Below, piece after piece: positions 1 to 64,000 of a stretch of 64,000 nucleotides of DNA. The translations under genes were made by a program, and so were the position numbers. The notes beneath the pieces are model-generated. The model was not told the DNA's origin. It was given only the letters and a program-made list of their open reading frames with translations, and ran no database searches. Source of the DNA: Xanthomonas indica (GTDB taxonomy: Bacteria; Pseudomonadota; Gammaproteobacteria; Xanthomonadales; Xanthomonadaceae); contig NZ_CP131914.1 of assembly GCF_040529045.1 (NCBI RefSeq), positions 124,001 to 188,000 of the forward strand. Reading direction: 5' to 3'. Every line of letters starts with the position of its first letter. Position 1 is the stretch's first letter.

Positions 1-661
1 GCGCGCGCAGCGCGCCGGCGCTGGTCCAGGCCTCGATCCGCGCACCGCCCCAGGCCGCCTGGATCAGCCCCATCGGCACTTTGACCGTCTTCTGCAGTTC
101 GCGCGCGAAGTAGAAGCAGGCGGCGGAAAACTCGCGCACCGTCTGCGGCGATGCGGGTTGCCACGCCACCGCAGCCGCGAACGCCTCCTGCGGCGTGACC
201 GCCGCGGCCTTGGGCACGGCGAACAGACGGATGCTCGGCTGCGTGGCCGCGGCCAGTTCGCGGCTCGCATCCAGCGCGCGCCACACCGGCAGCTCCATGT
301 TCGATTGCCCGGAACACAGCCAGACATCGCCCATCAGCACATCGCGCACGACCTGGCGCTCCTGTCCCGCGCGGACCGTCATGTCGTAAGGCCCACCGGC
401 GGCGATGGGCTTGAGCGTGGCACGCCAGCGGCCGTCGGCATCGGCGCGTGCGCTGACAGACTGCCGGGCGAAGGTCAGCGACACCGTGGCACCCGGCGCG
501 GCGTGGCCCCAGACCGGAATCACCCGGTCGCGTTGCAGCACGGCGTGGTCCTGGAACAGCGGATGCAGCAGCGGCGGCGCTGCGTGCTGCGCCATGCAGG
601 GGATCGCGCAACACCCCAAGGCCGCCGCCAGCAGCCGGCCGCTCCACGTCGTCGGCTTCAT
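1..661 (-). CDS. Sialate/acetylxylan O-acetylesterase family protein (partial, N-terminal part)
   Basis: About 220 N-terminal residues are in the window; the rest runs off the left edge. The start ATG overlaps the TGA of the alpha-glucuronidase gene (ATGA), so the two are translationally coupled. A signal peptide ends near AMA-Q at about residue 24. The motif WLCSGQSNMELP near residue 110 carries the serine of SGNH esterases of the sialate 9-O-acetylesterase family (PF03629). In this setting, directly after a GH67 gene, the likely substrate is acetylated (glucurono)xylan oligosaccharides rather than sialic acid; that is inference from context. The catalytic Asp/His block is outside the window. 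Periplasmic location is expected. Confidence 0.85.
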   Translation of the reverse strand, partial: MKPTTWSGRLLAAALGCCAIPCMAQHAAPPLLHPLFQDHAVLQRDRVIPVWGHAAPGATVSLTFARQSVSARADADGRWRATLKPIAAGGPYDMTVRAGQERQVVRDVLMGDVWLCSGQSNMELPVWRALDASRELAAATQPSIRLFAVPKAAAVTPQEAFAAAVAWQPASPQTVREFSAACFYFARELQKTVKVPMGLIQAAWGGARIEAWTSAGALRA

Positions 662-2802
662 CGTCCATCTCCGGGTGCGGAGGGAAATTGCAGGGCCTGG
701 TACCAGCCCAGCGGGTGCGGCGGCGCGGCTTCGCCTGCGGGCAATGGCCGCCCGCTCACCGACTGGAAATACGCCACGCTGGCATCGCGCCACCACTGCG
801 CTTCGCGCAACTGGATGCGCAGGAAGGCCGCCACCTGCGCATGTCGCTCGTCGTCCACCTTGCCGCGCAGGCCGTCCCAGGTGGCCTGCATGGCCTGCAC
901 CTGGCGCACGCCCTGCGTATAGCGCCCGACCAGCTCGTCCCACAATGGCCTTCCGGAGGCCATGCGGTGGTCCCACGGCACGTGGTGGAACCACAGCAGC
1001 AATGGCTCGGGCACCCGCGCCAGGTCGCCATACACGGCCGCCACCTCGGGCGCGTACTGGCCCACCGCATTGCTGCCGCGCGCGGTGCGATCGAAACCGA
1101 TGCCATTGCGGTCGGCACGGTGGTAGTACACCGACGTCCAGTCCGCGCGCGAGCCGCCGTCCACCCAGGGGCCAGGGCCGTAGTGGTGGCCGCGCGCCAT
1201 CAGGTGGTGCAGGCCCAATGGGGTCATGTAGTTCACCGCGGCCTCGCGCGAGCCCATCATCATCCCGACGATGGGCTGCACCACCTCGGACGCCGGCGAG
1301 AACGTCATCGCCGCCCATTCCGCGGCGATGGCGCGGGCGGAGCGGTGCGGATTCCAGGCGAGACGGCCGAACGCATACCAGTTGGCCTGGTCGAAGTGCG
1401 AGCCGCTCCAGGTGCGGTCGTTGCCGATGTTGGCGACGCCGGCGATGCCGGTCAGGGCGTGGCCTTCCAGCGAGCCGTCCACCACGTCCGCCACCGTGGA
1501 ACCCGCGCCGCGGGCGTGGGTGTCGGACTGCAGCACGTCCTCGTACAGCGGCCCCAGGTACACCAGGTGCGTGGCGAAGCCGAGGTACTCCTTGGTGATC
1601 TGCAACTCCAGCATCAGCGGCGTGCGCGGCATGGCGCCGAACAGCGGATGGAAGGGCTCGCGCGGCTGGAAGTCGATGGGGCCGTTCTTGACCTGCACGA
1701 TCACGTTCGGGCGGAAGGCGCCGTCGAGGCCGACGAACTCGGTGTACGCCTGCATGGCGCGATCCACCGGCACGCCGTGGGCGTAGACGAAGGCCCGCCA
1801 CATCACCACGCCGCCGTGCGGCGCCAGCGCATCGGCCAGCAGGTTGGCGCCGTCGGCATGCGAACGGCCGTAGTCCTGCGGGCCGGGCTGCCCTTCCGAA
1901 TTCGCCTTGACCAGGAAGCCGCCGAAATCCGGAATGCGCGCATAGATCTCATCGGCCTTGTCGCGCCACCAGCGCTGCACGGCCGGGTCGCGCGGGTCGG
2001 CGGTCTTCAGCCCACCCAGTTCGATGGGTGCGCTGAAGCGTGCGCTCAGGTACACGCGGATGCCGTAGGGCCGGAACACGTCCGCCAGCGCCGCGGCCTT
2101 GTCGAGGTAGGCCGGCGCCAGGCTCTGCGCGTTGGCGTTGACGTTGTTCAGCACCGTGCCGTTGATGCCGATCGAGGCATTGGCGCGCGCGTAGTCGGTG
2201 TAACGCGGGTCGCGCCACTCCGGCAGGCTCTGCCAGTCCCACAAGGAGCGGCCCGCATAGCCGCGCTCGACATGGCCGTCCAGGTCGTCCCAATGGTCGA
2301 GCACGCGCAACTGGATCCATGGCGACTCGCGCACCTCCAGCGTGTCCAGCAGTGTGCCGGTCTGCAGCAGCCGCAGCAGATGGAACACCCCGTAGAGCAC
2401 GCCGATGTCCCGGCGCGCGGCCACCAGCAGCACCGCATGCCCATCGATGCGAGTGCGCTTGAGCAGGTAGCCCTCCTCGCCCAGCGATGCGATCTCCTCG
2501 CGGAACGGCGCGAGCGCCGGCGACGACTGCGGCGTGCCCAGCACCACCGCGTGATCGCCGGTCGCCGCCGCCTGCAGCGCCGGCGTGCGCCCCAGCAGGC
2601 CGGTGAGGCCACGCACCAGTTCGTCGCGTGCCACGCGCTGCGTGGGCGTCCGCTCCGGCGCCACGACCTCGTCCAGGCGCACGCGCTCGTCCGCCGCGCG
2701 CGCGGCGCCTTGCGAGGGCACGTAACGCATCCACAGCGCCGCACCATCTTCCGCGCGCACGCTGCTCGCACAGGCCATCAGCCCCATGGCGACGCACGCC
2801 AT
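658..2802 (-). CDS. agu67A: Alpha-glucuronidase, glycoside hydrolase family 67
   Basis: The 714-residue product has the usual length for GH67 and removes 4-O-methyl-glucuronic acid from the reducing-end-distal xylose of xylo-oligosaccharides. Family motifs are visible: NSEGQPGP (acid Glu), KNGPIDFQ (Asp) and ELQITKEYLG (Glu), matching the catalytic Glu/Asp/Glu known for Cellvibrio GlcA67A. A hydrophobic N terminus ending VRAED suggests export to the periplasm; the segment MACVAMGLMAC could also be a lipoprotein signal. The chosen ATG gives that signal directly; the open frame continues upstream without a better start. It is divergent from the LacI gene at 2914 and heads a two-gene unit with the O-acetylesterase. 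The open frame also runs on antisense to the LacI gene, which is not real coding. Confidence 0.93.
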   Translation of the reverse strand: MACVAMGLMACASSVRAEDGAALWMRYVPSQGAARAADERVRLDEVVAPERTPTQRVARDELVRGLTGLLGRTPALQAAATGDHAVVLGTPQSSPALAPFREEIASLGEEGYLLKRTRIDGHAVLLVAARRDIGVLYGVFHLLRLLQTGTLLDTLEVRESPWIQLRVLDHWDDLDGHVERGYAGRSLWDWQSLPEWRDPRYTDYARANASIGINGTVLNNVNANAQSLAPAYLDKAAALADVFRPYGIRVYLSARFSAPIELGGLKTADPRDPAVQRWWRDKADEIYARIPDFGGFLVKANSEGQPGPQDYGRSHADGANLLADALAPHGGVVMWRAFVYAHGVPVDRAMQAYTEFVGLDGAFRPNVIVQVKNGPIDFQPREPFHPLFGAMPRTPLMLELQITKEYLGFATHLVYLGPLYEDVLQSDTHARGAGSTVADVVDGSLEGHALTGIAGVANIGNDRTWSGSHFDQANWYAFGRLAWNPHRSARAIAAEWAAMTFSPASEVVQPIVGMMMGSREAAVNYMTPLGLHHLMARGHHYGPGPWVDGGSRADWTSVYYHRADRNGIGFDRTARGSNAVGQYAPEVAAVYGDLARVPEPLLLWFHHVPWDHRMASGRPLWDELVGRYTQGVRQVQAMQATWDGLRGKVDDERHAQVAAFLRIQLREAQWWRDASVAYFQSVSGRPLPAGEAAPPHPLGWYQALQFPSAPGDGR

Positions 2803-2913
2803 CCAGTGACACCGAATGACATGCGTACGGCGCCCAAGCACCGCCAGCAAACCTTGTAAGCTGACGGCGTGCCCGCGGCGCGGCAGCGTCAAGAAGAGCA
2901 AAGGGAACGCGTT

Positions 2914-3972
2914 TTGGACAAGCCGAAGAAAGCGGTCCGCCGCAAGACCAGCGGGGTGACGATCGACGAGGTCGCCGCCCTGGCCGGGGTCTCGCCGATG
3001 ACCGTCTCGCGCGCGATCAACCAGGGCAAGGTGCGCGATGCCACCCGCGAGCGCGTGCTGCGCGCGGTGCGCGAACTGGGCTATACGCCCAACCTGGCCG
3101 CCAGTTCGCTGGCCGCCGCGCAGCACACGCGCATCGCCCTGATCTACACCAACCCCAGCGGCGCCTACCTGCGCGAGCTGCTGGTCGGCTTGCTGCGCGT
3201 CGCGTCCAACGCCGCCATCCAGTTGGTCATCCACTACTGGGAAGACCTCGACCCCGACGCCGAGCGCAAGGCTGCGCGTGCCCTGGGCGGGCGCGTGGAT
3301 GGCGTCATCCTGCCGCCGCCGTTGTGCGAGTCGCAGGCGGCGGTGACCGAACTGGTCAAGGCCGGCATCCCGGTGGTCGCGATCGCCGCGGGGCGGCTCA
3401 GCGACGCGATCTCCTGCGTGCGCATCGACGACTTCCATGCGGGCAAGGAGATGGCCGAGCACCTGATCCGGCAGGGCCACCGGCGCATCGGCTTCATCCG
3501 CGGCCGCCAGGACCTCAGCGCCAGCGCGCGGCGCTACGAAGGCTTCGTTACCGCGCTGCAGGAGGCCGGGCTGAAGGTCGCACCCGGCCTGGTCCAGCAG
3601 GGGGACTACACCTATCGCTCGGGCCTGGCCGCCGCCGAGAAGCTGCTGTCGCAGCGGCGGCCGCCGACCGCGATCTTCGCCAGCAACGACGACATGGGCG
3701 CGGCGGCGATCTCGGTCGCGCACCGGCGCGGCCTGGAAGTGCCGCGCGACCTGTCGGTGGTGGGCTTCGACGACACCTCGGCCGCCACCACCGTCTGGCC
3801 GGAACTCACCACCATCCATCAACCGATCGCCTCGATGGCCGATGCCGCCATCGACATCCTGCTGCGCAGCATCCGCCGCAAGCGCGACGACGCACGCGTG
3901 TCCAGCGACCACGTGGTCCCGCACCGGCTGGTGATGCGCGGTTCGGTCGCCAGCCCGCCCAAGGGGCGCTAG
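2914..3972 (+). CDS. LacI-family transcriptional regulator of the xylan locus
   Basis: This is a 352-residue LacI/GalR repressor. The helix-turn-helix is VTIDEVAALAGVSPMTVSRA, followed by a periplasmic-binding-like sensor domain with the typical ending DDTSAATTVWPELTTIHQP. A TTG start at 2914 is preferred over GTG at 2869: AAAGGGAACGCG stands about 9 bases before the TTG, and the paralogue at 16366 has the same arrangement. The 15 extra residues of the GTG version look like untranslated leader. It is divergent from agu67A (112 bp between starts) and convergent with the GH3 gene, whose stop is only 15 bp away. It is a probable XylR-type regulator binding the boxes at 9458 and 16280; which of the two paralogues binds which box is unknown. 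Confidence 0.88.
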   Translation: MDKPKKAVRRKTSGVTIDEVAALAGVSPMTVSRAINQGKVRDATRERVLRAVRELGYTPNLAASSLAAAQHTRIALIYTNPSGAYLRELLVGLLRVASNAAIQLVIHYWEDLDPDAERKAARALGGRVDGVILPPPLCESQAAVTELVKAGIPVVAIAAGRLSDAISCVRIDDFHAGKEMAEHLIRQGHRRIGFIRGRQDLSASARRYEGFVTALQEAGLKVAPGLVQQGDYTYRSGLAAAEKLLSQRRPPTAIFASNDDMGAAAISVAHRRGLEVPRDLSVVGFDDTSAATTVWPELTTIHQPIASMADAAIDILLRSIRRKRDDARVSSDHVVPHRLVMRGSVASPPKGR

Positions 3973-3986
3973 CGCAGGACGCAGGT

Positions 3987-6539
3987 TCACGCGCTCGGGC
4001 ATGCGACGGTGGTCTCCGCTTCGTTCAACGCAGCGAGCGCGACCCGCGACACCGAGAGCGTCATCGTGCCCGCCGTGGTCAACGCCCAGGGGCGGTCCAG
4101 CTTGCTCAGATCCGCGCCGGCCGCCGCCAGGCACTTGAGCGGCACGCCCACGCGCGTCCACTGGCCCACCGGCAGCGCCGCCAGCGCCGGCCCGATCGCC
4201 ACCCGCGCGGTGCAGCCGCTGCCGCAGCCGACCGCCAGCCACGCCTCGCCCTGCGGGGCGGCGTCCACCCGCAGCGTGGTCACCAGCATCAGGTCGCCGT
4301 TGCTCTCGCGCTGCAGATCCAGCGGCGTATGCGACTGCAGCGCGACCACCGCCTCGCGCTTGCCCGACCAGGCGAGGCGGCGGCCATCTTCCTGCGCCAG
4401 GTGGTCCACGCCGGTGACCTTGAGCAGTGCGCCATCGAGCGATTCCGGCACGCGGGTGACGGTCACGCCCTGTCCGGTGCTGCCTTCCAGGCGCAAGGCC
4501 ATGCCCGGGCCGGCCGCGCCGCGGGCGAAGAACACCCCGGCCGCGCCTTCGTTGCCGGTGAGGCCGGAGACCTCCGAGAGCTTGGCCAGATTGCCGTTGT
4601 CGGCGTAGCGCAGGCCGTAGCCGAAGGCGAACAGCGGGTCGTAGCCCTGCTGCCCCACGTTGTTGGCGTATTGCGTGGCCGTGCGCGGCCAACTGAAGCT
4701 CAGCTTGCCCTTGAAGTCGTGCTGCACGCCGCCGTTCGGGCTGCGCAACAGCACGTCGGCGATACCGGCGCCTTCCGAGCCCGGCAGCCACGCCGCCACG
4801 AAGGCATCGGCGGCATTGAGTTCGCGGTTGACCCACAGCGGGCGTCCGCTGAGGAACACTGCGACCACGGGAATGCCGTCGGCCTTGAGCCGCTTGATCA
4901 ACGCCAGGTCGGTGTCGTCGCCCGGCTTGTAGGCCAGGGTCGGCCGATCGCCCTGGAACTCCGCATACGGGTTCTCCCCGAACACCACCACGGCCACGTC
5001 CGGCTTGGTGGTGTACGTGCCGTCGACCGCCAGCACGGCCTCGCCGCCGGCGGCCTTGGCCTGCTGCGCGAAGCCCTCGTAGATGGTGTCCGCGTTCGGG
5101 AAGTCCTTGCGGGTGGTGCCGGTGCCCTGCCAGTTCAGCGTCCAGCCGCCGGCTTGCTTGCCGACGTCGTTGGCGCCGTCGCCGGCCACCAGGATGCGCT
5201 GCTTCGGCGACAGCGGCAGCACGCCGCCCTGGTTCTTCAGCAGCACCAGCGACTCGCGCACCGCCTGCCGCGCCACTGCGCGATGCGCCGGCGCACCGAT
5301 CAGCGCGAACTGGCCGCCGACCGCGCGCGCCGACGGCTTGCCCGCCTCAAACAGGCCCAGCCGCATCTTGACCCGCAGGATCCGCCGCACCGCATCGTCC
5401 AGGCGTTGCGGGGAGATGGTGCCGTTCCTGGCCGCCGCCAGCGTAGTGGTGTAGAAGCCCTTCCAACTGTCCGAGGCCATCGCCATGTCCAGGCCGGCAT
5501 TGATGGTGGCGGGGCAGTCGGTGGGCGTGCAGCCCTTGACCTGTCCGTGGCCGTTCCAGTCGCCGACCACGAAACCACCGAAGTGCATGCGCCCCTTCAG
5601 CGCATCGGTCAGATAGGCCTTGTGGCCGTGCATCTTTTCGCCGTTGACGCTGTTGAACGAGGCCATCGCGGTCTGCGCGCCCGCGGCGATGGCCGGCGGA
5701 TAGCCGGCGGCATGGATGCGCACCAGCTCGGCTTCGCCGATTTTGGTGTCGCCCTGGTCCCTGCCGTCGGTGGTGCCGCCATCGCCCAGGAAGTGCTTGA
5801 CCGAGGCGATCACATGGCGGCCATCGAGGAACGCCGGCGTCCCCACCTTGCCCTGCAGCCCCTCGACCATCGCCCCGGCGTAGCTGGCCACCACCTCGGG
5901 CGACTCCGAATAGCCCTCGTAGGTCCGCCCCCAGCGGTCGTCCTGCGGCACCGCCACGGTCGGCGCGAAGGTCCACTCCATGCCGGTGGCACGGGTTTCC
6001 AGCGCGGTGATTTCGCCGATCCGGCGCAGCAGCGCCGGGTTGCGGGTCGCGCCCAGGCCGATGTTGTGCGGGAACAGCGTCGCGCCGACGATGTTGCTCT
6101 GCCCGTGCACAGCATCGATGCCGAACAGCACCGGAATCGCCTTGCCGCCCTGCGACGTGTCCATCGACGCCGCATAGAACGCATCGGCCAGCGCCAGCCA
6201 TTCGGCCGGCGCGGCATCGTAGCGGCCGCCAGGATCGGAGTTGCCGCCGGCCAGGATCGATCCCAATCGATATGTGCGTACGTCCTCCGGGGTGAGGCTG
6301 CCGATATCGCCCTGCACCAGTTGGCCAACCTTTTCCTCCACCGTCATGGTGGCGATCAGGTCGGTGAGGCGCTGTTCCAGCGCGGGATCCTCGGGCAGCG
6401 GCCAGCGCACGCTGGGCCAAGGGCTGGCGTCCGCGCGGGCGGGCGCCGCGGCCTGGACGTCGCCCTTGCACACGGCAAGCGCGAGCAGGAGTGCGGCCAG
6501 CAGAGCGCCGGTATGGCGTGCGGAATGGGTGTCGGTCAC
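3987..6539 (-). CDS. Glycoside hydrolase family 3, exo-1,4-beta-glucosidase/xylosidase type, secreted
   Basis: The 850-residue protein carries a signal peptide (hydrophobic stretch LLAALLLALAVCKG). The GH3 N-terminal barrel shows TVEEKVGQLVQGD near the start, KHFLGDGGTTDGRDQG, and the nucleophile motif GFVVGDWNG. The GH3 C-terminal domain includes VLPLSPKQRILVAGDGAND. A further roughly 170 C-terminal residues form an extra domain like that of ExoP/CelD-type glucan glucohydrolases. The GTG start is supported by AAGGAG 7 bases upstream. It is last in the xylB-xylA-GH3 unit, 22 bp after xylA. Operon position points to xylo-oligosaccharides as substrate, but the subfamily includes exo-beta-glucosidases, so specificity is left open. 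Location is periplasm or outer membrane. Confidence 0.9.
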   Translation of the reverse strand: MTDTHSARHTGALLAALLLALAVCKGDVQAAAPARADASPWPSVRWPLPEDPALEQRLTDLIATMTVEEKVGQLVQGDIGSLTPEDVRTYRLGSILAGGNSDPGGRYDAAPAEWLALADAFYAASMDTSQGGKAIPVLFGIDAVHGQSNIVGATLFPHNIGLGATRNPALLRRIGEITALETRATGMEWTFAPTVAVPQDDRWGRTYEGYSESPEVVASYAGAMVEGLQGKVGTPAFLDGRHVIASVKHFLGDGGTTDGRDQGDTKIGEAELVRIHAAGYPPAIAAGAQTAMASFNSVNGEKMHGHKAYLTDALKGRMHFGGFVVGDWNGHGQVKGCTPTDCPATINAGLDMAMASDSWKGFYTTTLAAARNGTISPQRLDDAVRRILRVKMRLGLFEAGKPSARAVGGQFALIGAPAHRAVARQAVRESLVLLKNQGGVLPLSPKQRILVAGDGANDVGKQAGGWTLNWQGTGTTRKDFPNADTIYEGFAQQAKAAGGEAVLAVDGTYTTKPDVAVVVFGENPYAEFQGDRPTLAYKPGDDTDLALIKRLKADGIPVVAVFLSGRPLWVNRELNAADAFVAAWLPGSEGAGIADVLLRSPNGGVQHDFKGKLSFSWPRTATQYANNVGQQGYDPLFAFGYGLRYADNGNLAKLSEVSGLTGNEGAAGVFFARGAAGPGMALRLEGSTGQGVTVTRVPESLDGALLKVTGVDHLAQEDGRRLAWSGKREAVVALQSHTPLDLQRESNGDLMLVTTLRVDAAPQGEAWLAVGCGSGCTARVAIGPALAALPVGQWTRVGVPLKCLAAAGADLSKLDRPWALTTAGTMTLSVSRVALAALNEAETTVACPSA

Positions 6540-6561
6540 GGTGCTCTCCTTGCCGCCGCGC

Positions 6562-7896
6562 TCAGCGCAGCAGGTACTGGTTGATCAGGTTCTCGTAGCG
6601 CTCCTGGCGGCCGCTGATCTGCCGCGGCTCGCCGCCCTTCGCGCCCAATGCCGCCAACTCGGCGAGGCCGAGCGCGCCACGCGCGAACTGCTCGCCGGCG
6701 CCAATGTCGAAGCTGGCATAGCGCTCCTGGCGCCACTGTTCCCAGGGCGAGTCGTTGAGCAGCGCATGGGCCACTTCCAGCCCGCGGGCGAAGGCGTCCA
6801 TGCCGCCGATGTGGGCAACGAACAGATCCTCCAGGTCGGTGGATTCGCGACGCACCTTGGCGTCGAAGTTCAGGCCGCCCTCCAGCCCGCCCTGGCGCAG
6901 CACCACCAGCATGGCGCCGACGGTGTCGTACAGGTCGGTGGGGAACTGGTCGGTATCCCAGCCGTTCTGCGCGTTGCCGCGGTTGGCGTCGATGCTGCCG
7001 AGCAGGCCATGGTCGGCCGCGACCTGCAGGTCGTGTTCGAAGGTGTGTCCGGAGAGCGTGGCGTGGTTGGCCTCGATGTTGAGCTTGAAATCCTTGTCCA
7101 GGCCGTGCGCCTTCAGGAAGCCCGCCACCGTCGCGCTGTCGAAGTCGTACTGGTGCTTCATCGGCTCCATCGGCTTGGGCTCGATCAGGAAGTTGCCCTT
7201 CAGGCCGATGCTGCGGCCGTAGTCGCGCGCCATGGTGAGGAAGCGCGCGAAGTGCTCGAGTTCGCGCTTCATCTGCGTGTTGACCAGCGAGGCGTAGCCT
7301 TCGCGGCCGCCCCAGAACACGTAATGCTCGCCGCCCAGCTCCACCGTCGCCTCCAGCGCCGCCTTGACCTGCACGGCAGCGCGCGCCACCACGGCGAAAT
7401 CGGGATTGGTCGCGGCACCGTTCATGTAGCGCGGATGCGAGAACAGATTGGCCGTGCCCCACAGCAGCTTCATCCCGGTCGCGTCCTGGCGCGCCTTGGC
7501 CAGGCCGACCATGTGCTTGAGGTTCTTTTCGTACTGCCCGGCATCGTCGGCATCCGGCGCCAGGTCGACGTCGTGGAAGCACCAGTACGGCACGCCGAGC
7601 TTGGTGAAGAACTCGAACGCCGCATCCACTTTGGCCTCGGCGCTGGCCATCGGCGCGCCGACCTCCCAGGGGAAGTGGCGCGTACCCGGGCCGAACGGAT
7701 CCTGCCCGGCGTTGCAGAAGGTGTGCCAGTAGCAGACCGCGAAGCGCAGATGTTCCTGCATGGTCTTGCCGCCGACGACCTTGTTGGCGTCATAGACCTT
7801 GAAGGCCAATGGATTGTCCGAGCCGCGGCCTTCGAAGGGGATGCGACCGATGCCGGGGAAGTATTCCTTGGCGCCGATGAAGGGTTGGGTGTGCAT
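6562..7896 (-). CDS. xylA: Xylose isomerase
   Basis: XylA converts D-xylose to D-xylulose in the cytoplasm. At 444 residues it has the class II length. Visible motifs are CFHDVDL (residues 106-112, catalytic His108 and Asp111), VFWGGREGY (193-201), the metal-ligand run EPKPMEP, and [19 protein letters not shown] tetramer with two divalent metals per subunit is expected from the family. It sits 43 bp downstream of xylB and 22 bp upstream of the GH3 gene, all leftward, so the three are probably co-transcribed. The ATG has AGGA about 10 bases upstream. Confidence 0.97.
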
Positions 7897-7939
7897 GGTG
7901 CGTGGTCCTGTCGTGGTGGGAGGGGGGCGAAACGGAGGA

Positions 7940-9442
7940 TCAGCCGCGCAACAGCGGCGTCAGGGCGTCGAGATGACGCAGGAAACGCGCATAGGCCGCG
8001 GCATAGGCCTGGGTGCGCGCCGGATCCGGGCGGGCCGACAGCTGCGGATCCACCGCCACGTGCCGCTGCGCGATGTCGGCGATGGAGGCGGCATCGCCGC
8101 GTGCCAGGCCCACGGCCCACAGCGCCTGCAAGGCCGCACCGAAGGCCGCGCCTTCCGGCTGCGTGGGCACGTCCACCGGCAGGCCGAACACATCGGCCAC
8201 CAGTTGCCGCCACGCGCCGCTGTTGCTGCCGCCGCCGGTCAGCACGATGCGCTCGAAGTGCATGCCGGCACGCACGAAGGCGTCGAAGCCGTACTTCAGG
8301 CTGTACGTCGCCCCTTCCATCGCCGCGCGATAGAGATGGGCCGGGGTCATGTTGGCGGTGTCCAGGCCCGCCAGCACGCCCTTGCCCAGCGGCAGGTCCG
8401 GCGTGCGCTCGCCATTGAGGAACGGCAGCATCACCAGTCCGTCGGCACCGGGCGCGGTGGCGTGCAGGTGCGCATCGCCGTCACGAGTGCTGAAACCGAA
8501 GGCGGCGGCGACCTGCTCGGTCGCCACGGTGCAGTTCATCGTGCAGATCAGCGGCAGCCAGCCGCCGGTGGAGGAACAGAACGCGGCCCACGCGCCGTCC
8601 GGGTCGACCACCGGCGTGTCGGAATAGGCGAACAGGGTGCCCGAGGTGCCCAGACTCATCGCCAGGCGACCGGGCACGACGCAGCCGGTGCCGATGGCCG
8701 CCATCATGTTGTCGCCGCCGCCGACGGCGACCTTCAGCGTCGCCGGTACGCCAAGCAGGCTGGCCGCGGCCGGGTCGATGTCGAACAGGGCATCGGGTGC
8801 GGCCAGGCGCGGCAGGCACTCCGCCAGATCGCGCTGCGGATCGGTGGCGCGCAGCAGCTCGGTCGACCAAGTGCGCGTGCGCACGTCCAGCCAGCCCGTG
8901 CCCGACGCGTCGCCGTATTCGCAGAAGCGCTGGCCGGTCAGCACGAAGTTGAGGTAATCGTGCGGCAGCAGAATGGTGGCGAGGCGCGCATAGGCCTCGG
9001 GCCGGTGGGTCTTGGTCCACGGCAGCTTGGACGCGGTGTAGCCGGTGAGGATCGGATTGCCCGCCAGTGCGATGGTGCGCGCCGTGCCGCCGACCGCGTT
9101 CATGATCTGCACGCACTCGGCCGAGGTGCTGGTGTCGCACCACAGCTTGGCCGGTGCCAGCACCTCGCCTGCCGCATCGACCGGAACGAAGCCGTGCTGC
9201 TGGCCCGAGACCGCCAGCGCGCCGAGGCGCGACCGCAGCGAAGGATCGATCGCCCGGAAGCAGGCCTGCATGGCCGCCACCCAGTCCGCCGGCCGCTGTT
9301 CACGGCTGCCATCGGCGGCGGCATGCAGATCCAGCGGCGCACTGCTGCTGGCCACGACGCTGCGCCCGACCGGGTCGTAGACCACGACCTTCAGGCTCTG
9401 CGTCCCCGCATCGATTCCAGCCACCAATCCCCTATCTTCCAC
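7940..9442 (-). CDS. xylB: Xylulokinase (FGGY family)
   Basis: XylB phosphorylates D-xylulose to xylulose 5-phosphate for the pentose phosphate pathway. The 500 residues have the FGGY actin-like fold. The N-terminal phosphate motif is [16 protein letters not shown] (residues 9-24), the substrate loop region SGQQHGFV lies near residue 84, and the C-terminal ATP-site motif is [17 protein letters not shown] start is used, 16 bp downstream of the palindromic box at 9458-9471, which would therefore sit on the promoter or leader. It is first gene of xylB-xylA-GH3. The neighbouring halogenase-like gene ends 52 bp upstream on the same strand, so read-through from the receptor operon is also possible. 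Confidence 0.96.
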
Positions 9443-9457
9443 GTCGTCTCACCTTCT

Positions 9458-9471
9458 AGTTAGCGCTATCA
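9458..9471 (-). promoter_or_regulatory. xyl-box-like LacI operator before xylB
   Basis: The minus strand reads TGATAGCGCTAACT, a near-perfect palindrome around AGCGCT. It resembles the xyl box TGGTAGCGCTAACA described for xylan-induced genes of Xanthomonas campestris (from memory) and the perfect palindrome at 16280-16293. It lies in the 52-bp gap between the halogenase-like gene and xylB. Confidence 0.7.
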
Positions 9472-9494
9472 TTTTTGAGCGACAGCATGGGCTG

Positions 9495-11024
9495 CTACGC
9501 CACAACAACGCTCCGCGGCCAGACGTCCGGGGCCGCCTTGCAATAGCGTTCGATGAACTCCGCCTGCGAGGGCATCGCCGCGCTGGCCTGCTGCAGCGGC
9601 TGCCGGATCCGCGTCAGCAGCGTGCGCAGATCCGCATCGCCCATGGCGGCGGCCAACGGATGCGGCGGCCCGGGCTGGATCCCCTGGCCCATCAACACGC
9701 TGGTCCACGAATCCACGCGGAACAGTTCGCCGGGGTCCTGCCAGGCGTGCGCACGTTCGCGCCAGGCGCGCAGCCGAATCGCCAGCGACTCGGGCAGCGC
9801 CATCTCGCGGCACGCCTTCCACATCGGTTCGTCGCGCTGGGTCGCGTGGTAGTGCAGGATGATGAAGTCGCGCACGTGCTCCATCTCCTGGCGGCTGACC
9901 GTGTTGTACAGCTCCACCAGTGCCGGACTGATGCCGTCGCTCGGAAACAGCTGGATCAGGCGCACCACGGCGCTGATGGTCAGATGGATGCTGGTCGATT
10001 CCAGCGGCTCGATGAAGCCACTGGCCAGGCCCAACGCCACCACGTTCTTGTTCCACGCCTGCAACCTGCGCCCGCTGCGGAACGGCACCAGCCACGGGTC
10101 GCGCAGCGGCGGACCGTCGACGTCGCGCAGCAGCTTGGCGTGCGCCTCGTCGTCGGACATGTGGCGGCTGGAGAACACCAGCCCGCACCCGACCCGGTGC
10201 TGGAGCGCGATATGCCAGCGCCACCCGGCCTCGTGCGCGATGGCACGGGTATACGGCACCGGCGGCGCGACCGCCTCGGTCTGCACCGCCACGGCGCGAT
10301 CGCTGGGCAACCAGTCGCGCCAGTCTTCGTAGCCGGTGTGCAGCGTCTGCTCGGTCAGCAGGCCACGGAAGCCGGTGCAGTCGATGAACAGGTCGCCCTC
10401 GATGACCTGCCCGTCGTCCAGCAGCAGCGACGCGATGGCGCCGTCATGCGCATGCTGCCGAACCTCGCGGATCTGCCCTTCCACCCGGCGCAGGCCGTAG
10501 CCTTCGGCCTTCTTGCGCAGGAACTTCGCGTACAGCGCGGCGTCGAAGTGATAGGCGTAGTTGACCTGCGGCTGCGTCTCCAGCGAGAACCGGTCCGCAT
10601 GCGAGGCCACGCTTTCCAGGCAGAAATCGCCCAGGTCCGACGGCATGCCGCGGCGCAGGCTGTCCAGCCAGAAATGATGGAACGGCGTGGCCCAGGTGCC
10701 CTGCCCGATGGTGCCGAACGGATGGATGAAGCGATCGCCGGGGCGACGCCAGTGCTCGAAGGAAATCGAGAGCTTGAAGGTGCCGGCCACCGCGCGCAGG
10801 AACTCCTGCTCGTCGATCTGCAGGAAGCGGTGGAACATGCGGATCGGCGGCACGGTCGATTCGCCGACGCCCACGGTGCCGATCTGCTCGGACTCCACCA
10901 GGGTGATGTCCAGGCGATCGCGGAACTGGTGCGCCAGCGCGCAGCCGGCCAGCCAGCCTGCGGTGCCGCCGCCGGCGATGACGACCTTGCGGATGCGTCC
11001 GTCTGGTGTGGTGGCCAGGGTCAA
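9495..11024 (-). CDS. Tryptophan-halogenase-family flavoprotein of a TonB-receptor locus
   Basis: This is a 509-residue protein of PF04820. The FAD-binding motif VVIAGGGTAGWLAG starts near residue 14 and GVGESTVPPI follows near residue 60. The stretch FKLSISFEHW holds a lysine where tryptophan halogenases have the catalytic lysine. WRWHIALQ resembles the family's WxWxIP motif but lacks the proline. A TTG start is chosen because GGGAG lies 7 bases upstream; the frame continues upstream into the end of the cupin gene without a ribosome site. There is no secretion signal. It is fourth in TonB receptor-SapC-cupin-halogenase, an association known from carbohydrate loci of Caulobacterales and Xanthomonadales with no assigned substrate. 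Halogenation itself is unproven; it may be a different flavin oxidation. Confidence 0.85.
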   Translation of the reverse strand: MTLATTPDGRIRKVVIAGGGTAGWLAGCALAHQFRDRLDITLVESEQIGTVGVGESTVPPIRMFHRFLQIDEQEFLRAVAGTFKLSISFEHWRRPGDRFIHPFGTIGQGTWATPFHHFWLDSLRRGMPSDLGDFCLESVASHADRFSLETQPQVNYAYHFDAALYAKFLRKKAEGYGLRRVEGQIREVRQHAHDGAIASLLLDDGQVIEGDLFIDCTGFRGLLTEQTLHTGYEDWRDWLPSDRAVAVQTEAVAPPVPYTRAIAHEAGWRWHIALQHRVGCGLVFSSRHMSDDEAHAKLLRDVDGPPLRDPWLVPFRSGRRLQAWNKNVVALGLASGFIEPLESTSIHLTISAVVRLIQLFPSDGISPALVELYNTVSRQEMEHVRDFIILHYHATQRDEPMWKACREMALPESLAIRLRAWRERAHAWQDPGELFRVDSWTSVLMGQGIQPGPPHPLAAAMGDADLRTLLTRIRQPLQQASAAMPSQAEFIERYCKAAPDVWPRSVVVA

Positions 11025-11037
11025 GGCGATGCTCCCA

Positions 11038-12057
11038 TCAGCGGTTGAGTCGCGCCAGCAACTGCGCACGCACGCGGCGCGCACGCGTTTCGTCGAACGG
11101 CGCCAGCTCGCCGCGCGCGGCCTCAGGCAGGTGCTGCGCTGCGCGTTCGCCCGGACCGAACACGTAGTAATCGAAGATCTGCGCCCACGCCTGCTTCTCG
11201 CGTGCCGGCAGATCGCGCAGCGCCCACATCGCGTGCTGCAGCGCCGTCAGCGGCGAGGGCAGGAAGGCCGGCGCACTGCGCCACCAGTAGTTCACCAGCA
11301 CATTGAACGGCTCAAGGCTGCGCACGTGGTGCCACCACATGCTCGGGATGAACAGCGCATCGCCCGGCTCCAGCTCGACGTGCTGCGCGCTGGCGAGGGC
11401 ATCGCGGAAGCGCGGATGCCGCGTGAAGTCGGGGCGGTCGACATCCACCACGCTGACCACCTGCCCGCCCGGCGTGGGGTCCAGCGGCCCCGGATACAGG
11501 TTGTCGATCTGCTCCGGCGGAAACAGGGTGAAGCGGCGCCGGCCCACGGCACAGCAGGCCAGGTTGTCCGGCGTGTCGAAATGGCAGGAGGCGATGACGC
11601 GGTTGCCGATCCAGATGCTCGCCGGCGCGTCGATGCCCTGCCCGGCCAGGCCGGCGTCGTTGGCCTGCGCGAACCCCGGCAGCGCCCGCTCGATCGGCAG
11701 CGACGCGACATAGTAGGTGGGCGGCCGCGGATCCTCGAAGGTGGCGGCGATCGCGTCCAGCACCTGCGTGAGCGGTCCACGCCGGACCTCGACATTCAAC
11801 TGGGTGAAATCGGCGTTGTAGAACGGACGGCCCTCGATCCCGGGTTCGCCGAAGGAATACGGAACCGGCACACCCGCATCGAAACCACGCAGGTACGCCA
11901 GCGCCTCCTGCGTGGAGCGCAGCCCGGCCTGGACCAGCCCCCAGTCGCGCGCGATGCCGCGCAACACCACCGGCTCCCCGGCCGCCACCAGGTCCTGCAC
12001 TGGCAGCGCGGTGGGCTGCACGCCCTCCAGTGTCCGCATGGCCCCGCCGTCCGGCAT
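11038..12057 (-). CDS. Cupin-like / JmjC-type Fe(II) oxygenase family protein
   Basis: The 339-residue cytosolic protein is of the cupin_8 (FIH/JmjC) type. The facial-triad motif appears as CHFDTPDNL (His, Asp) near residue 163 and WWHHV (His) near residue 243, with GDALFIPSMWWHHV as the typical second strand. Such folds usually bind Fe(II) and 2-oxoglutarate and hydroxylate proteins or small molecules; the substrate here is unknown. Its ATG lies 2 bp after the SapC-like stop and the halogenase-like TTG begins 13 bp after its own stop, so the three form a tight operon downstream of the TonB receptor. Confidence 0.82.
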   Translation of the reverse strand: MPDGGAMRTLEGVQPTALPVQDLVAAGEPVVLRGIARDWGLVQAGLRSTQEALAYLRGFDAGVPVPYSFGEPGIEGRPFYNADFTQLNVEVRRGPLTQVLDAIAATFEDPRPPTYYVASLPIERALPGFAQANDAGLAGQGIDAPASIWIGNRVIASCHFDTPDNLACCAVGRRRFTLFPPEQIDNLYPGPLDPTPGGQVVSVVDVDRPDFTRHPRFRDALASAQHVELEPGDALFIPSMWWHHVRSLEPFNVLVNYWWRSAPAFLPSPLTALQHAMWALRDLPAREKQAWAQIFDYYVFGPGERAAQHLPEAARGELAPFDETRARRVRAQLLARLNR

Positions 12058-12059
12058 GG

Positions 12060-12818
12060 TCAGTTCCTGCCCGCCGCGACGGCGGCATCCTGCAATCGCA
12101 GGCGTCGCTGCTTTTCGGCGATCAGCCGCCGCATGTTGTGCAGCGACGCCAGCATCAGGAACGCCCCTTCCAGATAGCCGGCGCGGTTGAGCGCAGCCAG
12201 CGCGGTGCCGTCCAACTGAGACAGGCGCTCACGGTCGATCGCGTGCAGGCCACTGACGCCGACCCGATGCTGCGCATCGACTTGCACGTCGAGCGTCACC
12301 GGCTGGATCAGGCCGTGCGCATCGAGCGCGGCGAACATCTCCGCGCCGAAGGCATGGCCCTCGTGGATGCCGCGCAGCACCGTGGCGATGTGATCGAGAT
12401 AGGCGGTGTTACCCCCTTGCGGCAGGAACACCGGCTCCCCCTGCATCGCGGTCACCCGCGGATGCTCCATGTCCACGTGCAGGACCGCCTCCTGGCTGAG
12501 CACGCCATCGATCCGCTGCTCCTGGAATCCGATCAGGAACGGCCCCTTGGCGGCCGCACCGGGCAGATACGAGGCCGCCCAGCGCCGCTCCTGCAGGAAC
12601 AGGTTCTCGTGCTGCTCGAACCCCAGCAGCGCCACCGACTGCCACGCGCCTGTCGCCGGGTCCTTGCGCAGGAAGAGCGGATATTCCCGCTGCAGCTCGG
12701 CGAACTCGCTCGGATAGGCCGGCACCATGCCCACCGCGTCGCCGAACTCCGGCCCGAAGTCGGTGGCCACGCGCAGGTCGCGGTGCGCGATGTTGTTGAG
12801 CATTTCGTAACGCGGCAT
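12060..12818 (-). CDS. SapC-like protein (PF07277)
   Basis: This 252-residue soluble protein begins MPRYEMLNNIAHRDLRV, typical of the SapC family found beside TonB receptors and tryptophan-halogenase-like genes. There is no signal peptide or membrane segment. The conserved FPLFLRKDP-like stretch here reads YPLFLRKDPATG, followed by LLGFEQHENLFLQ. AGGAG lies 11 bases before the ATG. The frame is open upstream into the receptor gene, but no start there has support. Biochemical function is unknown for the family; the name comes from a Campylobacter surface-layer locus and need not reflect its job here. Confidence 0.82.
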   Translation of the reverse strand: MPRYEMLNNIAHRDLRVATDFGPEFGDAVGMVPAYPSEFAELQREYPLFLRKDPATGAWQSVALLGFEQHENLFLQERRWAASYLPGAAAKGPFLIGFQEQRIDGVLSQEAVLHVDMEHPRVTAMQGEPVFLPQGGNTAYLDHIATVLRGIHEGHAFGAEMFAALDAHGLIQPVTLDVQVDAQHRVGVSGLHAIDRERLSQLDGTALAALNRAGYLEGAFLMLASLHNMRRLIAEKQRRLRLQDAAVAAGRN

Positions 12819-12913
12819 CGTGTTGCGCACTCCTGGTTGCAGCCTTGCACGGCGCGCCGCCGCGACAGCGGCGGCGTCCGTGGCGACACGCGAAGAGAAG
12901 CTCCTCGCCTTCT

Positions 12914-15900
12914 TCAGAACCTGTAGCGAACACCCAGCATGTAGCGCGGACTCTGGTCGGCCAGCTTCACGATCATCTGCGAGGTACGCGAGCGCCAGCG
13001 CACGTCCTCGCCGGTCAGGTTGATCGCTTCCAGGCCGAACGACCAGTTGTCGTTCAACGTGTAGTTCACGCTGAGGTCCCACTGCTCGTAGGGTTCCACA
13101 TAGTACGGATTGCGGCTGGTGCCCTGGTTGGCCAGGATCAGGTACTGGTCGCGCCAGTTCCAGGCCAGGCGTACCGACCAGCCGTACTTCTCGTACATCA
13201 GCACCGCATTGGCGGTGTCGCTCAGGCCGGTGAGCGCGAACTGGTCGATGCCCGGATCGCCGCCGTTGTCGTAGCCCACGTCGCCCTTGACGATGGTGTA
13301 GTTGGCGAGGACGCCGAACCCGGTGTCGCCGAAGAAGTACTGCCCGCCGAGTTCCCAGCCGTGCAGCTTGGCCTGGTTCTGGTTGATCGGGCGGTTGACG
13401 TTGAACTCGTACAGCGGGTCGTCGGCCTCGCCGTACAGATCGTAGGCCGCTTCGGTCGCCAGCACCTGCGCGCCGCTACCGTTGTAGGCGGCCAGGCCGG
13501 CCGGGTTGTTGCGCAGCAGGGCCAGCGCGGTGAACAGCGAGGTATCGTTGGCCGAACAGGCCGCTGCGTTGGCCGGGCCGACCTGGGCGAGACAGGCGCC
13601 GCTGGTGAGGAAGGCCAGTGCCGTCCTCGCGTCCGGGCCGGAGGTCGGATCGCGCAGGCCGTACAGATTCTCCTGCACCACGGTGTTGCCGATGAAGTTG
13701 TTGACCGACTTGTTCCAGTAGGTCACCGACAGGTAACTGGCGTCGGCGAAGTACCACTCCAGCGCCAGGTCGAGGTTGTCGGACTCCAGCGGCTTCAGCG
13801 CCGGGTTCTGCGCGGTGCCGCTGGCCCGCGAGGACGGGTCGATCAGCACCGAGCCGAACGGCTGCTGCGCCCCGGGGCCGGCATAGAGGTTGCCGATCGG
13901 CGCGCGCGCGATGCTCTTGCCGAACGAGACGCGGCCCTTCAGCGTGTCGGTGAGGTCGATGCTGAAATCGAGGTTGGGCAGGATATAGCTGTAGGTGGTC
14001 TTTTCGCTGAAGGGTTGCTGCGCGTTGGACAGCACCACGCGGAAGTCGTTGTTGGACTGCCACTCGATCGCTTCGGGGGTGGCGATGACCGAGGTCGAGA
14101 CCACGTCGGTGGTTTCGTAGCGCACGCCCAACCGCGTATTGGTACGCCGACCGGCCAACTCGCCATCCAGTTCCACCTGGAAGTAAGCCGAGCGGGTCTT
14201 CTCCTCCACGAAATTGTCGGCGGCGCGTTGCGGGCTCACGCCCAGGCCGACGCCGTACTGGCCGGCTGCCCATTCCGCGAGCCGGCCGGCATCGCCCCGC
14301 CATGCGGGCCAACTGGTGCCGCCGTAGTCGTCGAACAGGCCGATGATGTTGACCGGCTGCATCAGGTTCATCAGCCCGCCGGCGGTATCGCGGTCGACAT
14401 TGGCCACGCCCCAGTCGCCCAGGGTGGAATACGCCTCGGCGGCCTGGATGCGGTGGGTGGTCGACTTGCTGCTGTCCACGCCGAACTGGAAGCGGCCCTG
14501 GTCGAAGCTCCACTCGCCGTCCACGCGCGCCTGCTTGATCTGGCTGATCTGGCTCTGCGAGTTGACGCGCAGCACCTGCGTGCCGATCTCGCCCGGCACG
14601 AAGCCCGGGTTGACCACGCCGTTGACGTTGGCCGCGGCAGCGGCGTCGCTCGGATACCAGACCTGGGCGCCGATCGGCAGGCCGTTGTTGAAGTTCAACT
14701 CCTGCACCCAGGAGCCGCCGCAGTGCGGGCCGGTGGTGCAGTTGTTGGTGCCGGCAATGCTCATGAAGAGAGAACCGCCGCCGGTCAGCGGATCGTTCGG
14801 GCGGCTTTCGTTCTTCGAGTCGTGCGCGTCGAAGCTCAGCTTGAGCCGGTCGGTCACGTTCCACACCGCGTTCAGGCCGAGCGAGCCCAGCTTGTACTTC
14901 TGCATGCTGCGTTGCTGCTCGAGGCCGAAATCCTTGGTGCCGGCGATTTCGCGGATGTAGGTCGGCACCGCCACCGCGCCGCTGGTGTCGAAGGTCACGT
15001 CGGTGTAGTTGCTGTTCTGCAGCCACATGCCCTGCTCGCCACGATTCTCGGTGATCTCGTTGGTCGAGTAGGTGTAGTCCAGGGTCAGGGTCAGGCTGTC
15101 GGTGGGCGCGAACTGCAGCACCGCCTGGCCGTTGACGCGCTCGCGTTCGAACTCGGAGAACGCATAGCGCAGATCGTTCGGGCGCGCGTACAGCGCACCG
15201 ATCTGCGGCGCGTTGACCACGGTCGGGTTGCCGGGCAGCGAGCCGGTCCACGGCTGCACGTTCCAGTAGTTCTCGGTGGCCTGCACCGAGCCGCCCTTGC
15301 GCTTCTGGTAGCTCGCGCTGACGCCGACACCGAAGGTCTTGTCCGGATTGCTGTAGCTGAAGATGCCGGACAGTTCCGGGGTCAGGTCGTTGTCGAACGG
15401 CTGGCTGCGGTCGGAGACCGCCTTGGCGCCGGCACTGGCGACGATGCCCTGGTGGTCGAACGGACGCGAGGTCAGGATGTTGATGGTGGCGCCGATGCCG
15501 CCGCTGGGCACGTTGGCCTGGCTGGTCTTGTAGACCTCGATGCCGTTGATCGCTTCGGCGGCCAACTGGGCGAAGTTGAAGGCGCGGGTGCCGCCGTCGA
15601 CGCCACCGATGGCGACCTGCCCGGCGGCGCCGAACGCATCGGCGCCCGGCATCTGCCGCCCGTTGAGCGTCACCATGTTGAACTGCGGGCCGAAGCCGCG
15701 CGCGGTGACCTGCGCGCCTTCGCCATCGCGCCGCTCGATGGAGATGCCGGTGATGCGCTGCAAGGATTCGGCCAGGTTGGTGTCCGGGAACTTGCCGATG
15801 TCCTCGGCACTGATGGCATCCACCACGCCCGCGGAATCGCGCTTGATGTCCATCGCCTGGCTGAGGCTGTTGCGCAGGCCGGTGACCTGGACGGTATCCA

Positions 15901-16045
15901 GTTGGGTCGGGCTGCTCTGGGCCTGCTGCTGGGCGGGCGGCGCCGGCGTCGCGGCGTCCTGTGCGAAGGCGGGATTGATGACCAGCACGCCGCCGACGAA
16001 CGTGAACATGGCCCTGGATTTGAACTTCGCCAGCGCCCGGCTCAT
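12914..16045 (-). CDS. TonB-dependent receptor, Caulobacter type, for plant-polymer oligosaccharides
   Basis: This is a 1043-residue outer-membrane active transporter. The signal peptide is cleaved after about residue 28 (NPAFA-Q), and a Pro/Gln/Ala linker precedes a TonB-box/plug beginning LDTVQVTGLRNS. The plug contains ESLQRITGISIERRDGEG, VTARGFGPQFNMVTLNGR and a long beta-barrel follows, ending in the outer-membrane signature YMLGVRYRF with terminal Phe. No FecA-type signalling extension is present, so it should act as transporter only. It heads the leftward unit with SapC-like, cupin and halogenase-like genes. A 293-bp region separates it from the divergent second lacI and contains a palindromic operator. 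Likely cargo is xylo-oligosaccharides, inferred from the locus. ATG 16045 is the first in-frame ATG before the signal peptide. Confidence 0.93.
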   Translation of the reverse strand: MSRALAKFKSRAMFTFVGGVLVINPAFAQDAATPAPPAQQQAQSSPTQLDTVQVTGLRNSLSQAMDIKRDSAGVVDAISAEDIGKFPDTNLAESLQRITGISIERRDGEGAQVTARGFGPQFNMVTLNGRQMPGADAFGAAGQVAIGGVDGGTRAFNFAQLAAEAINGIEVYKTSQANVPSGGIGATINILTSRPFDHQGIVASAGAKAVSDRSQPFDNDLTPELSGIFSYSNPDKTFGVGVSASYQKRKGGSVQATENYWNVQPWTGSLPGNPTVVNAPQIGALYARPNDLRYAFSEFERERVNGQAVLQFAPTDSLTLTLDYTYSTNEITENRGEQGMWLQNSNYTDVTFDTSGAVAVPTYIREIAGTKDFGLEQQRSMQKYKLGSLGLNAVWNVTDRLKLSFDAHDSKNESRPNDPLTGGGSLFMSIAGTNNCTTGPHCGGSWVQELNFNNGLPIGAQVWYPSDAAAAANVNGVVNPGFVPGEIGTQVLRVNSQSQISQIKQARVDGEWSFDQGRFQFGVDSSKSTTHRIQAAEAYSTLGDWGVANVDRDTAGGLMNLMQPVNIIGLFDDYGGTSWPAWRGDAGRLAEWAAGQYGVGLGVSPQRAADNFVEEKTRSAYFQVELDGELAGRRTNTRLGVRYETTDVVSTSVIATPEAIEWQSNNDFRVVLSNAQQPFSEKTTYSYILPNLDFSIDLTDTLKGRVSFGKSIARAPIGNLYAGPGAQQPFGSVLIDPSSRASGTAQNPALKPLESDNLDLALEWYFADASYLSVTYWNKSVNNFIGNTVVQENLYGLRDPTSGPDARTALAFLTSGACLAQVGPANAAACSANDTSLFTALALLRNNPAGLAAYNGSGAQVLATEAAYDLYGEADDPLYEFNVNRPINQNQAKLHGWELGGQYFFGDTGFGVLANYTIVKGDVGYDNGGDPGIDQFALTGLSDTANAVLMYEKYGWSVRLAWNWRDQYLILANQGTSRNPYYVEPYEQWDLSVNYTLNDNWSFGLEAINLTGEDVRWRSRTSQMIVKLADQSPRYMLGVRYRF

Positions 16046-16279
16046 GGACGAGCCCTCAGGACTGGCAGACGACGAAACATAGAAGCGCTCATGACTCTCC
16101 CCTCTGACATGCGATCGATGGATGTACCGCCCCTCCCCCAAAGAGGCACGCACGGGCGATGCCCGTCTTCCACGCCGAACATCGCAGCGCGCTGTGCGGT
16201 CGCTGCGACTCAAAACTCCGTTTCAGGATTGCCAGACGACGCGCGATAAAGGCTCCCCCCGAGCCCGACTGCCGCTAAT

Positions 16280-16293
16280 TGATAGCGCTATCA
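16280..16293. promoter_or_regulatory. Perfect 14-bp palindrome TGATAGCGCTATCA, LacI-type operator
   Basis: This is a perfect dyad with the central AGCGCT typical of LacI-family operators. It lies between the TonB receptor start (235 bp away) and the second lacI start (73 bp away), so it could control both directions, including autoregulation. It shares its core with the box before xylB. Confidence 0.75.
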
Positions 16294-16365
16294 TCACGTC
16301 ACGGCGCAGACTACGCACCCCCGATATCGCTTGTCATCATGCGTCGCAACAAAGGAACGCATTCC

Positions 16366-17427
16366 TTGAAGAGCACCCCCAAAACGCTGCGTCGAAAAGC
16401 GAGCACCATCACCATCGACGACGTGGCGGCGCATGCCGGCGTCTCGCCCATGACCGTCTCGCGCGTCACCCATGGCCATGCCGGCGTGCGCGAGAGCACC
16501 CGCGAGCGGGTGATGCGCAGCGTGCGCGCCCTGGACTACCGGCCCAACCCGGCCGCCAGCGCCCTCGCCGCGGCGCAACACCTGTGCATCGCGTTGATCT
16601 ACACCAATCCCAGCTCCAGCTATCTGCGCGAACTGCTGGTCGGGGCACTGCGCGGATCCACCCGTGCAGCGGCGCAACTGGTGATCGCCACCTGGGATGG
16701 CCTGGGTCCGCGGGCACGCCGCGCTGCCGCGCAGACGCTCTGCAACAGCGTGGCGGGGGTGATCCTGCCGCCGCCGCTGTGCGAATCGAAGGCCATCGTC
16801 GGCGCCTTCGTCGAGGCCGGCATCCCCGTCGTCGCCATCGCGTCCAGCCGGTTCAGCGACAAGGTCTCCTGCGTGCGCATCGATGACCGCCGCGCCAGCC
16901 ACGACATGGTGTCGCATCTGATCGCGCACGGGCACACCCGCATCGGCTACATCACCGGCGACCCGAACCAGACCGCCAGCGCGCACCGCTGGCAGGGCTA
17001 CCGCGATGCCCTGGCGGAGGCGGGCATCGGCTACGACGCCGCGCTGGTGCAAGCCGGCGACTTCACCTATCGCGCCGGACTGGAGGCGGCCGAGCGGCTC
17101 TTGGCGCTGCAGCCGCGCCCCAGCGCGATTTTCGCGAGCAACGACGACATGGCCTCGGCGGTGGTATCGGTGGCGCATCGCCGGCGCCTGAAGGTGCCGG
17201 AGGATCTGTCGGTGGTGGGGTTCGACGACACGTCGGCATCGACGATGGTGTGGCCGGAGCTGACCACCATCCATCAGCCGGTGGCGGACATGACCGATGC
17301 CGCCATCGACCTCCTGTTACGCGAGATCCGGCAGGCCGCCGGGGCGGAGCGCGCCAGCGTCAATCACGTGGTACCGCACCGCTTGATCACACGCGATTCG
17401 GTGTCGCGGCCGCTGTTGGATCGCTAG
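16366..17427 (+). CDS. LacI-family transcriptional regulator, paralogue of the one at 2914
   Basis: The 353-residue repressor is clearly homologous along its full length to the regulator at 2914-3972. Its helix-turn-helix is ITIDDVAAHAGVSPMTVSRV, and shared blocks include QQHLCIALIYTNPSSSYLRELLVG and FDDTSASTMVWPELTTIHQP. TTG 16366 has AAAGGA 9 bases upstream, exactly as in the paralogue; ATG 16339 is in frame nine codons earlier but lacks a ribosome site. It is divergent from the TonB receptor and flanks the other end of the locus from its twin. Effector is probably a xylose or xylo-oligosaccharide/uronate derivative; this is inference. Confidence 0.88.
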   Translation: MKSTPKTLRRKASTITIDDVAAHAGVSPMTVSRVTHGHAGVRESTRERVMRSVRALDYRPNPAASALAAAQHLCIALIYTNPSSSYLRELLVGALRGSTRAAAQLVIATWDGLGPRARRAAAQTLCNSVAGVILPPPLCESKAIVGAFVEAGIPVVAIASSRFSDKVSCVRIDDRRASHDMVSHLIAHGHTRIGYITGDPNQTASAHRWQGYRDALAEAGIGYDAALVQAGDFTYRAGLEAAERLLALQPRPSAIFASNDDMASAVVSVAHRRRLKVPEDLSVVGFDDTSASTMVWPELTTIHQPVADMTDAAIDLLLREIRQAAGAERASVNHVVPHRLITRDSVSRPLLDR

Positions 17428-17509
17428 CGTCATTGGATGCGGGCTGGAGGACGGCGCACGGCCGCTGCGTCCCACGCATTGCGCACAAGCGCACCGCCGT
17501 GCAGCGCAT

Positions 17510-17614
17510 TTGCTGTTGCTGTTGCTTCGGCTGTTGCTGTTGCTTCGGCCGTTGCCGTTGCCCCGGCTGCCGCTGTTGCTTTGGCTTTGGCTTTGGCTGT
17601 TGCTGTCGCTTTTG
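17510..17614. repeat. Low-complexity GTTGCT/TTCGG/TTTGG tract
   Basis: The tract alternates TTGCTGTTGC, TTCGGC and TTTGGC units. A shorter mirror of it (AGCAACAGCC, AAAGCC) occurs at the outer edge of the right arm of the inverted repeat, so it belongs to the same composite repeat. Frames across it give only Val/Ala/Leu runs and are not credible genes. Confidence 0.75.
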
Positions 17615-17848
17615 ACTTACCGGGTTCCCTTCCGAAGCGGCGAATCAGGCGGGAAAAACCCGAAGGGCGGCGTACATGGATGTACGCCGTCCGCGGCAGG
17701 GGCAGGATGCCCCTTCCGCGGATCCCGTCTGGTTCGCGGACCCGGAGCGCGCAGCGCGGAGGGCGCGTAGGCAGGGCGCGCTTTCTTTTGGTTACCTTTT
17801 CTTTGCGCGAGCAAAGAAAAGTAACTCGCCCGCAAGGGCGAAAGCCTT
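17575..17848 (+). repeat. Left arm of a large inverted repeat
   Basis: This arm of about 275 bp matches the reverse complement of 18007-18279 almost throughout. Shared blocks include TTTTGACTTnCCGGGTTCC, GGCAGGGGCAGGATGCCCC, ACCCGGAGCGCG and CTTTCTTTTGGTTAC. The arm itself holds smaller dyads: GTACATGGATGTAC, AGGGGCAggatgCCCCT and TTTTCTTTGC...GCAAAGAAAA. No protein-like frame is shared between the arms. Confidence 0.85.
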
Positions 17849-17907
17849 TAAAGCTTTTGCTGTTGCTACTGCTGTTGATTCAAGTTTGTCTGTCGGACGA
17901 GAAGATC

Positions 17908-17975
17908 TGTAGGAGCGGCTTCAGCCGCGACAGCGAGAGTCCATTGTGCCTGTCGCGGCTGAAGCCGCTCCTACA
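17908..17975. repeat. REP hairpin (GTAGGAGCGGCTTCAGCCGC type), loop of the inverted repeat
   Basis: Two inverted copies of the REP unit GTAGGAGCGGCTTCAGCCGC are separated by about 20 bases, forming a long hairpin. The same unit occurs at 22333-22400 and 63313-63381. It resembles REP/BIME elements mobilised by RAYT-type transposases; no such transposase gene is in the window. Confidence 0.9.
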
Positions 17976-18006
17976 ATTCAGCCATGGCGGCAGCATCTTC
18001 AAGAGC

Positions 18007-18279
18007 AAAGCTTTCGCCTTGCGGCGAGTCACTTTCTTTGCTTGTGCAAAGAAAAGTAACCAAAAGAAAGCACACCCTGCCTCGCGCCCTCCGCGCTAAC
18101 GCGCTCCGGGTCCGCGTCCAGCCCGGGGATTCGCGGAAGGGGCATCCTGCCCCTGCCGCGAACGGCGCACGTCCTTGTGCGCCGCCCCTTCGGGGTTTTT
18201 CCCCGGGCTGGCCGCCGCTTCGGAAAGGAACCCGGCAAGTCAAAAGCGACAGCAACAGCCAAAGCCAAAGCAACAGCCG
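18007..18279 (-). repeat. Right arm of the large inverted repeat
   Basis: This is the reverse-complement partner of 17575-17848, with about 158 bp between the arms. It carries the same internal hairpins, for example CTTTGCttgtGCAAAG near 18035-18055. Together with the spacer it fills most of the 1.08-kb gene-free gap 17428-18507; nothing else is recognisable there. Confidence 0.85.
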
Positions 18280-18507
18280 GAGCAACGGCGACGGCATGGG
18301 TCGTCTTGCCCGGTTTCGGAACCAGGCCATCACGCGACAAGACTGCTCGCACCGACCATGCGTCGTCAGCACGCACATCACTGCCAACCACTTCATCGGT
18401 CGAGCAGTCGGCCGAGATGGCGGCACCAGCGCACGCCATCCGCCTCGCAACTGCGCTACCTTGCACCCAAGGCGCGCCTCGCGCCCATGCCGCCACCGGA
18501 GATGCCC

Positions 18508-19326
18508 ATGCCCCTGCTCCATCGGTCCCCAGCCGCGCTAGCGCACAACGGCCGCCACCGTGCCTGGCGCATCGGCCTGGCCCTGCTGTGCGCCCTGATC
18601 GCCGCGCCGAGCATGGCCGCCGACAGCGCCGCCGTGCCCGCCTTGCAGCGCGCGCAGCAACTGATCCTGGTGCTGGCGCCGGACTGGGACAGCCCGCAGG
18701 GGCAGCTGCAGGCGTTCGAGCGCGACGCGCAGGGGTGGCGCGCGCATGGCAAGGCCTTCGACGTGAGCCTCGGCCGCCACGGCAGCGCCTGGGGCCTGGG
18801 CCTGCATCCGGCACAAGACGACGGCCCGCAGAAACGCGAAGGCGACGGCCGCAGCCCGGCGGGCGTGTTCACCATCGGCGAGGCCTTCGGCTATGCGCCG
18901 CGCATCGACAGCGCCATGCCCTACCAGGCAATGCAGGAGAGCAACTACTGCATCGACGTGCCCACCTCGCCGCTGTACAACCGCATCGTCGATGCCAAGG
19001 AGGTCGGCAGCGCCGCGGTGGCCGGGTCCACCGAGCCGATGCGCCTGGACCTGCGCCACGCCGGCGACACGCGCTACCGCGAGGGCTTCGTCATCCAGCA
19101 CAACGCGCAGGGCTCGCCGGGGGCCGGCAGCTGCATCTTCGCCCACCTGTGGCGTGCGCCGGGCGCGCCCACCGCCGGCTGCACCGCGATGCAGCCGGCC
19201 GACATGCAGGGGCTGCTGGCATGGCTGCGGCCGTCGGCCGCGCCGCTGTTCGTGCTGCTGCCCCGCGACGCCTACCGGCGCCTGCAGGCCGACTGGGCGC
19301 TGCCGGCCGTGGAGCCGGCATCGTGA
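18508..19326 (+). CDS. L,D-transpeptidase-like (YkuD / COG3786) exported protein
   Basis: The 272-residue protein has a signal peptide ending APSMA-A near residue 34. The catalytic block CIFAHLWRAPGAPTAGCTAM holds the Thr-x-Gly-Cys motif of the YkuD fold (nucleophile Cys). RSPAGVFTIGEAFGYAP is the usual upstream strand. Family members cross-link or trim peptidoglycan, or use related peptides, in the periplasm. ATG 18508 is chosen because GGAG lies 6 bases upstream; ATG 18487 and 18502 are in frame but badly spaced. The stop overlaps the start of the downstream permease (GTGA), so the two are coupled. Confidence 0.85.
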   Translation: MPLLHRSPAALAHNGRHRAWRIGLALLCALIAAPSMAADSAAVPALQRAQQLILVLAPDWDSPQGQLQAFERDAQGWRAHGKAFDVSLGRHGSAWGLGLHPAQDDGPQKREGDGRSPAGVFTIGEAFGYAPRIDSAMPYQAMQESNYCIDVPTSPLYNRIVDAKEVGSAAVAGSTEPMRLDLRHAGDTRYREGFVIQHNAQGSPGAGSCIFAHLWRAPGAPTAGCTAMQPADMQGLLAWLRPSAAPLFVLLPRDAYRRLQADWALPAVEPAS

Positions 19327-20618
19327 GCCAGGCGCCCGCGCCCGGGCTGGTCCGTGCGGTCAGCCGCTGGCAGATCGTCGGGCTGTCGATCAACGACGTG
19401 ATCGGCAGCGGCATCTACCTGCTGCCGGCGGCCACCGCCGCCCTGCTCGGGCCGCTGAGCCTGTGGGCGGTGCTGCTGGCCGGCGTCGCGGTGGCCCTGC
19501 TGGTACTGTGCTACGCGCAGGCGGCCAGCTACTTCGACGAGCCCGGCGGCAGCTATCTGTATGCGCGCGAGGCGTTCGGCCGCTTCGCCGGTTTCGAGAT
19601 CGGCTGGATGATCTGGCTGACCCGGATCAGTTCGGCGGCGGCGCTGAGCAACGGCCTGGCCGATGCGGTGGTGCGCTTCTGGCCGGCCGCAGCCGGTGGC
19701 GGCGCACGCCTGAGCATCGTGGTCGGCTCGCTCGGCCTGCTCACCGCGATCAACGTGATCGGCGTGAAGTCGGCCGCGCGCACCGGCGTGGCGCTGGTGA
19801 TCGGCAAGCTGGTGCCGCTGCTGCTGTTCGTGGCCATCGGCGTGTTCTACGTGGACTGGTCGTGGGCGTTCTCGGGCAAGACCCCGGACCCGCGCGATGT
19901 CGGCAACCTCGGCGAAGCGGCCTTGCTGCTGCTGTTCGCCTACGCCGGGTTCGAGAACATCCCGGCCGCTGCCGGCGAATACCGCAATCCGCGCCGCGAC
20001 GTGCCGTTCGCGCTGATCACCATGATCGTCACCGTCACCCTGATCTATGCCGCGGTGCAGGTGGTGGCGCAGGGCACGCTGCCCAACGTGGCGCAATCGG
20101 CGACGCCGCTGGCCGACGCCGCCAGCGGCTTCGGCGGCGAGGCGCTGGCGCTGATTCTGACCGTTGGCGCCACCATCTCCATCCTCGGCACCACCAGCAA
20201 CACGGTGATGCTGGGGCCGCGCTTCCTGTTCGCGCTGGCCAAGGACGGCTATGGCCCGGCGTTCCTGGCACGGGTACATCCGCGCTTCCGCACGCCGGCC
20301 GCGGCGATCCTGCTGCAGGGCGTGCTGTCGCTGGCGCTGGCCCTGTCCGGCTCGTTCGTACAACTCGCACTGCTGTCGATGGTCACCCGCCTGTTCGCCT
20401 ACATCGGCACCGCCGCGGCGGTGCTGGTGCTGGCACGGCGCTACCGCGACCGGCCCGGTGCGCTGCGGCTGCCGGGCGGGCCGCTGATTCCGCTGGCGGC
20501 GCTGTTGCTGGCGCTGGCGCTGCTGCTCAGCGCCAGTTGGCAGAACCTGGCCGCCGCGGGCGTGGCGTTGCTGGTCGGCGCGCTGTTCTATCGCTTCCCG
20601 CGCAAGGACGCGGCCTGA
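19323..20618 (+). CDS. APC-superfamily amino acid permease
   Basis: This 431-residue inner-membrane protein has about 12 hydrophobic segments. The APC signature near the N terminus reads VGLSINDVIGSGIYLLPA (helix 1 with the GSGI unwound loop), followed by YAQAASYFDEPGGSYLYARE. FAYAGFENIPAAAGEYRNPRRDVP is the conserved helix 6 region. The GTG start overlaps the TGA of the L,D-transpeptidase-like gene by 4 bp. Substrate cannot be read from the sequence. Linkage to a cell-wall enzyme raises the possibility of D-amino acid or small-amine uptake, which is speculation. Confidence 0.88.
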   Translation: MSQAPAPGLVRAVSRWQIVGLSINDVIGSGIYLLPAATAALLGPLSLWAVLLAGVAVALLVLCYAQAASYFDEPGGSYLYAREAFGRFAGFEIGWMIWLTRISSAAALSNGLADAVVRFWPAAAGGGARLSIVVGSLGLLTAINVIGVKSAARTGVALVIGKLVPLLLFVAIGVFYVDWSWAFSGKTPDPRDVGNLGEAALLLLFAYAGFENIPAAAGEYRNPRRDVPFALITMIVTVTLIYAAVQVVAQGTLPNVAQSATPLADAASGFGGEALALILTVGATISILGTTSNTVMLGPRFLFALAKDGYGPAFLARVHPRFRTPAAAILLQGVLSLALALSGSFVQLALLSMVTRLFAYIGTAAAVLVLARRYRDRPGALRLPGGPLIPLAALLLALALLLSASWQNLAAAGVALLVGALFYRFPRKDAA

Positions 20619-20705
20619 ACGCCTTCACGCCGCCTTGCGCGCAGGTCACGCGCGGATAACTCCAGCCCCCGGAGGCTGGACGCCCGACAGCAAGGGCCGC
20701 CCGCC

Positions 20706-21203
20706 ATGAAACGACGCCGCGTCTACAGTGCCCCGGATCTGCCCACCGCCACCCGTGCGCTGCAGGCCGCGCGCAGCGCCGGTGTCGACAACGACAACCT
20801 GTCGCTGGTCGCCCGCGGCGACATCGAACTGGAAGCCATCCCCGACGACCGCAAGGAAGGCAAGACCGACACCGTGCCGGCCGCCGCGCGCGGCGCCCTG
20901 GGTGGCGGCGCGGCGGGCCTGCTGGCCGGGCTGGCGGCGATCGCGGTACCGCCACTGGGCATCACCCTGGCCGGCGCCGGCGTGATGGCCATTGCCGGCG
21001 CGCTGGTCGGCAGCTGGTCCTCGGCCCTGGTCGGGTCGACTGTGCCGGACCCGGTGCGGCGCAACTTCGAAGAGGAAATCGAGGCCGGCCGCATCCTGGT
21101 GGTGATCGAAGGCGAGCCGGAGCAACTGGACGCCGCCGATGCCCCGCTGCGCGCGGCCGGCACCACGGCCTTGCCGTACGAAGCGGCGGCAGCCGCGCAC
21201 TGA
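20706..21203 (+). CDS. Hypothetical membrane-associated protein with glycine-rich hydrophobic centre
   Basis: The 165-residue protein has three visible parts. A basic N terminus (MKRRRVYSAPDLPTATRALQ) leads into an ACT/ferredoxin-like segment. Residues about 62-112 are a Gly/Ala-rich double hydrophobic segment (GALGGGAAGLLAGLAAIAVPP, then LAGAGVMAIAGALVG). A C-terminal stretch, RILVVIEGEPEQLDAADAPL, resembles the second half of DUF1269/general-stress-17M-like proteins. It may respond to osmotic or envelope stress by analogy with that group; no specific function is claimed. It stands alone, 87 bp after the permease. Confidence 0.75.
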   Translation: MKRRRVYSAPDLPTATRALQAARSAGVDNDNLSLVARGDIELEAIPDDRKEGKTDTVPAAARGALGGGAAGLLAGLAAIAVPPLGITLAGAGVMAIAGALVGSWSSALVGSTVPDPVRRNFEEEIEAGRILVVIEGEPEQLDAADAPLRAAGTTALPYEAAAAAH

Positions 21204-21328
21204 CGCGGCGCCACGGAGCGAACGCCACATCGGCTTGCGGCCGATCTCGCGCGCGAGGCGCGGCGCTCGATGGTCTGCGTAGCCTGGAGACCGACCACGA
21301 CGGCGCCGCAACCGGCGCGCGCTGGCCA

Positions 21329-21832
21329 TCAGGCGGTCGTCGACGCCCGCATGCGCACGAGCAGCCCAGCGGCGTACACCAGCCCATAGGCGATCAACGC
21401 CGCGGCGATGCTCATGGTCAGCGGGCTGGCGTTCTGCAGGGTCTGCGCACTCCCGCCGGAGAAGGCGCCGCTGGCCCAGCGCCAAGCCAGGCGCCCCAGC
21501 AACAGCACGCTCAGCGCGGCGCCGATCCAGGGATTGGGCGTATACCAGCGCGCGCCGTCCTGCACCTCGATGCGGGTGTGGTGCAGGGCGAAGGCGCCCA
21601 GCGCGGCACCGCCCACGGCACCCAGCGCCATGCCCAGGCGCACGGCGGGCAATTGCGCAGCCAGCCAAGTCAGCAGGACCGCGACCAGCAGCAGGAACCC
21701 GAGCCGCACGCCGGTGCGCCGCGGTTGCCAGGGCTGGCGGCCGAAGTAGCGGCGGATCCGCCGGTAATACAACCAGCCGACGCCGGCCGTGGCCAGGTAC
21801 GGGGTCAGCAAGGCGATGCCGTTGGCGGCCAT
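21329..21832 (-). CDS. Hypothetical four-to-five-helix membrane protein (DUF1453-like)
   Basis: This 167-residue integral membrane protein begins MAANGIALLTPYLA. Helices follow at about residues 5-20, 40-60, 65-85, 105-122 and 140-158. The pairing VGWLYYRRIRRYFGRQPW and FALHHTRIEVQDG resembles small DUF1453/CcdC-like membrane proteins, but the match is not firm. The start is uncertain: GTG at 21877 in the same frame would add 15 residues, and neither has a clear ribosome site. It is convergent with the gene at 20706. Confidence 0.6.
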   Translation of the reverse strand: MAANGIALLTPYLATAGVGWLYYRRIRRYFGRQPWQPRRTGVRLGFLLLVAVLLTWLAAQLPAVRLGMALGAVGGAALGAFALHHTRIEVQDGARWYTPNPWIGAALSVLLLGRLAWRWASGAFSGGSAQTLQNASPLTMSIAAALIAYGLVYAAGLLVRMRASTTA

Positions 21833-22000
21833 GGGGTCTGCCGGAAAGCGAGGGTGTAGCGGCGGATCGTAAGCCACCGTGCGCGCGGGCGCAGCCTGCC
21901 AGAAGGCATGAATGTTTCATACCGCGATCACGCCGCGCAGGGACAGGATTAACGAGCGCCTGACTAGCGTGGAGCGTATTCACCGCAACGGAGACCCACG

Positions 22001-22309
22001 ATGAGCGTTCCGTATCAGATTCCCGGCCGCGCCCCCAACGACGAGGACCGCAGCAGCGTCTCGCAGTACTGGCGCGATCGCTTCGCGGACGAGCCCTACT
22101 ACAGCGAAGGCGAGCGCTTCGAAGACTACGAGCCCGCCTACCACGCCGGCCACGAGGCGCGCATCCGCGACTTCAACCGCGCCTACGAGCAGGTGGAAGC
22201 GGAGCTGCACCGCGACTGGGACAACAACAAAGGCTCGCAGACCCTGAGCTGGAGCAAGGCCCGCCACGCGGTGCGCCGCGCCTGGGAGCGGGCCGGCAAC
22301 GGCGACTGA
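22001..22309 (+). CDS. Small acidic hydrophilic protein of unknown function
   Basis: The 102-residue soluble protein is rich in Asp, Glu, Arg and Tyr (for example RDRFADEPYYSEGERFEDYEPAY), with no Cys and no membrane segment. GGAG lies 7 bases before the ATG, which supports it being real. The amphipathic C-terminal half (RIRDFNRAYEQVEAELHRDWD) could form a long helix. Nothing in it identifies a function; similar small proteins in related genomes are stress-associated, which is only an analogy. Confidence 0.75.
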   Translation: MSVPYQIPGRAPNDEDRSSVSQYWRDRFADEPYYSEGERFEDYEPAYHAGHEARIRDFNRAYEQVEAELHRDWDNNKGSQTLSWSKARHAVRRAWERAGNGD

Positions 22310-22332
22310 GGCGGACGCGCCACATCCCCGAT

Positions 22333-22400
22333 CGTAGGAGCGGCTTCAGCCGCGACGGGCTTTACCGAGCAAGCGCGTCGCGGCTGAAGCCGCTCGTACG
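22333..22400. repeat. REP hairpin
   Basis: Inverted pair of GTAGGAGCGGCTTCAGCCGCGAC and its complement, with one base change in the right arm (CTCGTAC for CTCCTAC). It lies between the small acidic protein gene and the convergent sugar dehydrogenase and could serve as a bidirectional transcription stop. Confidence 0.9.
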
Positions 22401-22519
22401 AGGGCAGCACGGCGTTGTTCCTAATAGCACTACGCGCCCGACGAAACCGACGCATCGCCAGGCACACGCCCATGCCGCTCACCCGGCAGCGGCGCAACCG
22501 CCACTGCCGGGTGCGTGCT

Positions 22520-23665
22520 TCAACTCTCCAGCGGCTGCAACTTCAGCAAGCGCCCGCCGGCGCCGTCTTCCAGCAGCCACAGCGCGCCGTCCGGGCCCTG
22601 CTCCACTTCGCGGATGCGCTTGCCCATGTCGTAGCGCGCCGCTTCGCGCGCGGTCTCGCCGTTGAACTCGATCCGCACCAGCGACTGCGAGGACAGGCCG
22701 CCGATGAAGCCGTTGCCGCGCCACTGCGGGAAGCGGCTGCCGTTGTAGATGACGAAGCCGGCCGGCGAGATCACCGGCGTCCAGCTCACCTTGGGCGCGG
22801 CGAATTCCGGCCGCGTGCTGTGGTCGGGGATCGGACGGCCATCGTAATGATCGCCATTGGACACGATCGGGTAGCCGTAGTTGGCGCCGCGCTGGATCAG
22901 GTTGAGTTCGTCGCCGCCGGCCGGGCCCATTTCGTGTTCCCACAGCCGGCCGTTGGCGTCGAAGGCCAGGCCGAGCACGTTGCGGTGGCCGAGCGACCAG
23001 ACCTGCGCGGCGACGCCGCCGCGGTTGGAGAATGGGTTGTCGGCCGGCACGCTGCCGTCGTCGTTGAGGCGCACGATCTTGCCCAGGTTGCCGCTCATGT
23101 CCTGCGCCGGGTCGAACTTCTGCCGCTCGCTCGAACTGATCCACAGCTTGCCGTCCGGGCCGAACGCCAGCCGGTGGCCGAAGTGGCCGTTGCCGGACAC
23201 CTTGGGCTGCTGCCGCCAGATCACCTGCTGCTGCGACAAGGTGCCGCCGCCGTTGTTGTCGAGCGTGAGCTTGGCGCGCATCACCGCGCCACCGCGCGTG
23301 TCGCCGCTGCCGGGTTCGGCGTAGCTCAGGTAGACCCAGCCGTTCTTGGCGAAGCCCGGATGCGGCAGCACATCGCCCAGGCCGCCCTGGCCGCCGTAGG
23401 CCACCGCCGGGACGCCGGTCACCGCGCCGGTGTGGCCGCTGACCGGGTCGATGCGCTTGAGCGTGCCGCCCTTCTCGCTGACCAGCGCGGTGCCATCGGG
23501 CAGGAAACTCATTGCCCAGGGTTCGTTGAAGGTGGCGACCGGCGTCGCCGAGAACGGCCAGTCGCCGCGCCGCTCGGCCGCTTTGTCGGCGGGCGCGGCG
23601 TGTGCCGCGGACATCGCCAGGCCAATGGCCAGCGCGCAAGCCAAACCCAGGGGAGTACGTTGCAT
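22520..23665 (-). CDS. PQQ-dependent aldose sugar dehydrogenase, soluble (YliI/Asd type)
   Basis: This 381-residue periplasmic protein has a signal peptide ending AAHAA near residue 24. The six-bladed propeller of the soluble glucose/aldose dehydrogenase family (PF07995) is recognised by [74 protein letters not shown] and LWLLEDG. Family members oxidise aldoses with PQQ and Ca2+ as cofactors. ATG 23665 is preferred because AGGTG lies about 8 bases upstream; GTG at 23674 is three codons earlier. It is monocistronic, divided from BglX by 182 bp. Confidence 0.88.
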
Positions 23666-23847
23666 GACGTGCACCTATCGGTTGGGGTCGAATCCCGAAC
23701 CTAGCAGACCCCATGTGCACGGCAAGCATGCCGCGGCCAGGGCGTGGCCGCGGTCACGTCACGGCGACGGGTCCGGTAGACACGTCGCCTATTCAAGAAC
23801 GTCGCCGCGGCGGCGGCAGGCCCTGCCGCGACGCCGCGACGCCGCAA

Positions 23848-26025
23848 TCAGCCCTGCGGCAGCAGCTCGAAGGCCACGGGCTCGCCGCTGGCCGAGGACG
23901 CGCACACCCACAGGTCGAACATGCCCGGCTCGGCCGTGCACTGTCCGTCGCGGCCGGTGAAGGCCAGCGCGTGGCGGTCGAGGGTGAAGCTGACCTCCAT
24001 GCCCTCGCCCGCCGCCAGCCGCACCTTGCGGAACGCCTTCAGCTCGCGCACCGGGCGCACCCGGCTGGCGACACGGTCGTGGATGTACAGCTGCACCACT
24101 TCCTCGCCCTCGCGCTCGCCGACGTTGTCGATGCGCGTGGTCACGGTCAGGGTGTCGTCCCAACCGACCTGGGTGCGGTCGAGTTGCGGCGCGCCGTAGG
24201 CGAACTGGGTGTAGCTGAGGCCATGGCCGAACGGATACAGCGGCGCGTTCGGCACCTCGCGCCAGCGCGATTTGAACTCGCTCATCGTCGGCAATTCCGG
24301 CCGGCCGGTGCGCGGGTGGTTGTAGAAGTACGGCTGCTGCCCGGCATCGAGCGGGAAGCTCACCGGCAAGCGCGCGGACGGGTTGTAGTCGCCGAACAGC
24401 ACGTCGGCCACCGCCGGGCCGGTCTGCGTGCCCAGGTACCAGGTCACCGCGATCGCCGCGGCGTCGCGCACCGCGCCCTGCAGCGCCAGCGCGCGGCCGT
24501 TGCGCAGCAGCACCACCAGCGGCGTGCCGGTGGCGGCCACCGCTTCGGCCAGCGCCTGCTGCGCCGGCGGCAGCACGATCTGCGTGCGCGACTGCGCCTC
24601 GCCGCTGTAGCGCTGCGGCTCGCCCAGCGCCAGCACCACCACGTCGGCGGCGCGCGCGGCGGCCACCGCCGCCTCGATGCCGCCGTCCAGCGGCGCTTCC
24701 AGCGCGCAACCGGGCACCACGGTCAGCGCCTGCGCGTCGTCCAGCGCGGCGCGTACGCCGGCCTCGAGGGTCACGTAGCGGCTCTTGTCGCCGAACAGGG
24801 TCCAGCAGCCCTCGATGTTGTCGCGGTCCTGCACGAACGGGCCGATCAGCGCGATCTTCTGTCCCTGCTTGCGCAGCGGCAGCACCGGGCCGTCGTTCTT
24901 CAGCAGCACGATCGAGCGCCGCGCCGCGTCGCGCGCCAGCGCATCGTGCGCGGCGATGTGCGACTGGTCGGCCTCGCGCGCCGGGTCCAGCGAGCGGTAC
25001 GGATCGTCCAGCAGGCCGATCGCTTCCTTCAGTTCCAGCACGCGGCGCACCGACGCGTCCAGCAGCGCCATCGGCACCTCGCCGTCCTCCACCAGCGATG
25101 GCAGGTGCGCGGCGTAGAAGCCGCTCTGCATGCTCATGTCCATGCCGGCCAGGAACGCCTTCTTGGTCGCGTCGCGCTCGTCGGCGGCATAGCCGTGCGC
25201 GATCAGCTCCATGTCGGCGGTGTAGTCGGAGATCACCACGCCGGGGAACTTCCATTCGCCGCGCAGGATCTCGGTCAGCAACTCGTGGTTGGCGCTGGCC
25301 GGCACGCCGTTGATGTCGTTGAAGGAGGTCATCACGCTCAGCGCGCCGGCGCCGAGGGCGGCCTGGAACGGCGGCAGGTGCACGTCGCGCAGGGTCTGCG
25401 GGGCGATGTCGACGCTGGCGTACTCCATGCCGGCGGCGACCGCGCCATAGGCGGCGAAGTGCTTGGGCGTGGCCAGCAGCGCATCGTCGGCGCGCAGGTC
25501 CGGCCCGTGGAAGCCGCGCACGCGTGCGGCGGCGAAGGCGCAGCCCAGCACCACGTCTTCGCCGGCGCCCTCGGCGCCGCGGCCCCAGCGCTGGTCGCGG
25601 GCGATGTCCACCGCCGGCGCATAGGTCCAATGGATGCCGGCGGCGGTGGCCTCGACCGCGGTGGCGCGCGCGGTGCGCTCGGCCAGGTCCGGCTCGAAGC
25701 TGGCGGCCTCGCCCAGCGGGATCGGGAACACCGTGCGCATGCCATGGATCACGTCCGCGGCCAGGATCACCGGGATGCCCAGCCGGCTCTCCTCCAGCGC
25801 CACCTGCTGGATGCGCCGTCCCAGCTCCGCGCCGACGCCGTTGAACAGCGAGCCGACCCGGCCGGCGCGCACCTGCTGCAGCACCTCGTCGGCATTGCGG
25901 ACGTTGGCTTCCGGATTCACGTCCGGGGCGAACGGGCGCACCATGTCGGCGAAGACGCCGAGCTGGCCGACCTTCTCCTCGACGGTCATGCGGGCGATGA
26001 GCGATTCGATACGATCCGAAGCCAT
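23848..26025 (-). CDS. Glycoside hydrolase family 3 beta-glucosidase, BglX-like, cytosolic
   Basis: The 725-residue GH3 enzyme has no signal peptide; it starts directly with RIESLIARMTVEEKVGQL. The barrel shows GIHWTYAPAVDIARDQRWGR and KHFAAYGAVAAGMEY, and the nucleophile block is FPGVVISDYTADMEL. The GH3 C domain and a fibronectin-III-like end (YIHDRVASRVRPVRELKAF) follow, as in BglX. It would release glucose (or xylose) from imported beta-linked oligosaccharides. A LacI-type operator overlaps its leader, indicating sugar-responsive control. It is less like the GH3 enzyme at 3987, which is exported and has a different C-terminal module. Confidence 0.9.
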   Translation of the reverse strand: MASDRIESLIARMTVEEKVGQLGVFADMVRPFAPDVNPEANVRNADEVLQQVRAGRVGSLFNGVGAELGRRIQQVALEESRLGIPVILAADVIHGMRTVFPIPLGEAASFEPDLAERTARATAVEATAAGIHWTYAPAVDIARDQRWGRGAEGAGEDVVLGCAFAAARVRGFHGPDLRADDALLATPKHFAAYGAVAAGMEYASVDIAPQTLRDVHLPPFQAALGAGALSVMTSFNDINGVPASANHELLTEILRGEWKFPGVVISDYTADMELIAHGYAADERDATKKAFLAGMDMSMQSGFYAAHLPSLVEDGEVPMALLDASVRRVLELKEAIGLLDDPYRSLDPAREADQSHIAAHDALARDAARRSIVLLKNDGPVLPLRKQGQKIALIGPFVQDRDNIEGCWTLFGDKSRYVTLEAGVRAALDDAQALTVVPGCALEAPLDGGIEAAVAAARAADVVVLALGEPQRYSGEAQSRTQIVLPPAQQALAEAVAATGTPLVVLLRNGRALALQGAVRDAAAIAVTWYLGTQTGPAVADVLFGDYNPSARLPVSFPLDAGQQPYFYNHPRTGRPELPTMSEFKSRWREVPNAPLYPFGHGLSYTQFAYGAPQLDRTQVGWDDTLTVTTRIDNVGEREGEEVVQLYIHDRVASRVRPVRELKAFRKVRLAAGEGMEVSFTLDRHALAFTGRDGQCTAEPGMFDLWVCASSASGEPVAFELLPQG

Positions 26026-26036
26026 GGGGTCCTTTG

Positions 26037-26050
26037 AGAAAACGTTTACA
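26037..26050 (-). promoter_or_regulatory. LacI-type operator before the BglX-like gene
   Basis: The minus strand reads TGTAAACGTTTTCT, with the AAACGTTT centre typical of LacI/GalR operators. It sits 11 bp before the ATG, where a bound repressor would block transcription or early elongation. No cognate regulator gene is adjacent. Confidence 0.5.
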
Positions 26051-26278
26051 TAGCCGCCAATTCTAGCTCTGCGGCCAGTCGATGGGGCAAGTTCCGGCGC
26101 CGGAATCGCCTATTCATAAAACTGTCTACCGACCGGGTGCGCCCCGGCCGCCGCGCACCATACGCCTGCGGACGGATGCCGCATAGGGCGAGCAACGGGA
26201 TGGCACGGCCGAGATGCCCCGCCTCACAAGGGCCGCATCGCGGCCGCCGGCCACAGGCACGGCGGCGCCCGCGGCGGC

Positions 26279-27220
26279 TCAGGAGCTGAAGTAGGCCTCG
26301 GCGATGGCGTTGTGCAGGTGGCCGAGGTGGGTCTGGATCTCGTCCATGAACCCGGCCGGGTTGTGCGCGGCCAGGTAGGCCGGGTCGGCATTGCGCACCA
26401 GCCCGCTGATCCGCATCAGCGCGCGCTCCACCGGCGGCCGCGGCGGCATGGTCGGCAGGATGTGCTGGGCGCGGACCAGGCAGAACTGCACGCTGCGCGG
26501 GAAATCGTTGTTCTGCAGCAGGAAGCGCAGCGCCTGCTCGCCGGTGACGCGCTGCCGCACGTGGCGGCGGTACATCTGGTAGGCGGCCTGGGCGCGCAGC
26601 ACGCTCATCCACTGCATGGCCTGGTAGGCCTCGCGGTCGTCGGCCTGGCGCGGGGTGATCAGGCCCGAGGCGCCGGCATCGATGATGCGCGTGGTCATGT
26701 CGGCCTGCTCGATCGCCGTGCCCAGGCGCAGGAACTGGAAGCCGATGTCGCGGCTGACGTTGGCGGTCAGCAGCCCGGACACCTTCAGGCAGGCATCGGT
26801 GACATGGGACAGGAACTCCATGCGGTAGCGGCGGCCGACGCTGCGCTCGCCGTTGGCGTCGATGTGCAGGTGCAGGTCGTTGACCGCTTCCCAGATCTCC
26901 TGCGGCAGCGTGTCGCGGATGCTGCGCAGCAGTTCGCGGGCGTAGCGCACCGAGCTGCGCAGCGAGGACGGATTGCGCTCGTCCAGCAGCAGGAAGCGCA
27001 CCACGTCGGCATCGCCGACGTCGTCGCCGGCATTGGGGAACCACAGCGCGAAGATCTCACCGGCGCCGACCGTGTCGATCATCGGCCGCCAGGCGAAACG
27101 CACCGAGCGCGGCAGGTCCAGCTGCAGCAGGCTGCCCACTCCGACCAGCCGCGCGGTGGTCTCGGCGCGGCGCACGTAGCGGCTGAACCAGTAGAGGTTG
27201 TCGGCGACGCGCGAGAGCAT
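26279..27220 (-). CDS. Alpha-E domain protein (DUF403)
   Basis: This 313-residue, largely helical cytosolic protein starts MLSRVADNLYWFSRYVRRAE, the hallmark of the alpha-E family. Other conserved blocks are FLLLDERNPSSLRSSV and GRRYRMEFLSH. The ATG overlaps the TGA of the ATP-grasp gene by one base, so the two are coupled, as in most genomes. These pairs often travel with a transglutaminase-like protease and are thought to make or attach a peptide; no transglutaminase gene follows here. The reaction is unknown. Confidence 0.88.
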   Translation of the reverse strand: MLSRVADNLYWFSRYVRRAETTARLVGVGSLLQLDLPRSVRFAWRPMIDTVGAGEIFALWFPNAGDDVGDADVVRFLLLDERNPSSLRSSVRYARELLRSIRDTLPQEIWEAVNDLHLHIDANGERSVGRRYRMEFLSHVTDACLKVSGLLTANVSRDIGFQFLRLGTAIEQADMTTRIIDAGASGLITPRQADDREAYQAMQWMSVLRAQAAYQMYRRHVRQRVTGEQALRFLLQNNDFPRSVQFCLVRAQHILPTMPPRPPVERALMRISGLVRNADPAYLAAHNPAGFMDEIQTHLGHLHNAIAEAYFSS

Positions 27221-28668
27221 CAGTCCAGCTCCTCGTCCAGGTCCACCACCCAGGTGTCCTTGGCGCCGCCGCCCTGCGAGGAATTGACCACCAGCGAGCC
27301 CTCCTCCATCGCCACCCGGGTCAGCCCGCCGGTGGTCACGTAGACGTCCTCGCGGGAGAGGATGAACGGGCGCAGGTCCAGGTGCCGCGGCGCCGGCCCG
27401 GCCTCGGTCACGATCGGCGCGGTGGACAGGCCCAGGGTCGGCTGCGCCATGTAGTTGCGCGGGTCGGCCAGGATCAGCTTGCGGAACTGCTCGCGCTGAC
27501 GGGTGGTCGAGCGCGGGCCGATCAGCATGCCATAGCCGCCGGACTCGTTGGCCGGCTTCACCACCAGCTCGTCCAGGTGCTCGAGCACGTACTGGCGGTC
27601 CTTGTCGTCGTGGCACAGGTAGCTGGGCACGTTGGGCAGGATCGGCTCCTCGTCCAGGTAGTAGCGGATCATCTTCGGCACGTAGGCGAACACCACCTTG
27701 TCGTCGGCCACGCCGGCGCCCGGCGCGTTGGCCAGCGCCACCTTGCCGGCGCGCCAGCTGCGGATCAGCCCGGCCACGCCCAGCACCGAATCGGCGCGGA
27801 ACGCCTCCGGGTCCAGGAACAGGTCGTCGACCCGGCGGTAGATCACGTCGACCCGGCGCGGCCCGTACACGGTGCGCATGTAGGTGCAGTCGTCGTCGGC
27901 CACGAACAGGTCGTCGCCCTCGACCAGTTCGATGCCCATCGCCTGCGCCAGGTAGGCGTGCTCGAAGTAGGCGCTGTTGAAGATGCCCGGGGTCAGCAAT
28001 GCGATCACCGGCTGGTCGCCGGGGCGCGGCGACAGCGCCGCCAGGGTGTCGTAGAGCTGCGCCGGGTAGTCGTCCACCGGCAGGATCGCGCTGGTCTCGA
28101 ACAGCTCCGGGAACACCCGCTTGGCGACCATGCGGTTCTCGAGCATGTACGACACGCCGCTGGGGATGCGCAGGTTGTCCTCCAGCGCGTACAGGGTGCC
28201 GTCGGCGTCGCGCACCAGGTCCGAGCCGCATACGTGCGCCCACACGCCCAGTGCCGGGGTGATGCCCACGCATTGCGGGCGGAAGTTGACCGAGTGCTCC
28301 AGCAGCATCGCCGGGAACACCTTGTCCTTGACGATGCGCTGGGCGCCGTAGATGTCGCCGATGAACAGGTTGAGCGCGCGCATGCGCTGCTTCAGCCCGG
28401 CCTCGGTGCGCTGCCATTCGTGCAGCGGGATCACCCGCGGGATCAGGTCGAACGGCAGCGTGCGGTCGACGTTGCGGCCGTCGGAGTAGACGGTGAAGGT
28501 GATGCCCATGACCCGCGCGGCGACATCGGCGGCGAGCTGGCGTTCGGACAATTCGCGTCCACTGAGGCTGGACAGGTACTCGATGACCCGGCGCGCGGCC
28601 GGACGTGGCTGCCCATCGGACTGGATCAGCTCGTCGAAGGTGGCCGTGCGGTACTTGCTCCAGTCCAT
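27220..28668 (-). CDS. Circularly permuted ATP-grasp protein (DUF404/DUF407)
   Basis: The 482-residue protein has the permuted ATP-grasp arrangement. Blocks include ALNLFIGDIYGAQRIVKD, GITPALGVWAHVCGSDLVRDADG, LEDNLRIPSGVSYMLENR, VVKPANESGGYGM (nucleotide grip) and LRPFILSREDVYVTTGGLTR. These enzymes are predicted to form an amide or peptide bond using ATP on a carboxylate; the substrate is unknown. It is first gene of the pair with the alpha-E protein. A gap of 79 bp separates it from the MscS-type gene upstream on the same strand. Confidence 0.88.
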   Translation of the reverse strand: MDWSKYRTATFDELIQSDGQPRPAARRVIEYLSSLSGRELSERQLAADVAARVMGITFTVYSDGRNVDRTLPFDLIPRVIPLHEWQRTEAGLKQRMRALNLFIGDIYGAQRIVKDKVFPAMLLEHSVNFRPQCVGITPALGVWAHVCGSDLVRDADGTLYALEDNLRIPSGVSYMLENRMVAKRVFPELFETSAILPVDDYPAQLYDTLAALSPRPGDQPVIALLTPGIFNSAYFEHAYLAQAMGIELVEGDDLFVADDDCTYMRTVYGPRRVDVIYRRVDDLFLDPEAFRADSVLGVAGLIRSWRAGKVALANAPGAGVADDKVVFAYVPKMIRYYLDEEPILPNVPSYLCHDDKDRQYVLEHLDELVVKPANESGGYGMLIGPRSTTRQREQFRKLILADPRNYMAQPTLGLSTAPIVTEAGPAPRHLDLRPFILSREDVYVTTGGLTRVAMEEGSLVVNSSQGGGAKDTWVVDLDEELD

Positions 28669-28747
28669 CGCGCCCCTTGTTGCTGTGGGCCGGCGGCGAA
28701 AGGCGCCGGCATGTTGTCCCGCAACATGCCCGCAGTCGTGACGGCCG

Positions 28748-30064
28748 TCAAGCCGCCGGCGGCGGGACGGTCTCCGGGGCGCGGCGGATGCGCGCGCTGT
28801 CCATGAACATGGCGTCGCTGGAGGCCTGGAACACGCGCAGGTCGAAGTTGGGCAGGATCGCCAGCAGGTGGTCGAACAGGTCCGCCTGGATCTGCTCGTA
28901 CATCGCCCAGCGGGTGTCGTTGGCGAAGCAGTACACCTCCAGCGGCAGGCCGTTGGCGCCCGGCTCCAGTTGCCGCACCAGCAGGGTCATGTCCTGGCGC
29001 ACGTGCGGGCTGGCGCGCAGGTAGTGCTCGACGTAGGCGCGGAAGGTGCCGAGGTTGGTGATCCGGCGGCCGTTGATCGGCGCCACCCCGCGCTCGGCCA
29101 GCGCGCCGTTCCAGGCGTCGAGCTCGGTGCGCTTGCGGTCGATGTACTCGCGCAGCACGGTCAACTGCCGCATCTGCTCGATCTCGGCGGCGTCGAGGAA
29201 GCGCACGCTGTGCTGGTCCAGGTACAGCGCGCGCTTGATCCGGCGCCCGCCGGCCTCGCTCATCCCGCGCCAGTTCTTGAACGAGTCGCTGATCAATTTC
29301 TTGGTCGGGATGGTGGTGATGGTCTTGTCCCAGTTCTGGACCTTGACCGTGTGCAGCGCAATGTCGATCACGTCGCCGTCGGCGTTCTGCTGCGGCATCT
29401 CGATCCAGTCGCCGACGCGGACCATGTCGTTGGAACTGATGGTGACGCTGGCCACCAGCGACAGCAGGGTGTCCTGGAACACCAGGATCAGCACCGCCAT
29501 CATCGCGCCCACGCCCGACAGCAGGATCACCGGCGACTTGTCCACCAGCACCGACACCATCAGCACCGCCGCGACCACGCCCAGCACGATCTTGAGCAAC
29601 TGCATGTAGCCCTTGATCGGCTTGTTGTGCGCGTCCGGGCGCCGCTCGTACACGTGGTTGAGCAGGTCCAGCACGCGCGACAAGGCCAATGCCACGGTCA
29701 GCACGATGAAGGCGGCGCAGACGTTGCGCACCACGCTGACCATCGCCGCCGGCAGATGCGGCACCGCGCCGATGCCCAACGACAGCACCAGGGCCGGGAT
29801 CACGTTGGCCAGGCGCGGGATCACGCTCAGCTTCACTTCCTTGTCGCTGAGCACGGTGGCGCGCAGTGCCCGCCGCAGCCCGCGCAGCAGGATCCGCTTG
29901 GTCACCCAGTTGGCCAGCCACGCCGCCAGCAGCAGCGCCACGATCACCATCGCGTCGTAGGCCCAGGGATACGGCGCCAGGGTGTGCTGCAGGTCGGCGA
30001 AGAACGCCGCGCCAGGCAGCGCCGCCGAGGCGCTGGCGAACGGCAGCAACGCCTGCACGCTCAT
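28748..30064 (-). CDS. MscS-family mechanosensitive channel (YbdG-like)
   Basis: This 438-residue inner-membrane protein has about five transmembrane helices in its first 190 residues. The pore-lining region is VILLSGVGAMMAVLILVFQDTLLSLVAS, followed by the beta domain (NDMVRVGDWIEMPQQNADGDVIDIALHTVKVQNWD) and a soluble alpha/beta end. The insertion TIPTKKLISDSFKNWRGM is typical of the YbdG/YnaI side of the family. It should act in osmotic down-shock. Its ATG overlaps the stop of folB (ATGA arrangement), so it is translationally coupled to a folate gene, probably for expression only. Confidence 0.88.
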   Translation of the reverse strand: MSVQALLPFASASAALPGAAFFADLQHTLAPYPWAYDAMVIVALLLAAWLANWVTKRILLRGLRRALRATVLSDKEVKLSVIPRLANVIPALVLSLGIGAVPHLPAAMVSVVRNVCAAFIVLTVALALSRVLDLLNHVYERRPDAHNKPIKGYMQLLKIVLGVVAAVLMVSVLVDKSPVILLSGVGAMMAVLILVFQDTLLSLVASVTISSNDMVRVGDWIEMPQQNADGDVIDIALHTVKVQNWDKTITTIPTKKLISDSFKNWRGMSEAGGRRIKRALYLDQHSVRFLDAAEIEQMRQLTVLREYIDRKRTELDAWNGALAERGVAPINGRRITNLGTFRAYVEHYLRASPHVRQDMTLLVRQLEPGANGLPLEVYCFANDTRWAMYEQIQADLFDHLLAILPNFDLRVFQASSDAMFMDSARIRRAPETVPPPAA

Positions 30065-30414
30065 GCGCGGCTGCGCTCGATGATGACCCCCACCGCCTGC
30101 GCCCCGCGCACCGCGCCTGGCTTGCTCAGCTTCAGCCGCAACCAGCGCACGTCGAATTCCTGCAGCACCGCTTCCGCGCAGCGCTCGGCCAGCGTCTCCA
30201 CCAGCCCGTAGCCGGACTGCTCGACCAGTTCCACCAGGCGCTTGCTCACCGCCTTGTAGTTGAGCGTATCGGCGATGTCGTCGCTGGCCGCGGGCTTGCG
30301 GTTGTCGAAGCCCATTTCCAGATCGAAGCGCAGCGTCTGCCGGATCCGCCGCTCCCAATCGTAGATGCCGATCAGCGCGTCGATTTCCAGACCTTCGATG
30401 AAGACTTTATCCAT
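30061..30414 (-). CDS. folB: Dihydroneopterin aldolase
   Basis: FolB splits 7,8-dihydroneopterin to 6-hydroxymethyl-dihydropterin and glycolaldehyde in folate synthesis. The 117-residue product begins MDKVFIEGLEIDALIGIYDWE, with the family's I-G-x-x-x-W-E block and the catalytic region NYKAVSKRLVELVE, ETLAERCAE and KLSKPGAV. A compact repeat element separates it from tsaD upstream, and the MscS gene overlaps its stop. Confidence 0.93.
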   Translation of the reverse strand: MDKVFIEGLEIDALIGIYDWERRIRQTLRFDLEMGFDNRKPAASDDIADTLNYKAVSKRLVELVEQSGYGLVETLAERCAEAVLQEFDVRWLRLKLSKPGAVRGAQAVGVIIERSRA

Positions 30415-30421
30415 GAGGAGC

Positions 30422-30524
30422 CGGGATTGGGGAATGGGGATTCGGGAATGGTAAGAGCAAAGGCAAAAGCTGATGCAACCGCGGAGCCGCTTTACGAATC
30501 CCCAATCCCGACTCCCGACTCCCG
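30422..30524. repeat. GGGGAATC-type inverted repeat between folB and tsaD
   Basis: The left arm (30422-30451) is a run of GGGATT/GGGAAT units, and the right arm (30495-30524) is the complementary GAATCCCC/AATCCCG/ACTCCCG run. A middle with AGCAAAGGCAAAAGC and GAGCCGCTTT lies between. The same architecture is at 45482-45580. The right arm overlaps the end of tsaD and contains its last codons and stop. Confidence 0.85.
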
Positions 30525-31577
30525 CGTTGCCGCCGCCAACGGCGGCAACGTCGCCATGTCCCAGCGCGGCGTCACCTGCACCGCGGACGCGGCATCGTGC
30601 AACCCGGCCTGCAGGCGCAGGGCGCCGGCGAAGGCGATCATCGCGCCGTTGTCGGTGCACAGCGCCGGGCGCGGGAAGCAGGCGCGGCCGCCGCGCGCCT
30701 GCGCCATCGCCTGCAGCTTGGCGCGCAGGCGCAGGTTGGCGCCGACGCCGCCGGCGACCACGATGGTGTCGCTGCCGGCCGCCTCCAGCGCGCGCTCGCA
30801 CTTGATCGCCAGCGTGTCCACCACCGCGTCCTCGAAACCGCGGGCGATGTCGGCGCGCACCGTCTCGGACTGGTCGCTGTCGCGCCAGGCCAGCAGCACC
30901 TGGGTCTTGAGCCCGGAAAAGCTGAAGTCCAGGCCGGGCCGGTCGGTCATCGGCCGGGCGAAGCGGAACCGCCCCGAGGTGCCCTGCGTGGCCAGCGCCG
31001 CCAGCTGCGGGCCGCCCGGATACGGCAGGCCCATCAGCTTGGCGGTCTTGTCGAAGGCCTCGCCGGCGGCGTCGTCCAGGGTCTCGCCGAGCAGGCGGTA
31101 ACGGCCGATGGCCTCCACCGCGATCAGCTGGGTGTGGCCGCCGGACACCAGCAGCGCCACGAACGGCGGCGCCGGCGCCCCGTGCACCGGGTCCGGATCC
31201 TCCATCAGCGGCGCCAGCAGGTGGCCTTCCATGTGGTGCACGCCGATCGCCGGCACGTCCAGCGCCCAGGCCAGGGCCCGGGCCACGCCGGCACCGACCA
31301 GCAGCGCGCCGACCAGGCCCGGCCCGGCGGTGTAGGCCACCCCGTCCAGGTCGCGCACCTGCAGGCCGGCCTCGGCCAGGGTCTGGCGGATCAGCGGCAG
31401 CAGCTTGCGCACGTGGTCGCGGCTGGCCAGCTCCGGCACCACCCCGCCGTACTCGGCGTGCAGGGCGATCTGGCTGTACAGCGCGTGCGCGCGCAGCGCG
31501 GCCGCGCCGGAGCGCGTGGTGTCGTAGACGGCGACGCCGGTTTCGTCGCAACTGGATTCGATGCCGAGAACGTTCAT
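30492..31577 (-). CDS. tsaD: tRNA N6-adenosine threonylcarbamoyltransferase
   Basis: TsaD transfers threonylcarbamoyl to A37 of ANN-decoding tRNAs, with TsaB and TsaE. The 361 residues show [19 protein letters not shown] at the N terminus, the metal motif HHMEGH near residue 110, [28 protein letters not shown] and DFSFSGLKT. It is some 20 residues longer than the E. coli protein. The extra end [11 protein letters not shown]-stop is encoded by an arm of the intergenic inverted repeat, so a repeat insertion has probably replaced the original terminus. It is divergent from rpsU, as in many proteobacteria. Confidence 0.95.
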
Positions 31578-31621
31578 GGGTGCATTGTGGGGCCGAATCG
31601 GCGGCAGGCCAAACGCGGCGC

Positions 31622-31649
31622 TTGCAGCCGCGAAATCTGCCGCTATAAT
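31622..31649 (+). promoter_or_regulatory. Sigma-70-type promoter of rpsU
   Basis: TTGCAG (31622-31627) and TATAAT (31644-31649) are separated by 16 bp, about 50 bp before the rpsU start. It is the best canonical promoter seen in the window. Confidence 0.7.
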
Positions 31650-31698
31650 GTGCGGCTCGCCGGGCCTGACCCGGTCACCATTGTGTCCCGGAGATTCC

Positions 31699-31914
31699 AT
31701 GCCCAGCGTTAAAGTCCGCGAGAACGAGCCCTTCGAGTTTGCGCTCCGTCGCTTCAAGCGCACCTGCGAAAAGGCCGGCGTGCTGGCCGAAACCCGCAAG
31801 CGCGAGTTCTACGAAAAGCCGACCCAGGAACGCAAGCGCAAGGCCGCTGCCGCGGTGAAGCGCCAGCTGCGTCGCACCTCGCGCGACGTCACCAAGCGCC
31901 AGCGTCTGTACTGA
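31699..31914 (+). CDS. rpsU: 30S ribosomal protein bS21
   Basis: The 71-residue protein is extremely basic. It begins [20 protein letters not shown] and ends KRQRLY, the standard bS21 sequence, which aids initiation complex formation. GGAG lies 5 bases before the ATG. It is first gene of the rpsU-yqeY-yihY-dnaG array, and its own two hairpins follow directly, so ribosomal protein expression is likely uncoupled from the genes below. Confidence 0.98.
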
Positions 31915-31929
31915 GGATCGCGGCCTGCG

Positions 31930-32006
31930 GTAGCGGGATGTGCCGGTTTCGGCACCCGCTACGGTAAGCCCACGAAGCCGGCACGCGCAAGCGTCGCCGG
32001 CTTTTT
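31930..32006 (+). terminator. Double hairpin after rpsU
   Basis: The first hairpin (31930-31962) pairs GTAGCGGG with CCCGCTAC and has an inner TGCCG/CGGCA stem. The second (31975-32006) pairs AAGCCGGC with GCCGGCTT and ends in TTTTT, a standard Rho-independent terminator. The first could be an attenuator or a processing site. Confidence 0.8.
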
Positions 32007-32120
32007 GTGCATCTGCTGCTTGGACCAGGCGATCCGCCCGCGCGGAGTATCGGCCCCGTCCCTGATCCCTCGGCACCCGCGTGCCGCCTCGTCCGCACGG
32101 CCTGCGCCAGCGCGCTTGCC

Positions 32121-32126
32121 TAGAAT
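32121..32126 (+). promoter_or_regulatory. Promoter -10 (TAGAAT) before yqeY
   Basis: TAGAAT sits 38 bp before the yqeY ATG in the context CCTAGAATGCCC. That context is repeated before the symporter gene at 36990. No good -35 is seen, common for this group. Confidence 0.4.
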
Positions 32127-32163
32127 GCCCTTCCCCCCTTTTCTCTTCCCTGTGGAGTCCCTC

Positions 32164-32610
32164 ATGACCCTCAAGCAGCAGCTCACCGACGACATGAAGG
32201 CCGCGATGAAGTCCGGCGACAAGCACAGCCTGGGCGTGATCCGGCTGATCAACGCCGCGATCAAGCAGAAGGAAGTGGACGAGCGCGTGGAGATGGACGA
32301 CGCCGCGGTGATCGCGGTGATGGACAAGATGGTCAAGCAGCGCAAGGACTCGGTAAGCCAGTACGAGGCCGCCGGCCGCGACGACCTGGCCCAGGTGGAG
32401 CGCGAGGAGATCGTGGTGATCGAGCGCTACCTGCCGAGCAAGATGGGCGAGGCCGAGATCGTCGCCGCGATCCAGGCGGCGATGGCGCAGACCGGCGCCG
32501 CCAGCCCGGCCGACATGGGCAAGCTGATGGGCGTGCTCAAGCCGATGCTGGCCGGCAAGGCCGACATGGGCCAGGTCTCGGTGCTGGTCAAGCAGCAACT
32601 GGCCGGCTGA
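32164..32610 (+). CDS. GatB/YqeY domain protein
   Basis: The 148-residue YqeY family protein has MTLKQQLTDDMKAAMKSGDK, then LPSKMGEAEIVAAI and a C-terminal GKLMGVLKPMLAGKADMGQV. This matches the tail domain of GatB that contacts tRNA, but the free-standing protein has no proven function. It sits between rpsU and dnaG in many proteobacteria, as here. A hairpin pair follows the gene. Confidence 0.93.
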   Translation: MTLKQQLTDDMKAAMKSGDKHSLGVIRLINAAIKQKEVDERVEMDDAAVIAVMDKMVKQRKDSVSQYEAAGRDDLAQVEREEIVVIERYLPSKMGEAEIVAAIQAAMAQTGAASPADMGKLMGVLKPMLAGKADMGQVSVLVKQQLAG

Positions 32611-32632
32611 CGCTCCCGAGGAGCGCGCGGGC

Positions 32633-32680
32633 GGCGGGCTTCACCCGCCTTTCGATGCCGGGCTGCTACAACGCCCGGCA
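32633..32680 (+). terminator. Two GC-rich hairpins after yqeY
   Basis: GGCGGG/CCCGCC with a short T tract (32633-32653) is followed by TGCCGGGC/GCCCGGCA (32656-32680). They could partly terminate transcription before yihY. Confidence 0.55.
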
Positions 32681-32751
32681 AGCCCGCGCCCTCCTTCAGC
32701 GCGCAGTGCGGGACCGGCGTTGCGACGCCGCGCGCCGAAGGTCCCGCGCCC

Positions 32752-33666
32752 ATGTCCCTGCCCCTGTCGTCCGATCGCCTGCACAAACACCTCGACCGCC
32801 TGCAGCAGAGCCTGCCGGCCGCGCTGGTGCGGCGCTTCGTCGAGATCGACGTGATGACCCAGTCGGCCTCGCTGTCGTTCTACGCCCTGCTGTCGCTGGC
32901 GCCGCTGCTGGTGCTGCTGCTGTGGCTCACCGCCTCGCTGTACCCGCAGGCCCAGGAGGCGCTGATCGCGCAGATCGGGCAGCTGGCCGGGCACGGCGCG
33001 CGCGAGGTCGCGCAGACGGTGATCGACAACGCCAAGAACCAGCCCAACATCGGCTCGCTGGCCGGGCTGTGGAGCACCCTGCTGCTGTTCGTCGGCGCCA
33101 CCGCGGTGTTCGCGCAGCTGCAGAACGCGCTGAACCTGATCTTCCGCACCGACAAGCAGCGCCTGGACGGCATCATGGCCTGGCTGAAGAAGCGCGTGTT
33201 CTCCTTCGGCGTGGTGCTGGGGCTGGGCTTCCTGCTGCTGATCTCGATGATCCTGACCACCGTGCTGCAGGTGGTGTTCGCGCGGATGCCGTCGCTGCTG
33301 CCGGCGGTCGGCTACGTCTCGACCCTGGCGATCTACGTGCTGGCCTTCGCCGTGCTCTACCACTACCTGCCCGACCGCCGGGTGCAATGGCGCCAGGCGA
33401 TCATCGGCGGCGCCATCACCGCCTGCCTATTCGTGGCCGGGCGCTATGCGATCGGCCTGTACATCGCCACCGCCGCGCCGGGCAGCGCCTACGGCTCGAT
33501 GGGCGCGCTGGTGATCCTGCTGGTGTGGATCTACTACGCCACCGTGGTGTTCTTCGTCGGCGCGCTGATCACCGCGGTGATCGACGAGCGCCTGCGCTCG
33601 CACAGCAAGCTCGTCGCCGCCGGGATCGACCCGCGCAACGCCGCACAGGCACCGCCCACGCCCTGA
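32752..33666 (+). CDS. YihY/UPF0761 family inner-membrane protein
   Basis: The 304-residue protein has six transmembrane helices. It shows the family blocks MTQSASLSFYALLSLAPLL, FRTDKQRLDGIMAWLKKRVFSF, YHYLPDRRVQWRQAIIGG and YGSMGALVILLVWIYYATVVFFVGA. Formerly likened to virulence factor BrkB or RNase BN, neither activity is established for it. The position inside rpsU-yqeY-dnaG is a lineage feature. Confidence 0.9.
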   Translation: MSLPLSSDRLHKHLDRLQQSLPAALVRRFVEIDVMTQSASLSFYALLSLAPLLVLLLWLTASLYPQAQEALIAQIGQLAGHGAREVAQTVIDNAKNQPNIGSLAGLWSTLLLFVGATAVFAQLQNALNLIFRTDKQRLDGIMAWLKKRVFSFGVVLGLGFLLLISMILTTVLQVVFARMPSLLPAVGYVSTLAIYVLAFAVLYHYLPDRRVQWRQAIIGGAITACLFVAGRYAIGLYIATAAPGSAYGSMGALVILLVWIYYATVVFFVGALITAVIDERLRSHSKLVAAGIDPRNAAQAPPTP

Positions 33667-33735
33667 CCGCACGGCGCTGAACCACACAGGCAGCGCGCCC
33701 AGCGTGACGGCGCACGCGCGTGGCATCCTATGCGG

Positions 33736-35478
33736 ATGGCCCGCATCCCCGACGCATTCATCGACGACCTGCTCGCCCGCACCGACATCGTCGAGGTGGT
33801 CGGCACGCGCGTGCCGCTGAAGCGCCAGGGCAAGGAGTACGCGGCGCGCTGCCCGTTCCACGACGAGCGCTCGGCCTCGTTCACGGTGTCCCCGACCAAG
33901 CAGTTCTACCACTGCTTCGGCTGCGGCGCGCACGGCACCGCGATCAGCTTCCTGATGAACTACGACCGCCTCGAATTCCTCGACGCGGTCGACGAACTGG
34001 CCAAGCGCGCCGGCATGGAAGTGCCGCGCGACGCCCAGCAGCGCGGCGCCGCCCAGGCCGCCGGCGACGACCACCGCGACCTGTACTCGGCGCTGGAAGC
34101 GGCGGCCAAGTTCTTCCAGCGCCAGTTCGACGGCAGCGACAAGGCGCGTGCCTACCTGGACGGCCGCGGCGTGGATGCGGAGAACCGTGCGCGCTTCCAG
34201 ATCGGCTATGCCCCGGACGGCTACAGCGCGCTCAAGGACGCATTGGGCACCGACGAGCGCCGGCTCAAGCTGCTGGACCGTGCCGGGTTGTTCTCCAAGA
34301 ACGACCGTGGCCACGTCTACGACAAGTTCCGCGACCGGGTGATGTTCCCGATTTTCGACCGCCGCGGCCGGGTCATCGCCTTCGGCGGCCGCGTGCTCGA
34401 CAAGGACGACGGCCCCAAGTACCTGAACTCGCCCGAGACCGCGCTGTTCCACAAGGGCCGCGAACTGTACGGCCTGTGGCAGGTGCGCCAGGCCAACCAG
34501 AAGATCGAGCGGCTGATCGTGGTCGAGGGCTACATGGACGTGGTCTCGCTGTTCCAGTTCGGCGTCACCCAGGCGGTGGCGACGCTGGGCACCGCGACCA
34601 CGCCGGACCACGCCGAACTGCTGTTCCGCAACGCGCCGGACGTGTTCTTCTGCTTCGACGGCGACGCCGCCGGCCGCCGTGCCGGCTGGAAGGCGCTGGA
34701 ATCGGTGCTGCCGCGGATGAAGGACGGCCGCCAGGCGTTCTTCCTGTTCCTGCCCGATGGCGAGGACCCGGACACCATCGTGCGCAAGGAAGGCGCCGCG
34801 GCCTTCGATGCGCGGCTGGTCCAGGCCACGCCGCTGTCGCAGTTCTTCTTCGACGAACTCTCGCGCGAGATCAACCTCGGCACGCTCGACGGCAAGGCAC
34901 GCCTGGCCGAACGCGCGCGGCCGATGCTGGCGCAGATTCCCGACGGCGCCTTCGGCGACCTGATGCGCCAGCGCCTGGCCGAACTCACCGGCATCGGCGC
35001 CGCCGCACCAGCGGCCGCCACGGCGGCGGCGAGCCGGCCGCCGCCGCGCGTGCCGCGCCCCGCGCACAAGCGCAGCCTGGTGCGCGAGGCGATCGTGCGC
35101 CTGCTGCAGGCGCCGTCGCTGGCGCTGGACCTGCCGCCGCCCTACCCGTTCGCCGGCCTGCGCCTGCCCGGCATCGAACTGATGATCGAACTGCTGCAGA
35201 TCGTGCATGCGCGCCCGGAAATCACCACCGGCGCCCTGCTCGAACACTTTCACGAACGCGAGGAACTGGCCGCGCTGCAGAAGCTGGCGGTGCAGGAGAT
35301 CGCCGGCGAGACCGCCAGCTGGCGCCAGGAACTGCACGACGTGGTCGTGCAGCTGGAAAAGCAGACGCTGCAGCAGCGCCTGGACGAACTGCAGGCCAAG
35401 CAGCGCGCGCAAGGCCTGGACGACACCGACAAGTACGAGTTGCGGGAACTGTTGAAGGCGCGCGCGGGGCTGCACTAG
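33736..35478 (+). CDS. dnaG: DNA primase
   Basis: DnaG makes RNA primers at the replication fork. The 580 residues contain the zinc finger CPFHDERSASF...HCFGCG (near residues 37-64), the RNA polymerase basic region, the TOPRIM motif VVEGYMDVVSLF with FDGDAAGRRA downstream, and a C-terminal helical DnaB-binding region. An Ala/Pro linker precedes the C domain. ATG 33736 (MARIPDAF) matches the usual start of DnaG; ATG 33730 two codons earlier is also possible. The array usually continues with rpoD, but here the next gene is a convergent lipase. Confidence 0.96.
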   Translation: MARIPDAFIDDLLARTDIVEVVGTRVPLKRQGKEYAARCPFHDERSASFTVSPTKQFYHCFGCGAHGTAISFLMNYDRLEFLDAVDELAKRAGMEVPRDAQQRGAAQAAGDDHRDLYSALEAAAKFFQRQFDGSDKARAYLDGRGVDAENRARFQIGYAPDGYSALKDALGTDERRLKLLDRAGLFSKNDRGHVYDKFRDRVMFPIFDRRGRVIAFGGRVLDKDDGPKYLNSPETALFHKGRELYGLWQVRQANQKIERLIVVEGYMDVVSLFQFGVTQAVATLGTATTPDHAELLFRNAPDVFFCFDGDAAGRRAGWKALESVLPRMKDGRQAFFLFLPDGEDPDTIVRKEGAAAFDARLVQATPLSQFFFDELSREINLGTLDGKARLAERARPMLAQIPDGAFGDLMRQRLAELTGIGAAAPAAATAAASRPPPRVPRPAHKRSLVREAIVRLLQAPSLALDLPPPYPFAGLRLPGIELMIELLQIVHARPEITTGALLEHFHEREELAALQKLAVQEIAGETASWRQELHDVVVQLEKQTLQQRLDELQAKQRAQGLDDTDKYELRELLKARAGLH

Positions 35479-35552
35479 CTGTGCCTGGCACAACGGTTGG
35501 CACATTGTGCCGACCATGCCACGTGCAAGGCCGATGCGGTATCAACAAGCAC

Positions 35553-35578
35553 CCGGCCCCACCGCGCAATGGGGCCGG
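35553..35578. terminator. Hairpin between convergent dnaG and lipase
   Basis: CCGGCCCCA pairs with TGGGGCCGG over 9 bp with an 8-base loop. No T run is present, but the place between two convergent stops fits a bidirectional terminator. Confidence 0.55.
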
Positions 35579-35587
35579 CAACCACGA

Positions 35588-36781
35588 TCAGGCATCCGCA
35601 GCAACCACCGCACGCCCTTCTGCCCGAAGTGCGCGCACACCTTCGCTAGCAGCGTCCAGACGCGCGGCCTGCGCCTGCAGCAGGGCCTCTGCATCCACCT
35701 CCGCACTCTGCAATGCATAGCCCAGCGGCACCACCGGCGTCAGCCATTCGCCGATCAGCGTTTCGTACGCCGTACCGTGTTGGATCGCCATCTGTTTGAG
35801 AAACTCAAGCGTACTCTTCGGCGCGGAGCCGCTGAGCGTTCCTTGCAGGGATTGGTTGGTGATCTGCCTGTAGCTGACGCCGGACGCCAGTGCATTGAAT
35901 GTCGCAAGGAATACGAAAGCTTCGACGCCGAGAATCGGCCCGTTGCCGTAGATATGCCGGATCTCACCCAGCATCTTCAATACCCAAGCATGCGGCACCA
36001 CGTCTAGCGTATTCCACAGATCGTGGTTCCACGCCTGATACGGTTTTTCACCGATGGCCGATGGTGGCAACGTCGCCGCATACAGATCCGCGAATGCCGC
36101 ATTGCCGGGTGTAGCACCGGCGGTGGGATAGCAGTACACCGCTTTGCAACCATCGAGCCGTTGCGTGCTCTTCAACCAAGTGGCCATCGTGGGCGACAAC
36201 GCTCCGCCTAGGCTATGCCCAGCGAAGATCACCGTCGCACCAGTTTCCGCCGCGGTTTTCAGGAACGTGTCGAGCGTTGTGCCCGGGGCCGCTGCCGATG
36301 CGGGGCTCACCATGTTGAGCAAGTGCCACACACCCAAGGCGGCCCCCATCGAAATGACGGGCGTCTCCGGAAGAATCAATTTTCCCGCCGCGACCGGTGG
36401 AGTAGGCGCCAACGGATCGTACTTCGCGAACTTGACTACGGAGGCAACGTCGAAGTCTTCCACCAGCCAATCGTAGAACGAGTACGGATTGGTCGCGCAA
36501 ATCGCCACCACATAGACGTCGCCGTCAATACCATTCACGTTGCTCGACTTGGCGACGAACATCGCGTTATCCGAGCGGTTGGAATCCTTCGCCTGCCAAA
36601 TCTGCGGCCCCCACACGACATCCCACGCACCGATCGTTGCCTGTGCCGGCGCTGAACCCAGCGTCGCATGCAATACGCGTTGATAGTCGGCCTGTAGTGC
36701 CGATGCCACGCCATGCCGGCGGCTGACCCAATTTGCCAGGCTCGAAAGCGCAAAAACCGTCTGATACTGGTCGTATGACAT
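35588..36781 (-). CDS. Class-3 lipase family protein
   Basis: The 397-residue alpha/beta hydrolase has the nucleophile elbow VIFAGHSLGGALS near residue 205 and WNTLDVVPHAW carrying the likely catalytic Asp. No signal peptide is visible, so it is either cytosolic or exported by another route. AGGAG lies 7 bases before the ATG. Base composition is clearly less GC-rich than in neighbouring genes (judged by eye), and the usual dnaG partner rpoD is missing here, so a lateral origin or local rearrangement is possible. The substrate is unknown. Confidence 0.82.
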   Translation of the reverse strand: MSYDQYQTVFALSSLANWVSRRHGVASALQADYQRVLHATLGSAPAQATIGAWDVVWGPQIWQAKDSNRSDNAMFVAKSSNVNGIDGDVYVVAICATNPYSFYDWLVEDFDVASVVKFAKYDPLAPTPPVAAGKLILPETPVISMGAALGVWHLLNMVSPASAAAPGTTLDTFLKTAAETGATVIFAGHSLGGALSPTMATWLKSTQRLDGCKAVYCYPTAGATPGNAAFADLYAATLPPSAIGEKPYQAWNHDLWNTLDVVPHAWVLKMLGEIRHIYGNGPILGVEAFVFLATFNALASGVSYRQITNQSLQGTLSGSAPKSTLEFLKQMAIQHGTAYETLIGEWLTPVVPLGYALQSAEVDAEALLQAQAARLDAASEGVRALRAEGRAVVAADA

Positions 36782-36991
36782 GTGCAAGCTCCTAGTCCGT
36801 GGCAGTGCCTGGAGGAGCAGGAACCGCACGCGCGCGGCGCGCCTGCGTGCCCGGCGCGCTCCCCATCGACCGGGTGGCCGCAATCTAGCAAGCCGTTGGT
36901 GCGTGGATTTGACCGGGCCGGCGTGTGCGGCGATCTGTCTGCGAGTTGTCTACGCCGCGCGTCCAAATTCGCGTGCGGGCGCCATGCTTCC

Positions 36992-36997
36992 TAGAAT
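36992..36997 (+). promoter_or_regulatory. Promoter -10 (TAGAAT) before the symporter gene
   Basis: TAGAAT in CCTAGAATGCCC, 33 bp before the ATG, followed by a pyrimidine-rich leader. It matches the yqeY promoter context. Confidence 0.4.
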
Positions 36998-37030
36998 GCC
37001 CCATCCCCTCCCCCCGCTCGACTCCCCCTC

Positions 37031-38020
37031 ATGCTCAAGTCCTGGCTCGCGCGCCTGCGCATCGAACCGTTCACGCTGGCGCTGCTGTGCACGGTGCTGC
37101 TCGCCTCGCTGCTGCCGGTGCAGGGGCGCGCGGCGTCGGTGATGGACGTGGTCACCGACCTGGCGATCGCCGCGCTGTTCTTCCTGCACGGCGTGCGGCT
37201 GTCGCGCGAGGCCATCGTCGCCGGCGCGCTGCACTGGCGCCTGCACCTGACCATCTTCGCCGCCACCTTCATCCTGTTCCCGTTGCTGGGCCTGCTGTTC
37301 AAGCCGCTGTCGCACTGGCTGCTGACCCCGGACCTGTACATCGGCGTGCTGTTCCTGTGCACGCTGCCGTCCACGGTGCAGTCGTCGATCGCCTTCACCT
37401 CGATGGCCGGCGGCAACGTGCCGGCGGCGGTGTGCAGCGCCTCGCTGTCGAGCCTGCTCGGGGTGTTCCTGACGCCGCTGTTGATGGGCCTGCTGGCCGG
37501 CGCGCAGAGCGCCATGGCCAACCCGCTGGAGGCGATGGGCAAGATCATGCTGCAGCTGCTGGTGCCGTTCGTCGCCGGCCACCTGCTGCAGCGCTGGATC
37601 GGCGGCTGGGTCGCGCGCCGCCGCGCGGTGCTGCGCTACACCGACCAGAGCACCATCCTGCTGGTGGTGTACACCGCGTTCAGCGCCGCGGTGGTCGAAG
37701 GCCTGTGGCGCAAGACGCCGCTGCCGGCCCTGCTCGGCGTCGCCGTGGTCGGCGCCCTGCTGCTGGCGCTGGCGATGACGCTGATCACCTTCAGCGCGCG
37801 GCGCCTGGGCTTTTCGCGCGAGGACGAGATCCCGATCGTGTTCTGCGGCTCGAAGAAAAGCCTTGCCACCGGCGTGCCGATGGCCAAGGTGCTGTTCGCC
37901 AGCGGCAGCCTCGGCGCGATCGTGCTGCCGGTGATGATCTACCACCAGATCCAGTTGATCGTCTGCGCAGTGATCGCGCAACGCTACGCGCGCGCGGCGA
38001 AGGCGGAAGCCAAGCCCTAG
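37031..38020 (+). CDS. Bile acid:sodium symporter family carrier (YfeH-like)
   Basis: This 329-residue membrane protein has about ten helices of the SBF-like family (PF13593). Characteristic blocks are FFLHGVRLSREAIVAG, TLPSTVQSSIAFTSMAGGNVPAA (crossover with two Ser) and FCGSKKSLATGVPMAKVLF. Relatives carry organic anions with Na+, but the natural substrate in plant-associated bacteria is unknown. It stands alone between the lipase and the thioredoxin-fold lipoprotein. Confidence 0.9.
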   Translation: MLKSWLARLRIEPFTLALLCTVLLASLLPVQGRAASVMDVVTDLAIAALFFLHGVRLSREAIVAGALHWRLHLTIFAATFILFPLLGLLFKPLSHWLLTPDLYIGVLFLCTLPSTVQSSIAFTSMAGGNVPAAVCSASLSSLLGVFLTPLLMGLLAGAQSAMANPLEAMGKIMLQLLVPFVAGHLLQRWIGGWVARRRAVLRYTDQSTILLVVYTAFSAAVVEGLWRKTPLPALLGVAVVGALLLALAMTLITFSARRLGFSREDEIPIVFCGSKKSLATGVPMAKVLFASGSLGAIVLPVMIYHQIQLIVCAVIAQRYARAAKAEAKP

Positions 38021-38193
38021 CGCGCGACCGGCATCGCGCCGGCACGACCGCGGGCGCGCCGCCCTGCGCGGCACCGGGAATCGCGGCATATGCAGATGCG
38101 TCGCCGGCATGTGCAAGCACGGCGGCGGCTGCGTACAGTAGACGGCCGGCACGGCCGGCGCCGTGTCTCCCTCCCCATCCGGTGCCTCCCCCC

Positions 38194-39780
38194 ATGAGCC
38201 GCATGTTTCGCCGTTCCGCGACGATCTCCGCCAGCCTGGCCACGCTGCTGGCGCTGGGCGCCTGCCAGAAACCGCCAACACCCGCCGCGCCCAAGGCCAC
38301 CACGCCGGCGCCTGCCGCCGACAGCGCCGGCATCGCCTGGCGCGAGGGCGACGTCGACGATGCCTTCGCCGAAGCGCGCGAACACAACAAACCGGTGCTG
38401 CTGTACTGGGGCGCGGCCTGGTGCCCACCCTGCAACCGGCTCAAGGCCACGCTGTTCAAGGACCCGGCGTTCATCGCCCGCACCCGCGCTTTCGTCGCGG
38501 TGCACCTGGACGGCGATTCGGAGGGCGCGCAGGCCTGGGGCGAACGCTTCGGCATCAAGGGCTATCCGACCATCATCGTGCTGCGCCCGGACCACAGCGA
38601 GATCACCCGCCTGGCCGGCGACAGCGACACGCAGCGTCTGGCCGAGGCGCTACGCGTCGCCGCGACCCGCACCACCACCTCGGCGCAGTTGCTGCAGCAA
38701 GCGCTGAAGGCGCCGGCCACGCTCGGCACCGACGACTGGACCCTGCTCGGCGAATACGGCTGGGAGGTGGATGCCGCCCAGTTGGTCAAGCCAGGGCAGG
38801 CGCCGGAGGTGCTCGCGCGCCTGGCCGCGGCCGCGCCGCAGCCGGCGTTGCAGCGCCGTTTCGCATTGCTGGCGCTGGCCGCGCAGGATCCGGCCAAGGC
38901 CACCACCGTGGATGCCAAGCACCGCGCCGCCGACCGCGCGCTGCTGCAGGCGGTGCTGGCCGATCCGGCCGAAGTGCGCGCCAACCGCAGCACGCTGACC
39001 TATGCGGCACGCGAGCTGGTCCAGGCCGCGGCCGGCGATGCCGCCGAGCGCAACACGCTGTCCAGCGCGCTGACCCATGCACTGGACCAGGTCTATGCCG
39101 ACGGCAGCCTGCCGATCAGCGATCGCCTGGACACCGCCACCGCGGACATCGCGTTGGCGCGCCTGGCGCAAGGCCAGCCGGCCGAGGCCGGCGACGGGCC
39201 GCAGCCGCCGTTGCCGCCCGCGGTGGTCGCCAAGGTGCAGCAGCGCGTGCAATGGGCCGAGCAGGCCGCCAAGACCGACTACGAACGCCAGTCCACGATC
39301 AGCACCGCCGCCGGCCTGCTGGACGCCGCCGGCGACAGCGCCGGCGCCGAACAACTGCTGCTGGCCGAGCTCCAGCGCAGCAAGACGCCCTACTACTACA
39401 TGCCGGAACTGGCCGGCCTGGCCGAGGCGCGCGGCGACAAGCAGACGGCGCTGTTCTGGTTGAAGAAGGCCTACGAGAGCGCGCAAGGCCCCGCCACCCG
39501 CGTGCAATGGGGCGTGCTCTATGTCGACGGCCTGATCCGGCTGCAGCCGGACAATGCGGCCGCGATCGAAGCGGCCGCCGGCCAAGTGATCGGCGAACTG
39601 GCCGGCCAGCCGGATGGCTATCACCAGCGCACCCGGCAGCGCTTCGACACCCTGGCCAAGACCCTGCAGGCCTGGAGCAAGGGTCATGACGGCAGCGCAG
39701 TGCTGGCGCGGCTGCAGCAGAAGATGCAGCAAAGCTGCGGCAGCCAGGCGCGCGACGGCTGCCAGCATTGGCTGGGGTGA
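38194..39780 (+). CDS. Thioredoxin-fold lipoprotein with helical repeat C-terminal part
   Basis: The 528-residue lipoprotein has a signal ending LLALGAC, giving Cys at about residue 24 for lipidation. A Thr/Ala/Pro-rich tether follows. The thioredoxin domain carries the redox motif WCPPC near residue 78 and the cis-Pro region KGYPTIIVL. The rest (about 330 residues) is alpha-helical and looks like TPR-like repeats (GDKQTALFWLKKAYESAQG). It may repair or fold disulfides on periplasmic proteins, with the helical part choosing partners. No client is evident in neighbouring genes. Confidence 0.82.
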   Translation: MSRMFRRSATISASLATLLALGACQKPPTPAAPKATTPAPAADSAGIAWREGDVDDAFAEAREHNKPVLLYWGAAWCPPCNRLKATLFKDPAFIARTRAFVAVHLDGDSEGAQAWGERFGIKGYPTIIVLRPDHSEITRLAGDSDTQRLAEALRVAATRTTTSAQLLQQALKAPATLGTDDWTLLGEYGWEVDAAQLVKPGQAPEVLARLAAAAPQPALQRRFALLALAAQDPAKATTVDAKHRAADRALLQAVLADPAEVRANRSTLTYAARELVQAAAGDAAERNTLSSALTHALDQVYADGSLPISDRLDTATADIALARLAQGQPAEAGDGPQPPLPPAVVAKVQQRVQWAEQAAKTDYERQSTISTAAGLLDAAGDSAGAEQLLLAELQRSKTPYYYMPELAGLAEARGDKQTALFWLKKAYESAQGPATRVQWGVLYVDGLIRLQPDNAAAIEAAAGQVIGELAGQPDGYHQRTRQRFDTLAKTLQAWSKGHDGSAVLARLQQKMQQSCGSQARDGCQHWLG

Positions 39781-39804
39781 GGGCGCAAGCCGTGTAACAC
39801 ACGG

Positions 39805-39851
39805 CGGCCGTGCAGCGGGCCAGCGGCAACCGCCGGCCCGCTGCACGGCCG
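39805..39851. terminator. 17-bp perfect-stem hairpin between convergent genes
   Basis: CGGCCGTGCAGCGGGCC pairs fully with GGCCCGCTGCACGGCCG across a 13-base loop that can itself pair. It sits between the lipoprotein gene (+) and the chemoreceptor gene (-). It is very stable, with no T run. Confidence 0.65.
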
Positions 39852-39976
39852 TCGCGCTTCAGAGAGATCCGGTCCGCGCGTCGCTGCAGCGCGGTCGCCC
39901 CGCGCCGCGCACCACGCCGGTTGCGCGCCTCGCGCAGCGGCGCGCGCCGACGCGCCGTGCGCTCACGCGCGCCCGA

Positions 39977-41713
39977 TCAGGCTGCCACGCGGACCGGCGC
40001 CGCCGACTGAGCGCCTGCCTGGCCGCCGGCACGGCGGCCGCTGCTGGTATGCGCGCTGAGGCCCTGCGCCTGCCCTTCCAGCGCGCGTGCGGCCTCGGCC
40101 ATCTTTTCGACCAGTGCCGCGTTCTGCTGCGTGGCGGTGTCCATCTGCACCACGATCTGGTTGACCTGGCCGATGCCGGCGCTCTGCTCGCGGCTGGCGC
40201 CGGCGATGTCGGTCATGATGCGCTGCACCTCGCGCACCGAGCCGAGCAGTTCTTCCATCGTGGCGCCGGCGCGCGCGACCAGCGCCGAACCGCGATCGAC
40301 CTGCTCGCTGGACCCGGCGATCAGGCCGCGCACTTCCTTGGCCGCATCGGCGCAACGCTGGGCCAGGCTGCGCACTTCGGTGGCGACCACGGCGAAGCCG
40401 CGGCCCTGCTCGCCGGCACGCGCCGCTTCCACCGCCGCGTTCAGGGCGAGGATATTGGTCTGGAAGGCGATGCCGTCGATCACGCTGATGATGTCGGCGA
40501 TCTTGCGCGAGGCGCTCTCGATGCCGGCCATGGTCTGCACCACGTCGCGCACCACCTCGCCGCCACGCTGGGCGACGTCGCTGGCGCCGTCCACCAAGCG
40601 GTTGGCATGGCCGACGTGCTCGACGTTGCGCTGCACGGTGCCGGTGATCTCTTCCATCGAGCTGGCCGCTTCTTCCAGCGCCGCCGCCTGCTGCTCGGTG
40701 CGGCGGGCCAGGTCGCTGTTGTCGTCGACCATTTCCGCGGCCGCGGTCTGCAGGGTGTGCGCGGCCTCGCCGAGCTGGCGCGCGGCATGGATGTCCAGCA
40801 GGGCGCCGACCGCGCGCAGCGGGGTGCCGTCGGCGGCGCGCTTGGTCAGGCCGCGCGCGCGGAACCAGCGGTACTCGCCGTTCTTCAACTGCAGGCGGTA
40901 CTCGATGTCGAAGCCGGTGCGGCCGGTACGGTCGTTGAGGTGCGCGGCGAACGCGTTGAGCGCGGCCTGCGCGTCCTCCGGGTGCAGGCGCGAGGACCAA
41001 CTGTCGAGCACGTTGGGGAACTCGGCCTCGGAGGCGAATCCCAGCAGCGAGCGGAACTGCGGCGACCACCAGAACTCGTTGGACGGATTGATCGGGTCAC
41101 CGGCGATCACGCTCATGTCCCACAGGCCGTCGTTGAGCATGTCCTGGCCCAGTTCGAACCGCGTCAGCACGATGTCCAGGAAGGCCTCGCGTTCGCGCCG
41201 CTCGGTGATGTCGGTGAGCGCGCCGGCCACGCGCAAAGGCGTGCCCTGGGCATCACGCTGGGTGGTGCCGATCGCGCGGAACCAGCGGTACTGGCCGTTC
41301 TTCAGCTGCAGGCGGTAGTCCACGTCGTACGGGGTCTGGCCGCTGCGGTCGCCCAGGTGCGCGGCGAACGCGTCCAGCGTGGCCTGCTTGTCCTCCGGAT
41401 GCAGGCGCGAGGCCCAACTGTCCAGCACGTTGGGAAAGTCGAGCTCGGAGGAGAAACCCAGCATCGCGCGGAACTGCGAGGACCACCAGAATTCATTGGC
41501 GGGGTTGATCGGATCGCCGGCGATCACGCTCATTTCCCAGAGGCCGTCGGTGGTTGCCTTGGTGACCAGGTCGAAACGGACGCGCATCTCGTCCAGATTG
41601 GCGAGGGCGCCGTCGGCCTGCGCACGCGCGCGGTCGCGCTCGGCCTCGGCCTCACGCAGGCGCTCCGTCAGTGCCTGCAGCTCCGCCGCGTCTTGCTTGC
41701 TCTTGCCCCACAT
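39977..41713 (-). CDS. Soluble methyl-accepting chemotaxis protein with two tandem PAS domains
   Basis: The 578-residue chemoreceptor has no transmembrane segment. A coiled N-terminal stretch (residues about 8-40) precedes two PAS/PAC domains (about 45-165 and 175-295). The domains are near duplicates: both contain [34 protein letters not shown] and YRWFRA. The signalling hairpin tip [23 protein letters not shown] is typical for CheA/CheW coupling. PAS domains may bind flavin or heme and sense redox or oxygen; cofactor is unproven. It follows ctaB on the same strand by 88 bp, an attractive link to respiration. GGAG precedes the ATG. Confidence 0.92.
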
Positions 41714-41801
41714 GGATGTCTCCGCGGCTTTGCCGATCTTGGTCGTTCGTCCGATAACGACCGCGGCCGGCAACACTTGAACGGGGGGCTGAACGAGCGG
41801 T

Positions 41802-42695
41802 TCAGGCAATCCAGTGGTCGACCAGCAGGAACGCGAACAGCGCCATCAGGTACACGATGGAATAACCGAACATGCGCATCGAGAACATCTCGTCCGGCGG
41901 GTCGAGCATGCGCCAGGCGTACCAGAGGAACACCGCGTCCAGCACCAGGGTGCCGCCGAGGTAGAACACCCCGCTCATGCCCACCGCCACCGGCAGCAGG
42001 GTCACCACCACCAGCAGCACCGTGTACACCAGGATCTGCCGGCGGGTATGCGCCACGCCGTGGGTGACCGGCAGCATCGGGATCGAGGCCTTGGCGTAGT
42101 CGGCGCGGCGGAAGATCGCCAGCGCCCAGAAGTGCGGCGGCGTCCACACGAAGATGATCAGCACCAGCAGCGATGCGTAGGCCCAGTCCCACTGGCCCTG
42201 CATGCCGGTGATCGCGGCCCAGCCCAGCAGCGGCGGCGCCGCGCCGGCCAGGCCGCCGATGACGATGTTCTGCGGCGTGGTGCGCTTGAGGAACACCGTG
42301 TAGATCACTGCATAGCCGATCAGCGAGGCGAAGGTCAGCACCGCGGTGATCCAGTTGACCCACACCACCAGCACGGTCATCGACAGTGCGGTGAGCAAGG
42401 CCGCGAACAGCAGCACCTGCCACGGCAGCACCTTGCCCACCACCAGCGGGCGCCAGGAGGTGCGCGCCATCTGCGCGTCGATCCGCGCGTCCAGCAGTTG
42501 GTTGATCGCCGCCGCCGCCGAGGCCGCCAGCCAGATGCCGAAGAAGCCGAGCAGGCCGGTGCGCACCTGCGCCCAGGTCGGCAGCCCCGGGATCGCCAGG
42601 CACATGCCGACCAGGGCGGTGAACACGATCAACGCCACCACCTTGGGCTTGGTCAGGTCCCAGTAGTCGCGCCAGTGGACGCCGCGCGCGCTCAT
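41802..42695 (-). CDS. ctaB: Protoheme IX farnesyltransferase (heme O synthase)
   Basis: CtaB/CyoE converts heme B to heme O by farnesylation at the inner membrane, the first step toward heme A. The 297 residues form about nine helices. The prenyl-diphosphate motif [20 protein letters not shown] and the block [18 protein letters not shown] are present. The start overlaps the ctaA stop (ATGA), so the two heme-A genes are coupled. Confidence 0.95.
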
Positions 42696-43855
42696 TGCGG
42701 TGCCCGCAATCGCGCCAGCAACGACACCAGCACGAACAGCAGCGCCACCGCGCCGGCGTTGTGCAGCACCGCCACCGGCAGGGGCAGCGCCAGCTTGACG
42801 TTGAGGATGCCCAGGCACACCTGCGCGACCAGCAGCAGCGCCAGCGCCGCGGCCCAGCCGCGCATGCCCGGCGTGCGGCTCAGGCGCCAGCTCAGCCACA
42901 GCAGGTAGGCCGCCACCACCATCGCCATCATCCGGTGCGCCATCTGGATGGCGATGCGCGCCGCGCCATCGAGCACGCCGCCTTCGTAGTCCACGCCGAT
43001 GCCGCGCCATAGGGTGAAGCCCTCGCGGAAATCGTGCGGCGGCCACCACTGGCTGACGCAGCGCGGGAAGTTGTCGGCCGACCAGCTGCCGCCGCCGCAG
43101 GCCAGCGCCGCGTAGTTGGCGCTGACCCAGCCGCCCAGCGCGATCTGCAGCACCAGTACCGCCACGCCCAGGCGCAGCAGCCATTTCAGGCGCGGCGCAT
43201 CGGCCAGGGTGATCGGCAGGTGGGTCGCGCGCCAGGCCATCCACACCAGCAGCGAGAACATCAGTAGGCCGCCCAGCAGGTGCCCCATCACCACGATCGG
43301 CTTGAGCAGCAGGGTCACCGTCCACATGCCCAGCAGGGCCTGGAAGATCACCACCGACAGGGTCAGCACCGCCGCGCGGGCCAGATCGTCGTTGGACCAG
43401 CGCAGCGCCGCCAGCAGCAGGATCGCCTCGCCGCCGACCGCTACCAGCATCGCCAGCCCCGGCCAGCCGGACATGTACAGCGGGATCGACAGCGCCACCA
43501 ACGCCGCCGCCGTGACGATCTGGGCGATGCCGAGCCGGCGCCGCCGCGCCGCCAGCAGCGACAGCACCAGCACCTCCACGCCCAGCGCCCCGGCCAGGAA
43601 GCGGTGGATCTGCTCGCGCCAGGCCTTGTGCGTCTCCAGCGGCCGGATCTTGCTGGCGGCGTGGGTGTCGGCTTCGGCACTGGTCTGCGGCCAGGTGATG
43701 CGGCCGTAGCAGGTCGGCCAGTCCGGGCAGCTCATGCCCGCGTCGGACAGGCGCACGAACGAACCGAACATGATGGTACTGGCGGTGAACAGCGCCGCCA
43801 GCCAGGCCATGCGGTGGAAATGCCGGAACAGCGCCGGGCGCGCGAACAGGGTCAT
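42692..43855 (-). CDS. ctaA: Heme A synthase
   Basis: CtaA/COX15 oxidises heme O to heme A. The 387 residues form eight helices. The N-terminal block [19 protein letters not shown] carries the Cys pair typical of this class. Heme-ligand histidines are found in [27 protein letters not shown] and [10 protein letters not shown]. It belongs to the aa3 oxidase cluster, directly coupled to ctaB. Confidence 0.94.
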
Positions 43856-43865
43856 AGGAAGCGGC

Positions 43866-44441
43866 TCACAGGAGTTTCAGCAGTTTCGCCAGGTCCGCGC
43901 GCAGCCCGGCCGGGTCGAACCCGGGGGCATAGCGCAGCACCACGAAACCGTTCGGATCGATGACGTAGACCGGCACGCCGGCCGCATCGCGCACCCGCGG
44001 CAACGCCGCCAGCAGCGCCGGATCCGCGCGCAGCGCCTGCACCTGCGGCAGGGCCTGGGCGGCGGCCGGCGGCGTGCCGATCCACAGGATCTGCACGTGG
44101 TCGGCGTCGTGGCCGAACAGTTGCCAGACCTTGTCCAGGTCGCGCGCCAGCGCATCGCAGGCGCTGCCGCAGTCCGCCGGCGGCGCCAGCGCGATGCGCC
44201 ACAGGCGCCGCTGCGGTTCCCAGGCATAGCCGCGGCCGTCGGCCAACCGCGGCTGCAGCGCGCGCAGGTCGGCCGGCGGCTGCAGCAGCTCGCCATGGTT
44301 GCGGCTGGCAGCCGGCTGCCAGCCGGAGAAGCGCAACGCGCCGGCGACCAGCATCGAACCGAAGAACAGGACGAACAACACGATCAGCGGCCAACGGCCG
44401 CGTGCGGCCGCCGGGCGCGGGGCCGGGGTGGGAGCATTCAT
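43866..44441 (-). CDS. SCO-like / thioredoxin-fold membrane-anchored protein of the oxidase cluster
   Basis: This 191-residue protein has one N-terminal helix (PLIVLFVLFFGSMLVAGAL) and a periplasmic domain. It has the order expected of a degenerate SCO/thioredoxin fold: WRIALAPPADCGSACDAL (one Cys pair, CxxxC), then IDPNGFVVLRYAPGFDPAGLRADLAKLL. The place between SURF1 and ctaA is typical. A role in Cu delivery or in oxidase assembly is inferred; SCO's distal His is not obvious. Confidence 0.8.
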   Translation of the reverse strand: MNAPTPAPRPAAARGRWPLIVLFVLFFGSMLVAGALRFSGWQPAASRNHGELLQPPADLRALQPRLADGRGYAWEPQRRLWRIALAPPADCGSACDALARDLDKVWQLFGHDADHVQILWIGTPPAAAQALPQVQALRADPALLAALPRVRDAAGVPVYVIDPNGFVVLRYAPGFDPAGLRADLAKLLKLL

Positions 44442-44468
44442 GCCGGGGATTTTCTCATGCGCGCGCGC

Positions 44469-45227
44469 TCAGCGCCCGCCCCGTCCCCTGCGCGCGCGCC
44501 AGCTGAGCAGCGCCGCGGTGACCAGCACCGCCAGCGCCAGGCCGAACCATTGCACCGCGTAACCCAAGTGGCGCTCGGGCGGCAGCGTGTTCGGCAGCAG
44601 GTCCAGGTCGCGCGGATAGCCCAGCGGCAGGGCCGGATCCAGGCGCAGCACCTGCGACAAAATGTCGCGGCGGCCGAGCGCCTCGCCGATCGCCGCCGGC
44701 TCGATCCGCATCGCCAGCCAGCGCTGCGGCGAGGGTGCCGCCACCAGCGCCGGACCCAACGCCAGCCCATGCGACGGCGCCGGCCCGAGCAGGCCGACCA
44801 GCGTGTAGCGGCCCTGCAGCGGCGCCGGCGCCGGCAGCGCGCGGTCGGCCGGCAGCGGCAACCAGCCCAGCTCCACCAGCAGCGGCGCCGCGACGCCGTC
44901 GGCCAGGAACGGCTGGTACACCTTCACCCCGCTGCGCCCCTGCCGCAGTTGGTTGTCGAGCAGGATCTGCCCGGGCAGGAAGCGGCCGGCGCCATGCACC
45001 CAGCGCAAGTGTCCGGGCGGGCTCGCACGCAGCGCATCGGCCAGCGTCTGCGGGCGATCGCGCACATGCGCCGCCTGCGCCAGCAGCGCCTGTTTCTCGT
45101 GCATGCGCTGCAACTGCCAGCGGCCAAGCAGGCAGAAGGCCAGCGCCACCGCGAGCGCGACGCTCCAGCCCAGCCACAACGGCATGCGCCGGCGCGCGCC
45201 CACGCGCGAGGCAGCGGCGAGGGTCAT
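44469..45227 (-). CDS. SURF1 family cytochrome oxidase assembly protein
   Basis: The 252-residue protein has a transmembrane helix at each end (SVALAVALAFCLLGRWQ and YAVQWFGLALAVLVTAALLSW) flanking a periplasmic domain with LLVELGWLPLPAD. SURF1 helps place heme A into subunit I. The Arg-rich C terminus GRGGR faces the cytoplasm. It is divergent from the small gene at 45258. Confidence 0.9.
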   Translation of the reverse strand: MTLAAASRVGARRRMPLWLGWSVALAVALAFCLLGRWQLQRMHEKQALLAQAAHVRDRPQTLADALRASPPGHLRWVHGAGRFLPGQILLDNQLRQGRSGVKVYQPFLADGVAAPLLVELGWLPLPADRALPAPAPLQGRYTLVGLLGPAPSHGLALGPALVAAPSPQRWLAMRIEPAAIGEALGRRDILSQVLRLDPALPLGYPRDLDLLPNTLPPERHLGYAVQWFGLALAVLVTAALLSWRARRGRGGR

Positions 45228-45257
45228 AATGCGGACACACCATGTGCCGAGACGCCC

Positions 45258-45476
45258 ATGAACGACTCGCTGAAGACCTTGCTGATCGTCGCGTTCCTGC
45301 TGCTCATCCTGTGGAACCTGGGCGCCGGCCTGTACTACCTGTTGGTGGACCGCGGCCAGAGCAAGCGCACGGTGAACGCATTGACCTGGCGCATCGGCCT
45401 ATCGGTGTGCCTGATCCTGCTGGTGATCCTGGGCATCTACACGGGAGTGATCAAGCCCCACGGGCTCGGGCGCTGA
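45258..45476 (+). CDS. Twin-transmembrane protein, DUF2909 family
   Basis: The 72-residue protein has two helices: LLIVAFLLLILWNLGAGLYYLLVD and IGLSVCLILLVILGIYTGVI, joined by RGQSKRTVNALTWR. This is the small protein routinely found between cox subunit III and SURF1 genes. It lies on the opposite strand from its neighbours. The job is unknown; it is presumably linked to oxidase assembly. Confidence 0.85.
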   Translation: MNDSLKTLLIVAFLLLILWNLGAGLYYLLVDRGQSKRTVNALTWRIGLSVCLILLVILGIYTGVIKPHGLGR

Positions 45477-45481
45477 GAAGC

Positions 45482-45580
45482 CGGGAATGGGGAATCGGGA
45501 AAAGAGACTCGGCAAAGCAGAAGCGCAAGCGAAAGCGAAAGCCGCTCTTGCGATTCCCCATTCCCGATTCCCTATTCCCC
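45482..45580. repeat. GGGGAATC-type inverted repeat
   Basis: The left arm repeats GGGAAT/GGGGAAT/CGGGAA, and the right arm CGATTCCCCATTCCCGATTCC. The middle is purine-rich AAGC/GAAAGC followed by CGCTCTTG. It matches 30422-30524 in structure and stands between the convergent DUF2909 and ctaE genes, so it may work as a bidirectional terminator. Confidence 0.85.
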
Positions 45581-45584
45581 GCCC

Positions 45585-46466
45585 TCAAAGCACATAGACG
45601 AACAGGAACAGCGCCAGCCACACCACGTCGACGAAGTGCCAGTACCACGCCGCTGCTTCGAAGGCGAAGTGGTTGTCGCGGCTGAAGTGTCCGCGCGTGA
45701 TCCGCAGCAGCATCACCAGCAGCATGATCGTGCCCAGCAGCACGTGCGCGCCGTGGAAGCCGGTGAGCATGAAGAAGGTGGAGCCGTAGATGCCCGAGCC
45801 CAGGGTCAGGTTGAGCTCCTTGTAGGCATGCATGTACTCCTCGGCCTGGAAGTACAGGAAGGTGCAACCCAGCACCACGGTCAGCGCCTGGAACACCATC
45901 AGCCGGGTGCGGTGGCCGGCCTTGAGCGCGTGGTGGGCGATGGTCAGGGTCACGCCGGAGCTGAGCAGGATCAGCGTATTGATCAGCGGCAGGCCCCACG
46001 CTGGAATCGTCTGGAACTGGCCGCCGATGCCGCCCGGGCCGTTGGTCGGCCAGGCGGCGGAGTAGCCGTCCCACAGCAGCGCGTTGGTCATTACCCCGTC
46101 GCCCTCGCCGCCCAGCCACGGCAGGATGAAGGTGCGGGTGTAGAACAGCGCGCCGAAGAAGGCGCCGAAGAACATCACTTCGGAGAAGATGAACCACACC
46201 ATCCCCATGCGGAACGACACGTCGACCTGGCGGTTGTAGTGCCCGGCGATCGATTCGCGGATCACGTCGCCGAACCACATGAACAAGGTCGCCACCAGCA
46301 TCGCGATGCCGGTGAAGAAGGTCCACTTGCCCCAGGACGCGTCGTTGAGCCAACTGGCCACGCCGATCATTGTCACGAACATCGCGATCGAGCCGATGAA
46401 CGGCCAGCGGCTCTGGCTGGGCACGTAATAGGCGTTGGCGGTGGCGTCGGTGCTGGGCTGGGCCAT
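45585..46466 (-). CDS. ctaE: Cytochrome c oxidase subunit III
   Basis: The 293-residue, seven-helix subunit of aa3 oxidase has family blocks RMGMVWFIFSEVMFFGAFF, LLLSSGVTLTIAHHALKAG, LYFQAEEYMHA, FFMLTGFHGAHVLLGT and FEAAAWYWHFVDVVWLALF. The chosen ATG gives MAQPSTDATANAYYVP; ATG 46475 is three codons earlier but has no room for a ribosome site. It is last of ctaC-ctaD-small-ctaG-ctaE. Confidence 0.95.
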   Translation of the reverse strand: MAQPSTDATANAYYVPSQSRWPFIGSIAMFVTMIGVASWLNDASWGKWTFFTGIAMLVATLFMWFGDVIRESIAGHYNRQVDVSFRMGMVWFIFSEVMFFGAFFGALFYTRTFILPWLGGEGDGVMTNALLWDGYSAAWPTNGPGGIGGQFQTIPAWGLPLINTLILLSSGVTLTIAHHALKAGHRTRLMVFQALTVVLGCTFLYFQAEEYMHAYKELNLTLGSGIYGSTFFMLTGFHGAHVLLGTIMLLVMLLRITRGHFSRDNHFAFEAAAWYWHFVDVVWLALFLFVYVL

Positions 46467-46485
46467 GGCAGGCATTCCGGTCGGG

Positions 46486-47076
46486 TCAGGGAGCCGCGCG
46501 CGCGGAACCGGCCAGTTTCGGCGATCCCAGTTCCGCGCTCAGCGCATCGTTCTTGTAGAAGGTGTAGGACAGGGTGATGGTGGTGATGTCGCGCGGCAGA
46601 TTCGGATCGACGATGAAGCGCACCGGCATGTCGCGCTTCTCGCCGGCCTGCAGGGTCTGCGCGGTGAAGCAGAAGCACTCGGTCTTGGTGAAGTAGCCGG
46701 AGGCGCGCGCCGGCGCCACCGACGGCACCGCGCTGCCGACGATGGCGTGCGCGCCATCGTTGTGCGCGTAGTACAGCGCCTCGTTGAGCTCGCCCGGCAC
46801 CACCTGCATGGTCAGTTGCTCCGGATGGAACGACCACGGCAGCTTGGAGTTCACCCCGCCATCGAACTGCACCGTCACCGTGCGCTTGCCCGCCAGCGGC
46901 TTGCCGGCCTGCGGTCCTTCGCCCGGGCCGCGCTCCAGGCGCACGCCGAACACCTTCTCGCAGGCGATGCGGTACAGCGGCACCAGCGAGAAGGTCAGCA
47001 GGAACACCGCCAGCGCCACGCCGACCAGCTTGAACAGCCCGGCGCTGCTGTGCACCTGCGGCGCCGGCGCGTTCAT
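46486..47076 (-). CDS. ctaG: Cytochrome c oxidase assembly protein Cox11/CtaG
   Basis: The 196-residue protein is a CuB-delivering factor. It has one N-terminal helix ([22 protein letters not shown]), a nearby Cys (RIACEKVFG), and the copper-binding CFCF motif in [12 protein letters not shown]. An immunoglobulin-like periplasmic domain follows. Its ATG overlaps the stop of the 43-residue protein gene. Confidence 0.95.
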
Positions 47077-47204
47077 CGGCCCAGCACCCCGGTGAGGATG
47101 AAGCCGACGTAGATCGCCAGCGCCACCGCGCCGACCACCAGCGCGGTGCGCGCCGCACGCTTGCGGCGCAGGACCAGGTCGTCGAGCGGCGGTTGCGCGG
47201 TCAT
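47073..47204 (-). CDS. Small cytochrome oxidase assembly-type membrane protein (43 aa)
   Basis: The 43-residue protein begins [20 protein letters not shown] and has one helix ([21 protein letters not shown]). It overlaps the start of ctaG (4 bp) and its ATG overlaps the ctaD stop, so it is translated as part of the operon. The size, basic collar and place match proteins called cytochrome oxidase small assembly protein in other proteobacteria. Function is unknown. Confidence 0.78.
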
Positions 47205-48814
47205 CAGTGGCTGATGTCGTCGTGAGCCAGGTCGCCGGGCTTGAGCACCGGCGGCAGGGTGAAGGTATGCGCCGGCGCCGGCGACGGCACCGTCCACTCC
47301 AGGCCGCGCGCGCCTTCCCACGAGCGCGCTTCGGCGCGCGCGCCGTTGCGCAGCGAGGCGAGCAGGATGCCGGCCATCAGGAACGGGGTGACGAACATGC
47401 CGAACGCACCGATCGAGCTGACCAGGTTCCAGTCGGCGAACACCACGTTGTAGTCGGGGATGCGCCGCGGCATGCCGGCCAGGCCGAGGAAGTGCTGCGG
47501 GAAGAACAGCAGGTTGACGAACAGCATCGTCCACCAGAAATGGAACTTGGCCCAGGCCTCGTTGTACATGCGCCCGGTCCACTTCGGCCACCAGTAGTAC
47601 ACCGCGGCGATCAGCGCGAACACCGCGCCGGTGACCAGCACGTAGTGGAAGTGTGCGACCACGAAATAGGTGTCGTGGTACTGGAAGTCGGCCGGCACGA
47701 TCGCCAGCATCAGCCCGGAGAAGCCGCCGATGGTGAACAGGATGACGAAGGCGATGGCCCAAAGCATCGGCGACTCGAAGGTCATCGAGCCCTGCCACAT
47801 GGTGCTGACCCAGTTGAACACCTTCACCCCGGTGGGGATGGAGATCAGCATGGTGGCGAACATGAAGTAGATCTCGCCGCCCAGCGGCATGCCCACGGTG
47901 AACATGTGGTGGGCCCAGACGATGAAGCTCAGGAACGCGATCGCCGCGATCGCGTAGACCATCGCCTGGTAGCCGAACAGCGGCTTGCGGCTGAAGGTCG
48001 GGATGATTTCGCTGATCACGCCGAACGCCGGCAGGATCATGATGTAGACCTCGGGGTGCCCGAAGAACCAGAAGATGTGCTGGTACATCACCGGGTCGCC
48101 ACCGCCGGCGGCGTTGAAGAACGAGGTGCCGAAGAACTTGTCGGTGAGCAGCATGGTCACCGCGCCGGCCAGCACCGGCATCACCGCGATCAGCAGGAAC
48201 GCGGTGATCAGCCAGGCCCAGCAGAAGATCGGCATCTTCAGCAGGTCGATGCCCGGCGCGCGCATGTTGAGCACGGTGGCGATGATGTTGATCGCGCCCA
48301 TGATCGAACTGATGCCGGCGACGTGGATGGCGAACACCGAGAACGCGACGTTATAGCCGCCCTGCAGCATCAGCGGCGGATACATGGTCCAGCCACCGGC
48401 CGGCGCGCCACCGGGCAGGAACAAGGTCAGCAGCAGCAGGGTGAAGGCCACCGGCAGCAGCCAGAACGACCAGTTGTTCATGCGCGGCAGCGCCATGTCC
48501 GGCGCGCCGATCTGCAGCGGGATCATCCAGTTGGCCAGGCCGACGAAGGCCGGCATCACCCCGCCGAAGATCATCACCAGCGCGTGCACGGTGGTCATCT
48601 GGTTGAAGAACTCGGGCTTGACGAACTGCAGGCCCGGCTGCGCCAGTTCGGCGCGGATCACCACGCTCATCGCCGCACCGATGACGAACATCGTGAAGCT
48701 GAAGAGCAGGTACAGCGTGCCGATGTCCTTGTGGTTGGTGGAGAAGAACCAACGCTCGACGAAGCTCTGCTGATGCCCGTGCTCGTCGTGGTGATCGACT
48801 GCCGAATGGGCCAT
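47204..48814 (-). CDS. ctaD: Cytochrome c oxidase subunit I
   Basis: The 536-residue, twelve-helix heme-copper subunit carries the ligands in the usual places: TVHALVMIF (heme a His), [18 protein letters not shown] (CuB His cross-linked to Tyr, and the A-type Glu-neighbour), [12 protein letters not shown] (CuB His pair) and [14 protein letters not shown] (heme His). This marks an A-type proton-pumping oxidase with terminal heme a3-CuB. Confidence 0.97.
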
Positions 48815-48845
48815 GGCGGCTACCTCAGAAAAGGAATGCTGGAGA

Positions 48846-49826
48846 TCAGACGGCTTGCACGGTCAGGTGCGAGTCGGAACGAGGACGCGACAGCCGCGCC
48901 TGCGGCGGCGCCGCCGGCGCCTGGGCATCGGCGGGCGCGGCAGCGGGTGCGGCCGTGGCCGGCGCGGCCGTCGGCGTGGCCGGCGCAGGCGCAGCGGCGG
49001 GCGCCGGCTTGCGCGATGCCAGCCACTTCTGGAAGTCCTGCTTGCTCACCGCCTCGACCACGATCGGCATGAAGCCATGATCCTTGCCGCACAGCTCGGC
49101 GCACTGGCCGCGGTACACCCCGGGGGTGTCGATGCTGGTCCAGGCCTCGTTGATGATCCCGGGGATGGCGTCCTGCTTCCAGCCCAGCGCCGGCACCCAC
49201 CAGGCGTGGATGACGTCGTCGGCGGTGATGACGAAGCGCACCTTGGTGTTCACCGGCAGCACCAGCCGGTTGTCCACGTCCAACAGATAGTGCGGGTCGT
49301 GCTCGACCGTCGGCACCGCGCCGCTCTGCCGCAGGCGGTCGGAACTGCGCGCCAGGCGGCTGGTGAACGCCACGTTCTCGCCCAGGTATTCGTAGCGCCA
49401 CATCCACTGGTAGCCGGTGACCTTCACCGTCATCTCGGCATCGCGGGTGTCGTACATCGCGATCAGCTTGGCGGTGGCCGGCCACGCCATCACGATCAGG
49501 ATCAGCACCGGGATCACCGTCCACACGATCTCGGCCTTGGTGTTGTGGCTGAACTGCGCCGGCACCGCGCCCTTGGACTTGCGGAACTTGAAGATCGCAT
49601 AGGCCATCGCGCCGAACACCAGCACGCCGATGACCACGCAGACCCACAACGCGACCATGTGCGCGTCGTAGGCGTTGCGCGCGCTCTGGGTGACGCCCCT
49701 GCCCATGTTGAGCTGCCACGGCTTGGGATCGGCCGACTGCGCCCACGCCAGCGGTGCGGCCATCGCCGCCGCCAACGCCATCCCGCCCCTGACCGCCTGT
49801 TGCACCCACCCGCCGCGTTGCTTCAT
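48846..49826 (-). CDS. ctaC: Cytochrome c oxidase subunit II
   Basis: The 326-residue subunit has a signal peptide ending LAWA-Q near residue 29 and two transmembrane helices. The soluble CuA domain has HAWWVPALGWKQDAIPG and the binuclear site CAELCGKDHGFM. No cytochrome c domain is fused. The C-terminal 60 residues are Ala/Pro-rich (PAPAAAPAPATPTAAPAT), an unusual extension after the CuA domain. AAGGGG lies about 9 bases before the ATG. It is the first structural gene; the DUF2244 gene is 20 bp upstream. Confidence 0.96.
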   Translation of the reverse strand: MKQRGGWVQQAVRGGMALAAAMAAPLAWAQSADPKPWQLNMGRGVTQSARNAYDAHMVALWVCVVIGVLVFGAMAYAIFKFRKSKGAVPAQFSHNTKAEIVWTVIPVLILIVMAWPATAKLIAMYDTRDAEMTVKVTGYQWMWRYEYLGENVAFTSRLARSSDRLRQSGAVPTVEHDPHYLLDVDNRLVLPVNTKVRFVITADDVIHAWWVPALGWKQDAIPGIINEAWTSIDTPGVYRGQCAELCGKDHGFMPIVVEAVSKQDFQKWLASRKPAPAAAPAPATPTAAPATAAPAAAPADAQAPAAPPQARLSRPRSDSHLTVQAV

Positions 49827-49846
49827 TGCCTAGACCCCTTGGAGCG

Positions 49847-50323
49847 TCATCGGTTGCGGCCGGTCACGGCCGCGAGCAAGCCTTCCAGGGTCTGCGCCAG
49901 TTGCCGGCGTTCGTCTGGGCCGAGGAACTCGCCGACCCGGACCTGCTTGCCGCTGGATGCCAGCACCACCCTGTCGTCGCCTTCGATCCGCAACCGCACC
50001 CAATGCGGATGGGCACGGAACGCCGGCGTTCCTGCATTCGGACGGGTCACTTCCACGCAGGCCGGACCCACCCGGATATCCTCTTCGCGCTCGCCGCCGC
50101 GCCACGACCAATGCAGCGCGAGCGCCACCACGATGCTGTGCAACAGAGCGAACGCAGGCGCGAACACGTTGCCGGCGAGCCACCCCAGCCCAGCCACGGC
50201 CCACATCGCCCCGGCCAGTGCGACGAACAACAGAACGAATTGCCGGGCATTCAACGCCCGCGGCGGTCGCAGCCGCAGCTGCGTACCCGACCCCTCCGGA
50301 GAAAACGGAAACATTTCGATCAT
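49847..50323 (-). CDS. DUF2244 integral membrane protein
   Basis: The 158-residue protein has two central helices (FVLLFVALAGAMWAVAGLGWLAG and FAPAFALLHSIVVALALHWSW) and a C-terminal cytosolic beta domain (VRVGEFLGPDERRQLAQTLEGLL). It precedes ctaC by 20 bp, as often seen in proteobacterial cox operons. Function is unknown; a role in oxidase biogenesis is inferred from place. Confidence 0.82.
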   Translation of the reverse strand: MIEMFPFSPEGSGTQLRLRPPRALNARQFVLLFVALAGAMWAVAGLGWLAGNVFAPAFALLHSIVVALALHWSWRGGEREEDIRVGPACVEVTRPNAGTPAFRAHPHWVRLRIEGDDRVVLASSGKQVRVGEFLGPDERRQLAQTLEGLLAAVTGRNR

Positions 50324-50515
50324 GTCGAACCGCGCTTCCGAACCGCTCGCGCCCGAGCCGCGAGCACGCCTGGATGGTAGCCCCGGGCCTGCGCGGCGGC
50401 AAGCGCGCGTTCACCACAAAAAATGCTGCAGCGCAACCAGATTCGCGTTCAGCCTGGACGCTGCCGCCGGCATCGCGACGATGCCGGCGACGCCCTGCGC
50501 GTGCAGGCGCTGACA

Positions 50516-50521
50516 TAAAAT
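50516..50521 (+). promoter_or_regulatory. Promoter -10 (TAAAAT) before putA
   Basis: TAAAAT stands 28 bp before the putA ATG; no recognisable -35. It conforms to the TANAAT form seen at other genes here. Confidence 0.35.
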
Positions 50522-50549
50522 GGTGGGCTCTGTCCCTGGCCTTTCCCGC

Positions 50550-53500
50550 ATGAACGCTCTGCCTGGCGCCGGCTCTGTTCCGGCGATGCCGTCCGCGTCT
50601 CCTTCGCCCTTGTTGTCCCCCGAACTCCCACCCGCGCCGCAGGCCCTGCGCGCGGCGATCACCGCCGCCTGGCTCAAGGACGAAGCCGAACACGTTCGCG
50701 AACTGCTCGAGCAGGCGCGTCTGCCCGCGGCCGACCAGGCCAAGGTGCAGGCGCTGGCTGCCGACCTGGTCACCCGGGTGCGCGCCCGCGCCCAGGACCA
50801 GGGCGCGATCGAAGCCTTCATGCGCCAGTACGACCTCGGCAGCGAGGAAGGTGTGCTGCTGATGTGCGTGGCCGAAGCGCTGCTGCGCATCCCCGACCAG
50901 GACACCGCCGACAAGCTGATCCGCGACAAGCTCGGCGATGCGGACTGGAAGAAGCACATGGGCGAGAGCGACTCGATTCTCGTCAATGCCTCGACCTGGG
51001 GCCTGATGCTCACCGGCAAGCTGGTGCAGATCAACGATCTCACCCGCGCCGACGTGTCCGGCGCGTTCAAGCGCCTGATCGGCCGCGTCGGCGAGCCGGT
51101 GATCCGCCTGGCGGTGCGCCAGGCGATGAAGATCATGGGCCACCAGTTCGTGATGGGCCGAACCATCGGCGAAGCACTGACCCGCTCGAAGAAGGGCGAC
51201 AACGCCCACTACCGCTATTCGTTCGACATGCTCGGCGAAGGCGCGTTGACCATGAAGGACGCGCAGCGCTACCTCGATGCCTACCGCCAGGCGATCCACG
51301 CCATCGGCAAGCATTTCGCCGCGCAGCGCCAGCAGGGCGGCAAGGACGCGGTGTTCGCCGCGCCCAGCATCTCGATCAAGCTCTCGGCGCTGTACCCGCG
51401 CTACGAGCACGCCAAGCGCGCGCGGGTGATGGCCGAACTGGTGCCGGGCGTGCTGGAGCTGGCGCAGCTGGCCAAGTCCTACGGCATCGGCTACACGGTC
51501 GATGCCGAAGAAGCCGACCGCCTGGAACTGTCGCTGGACATCATCGAGGCCACCTTCTCCGATCCCTCGCTGGACGGCTGGGAGGGCTACGGCCTGGCGG
51601 TGCAGGCGTACCAGAAGCGCACCCCGTACACGATCGATTTCCTCGCCGACCTGGCGCGCCGCGTCGGCCGCCGCATCCCGGTGCGCCTGGTCAAGGGCGC
51701 GTACTGGGACGCGGAGATCAAGCGCGCGCAGGTCGAGGGTCACCCGGGCTATCCGGTGTTCACCCGCAAGCAGAACACCGACGTGTCCTACCTGGCCTGC
51801 GCCAAGCGCCTGTTCGCGCACAGCGACGCGCTGTACCCGATGTTCGCCACCCACAACGCGCAGACCATCGCCGCGGTGCGCGCCATCGCCGGCGGTCGCG
51901 ACTACGAGCACCAGAAGCTGCACGGCATGGGCGACGACCTCTATGCCGAAGTGATCCCCGCCGATCGCCTCGGCGTGCCCTGCCGCGTGTACGCGCCGGT
52001 GGGCTCGCACGAGGACCTGCTGCCCTACCTGGTGCGGCGCCTGCTGGAGAACGGCGCCAACTCCAGCTTCGTCAACCGCATCACCGACGAAGACGTGGCC
52101 ATCGAAGACCTGATCCGCGACCCGGTCGAGGCCGTGTCCGCATTCGCCTCCATCCCGCATCCGAAGATTCCGCTGCCGGTCGATCTGCTGCGCAGCCAGA
52201 ACCACAACAGGAAGAACTCCATGGGCGCCAACCTCGCCAACGACAACGATCTGCGCGCGCTGGCCGACCAGCTCAACACCGCGCTCAAGCCCTGGCACGC
52301 CGCGCCGCTGGTGCCCGGCGCGGTGATCGCCGGCGATGCGCTGCCGGTCGCCAACCCGGCCGACCGCCGCCAGGTCGTCGGCCACTGGAAGCCGGCCGAT
52401 GCCGCCACCGTGGAGAAGGCGCTCAGCAATGCCGCAGCCGCCTATCCGGCCTGGAACCGCACCCCGGCCGCCAGCCGCGCCACCATCCTCGAACACGCCG
52501 CCGACCTGCTGGAAGCGCGCATGCCCGAGTTCATGGCGCTGTGCGTCAAGGAAGCCGGCAAGACCCTGCCCGACGGCGTGGCCGAAGTGCGCGAGGCGGT
52601 GGACTTCCTGCGCTACTACGCCGGCCAGGCGCGCGCGCAGTTCGGTGCGCCCGAGCGCCTGCCCGGGCCGACCGGCGAATCCAACGAACTGCAGCTGCAC
52701 GGCCGCGGCGTGTTCGTGTGCATCAGCCCGTGGAATTTCCCGCTGGCCATCTTCCTCGGCCAGGTCGCCGCGGCGCTGGCCGCCGGCAACAGCGTCATCG
52801 CCAAGCCGGCCGAGCAGACCAACCTGGTCGGCCATGCCGCGGTGAAGCTGCTGCACGAAGCCGGCGTGCCGGAGGCGGTCGTGCAGTTCCTGCCCGGCGA
52901 CGGCGCCACCGTCGGCGCCGCGCTGACCCGCGACGCGCGCGTGGCCGGCGTCGCCTTCACCGGCTCCACCGAGACCGCCCGCGCGATCAACCGCGCGCTG
53001 GCCGCGCGCGATGCCGCCATCGGCGTGCTGATCGCCGAGACCGGCGGCCAGAATGCCTTCATCGCCGATTCCTCGTCGCTGCCCGAGGCAGTGGTCAAGG
53101 ACGCGATCTCCAGCGCCTTCATCTCCGCCGGCCAGCGCTGCTCGGCCGCGCGCGTGCTGTTCGTGCAGGACGACATCGCCGACAAGGTGATGACCATGCT
53201 GGCCGGCGCCATGGCCGAACTGAAGGTCGGCGATCCCGGCCTGCTGTCCACCGACGTCGGCCCGGTGATCGATGCCGACGCGCTGCAGATCCTCACCGAT
53301 CACGCCGCACGCATGGACCGCGAAGCGCGCGCCATCGCCGTCGCCGCCACCGACGCCACCACCGCGCACGGCAGCTTCTTCGCCCCGCGCGCCTACGAGC
53401 TGCAGTCGCTGGCGCAGTTGCAGCGCGAGATCTTCGGCCCGGTACTGCACGTGATCCGCTGGAAGGCCGACCAGCTCGATGCGGTGATCGACCAGATCAA

Positions 53501-53777
53501 CGCCACCGGCTACGGCCTGACCCTGGGCGTGCATTCGCGCATCGACGAGACCATCGAGCGCATCGCCTCGCGCGTGGCGGTGGGCAACGTCTACGTCAAC
53601 CGCAACCAGATCGGCGCGGTGGTCGGCGTGCAGCCGTTCGGCGGCCAGGGCCTGTCCGGCACCGGTCCCAAGGCCGGCGGCCCGCACTACCTGCTGCGCT
53701 TCGCCACCGAGAAGGTGGTGACGGTCAACACCACCGCCGCCGGCGGCAACGCCTCGCTGCTGACTCTGGGCGACTGA
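50550..53777 (+). CDS. putA: Bifunctional proline dehydrogenase / L-glutamate gamma-semialdehyde dehydrogenase
   Basis: PutA oxidises proline to glutamate in two steps with substrate channelling. The 1075-residue protein has an N-terminal arm (about 50 residues, Pro/Ser-rich, no ribbon-helix-helix). Next is the FAD barrel with RLVKGAYWDAEIKRAQ and LHGMGDDLYAE, and then the NAD aldehyde dehydrogenase domain with SPWNFPLAIFLGQ, AETGGQNAFIADSS (Glu) and SAGQRCSAARVLF (catalytic Cys). Lack of the DNA-binding domain means it should not repress its own gene, unlike the E. coli enzyme. It ends near residue 1075 with LLTLGD, without the long C-terminal domain of larger PutA forms. Confidence 0.96.
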   Translation: MNALPGAGSVPAMPSASPSPLLSPELPPAPQALRAAITAAWLKDEAEHVRELLEQARLPAADQAKVQALAADLVTRVRARAQDQGAIEAFMRQYDLGSEEGVLLMCVAEALLRIPDQDTADKLIRDKLGDADWKKHMGESDSILVNASTWGLMLTGKLVQINDLTRADVSGAFKRLIGRVGEPVIRLAVRQAMKIMGHQFVMGRTIGEALTRSKKGDNAHYRYSFDMLGEGALTMKDAQRYLDAYRQAIHAIGKHFAAQRQQGGKDAVFAAPSISIKLSALYPRYEHAKRARVMAELVPGVLELAQLAKSYGIGYTVDAEEADRLELSLDIIEATFSDPSLDGWEGYGLAVQAYQKRTPYTIDFLADLARRVGRRIPVRLVKGAYWDAEIKRAQVEGHPGYPVFTRKQNTDVSYLACAKRLFAHSDALYPMFATHNAQTIAAVRAIAGGRDYEHQKLHGMGDDLYAEVIPADRLGVPCRVYAPVGSHEDLLPYLVRRLLENGANSSFVNRITDEDVAIEDLIRDPVEAVSAFASIPHPKIPLPVDLLRSQNHNRKNSMGANLANDNDLRALADQLNTALKPWHAAPLVPGAVIAGDALPVANPADRRQVVGHWKPADAATVEKALSNAAAAYPAWNRTPAASRATILEHAADLLEARMPEFMALCVKEAGKTLPDGVAEVREAVDFLRYYAGQARAQFGAPERLPGPTGESNELQLHGRGVFVCISPWNFPLAIFLGQVAAALAAGNSVIAKPAEQTNLVGHAAVKLLHEAGVPEAVVQFLPGDGATVGAALTRDARVAGVAFTGSTETARAINRALAARDAAIGVLIAETGGQNAFIADSSSLPEAVVKDAISSAFISAGQRCSAARVLFVQDDIADKVMTMLAGAMAELKVGDPGLLSTDVGPVIDADALQILTDHAARMDREARAIAVAATDATTAHGSFFAPRAYELQSLAQLQREIFGPVLHVIRWKADQLDAVIDQINATGYGLTLGVHSRIDETIERIASRVAVGNVYVNRNQIGAVVGVQPFGGQGLSGTGPKAGGPHYLLRFATEKVVTVNTTAAGGNASLLTLGD

Positions 53778-53862
53778 CCGGCCCACCTCGGCGCAGCGTT
53801 CCACCCGGAACCTGCGCCGACCGCCCGGCCTGCCGTGGTGCGCACCGCACGCCGCCGACAGG

Positions 53863-53898
53863 CACAAAAAAGCCCCGCCGAAGCGGGGCTTTTTTGTG
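53863..53898. terminator. Bidirectional terminator putA / FadL-like gene
   Basis: A perfect symmetric hairpin: AAAAAAGCCCCGC, loop CGAA, GCGGGGCTTTTTT. It gives a T run on both strands and serves the convergent putA and FadL-like genes. Confidence 0.95.
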
Positions 53899-53917
53899 AG
53901 CCGTGAAGCGCCTGCGA

Positions 53918-55258
53918 TCAGAACTTGTAGTTGACCGAGGCCGCCAGCACGTTGCCGCTCACGTCGTAGTCGCCGACCAGGGTGTTGCCGGTGGCGCTGG
54001 TGGTGGCGATGCTCGGATCGCTGGTGAACAGGTGGGTGTAGCCGAAGCTGTACTCGGACTGCTCGGACGGCTTCCAGGTCAGACCCAGCGAGACCCACTT
54101 GCGGCTCGCGTCCGGCACGCGCACGTCGCGGTGACGGTCGGTGGTCGGGGTCTGGTCGTAGGCCAGGCCGCCACGCAGGGTCAGCGTGTCGCTCATGCGG
54201 TAGTCGGCGCCCAGCGACACGAAGGTGGTGTCGCGGTACGAGAAGTCCAGCACGCTGTCGGGCTGGTTGGAGGCGAAGTCGACGGTGACCTTGTCGAACT
54301 TGCTCCAGGCGGTGCGGGTGACGTCGGCCATCACCGTCCACTGCTCGTTGATGTTGTGGGTGAAGCTGGCGGTGGCGCTGGCCGGCAGCTTGACCGTGGC
54401 GCGGCCCTTGGTGTCGACGAAGGTGCCCGGCGCGGCGACGGCCAGCACGGTGGCGGCATTGCCCGGCACGGTGAAGTCGGCGTCGCCGCCGGTGATCTTG
54501 TGCTCGACCTGCGAGCGGTAGCTGAAGCCGATGTGGGTATTCTCGTCGATGCTGAACAGGCCGCCGAGGGTGAAGCCGACCTCGGTGTTGTCGCCCTTGA
54601 TGCGCGAGAAGCCGTCGGCGCTGCCCGGCGCGAAGCCCGGCACGCGGCGCGAGGCCAGGATGGTGCCGAAGTCGATGGCGTTGCTCAGATCGATGTCCAG
54701 GCGCTCGGCGAACACCGACGCGCCGAACGACACGTACGGGTTGACGTCGTAGGAGAAGGCGAAGTTCAGGTCGATCGCCTGCAGCTCGGTCTTCACGCCG
54801 TTGTAGCGGCCGACCCAGTCGCGGTCGTATTCGGTCTTGAAGCCGAACGGCACGGTCAGCGAGGTGCCGAAGTGCATGTTGTTGTTTTCGCCGAACGGCA
54901 TGTGGAAGTACGCCGCCGGGACCGGCGCGATCATGCCGGCGTCGCCGCCGCGGCCGCCGGAGATCGGCGCGCCGGTGGCGTAGGTGCCGCCGTCGCCCTG
55001 GTACTTGGCCGAGAACTGGATGGCGCTGACATCGGCCTGGAACACCTTGCCGTCGAGCTGGCGCATGCCGGCCGGGTTCACGGCGATGATCGAGGCGTCG
55101 CCCGGGGCGCTGCCGGAGCCGGCAAAGGCGCGGCCCAGGCCCTTGGCGCTGTTCTCCTTGAGCTGGAACGCGGCGCCGTGCGCCTGGCCCATGGCCAGCG
55201 CGCCGACGATGCCGACGGCCAGAGCGGTGAAACGGACGAACTGGGTTGCGTTTTGCAT
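53918..55258 (-). CDS. FadL/OmpP1-type outer-membrane transport protein
   Basis: This 446-residue outer-membrane beta-barrel has a signal peptide ending AHGA-A near residue 28. Mature AAFQLKENSAKGLGRAFAG is the FadL hatch region, followed by NPAGMRQLDG. The barrel ends NVLAASVNYKF with terminal Phe. Relatives take up long-chain fatty acids or hydrophobic aromatics. It is monocistronic, with GGAG 11 bases before the ATG and an inverted repeat upstream that might be an operator. The substrate is inferred from family only. Confidence 0.9.
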   Translation of the reverse strand: MQNATQFVRFTALAVGIVGALAMGQAHGAAFQLKENSAKGLGRAFAGSGSAPGDASIIAVNPAGMRQLDGKVFQADVSAIQFSAKYQGDGGTYATGAPISGGRGGDAGMIAPVPAAYFHMPFGENNNMHFGTSLTVPFGFKTEYDRDWVGRYNGVKTELQAIDLNFAFSYDVNPYVSFGASVFAERLDIDLSNAIDFGTILASRRVPGFAPGSADGFSRIKGDNTEVGFTLGGLFSIDENTHIGFSYRSQVEHKITGGDADFTVPGNAATVLAVAAPGTFVDTKGRATVKLPASATASFTHNINEQWTVMADVTRTAWSKFDKVTVDFASNQPDSVLDFSYRDTTFVSLGADYRMSDTLTLRGGLAYDQTPTTDRHRDVRVPDASRKWVSLGLTWKPSEQSEYSFGYTHLFTSDPSIATTSATGNTLVGDYDVSGNVLAASVNYKF

Positions 55259-55355
55259 GACTAGTTTTTCTCCGGAAGACGAATTGTCTGTGTTCGCGCC
55301 TGCGCAAGCCCGGGCCGCAAAGACCCAGGAATGCGCGCCGGAGTCCCCTCCCGAC

Positions 55356-55371
55356 ATACGACGCCGTATGC
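55356..55371. promoter_or_regulatory. Inverted repeat CATACG-N4-CGTATG upstream of the FadL-like gene
   Basis: A 6-bp dyad with a 4-base centre, 98 bp before the FadL-like ATG; AGTATACG follows at once. It has the size of a TetR/FadR-type operator, but no regulator is known. Confidence 0.35.
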
Positions 55372-55503
55372 GAGTATACGCCTCCGCGTTAACTCAACAA
55401 TAACGACATGATACGTTCAGGTTCGTGTGGAGTCGGCGTGCGTTCAGCCGGATGAAGCCGTTATCGTGGCGTCCCTGGCAGTCTTCAGCTCCCCTTCCCT
55501 CGC

Positions 55504-56196
55504 ATGTTCGTTTCCATCCCCTCCCGCGAGCGCACCACGTTGCGCTGGGCCACCCCGCTGCTGTTCGCGGCAATGTGGCTGGCCTTCCTGTGGTCGATCA
55601 GCCGCCCCGACGAGGCGCGCGCGACCCTGTGGCTGGACTGGGGCGCGCTCTCGGCCGGGGTCGGCAGCCCGCGCGACTGGCTGGCGACGGTGCAGGACGG
55701 CAGTGTGCTGCGCCTGTTCACCGCGCTGTTCCTGCACGCCGACTGGTCGCACCTGCTCGGCAACCTGGTGTTCCTGCTGATCTTCGGCCTGCCGGCCGAG
55801 CGCGTGCTGGGGCCGTGGCGGTTCCTGCTGCTGTTCCTGGGCGGCGGGGCGATCTCCAACCTGGCCGCGGTGTTCGCGATCGGCACACCTGACCGGGTGA
55901 TCATCGGCGCCAGCGGTGCGGTCTCGGCCCTGATCGGCACCTACCTGGCGCTGTTCCCGCGGGCCAAGCTCGGCGTGGTGCTGCCGCTGGGGCTGTTCCT
56001 GGAATTCGTGCGCGCCCCGGCCTCGCTGCTGATCGGCACCTGGGCGGCGCTGCAGGTGGTGTTCGCCTACATCGGCCCGGCGTTCGGCATGGTGGCGTGG
56101 TCGGCGCACCTGGCCGGCTTCGCCTTCGGCATGGTCTACGGGCTCTACGTGCGCGCGGCGATCGCGCGGCGGCTGCGCAAGCGCAAGGGGTTCTGA
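55504..56196 (+). CDS. Rhomboid-family intramembrane serine protease
   Basis: The 230-residue, six-to-seven-helix membrane protein has the catalytic motif IIGASGAVSALIG (Ser) in helix 4 and WSAHLAGFAFGM (His) in helix 6. HADWSHLLGNLVFLLIFG provides the conserved HxxxN-type helix 2 block. The substrate is unknown. The gene stands alone, 37 bp before DUF1820. Confidence 0.88.
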   Translation: MFVSIPSRERTTLRWATPLLFAAMWLAFLWSISRPDEARATLWLDWGALSAGVGSPRDWLATVQDGSVLRLFTALFLHADWSHLLGNLVFLLIFGLPAERVLGPWRFLLLFLGGGAISNLAAVFAIGTPDRVIIGASGAVSALIGTYLALFPRAKLGVVLPLGLFLEFVRAPASLLIGTWAALQVVFAYIGPAFGMVAWSAHLAGFAFGMVYGLYVRAAIARRLRKRKGF

Positions 56197-56221
56197 GCCG
56201 CGTGCGGGGATGGCCGCGCCT

Positions 56222-56227
56222 TATACT
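56222..56227 (+). promoter_or_regulatory. Promoter -10 (TATACT) just before the DUF1820 gene
   Basis: TATACT ends 6 bp before the ATG, so a transcript from it would start at or next to the initiation codon (leaderless). No good -35 is evident. Confidence 0.35.
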
Positions 56228-56233
56228 GCGGGC

Positions 56234-56554
56234 ATGTTCAAGCACCTGTACAAAGTGACCTTCCTCAACCACGGCAAGGTCTACGAGCTGTACTGCCGGC
56301 ACGTCGGCAGCAGCCACCTGTGGGGCTTCACCGAGATCGGCACCCTGGTGTTCGACGTGCACGACGGGCTGGTGATCGATCCCACCGAGGAACGCCTGCG
56401 CGAGGAGTTCGGCGCCACCAAGACGCTGCACCTGCCGATGCAGAGCATCGTGCGCATCGAGGAAGTGGAGAAGAAGGGCCAATCGACGATCCGCGACGCG
56501 GCCACCGGCGAGAAGGTGGTCACGCCGTTCCCGATGCCCGGCAAGCCGCGCTGA
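56234..56554 (+). CDS. DUF1820 family protein
   Basis: The 106-residue cytosolic protein starts MFKHLYKVTFLNHGKVYELY and contains LWGFTEIGTLVFD, LPMQSIVRIEEVEKKG and a C-terminal FPMPGKPR. It is a conserved single-domain family of gammaproteobacteria with no known function. There is no typical ribosome site, and a -10 element right upstream suggests leaderless translation. Confidence 0.85.
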   Translation: MFKHLYKVTFLNHGKVYELYCRHVGSSHLWGFTEIGTLVFDVHDGLVIDPTEERLREEFGATKTLHLPMQSIVRIEEVEKKGQSTIRDAATGEKVVTPFPMPGKPR

Positions 56555-56558
56555 GCGC

Positions 56559-57544
56559 ATGCGCATCCTGGTTGCCGACGACTATCAGGATGCGGTGCGT
56601 CACCTGCGCTGCTTCGCGCGCCTGCAGGCGCACAGCGTGCAGGTGCTGACCGCGTTGGCGCCCGACCGCGCGACCTTCGTTCGCCACGCCGCCGAGGCCG
56701 AGGCGCTGGTGCTGATCCGCGAGCGCACCCGCATCGACGCCGCGCTGCTGGCGCAACTGCCGACGCTGCGCCTGATCAGCCAGACCGGCCGGATCGGCGA
56801 GCACATCGACCTGGCCGCCTGCACCGCGCGCGGTGTGGCCGTGGCCGAAGGTGTCGGTTCGCCGGTGGCGCCGGCGGAACTGACCTGGGTGCTGCTGATG
56901 GCCGCCAGCCGGCGCTTGCCCGCCTACCGCGATGCGCTGCTGGCCGGACACTGGCAGGTCACAGCGATGCGCAGCTCGGCCGCAGCCTGGACGGCCTGAC
57001 GCTGGGCATCTGGAGCTACGGCAAAATCGGCCGTCGCGTCGCCGCCTATGGGCGTGCCTTCGGCATGCAGGTGCAGGTATGGGGCAGCGAGGACAGTTGT
57101 GCGCAGGCACGCGCAGACGGCTTTGCGGTCGCCGCCAGCCGCGAGGCGCTGTTCGCCGAGAGCGATGTCCTCAGCTTGCATCGCCGCCTGGTCGCGGCCA
57201 CCCGCCACCAGATCGGGCTGGACGACCTGCTGCGGATGAAACCCGATGCGCTGCTGGTCAATACCAGCCGCGCCGAACTGCTCGCCCCCGGCGCGCTGCT
57301 GGCGGCGCTGGACGCCGGCCGCCCTGGGCAGGCGGCGTTGGACGTGTTCGAACAGGAGCCGGTGCTGGATCCGCAGCATCCGCTCCTACGGCATCCGCGC
57401 GTGCTGGCGACGCCGCACCTGGGCTACGTCGAACAGGCCAGCTACGACCTGTATTTCGGCACGGCCTTCGACAACGTGCTGGCCTTCGCCGCCGGCACGC
57501 CACAGCGCCTGGCCAATCCCGAGGTGCTGAGCGCCCGCGGCTGA
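56559..57544 (+). pseudogene. D-isomer-specific 2-hydroxyacid dehydrogenase, frameshifted
   Basis: The first part (56559-56999) encodes the N-terminal half, through LTWVLLMAASRRLPAYRDALLAGHWQVT, then enters junk and stops. The second part continues one frame away with QLGRSLDGLTLGIWSYGKIGRRVAA and reaches LLVNTSRAEL (active site Arg region), FEQEPVLDPQHPLL and ATPHLGYVE (catalytic His). Taken together about 325 residues, the normal length. The break is near 56961-56967 (ACAGCGATGCGCAG), best explained by a lost base. The dinucleotide motif GIWSYGKIG is intact. Either a young pseudogene or a sequencing error; the second half looks fully conserved. Confidence 0.8.
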
Positions 57545-57610
57545 GCGGCGGACCGCCTTCGTACAAGCGGGCGCGCGCGGCGCGCCAGGCGACGGCGCGC
57601 CGCGACCGGC

Positions 57611-59095
57611 TCAGGAACCGGACGCCGGGGCCGGTTCGGGCCTGTTGGTTGCCGGCTTGGCCGCGTCGGGCTTGGCCGGTTCCGCTGCCGGCGGCTTCGC
57701 CGGAGCCTGCTTCGGCGCCGCGCCCGCCGGCTTGTGCGCCGGCTTGGCCTTGCCCTTGCCGGCCGGGGCCGCCGCAGCGGCCCGCGCCACGGCGCCGGGC
57801 TGCTTCAGTTCGGCCAGCGCCTGCGCGATCGGGCCATCGCCCGGCAGCACATCGCCGGCGGTGTAGCCCTCGGCGCCCTCGTCGTCGCCATGCAGGTGGC
57901 CCGGCAGGGTCGCTTCGCTGTAGTCGGCGATCGCGGCCGGCTTGTCGGCGTCGTCCGCGCTCGCCTCCGGGTGCAGCACCACGTCGGGCACGATGCCGCT
58001 GGCCTGGATCGACTTGCCGCTCGGCGTGTAGTAGCGCGCCGTGGTGAGCTTGACCGAGTCGCCGTTGTCCAGAGGCAGCACGGTCTGCACCGAGCCCTTG
58101 CCGAAGGTGCGGCTGCCGACGATGCGCGCGCGCTTGTTGTCGCGCAGCGCGCCGGCCAGCACTTCCGAGGCGCTGGCCGAACCGGCGTCCACCAGCACCA
58201 CCATCGGCGCGCCGTTGAGCAGATCGCCGGGGGTGGCGTCGAACTTGGAATCGCTGACCGAGATGCGCCCGCGGGTGCTGACGATGGTGCCCTTGTCGAG
58301 CACGTCGTCGGCCACCTGCACCGCCGCGGTCAGCAGGCCGCCCGGGTTGCTGCGCAGGTCCAGCACCAACCCACGCAGCTTGCCGCCGGCCTGCGCCTGC
58401 AACTGCTGCAGCTGCTTGTGGAAATCGGCGCCGGTGTCGGCCTGGAAGGTGCTGATGCGGATGTAGCCGTAGCCCGGTTCGAGCATGCGGCTGCGCACGC
58501 TGGCCACACGGATGGTCTGCCGGGTCAGGGTCACGTCGAACGGCTTGTCGACCTTGTCGCGGGCGATGGTCAGCACGACCTTGCTGCCCGACTCGCCGCG
58601 CAGCGGCTCCATCGCCTTGACCGCGCTGATCGGCTTGCCGTCGATGGCGATGATGATGTCGCCCGAGCGCAGGCCGGCGCGCGCGGCAGGCGTGTCGTCG
58701 ATCGGCGACACCACCTTGAGGGTGTTGTCCGGCAACTGCAGCAACTCCACGCCGATGCCGTCGTAGGCACCGCTGGTCTGCTCGTCGAAGGCCTCGGCGT
58801 CTTCCTTGCTGAAATAGGTGCTGTGCGGATCCAGGTCCAGCAGCAGACCGCGGATCGCGGACTGCATCAGCTTCTTGTCGTCGACCGGATCGACGTAGGC
58901 TTCCTTCACCGCGTTGTAGACCGCGACGTAGCGGCGGATCTCGTCCAGCGGCACCTTGGTGCTGGCCGATTCGGTGGCATCGGGATCGTCGGCGCTGGCC
59001 GCCGGGGCCGTGGGCGTCTGCGTCTCGGCGCGTTGCGCCATCGACGGCAGCGGCGCCAGGGCGAGCAACAGGGCTGCGGACAGGACTACGCGCAT
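57611..59095 (-). CDS. ctpA: Carboxyl-terminal processing protease, S41 family, periplasmic
   Basis: The 494-residue protein has a signal peptide ending PSMA-Q near residue 21. A PDZ domain (GIGVELLQLPDNTLKVVSPIDD...AGLRSGDIIIAIDG) precedes the catalytic core with Ser in DAGSASASEVLAG and Lys in SRTFGKGSVQT. The last about 60 residues form a Lys/Pro/Ala tail (KGKAKPAHKPAG). It degrades or trims periplasmic proteins, in several proteobacteria including peptidoglycan hydrolases. It is downstream of envC by 104 bp on the same strand, a common pairing. GGAG lies 6 bases before the ATG. Confidence 0.93.
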   Translation of the reverse strand: MRVVLSAALLLALAPLPSMAQRAETQTPTAPAASADDPDATESASTKVPLDEIRRYVAVYNAVKEAYVDPVDDKKLMQSAIRGLLLDLDPHSTYFSKEDAEAFDEQTSGAYDGIGVELLQLPDNTLKVVSPIDDTPAARAGLRSGDIIIAIDGKPISAVKAMEPLRGESGSKVVLTIARDKVDKPFDVTLTRQTIRVASVRSRMLEPGYGYIRISTFQADTGADFHKQLQQLQAQAGGKLRGLVLDLRSNPGGLLTAAVQVADDVLDKGTIVSTRGRISVSDSKFDATPGDLLNGAPMVVLVDAGSASASEVLAGALRDNKRARIVGSRTFGKGSVQTVLPLDNGDSVKLTTARYYTPSGKSIQASGIVPDVVLHPEASADDADKPAAIADYSEATLPGHLHGDDEGAEGYTAGDVLPGDGPIAQALAELKQPGAVARAAAAAPAGKGKAKPAHKPAGAAPKQAPAKPPAAEPAKPDAAKPATNRPEPAPASGS

Positions 59096-59199
59096 GAAGC
59101 ACTCCGATTGGGGAAGACCCGCACCGTGCACGGCGCGGTTGTCCGGATTATGCGCGAAGCCGAGCTAAATTCGCGTTGAACGCACCGCGTTGGCGTGGC

Positions 59200-60510
59200 T
59201 CAGCGGCGCTGCAGCCACGACGACGGATCCACCGGCTGGCCATTGCGGCGCAGTTCGAAGTACAGCGCCGGACGGCCCTGGCCGCCGGAATTGCCGACCT
59301 TGGCCACCGCATCGCCGCGCTTGACCTTGGCGCCGGCGTCGCGCAGCAAGGTGTCGTTGTGCGCGTACAGGCTCATGTAGCCGTTGCCGTGGTCCACGAT
59401 CAGGATCATGCCGTAGCCGGTCATCCAATCGGAGAACACCACGGTGCCGTCGGCGACCGCGGTGACGGTGCTGCCGGCGGGGGCGGCGATCAGCACGCCG
59501 CTGCTGGTGCGCCCGTCGGGCAGCCGGCCGCCGTAACGCGCGATCAGGTCGCCCGACAGCGGCCAGCCCAGGCCGCCGACCTTCAATGGCGGCGCCGAAG
59601 CGACCACCTTGGGCGGCACCTTGCCGCCACCACGCCCGGCCTTCGCCGCGGCCTTGGCCTGCGCCGCCTGCTCGGCGGCTTCGCGCTTGGCCGCGGCACG
59701 GCGCTCGGCTTCGGCACGGGCCGCCGCGGCGCGCAGGTTGGCGAGCAGGGTTTCCAGCGCCTTGGCGTCCTGGCCGAGCGCCTTCTCGCGTTCGCTGCGG
59801 TCCTGGTAGCGCTGGTCCAGTTCCGAGACCACGCTGGCACGCTGCTTGCGGTCGCGCTGCAGGGCCTGCGCCTGTTCCTGCTGGCGGCGCTGGGCCTCGC
59901 TCAGTTGCTGCTTCTGCTCGACGACCTCGCGCTGCACCTGTTCCAGCGCCTGCAACTCGTGGGTCAAGGTGGCGATGCGCTGCGCGCGCTCGCGCTGCAG
60001 GTAGCGGTGATAGGCCAGCAGGCGGTTGGCGTCGGCCACGCGGTCCTGCGCCAGCAACAGCTTCAGCGGCGCATTGCCGCCGATGGCGTAGGCCGCGCGC
60101 AGCAGTTGCGCCAGTTCGGCGCGCTGCCGGGTCAGGCCGCTGCGCAGGTCATCGCGCTTGCGTTCGAGCTCGGCCAGGGTCTGCTGGTGCCGCTGCAGCG
60201 CCTGCTGCGTCTGCGCCAGGCTGCGGCCGGTGGCGGCGACCTTTTCGTCGGCCTCGCGCAACTGGCGTGCGGCGTCGCCGCGCTTGCCCTCCAGTTGCCG
60301 GCGCTCCTCGGCCACGCTCTTCAGCTCGCCGCGCACCTTCTCCAGGCGCTTCTCGGCCTCGCGCGGATTCTGCCCCGCGGCCAACCCGGCGGTCAGCAGC
60401 CACGCCGCCGCCAGCAGGCAGCGCAACGGCCCGCGCCAGTCGCCGGGCGCACGCCGCTCGGCCGCGCGGGGCGCGGCGGAATGCGATGGGACAGGCGCGG
60501 CTGCGGGCAA
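59200..60510 (-). CDS. envC: Murein hydrolase activator, EnvC-like (coiled coil + LytM)
   Basis: The roughly 436-residue periplasmic protein has a hydrophobic signal CLLAAAWLLTAGLAAG. A long coiled coil (EKRLEKVRGELKSVAEERRQLE onward, some 220 residues) is followed by a degenerate LytM domain with HGNGYMSLYAHND. The zinc ligands of an active LytM are mostly lost (no HxxxD/HxH pair intact), as in EnvC, which activates amidases. The start is unsure: no ATG precedes the signal; TTG 60510 (MPAAAPVPSH) is placed by frame only. It belongs with ctpA in division/daughter-cell separation. Confidence 0.85.
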   Translation of the reverse strand: MPAAAPVPSHSAAPRAAERRAPGDWRGPLRCLLAAAWLLTAGLAAGQNPREAEKRLEKVRGELKSVAEERRQLEGKRGDAARQLREADEKVAATGRSLAQTQQALQRHQQTLAELERKRDDLRSGLTRQRAELAQLLRAAYAIGGNAPLKLLLAQDRVADANRLLAYHRYLQRERAQRIATLTHELQALEQVQREVVEQKQQLSEAQRRQQEQAQALQRDRKQRASVVSELDQRYQDRSEREKALGQDAKALETLLANLRAAAARAEAERRAAAKREAAEQAAQAKAAAKAGRGGGKVPPKVVASAPPLKVGGLGWPLSGDLIARYGGRLPDGRTSSGVLIAAPAGSTVTAVADGTVVFSDWMTGYGMILIVDHGNGYMSLYAHNDTLLRDAGAKVKRGDAVAKVGNSGGQGRPALYFELRRNGQPVDPSSWLQRR

Positions 60511-60613
60511 GCGGGGGTCCAGTGACTTCAGGCAGGTGTGGATTGTAGCGAAGCGTGTTGTGATCGCCTCACGATTGATTGCCGCCGCATCGTCGGCGCC
60601 CGGGAGGTGAGGG

Positions 60614-61273
60614 ATGAAACGCATGCATCTGGCGATTGTGCTGGCCCTGGCCCTGGCCGGCCCGGCGTTCGCGAGCGAGGGCATCAGCAAGGTCAACGGC
60701 AGCATCACCGCCGACGCCGGCAAGCAGTACGGGGATCTGGAAACCGTCAACGGCAGCATCAACGTCCAGTCCGGTGCCCAGGTGGGCAGCGTGGAAACGG
60801 TCAACGGCAGCGTCAAGGTCGCCGACGGCGCGCAGACCAAGGGCCTGTCCACGGTCAACGGCGGCATCACCCTCGGTGAGCGCGCGCAGGTCGCCGGTTC
60901 CATCGAAACCGTCAACGGCGGCATCTTCGTCGACCGCGGCGGCCGCGTCGACGGCGGCATCGAGAGCGTCAACGGCAGCATCGGCCTGGTCGCCACGCAA
61001 CTGGACAAGGGCATCGAGACGGTCAACGGCGACATCACCGTCGGCCACGATTCGCATGTCGGCGGCGGCATCTCGATCAACAAGCCCAGCTTCAGCATGT
61101 CGTTCAAGCCGGCGCGCAAGCCGCGGGTCATCGTCGGCCCGCGTGCGGTGATCGACGGCCCGCTGCGCTTCGAGCGCGAAGTCACCCTGTACGTGCACCG
61201 CAGCGCCAAGATCGGGCCGATCACCGGTGCCACCGCGTTGCCCTTCGACGGCGACACCGCGCCGAACAACTGA
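60614..61273 (+). CDS. Secreted repeat protein with seven VNG repeats
   Basis: This 219-residue protein has a signal peptide ending AFA-S near residue 21. Seven repeats of 18-19 residues follow (about residues 24-155), each starting TVNGSI or close: VNGSIT, VNGSIN, VNGSVK, VNGGIT, VNGGIF, VNGSIG, VNGDIT. The spacing and Gly placing predict a right-handed beta-solenoid, as in bactofilin/polymer-forming or DUF4097-like proteins. The C-terminal part (VIVGPRAVIDGPLRF) continues the ladder. GGGAGGTGAGGG stands directly before the ATG, a strong ribosome site. The role is unknown; surface or periplasmic scaffold is plausible. Confidence 0.82.
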   Translation: MKRMHLAIVLALALAGPAFASEGISKVNGSITADAGKQYGDLETVNGSINVQSGAQVGSVETVNGSVKVADGAQTKGLSTVNGGITLGERAQVAGSIETVNGGIFVDRGGRVDGGIESVNGSIGLVATQLDKGIETVNGDITVGHDSHVGGGISINKPSFSMSFKPARKPRVIVGPRAVIDGPLRFEREVTLYVHRSAKIGPITGATALPFDGDTAPNN

Positions 61274-61314
61274 GCCGCGTTGCCGTGCGCGCCCGGGCGC
61301 GCGCGGCTTGCCTA

Positions 61315-61320
61315 TAGAAT
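61315..61320 (+). promoter_or_regulatory. Promoter -10 (TAGAAT) before the M28 peptidase gene
   Basis: TAGAAT in CTATAGAATCC, 30 bp before the ATG; no clear -35. Confidence 0.35.
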
Positions 61321-61350
61321 CCAGGGTTCCCTCGCCACCAGGAGCCCCCC

Positions 61351-63093
61351 ATGTCCCGCAAGCTCGTGCTGTGCCTGGCCGCAGCGGCGGCGCTGACCGC
61401 GTGCAAGCGCGAAGCCCCCGCCCCGGCCGCCGACGCCGCGCCACCGGCCGCAGCGCCCGCGCCTGCTGCGGCGCCCGCGCATGCGTTTTCCACCGGGATC
61501 GCGCCGGCCGACTTCGCCGAACTGGTCAAGACGCTGTCCTCCGACGCTTTCGAAGGCCGCGGACCCGGCACGCCGGGCGAGGACAAGACCGTGGCCTACA
61601 TCCGCGACCAGATGCAGCGCATCGGCCTGCAGCCGGGCAACGGCGACAGCTGGTTCCAGGACGTGGCGATGACCGAGACCACCGCGGCGCCCGGCACCAC
61701 GCTCACCATCGCGCACAACGGCGCGGCGCGGCAGCTCGCCTTCGGCACCGACATGGTGGTGGGCACGCGCACCGGCCAGCCCGAGGTCAAGCTCGATGGC
61801 AGCGACATGGTCTTCGTCGGCTATGGCGTGGACGCGCCGGAGCAGAAGTGGAACGACTACGCCGGCCAGGACTGGAAGGGCAAGACCGTGGTGATGTTCG
61901 TCAACGACCCCGGCTTCCACAGCGGCGACGGCAGCCTGTTCGAAGGCAAGCGCATGACCTACTACGGGCGCTGGACCTACAAGTTCGAGGAAGCCGCGCG
62001 CAAGGGTGCCGCCGCCGCGTTGATCGTGCATGACACGCCCGGCGCCAGCTACGGCTGGGACGTGGTCAAGAACTCCTGGTCCGGCGCGCAGTACGACCTG
62101 CCGGCGAAGGATGATCCGGAGCCGCGCATCCCGGTGCAGGGCTGGCTTACCGCCGAGGCGGCCAAGCAACTGTTCGCCGACGCCGGCCTGGATCTGGCAC
62201 AGGCCTACAAGGACGCCAGCAAGCGCGGCTTCAAGCCGGTCCCGCTGAAGGCCAAGCTCTCGGTGGACCTGAAGAGCACCATCGCCGAGAAGACCTCGCG
62301 CAACGTGGTCGGCGTGCTGCCCGGTAGCAGCCGCGCCGACGAAGCCGTGCTGTACATGGCGCACTGGGATCACCTGGGCAAGCACGAGGGCGAATCGGGC
62401 GACAACATCTACAACGGCGCGGTCGACAACGCCACCGGCGTGGCCGGCATCCTGGAAATCGCCGAGGCGTTCGCGCACCAGCAGCCCAAGCCCGAGCGCT
62501 CGGTGGTGTTCCTTGCAGTGACGCTGGAGGAGTCGGGACTGCTCGGTTCCAAGTACTACGTGGCGCATCCGACCTTCCCACTGAACAAGATCGCCGGCGT
62601 CATCAACCTGGATGCGATGCCGGTGGCCGGGCGCGCCAAGGATTTGGTGGTCAACGGGTTCGGCAGCTCGCAGCTGGAAGACCTGCTCAAGCCGATCGCC
62701 GCCGCGCAAGGCCGCGTGTTGCACTCTGAAGACGCGCCGCAGAGCGGCTTCTACTTCCGCTCCGATCACTTCAACTTCGCCAAGGCCGGCGTGCCCGCGC
62801 TGTACATCGACGGCGGCGAGGACCTGGTCGACGGCGGCATCGAGGCCGGACGCCGTGCCGCGGCGGACTACGCCAAGCGCTACCACACGCCGGCCGACGA
62901 GTACGACCCGGCGACCTGGAAGCTCGATGGCGTGATGGACGACCTGCAGGCGGTGTACGGGGTCGGCAAGGAACTGGCCGCCGGCGACAGCTGGCCGAAC
63001 TGGTATCCGGACAACCCGTTCAAGGCCGCACGCGACAAGATGATGGGCCGGCCGACGTCGCTGCCGGCAGCGGCGCCTGCCGCCGCCAAGTAG
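61351..63093 (+). CDS. M28-family metallopeptidase lipoprotein with PA domain
   Basis: The 580-residue lipoprotein has a signal ending AALTAC, giving Cys at about residue 18, then a Pro/Ala linker. A protease-associated insert (about residues 120-280) sits inside the zinc peptidase. Metal ligands are seen in AHWDHLG, NGAVDNATG, TLEESGLLGS (the adjacent Glu is catalytic), NLDAMP and YHTPADEYD. It is likely an aminopeptidase acting in the periplasm or on the cell surface. Close relatives occur in many xanthomonads. It is monocistronic. Confidence 0.93.
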   Translation: MSRKLVLCLAAAAALTACKREAPAPAADAAPPAAAPAPAAAPAHAFSTGIAPADFAELVKTLSSDAFEGRGPGTPGEDKTVAYIRDQMQRIGLQPGNGDSWFQDVAMTETTAAPGTTLTIAHNGAARQLAFGTDMVVGTRTGQPEVKLDGSDMVFVGYGVDAPEQKWNDYAGQDWKGKTVVMFVNDPGFHSGDGSLFEGKRMTYYGRWTYKFEEAARKGAAAALIVHDTPGASYGWDVVKNSWSGAQYDLPAKDDPEPRIPVQGWLTAEAAKQLFADAGLDLAQAYKDASKRGFKPVPLKAKLSVDLKSTIAEKTSRNVVGVLPGSSRADEAVLYMAHWDHLGKHEGESGDNIYNGAVDNATGVAGILEIAEAFAHQQPKPERSVVFLAVTLEESGLLGSKYYVAHPTFPLNKIAGVINLDAMPVAGRAKDLVVNGFGSSQLEDLLKPIAAAQGRVLHSEDAPQSGFYFRSDHFNFAKAGVPALYIDGGEDLVDGGIEAGRRAAADYAKRYHTPADEYDPATWKLDGVMDDLQAVYGVGKELAAGDSWPNWYPDNPFKAARDKMMGRPTSLPAAAPAAAK

Positions 63094-63312
63094 GCGGCTG
63101 CGTTCTGCGGTGTCATGGCAACGGCGCTTCGGCGCCGTTGTCGTTTGTGGGCGTCGGTCATGCGACGGGCGGCATGGGGCGCGCGGAACACGACGGCATG
63201 CGTTGCCATCATCGCGGTGCCAGCTTCCATCCGATCATGTTCAACGCCGCATTGCGGGTGCAATGTTCTGGGGGCCTCTTCGAGATGCCTCGAATCACGA
63301 CAGAAAGCGCAC

Positions 63313-63381
63313 CTGTAGGAGCGGCTTCAGCCGCGACCAGAGTGACGGGAACGCCCGTCGCGGCTGAAGCCGCTCCTACAG
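63313..63381. repeat. REP hairpin
   Basis: CTGTAGGAGCGGCTTCAGCC pairs with the inverted copy ending CCGCTCCTACAG. It is the best-paired of the three REP copies seen. Confidence 0.9.
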
Positions 63382-63466
63382 CGGTGGATCGCGCGCCGGT
63401 CGCTTGGATGTCCGCGCCCCATTGGCGTACAACGCGCAGCCGTAGGCAGTCGGTCGGTATGCCTAT

Positions 63467-63496
63467 CTGCCGGTCTGCCGGTCTGCCGGTCTGCCG
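63467..63496. repeat. 8-bp tandem repeat CTGCCGGT
   Basis: Three full and one partial copies (CTGCCG) lie head to tail. Such arrays slip and vary between strains. Confidence 0.85.
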
Positions 63497-63744
63497 TAGC
63501 GTCGCGACTCGAACTGGCGTTTCTCACGGTCTTCTTCGACCGCAGCAACCCGGATTCGCTGCCGTCACGGAGCATTGTCCCTAACCCGGGTAGCTCGCTC
63601 TGCGCCCATGCACTGCTCTGCGCATCGGTCGCCTCGATCATCCGGTGCATCGTGACTGCGTCCCTCAGATGCCGCGATCCGTCGCCTGGAGGCAATGAAT
63701 CCGTTGCCCTTGCGGCACCCTAAGCGGCACGCTCTCCAAAAGAA

Positions 63745-63770
63745 AAGCCCGGGCATGCCTGCCCGGGCTT
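63745..63770 (-). terminator. Terminator of the alcohol dehydrogenase gene
   Basis: On the minus strand AAGCCCGGGC, short loop, GCCCGGGCTT followed by TTCTTTTGG. It lies 64 bp past the stop codon at 63834. Confidence 0.85.
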
Positions 63771-63833
63771 CCATGGTCGCGCGGTGACGCGTGATGTGTC
63801 CGTGGTAACCGGCCGCTACCGCGGACAACCACC

Positions 63834-64000
63834 TCAGGCCGCCTGCTTAGTCTGTGCCAGGCTGGCCATATCGATGACGAAGCGGTACTTCACGTCGCCC
63901 TTGAGCATGCGCTCGTAGGCCTCGTTGATCTGCGCCATCTCGATCGTCTCGATGTCGGACACGATGCCGTGCTTGGCGCAGAAATCCAGCATTTCCTGGG
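63834..64000 (-). CDS. Zinc-dependent NAD(P) alcohol dehydrogenase, C-terminal part
   Basis: About 54 C-terminal residues are present, cut at the right edge. The segment [17 protein letters not shown], then [20 protein letters not shown], is the hallmark end of the cinnamyl-alcohol-dehydrogenase/YahK branch of medium-chain dehydrogenases, which reduce a broad range of aldehydes with NADPH. The catalytic zinc site lies outside the window. Confidence 0.9.

Follow-up and report, generated by a model that had tools for sequence, protein, structure and literature searches.

Flavoenzymes acting on tryptophan within polypeptides, such as MibH and QhpG, provide the model for a polypeptide tryptophan modification, and QhpG and LodB are flavoenzymes of protein maturation. 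The proximity of tryptophan halogenase genes to TonB receptors has been noted in the literature, and this neighborhood may already be known. The solved halogenases Xcc4156 and BrvH are described as having an open active site and as halogenating indole but not free tryptophan; in the accessible text of both reports their native substrate is given as not known, and the authors propose peptides and draw the comparison with MibH (PMC7336383, PMC5945002). Xcc4156 is reported as a brominase and shares only 26% identity with MibH (PMC7336383), and another halogenase gene is reported to lie upstream of the BrvH gene (PMC5945002). The term "TonB" has no occurrence in the accessible text of either paper (PMC7336383, PMC5945002). 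On the side of sugar uptake, XCC4120 of the Xanthomonas xylan CUT locus is reported to be induced by xylan, xylose and arabinose, and the word "halogenase" is absent from the accessible text of that report (PMC1790865). Both the sugar receptor locus and the Xcc4156/BrvH-type halogenase are known; the present locus is a variant in which the two are combined, in a conserved manner, with SapC and an FIH-like oxygenase. In a literature search that covered subscription journals thinly, no paper on the SapC–cupin–halogenase trio was recognized among the matches listed.

The window, a stretch of 64,000 nucleotides at positions 124001-188000 of a 4.81-Mb single-contig Xanthomonas indica genome, contains the following features.

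658..2766, minus strand: GH67 alpha-glucuronidase, start approximate
3987..6539, minus strand: GH3 glycosidase (ORF and profile)
6562..7896, minus strand: xylose isomerase xylA (TIGR02630, 671 bits)
7940..9442, minus strand: xylulokinase xylB (TIGR01312, 504 bits)
9458..9471: near-copy of TGATAGCGCTATCA with 2 mismatches, between the halogenase gene and xylB
9495..11024, minus strand: flavin-dependent halogenase (PF04820) of the BrvH/Xcc4156 type, TTG start (ORF and profile)
11038..12057, minus strand: Cupin_8 protein (PF13621), predicted Fe(II)/2-oxoglutarate oxygenase (ORF and profile)
12060..12818, minus strand: SapC family protein (PF07277), 252 aa (ORF and profile)
12914..16045, minus strand: TonB-dependent receptor of the TIGR01782 family, 1043 aa, signal-like N-terminus (ORF and profile)
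14060..14062, minus strand: codon of receptor Trp662 (721 in ORF numbering), candidate site
16280..16293: palindrome TGATAGCGCTATCA, putative LacI operator, between the receptor gene and lacI
16339..17427, plus strand: LacI family regulator, oriented divergently to the receptor gene; start set by eye

The four central genes run on the minus strand in the order TonB-dependent receptor, SapC, Cupin_8 and flavin-dependent halogenase, with start codons at 16045 (ATG), 12818 (ATG), 12057 (ATG) and 11024 (TTG), respectively, which leave intergenic gaps of 95, 2 and 13 bp. The gene order, coordinates and gaps given in the initial annotation proved exact to the base when set against ORFs, profiles and start codons. 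The receptor matches TIGR01782 (TonB-Xanth-Caul) at 775 bits (cut-off 310). The xylB, xylA, GH3 and GH67 genes follow on the 3′ side of the halogenase gene, and the divergent LacI regulator lies 5′ of the receptor. By profile, the locus contains GH67, two GH3 enzymes, xylose isomerase, xylulokinase and two LacI regulators, which bears out the xylan setting named in the initial annotation. With a TonB receptor, sugar enzymes and a sugar regulator, this is by gene content a TonB-dependent carbohydrate (CUT) locus, and it resembles the Xanthomonas xylan CUT locus (XCC4120 region) in its TonB receptor, LacI-type regulation and xylan genes when compared by locus type. On the 3′ side of lacI, positions 17437-18100 of the window are of low complexity, one frame reading as Ala/Val-rich repeats.

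The 14-bp palindrome TGATAGCGCTATCA at 16280-16293 is the sole exact copy in the genome. Allowing two mismatches, the genome yielded 4 sites, versus 3 for a control pattern; the second site, at 9458-9471 before xylB, is weak by count, being supported by position and not by statistics. An exact TGATAGCGCTATCA box also lies 5′ of the receptor in L152 and L158, a TGGTAGCGCTACCA box lies 5′ of those in L161 and L170, and in several loci of the beta-glucan branch (e.g. L081, L097, L115, L131 and L140) the boxes are instead of the TGTAAGCGCTTACA type. The stretch examined contained no palindrome of at least 12 bp for 14 of 41 receptors. A xyl-box-like pattern gave 5 matches against 2.48 expected, a count reached in 9 of 100 shuffles, and a scan for promoters and terminators returned 0 promoters and 7 terminator-like sites, versus 5.3 expected.

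The halogenase matches the Trp_halogenase profile PF04820 at 624 bits (cut-off 21), and its closest solved relatives are Xcc4156 (6Y1W; 542 bits), 9LUQ (485 bits) and BrvH (6FRL; 438 bits). The FAD motif GxGxxG and the catalytic lysine, both already noticed in the initial annotation (the lysine as possibly catalytic), are present as GGGTAG and within GTFKLSI, and the catalytic glutamate (EPLEST) is kept as well. This Lys and Glu are shared with Xcc4156 and BrvH, and each is found in 57 of 60 aligned relatives. The WxWxIP motif reads GWRWHIAL, retaining both Trp residues and the Ile, so that the sole change is Pro to Ala, whereas the motifs of Xcc4156 and BrvH end in Pro. The motif had been pointed out earlier as altered; the substitution is real, but it is ordinary variation, as the last position is Pro in only 26 of 60 aligned relatives, the others having Gly (20), Ala (8), Ser (3) or Asp (3), and Ala and Pro interchange among the close relatives of this halogenase. 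Given that Pro is widely replaced and alternates with Ala, the altered motif is no sign of a dead enzyme, and a degenerate halogenase was ruled out by the intact catalytic residues. According to the accessible text of one report, a YHG-type motif binds free tryptophan in PyrH and SttH (PMC8269204). No such motif aligned in the present halogenase, which in this respect is like Xcc4156 and BrvH and does not class with the free-tryptophan halogenases. The genome also encodes a second full-length halogenase, directly behind a TonB receptor in a LacI-receptor-halogenase locus (L151:2038-10916). That receptor belongs to a different family (OMP_b-brl_4, CarboxypepD_reg), and there is no SapC or cupin in the vicinity; the position behind a receptor counts in favor of the receptor as the target.

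The cupin matches Cupin_8 (PF13621) at 244 bits. The HxD...H iron triad reported in the initial annotation is complete, consisting of His159, Asp161 and His243; the first two are invariant in 32 of 32 aligned rows, and His243 is so wherever a row extends far enough (one is truncated). The nearest solved relatives are FIH and JMJD5, JmjC protein hydroxylases that share the triad, and FIH aligned with the cupin profile over the catalytic core with an E-value of about 6e-27. Unlike FIH, the cupin has an invariant arginine, Arg174, at the place of the 2-oxoglutarate lysine of FIH. Among named relatives, the closest cupins are those of Xanthomonas sp. F10 (98%) and NCPPB 1128 (95%), followed by Stenotrophomonas, in which the S. 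rhizophila cupin is 87% identical. The genome of Caulobacter vibrioides, taken as a control, gave matches to SapC, Cupin_8, the halogenase family and TIGR01782.

SapC matches PF07277 at 217 bits (cut-off 28.9). We recognized no catalytic signature in it, sequence and profile searches returned no PDB relative, and profile comparison gave no link to the cupin or to DUF6445. The latter family (PF20043) is a fourth partner, located downstream of the cassette in 32 of 80 cupin-relative loci and recurring also at L079:12952-13680, L133:6188-6895 and L166:13469-14179. Its residues H121, D123, H213 and R231 are invariant in nine rows, and we read these HxD...H...R columns as those of a putative second Fe(II)/2-oxoglutarate oxygenase; a profile search against PDB and the cupin returned nothing and did not confirm this reading.

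Genes of G+C-rich loci were called with a codon-based caller, and surveys were centered on each small protein. Among 100 SapC-bearing loci, the window included, a cupin was present in 32, and all 32 of these had a receptor. The gene order was receptor-SapC-cupin-halogenase in 20, an extra halogenase lay behind the receptor in 11, and one was cut by a contig end. Full cassettes with two distinct halogenase types occur in L079, L081, L082, L097, L115, L129, L144, L154, L156, L157 and L162; in such two-halogenase cassettes, a WDIG-motif type lies between receptor and SapC, and an I[PAG] type behind the cupin. The cupin-centered search gave 29 matches in 15 of 249 genomes: 15 in SapC-cupin-halogenase order, seven others with a halogenase, and three with a receptor only. 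The remaining four, which lacked both a halogenase and a receptor in the surrounding 1.5 kb, count against the receptor as the target, and the other cupins, like the 32 of 32 above, count for it.

The halogenase-centered search gave 47 matches in 14 of 200 genomes, and the flanks of 30 were examined. Nine of these were in SapC-cupin-halogenase order and 15 more had a receptor within 1.5 kb (five on the other strand). Four of the remaining six were viewed more widely, which revealed three receptors by profile and one adjacent ORF that was receptor-like by eye only; of the last two, L245 lies directly behind the complete cassette of its genome and L255 has DUF6445 only. The trio or a profile-confirmed receptor therefore accompanies 27 of the 30 halogenases, again in favor of the receptor, the chance rate of a neighboring receptor being estimated at roughly 5% from 36 receptor-profile matches in 4.81 Mb. 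The best 80 named cupin relatives, nearly all from Xanthomonadaceae and hence not independent, have SapC-cupin-halogenase in 80 of 80 cases and the receptor upstream in 79, the other lying near a contig end. These results indicate that the four-gene arrangement is conserved far beyond chance.

The SapC family is present in 138 of 398 genomes at the phylum level and in 27 of 79 at the family level, and 57 of the 100 SapC-bearing loci are without any partner, so that SapC need not be receptor-specific, which counts against the receptor as the target. Where the module receptor is absent (60 SapC loci), 57 had no recognized receptor in the stretch examined. The scatter away from receptors that the initial annotation had named as adverse to its proposal is thus absent for the cupin and the halogenase, but present for a large separate SapC branch. 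In this branch (L094, L109, L124 and others), apart from receptors, 15 of the 60 loci have the same gene immediately upstream on the same strand, at a median distance of 4 bp (representative, L094:10491-11975). A phage link was also considered and dropped, since the only matches were a single weak one and a halogenase family of generic type.

The sugar genes around the cassette vary. Of the 40 loci with the module receptor, 22 have GH3 and 21 have LacI. Among the Pfam families listed for 78 neighbor proteins, the window-like branch has GH43 (6) and FGGY kinases (4), and the other full-cassette branch (84 proteins) has GH1 (7), glucokinase (4), GH94 (2-3) and GH16 (2), so that full cassettes also adjoin beta-glucan/cellobiose genes. 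A further branch, which lacks the cupin and retains SapC and the halogenase, sits among chitin/GlcNAc genes (GH20, SIS, BadF-type kinase and amidohydrolase). Neighboring glycosidases differ from locus to locus, and the receptor is the constant neighbor in the surveys. Whatever the sugar, the cassette is linked to receptors and not to xylan, and a xylan-specific role was rejected on account of the related cassettes beside other glycan genes and, in part, of the other palindromes.

The 32 cupin-linked receptors fall within one clade of 35 (support, 0.977), every member of which has an adjacent halogenase or trio gene. W662 (721 in ORF numbering) is present in 35 of 35 clade members, 0 of 28 controls and 79 of 79 named relatives, and barrel topology suggests, as a guess, that it lies in an outward loop. 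Other receptor Trp residues are as conserved as W662, which counts against it as the target, and since cassette and receptor clade coincide, W662 is no proof of the target and may reflect ancestry; as residues diagnostic of the cassette, W662 and the others are confounded with the clade. The receptors of L186 and L187 have an adjacent halogenase but also close relatives that lack it; no Trp among the six sites listed distinguished them, which also speaks against the receptor. Receptor and partner trees gave distance correlations of 0.84-0.96 with a nearest-neighbor agreement of only 9-12 of 31, so that co-evolution was uninformative; the low agreement counts against the receptor as the target.

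Given an open-site halogenase and a relative of protein hydroxylases behind receptors of varied sugars, modification of a polypeptide is the best explanation, and we infer that the halogenase and the oxygenase would act on polypeptide side chains and not on a free small molecule. To the locus we assign a tentative reading, with a probability of about 0.35, as a LacI-type regulated operon for uptake of xylan products, in which the TonB receptor is accompanied by a cytosolic cassette modifying it or a linked polypeptide. SapC, the cupin and the halogenase have no signal-like N-terminus by eye and should therefore act in the cytosol. The most economical substrate would be the adjoining receptor, modified in the cytosol before it folds and is exported, and Trp residues conserved in its clade, W662 among them, would be candidate sites. 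SapC may serve to bind the substrate or to present it, and the modification would fine-tune the receptor's ligand binding or its stability. Of the three options in the initial annotation, namely receptor, cargo or plant phenolic, a proposed modification of the receptor has held up best; the trio is a unit tied to TonB receptors, and its catalytic residues are intact. The full form of this scheme is rather doubtful: a widespread system by which bacteria would halogenate and hydroxylate their sugar receptors ahead of export, for example at a conserved Trp such as W662, with SapC as an adaptor presenting the substrate and DUF6445 as a further oxygenase.

Possible, though still doubtful, is a role in small-molecule chemistry, in which an indole- or phenol-type metabolite, whether a signal, a deterrent or cargo, would be produced, altered or broken down by the cassette, would be switched on together with the sugar genes and would pass through or by the receptor. 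The known activity of the halogenase relatives is on indole, free indole being halogenated in vitro by Xcc4156 and BrvH (PMC7336383, PMC5945002), which counts against the receptor as substrate, and three proteins without signal-like N-termini would equally suit cytosolic small-molecule chemistry. However, the low activity of BrvH on indole led its authors, in the accessible text, to hold that indole is not the natural substrate (PMC5945002), and the neighbor families listed (25 of 84 and 25 of 70) include no recurring biosynthetic pathway; what recurs is sugar genes and DUF6445. Furthermore, in the two genomes examined that carry two cassettes, the sets have stayed diverged (38-54% identity across the four proteins), which a separate set for each receptor would predict but which would be redundant for one metabolite.

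It is unlikely that the target is another protein or peptide, such as SapC, a TonB/ExbD partner or one of the secreted sugar-locus enzymes, with the receptor only a co-regulated neighbor. An open active site and an FIH-like oxygenase would suit any polypeptide, and SapC is conserved in the cassette with no catalytic motif recognized, but it is the receptor that stays constant while the glycosidases vary between loci. Less probable again is that the halogenase-like protein is a flavin monooxygenase hydroxylating a protein side chain. The WxWxIP-type motif is said, in the accessible text, to suppress monooxygenase activity (PMC5945002) and here ends in Ala, and there are weak NCBIfam matches to QhpG (27 bits, cut-off 240) and LodB (20 bits, cut-off 400). 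By this score the protein differs from QhpG. Against a monooxygenase, both motif Trp residues, Lys and Glu are retained, Ala and Pro interchange among close relatives, and the closest solved relative, Xcc4156, is the reported brominase (PMC7336383). The plant phenolic on xylan, another option of the initial annotation, fits the glucuronoxylan-type locus of the window but is highly improbable, given that full cassettes also adjoin genes for beta-glucan/cellobiose and that the SapC-halogenase form occurs with chitin/GlcNAc genes, settings in which ferulate is not expected, that several of the palindromes differ, and that there was no feruloyl esterase among the window proteins scanned (part of the window).

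The tie of Xcc4156/BrvH-type halogenases to TonB sugar receptors narrows the search for their substrate to receptors or receptor-linked polypeptides. If the receptor is indeed modified, this would be a post-translational halogenation of an outer-membrane transporter, and it would add a layer of control over nutrient uptake.
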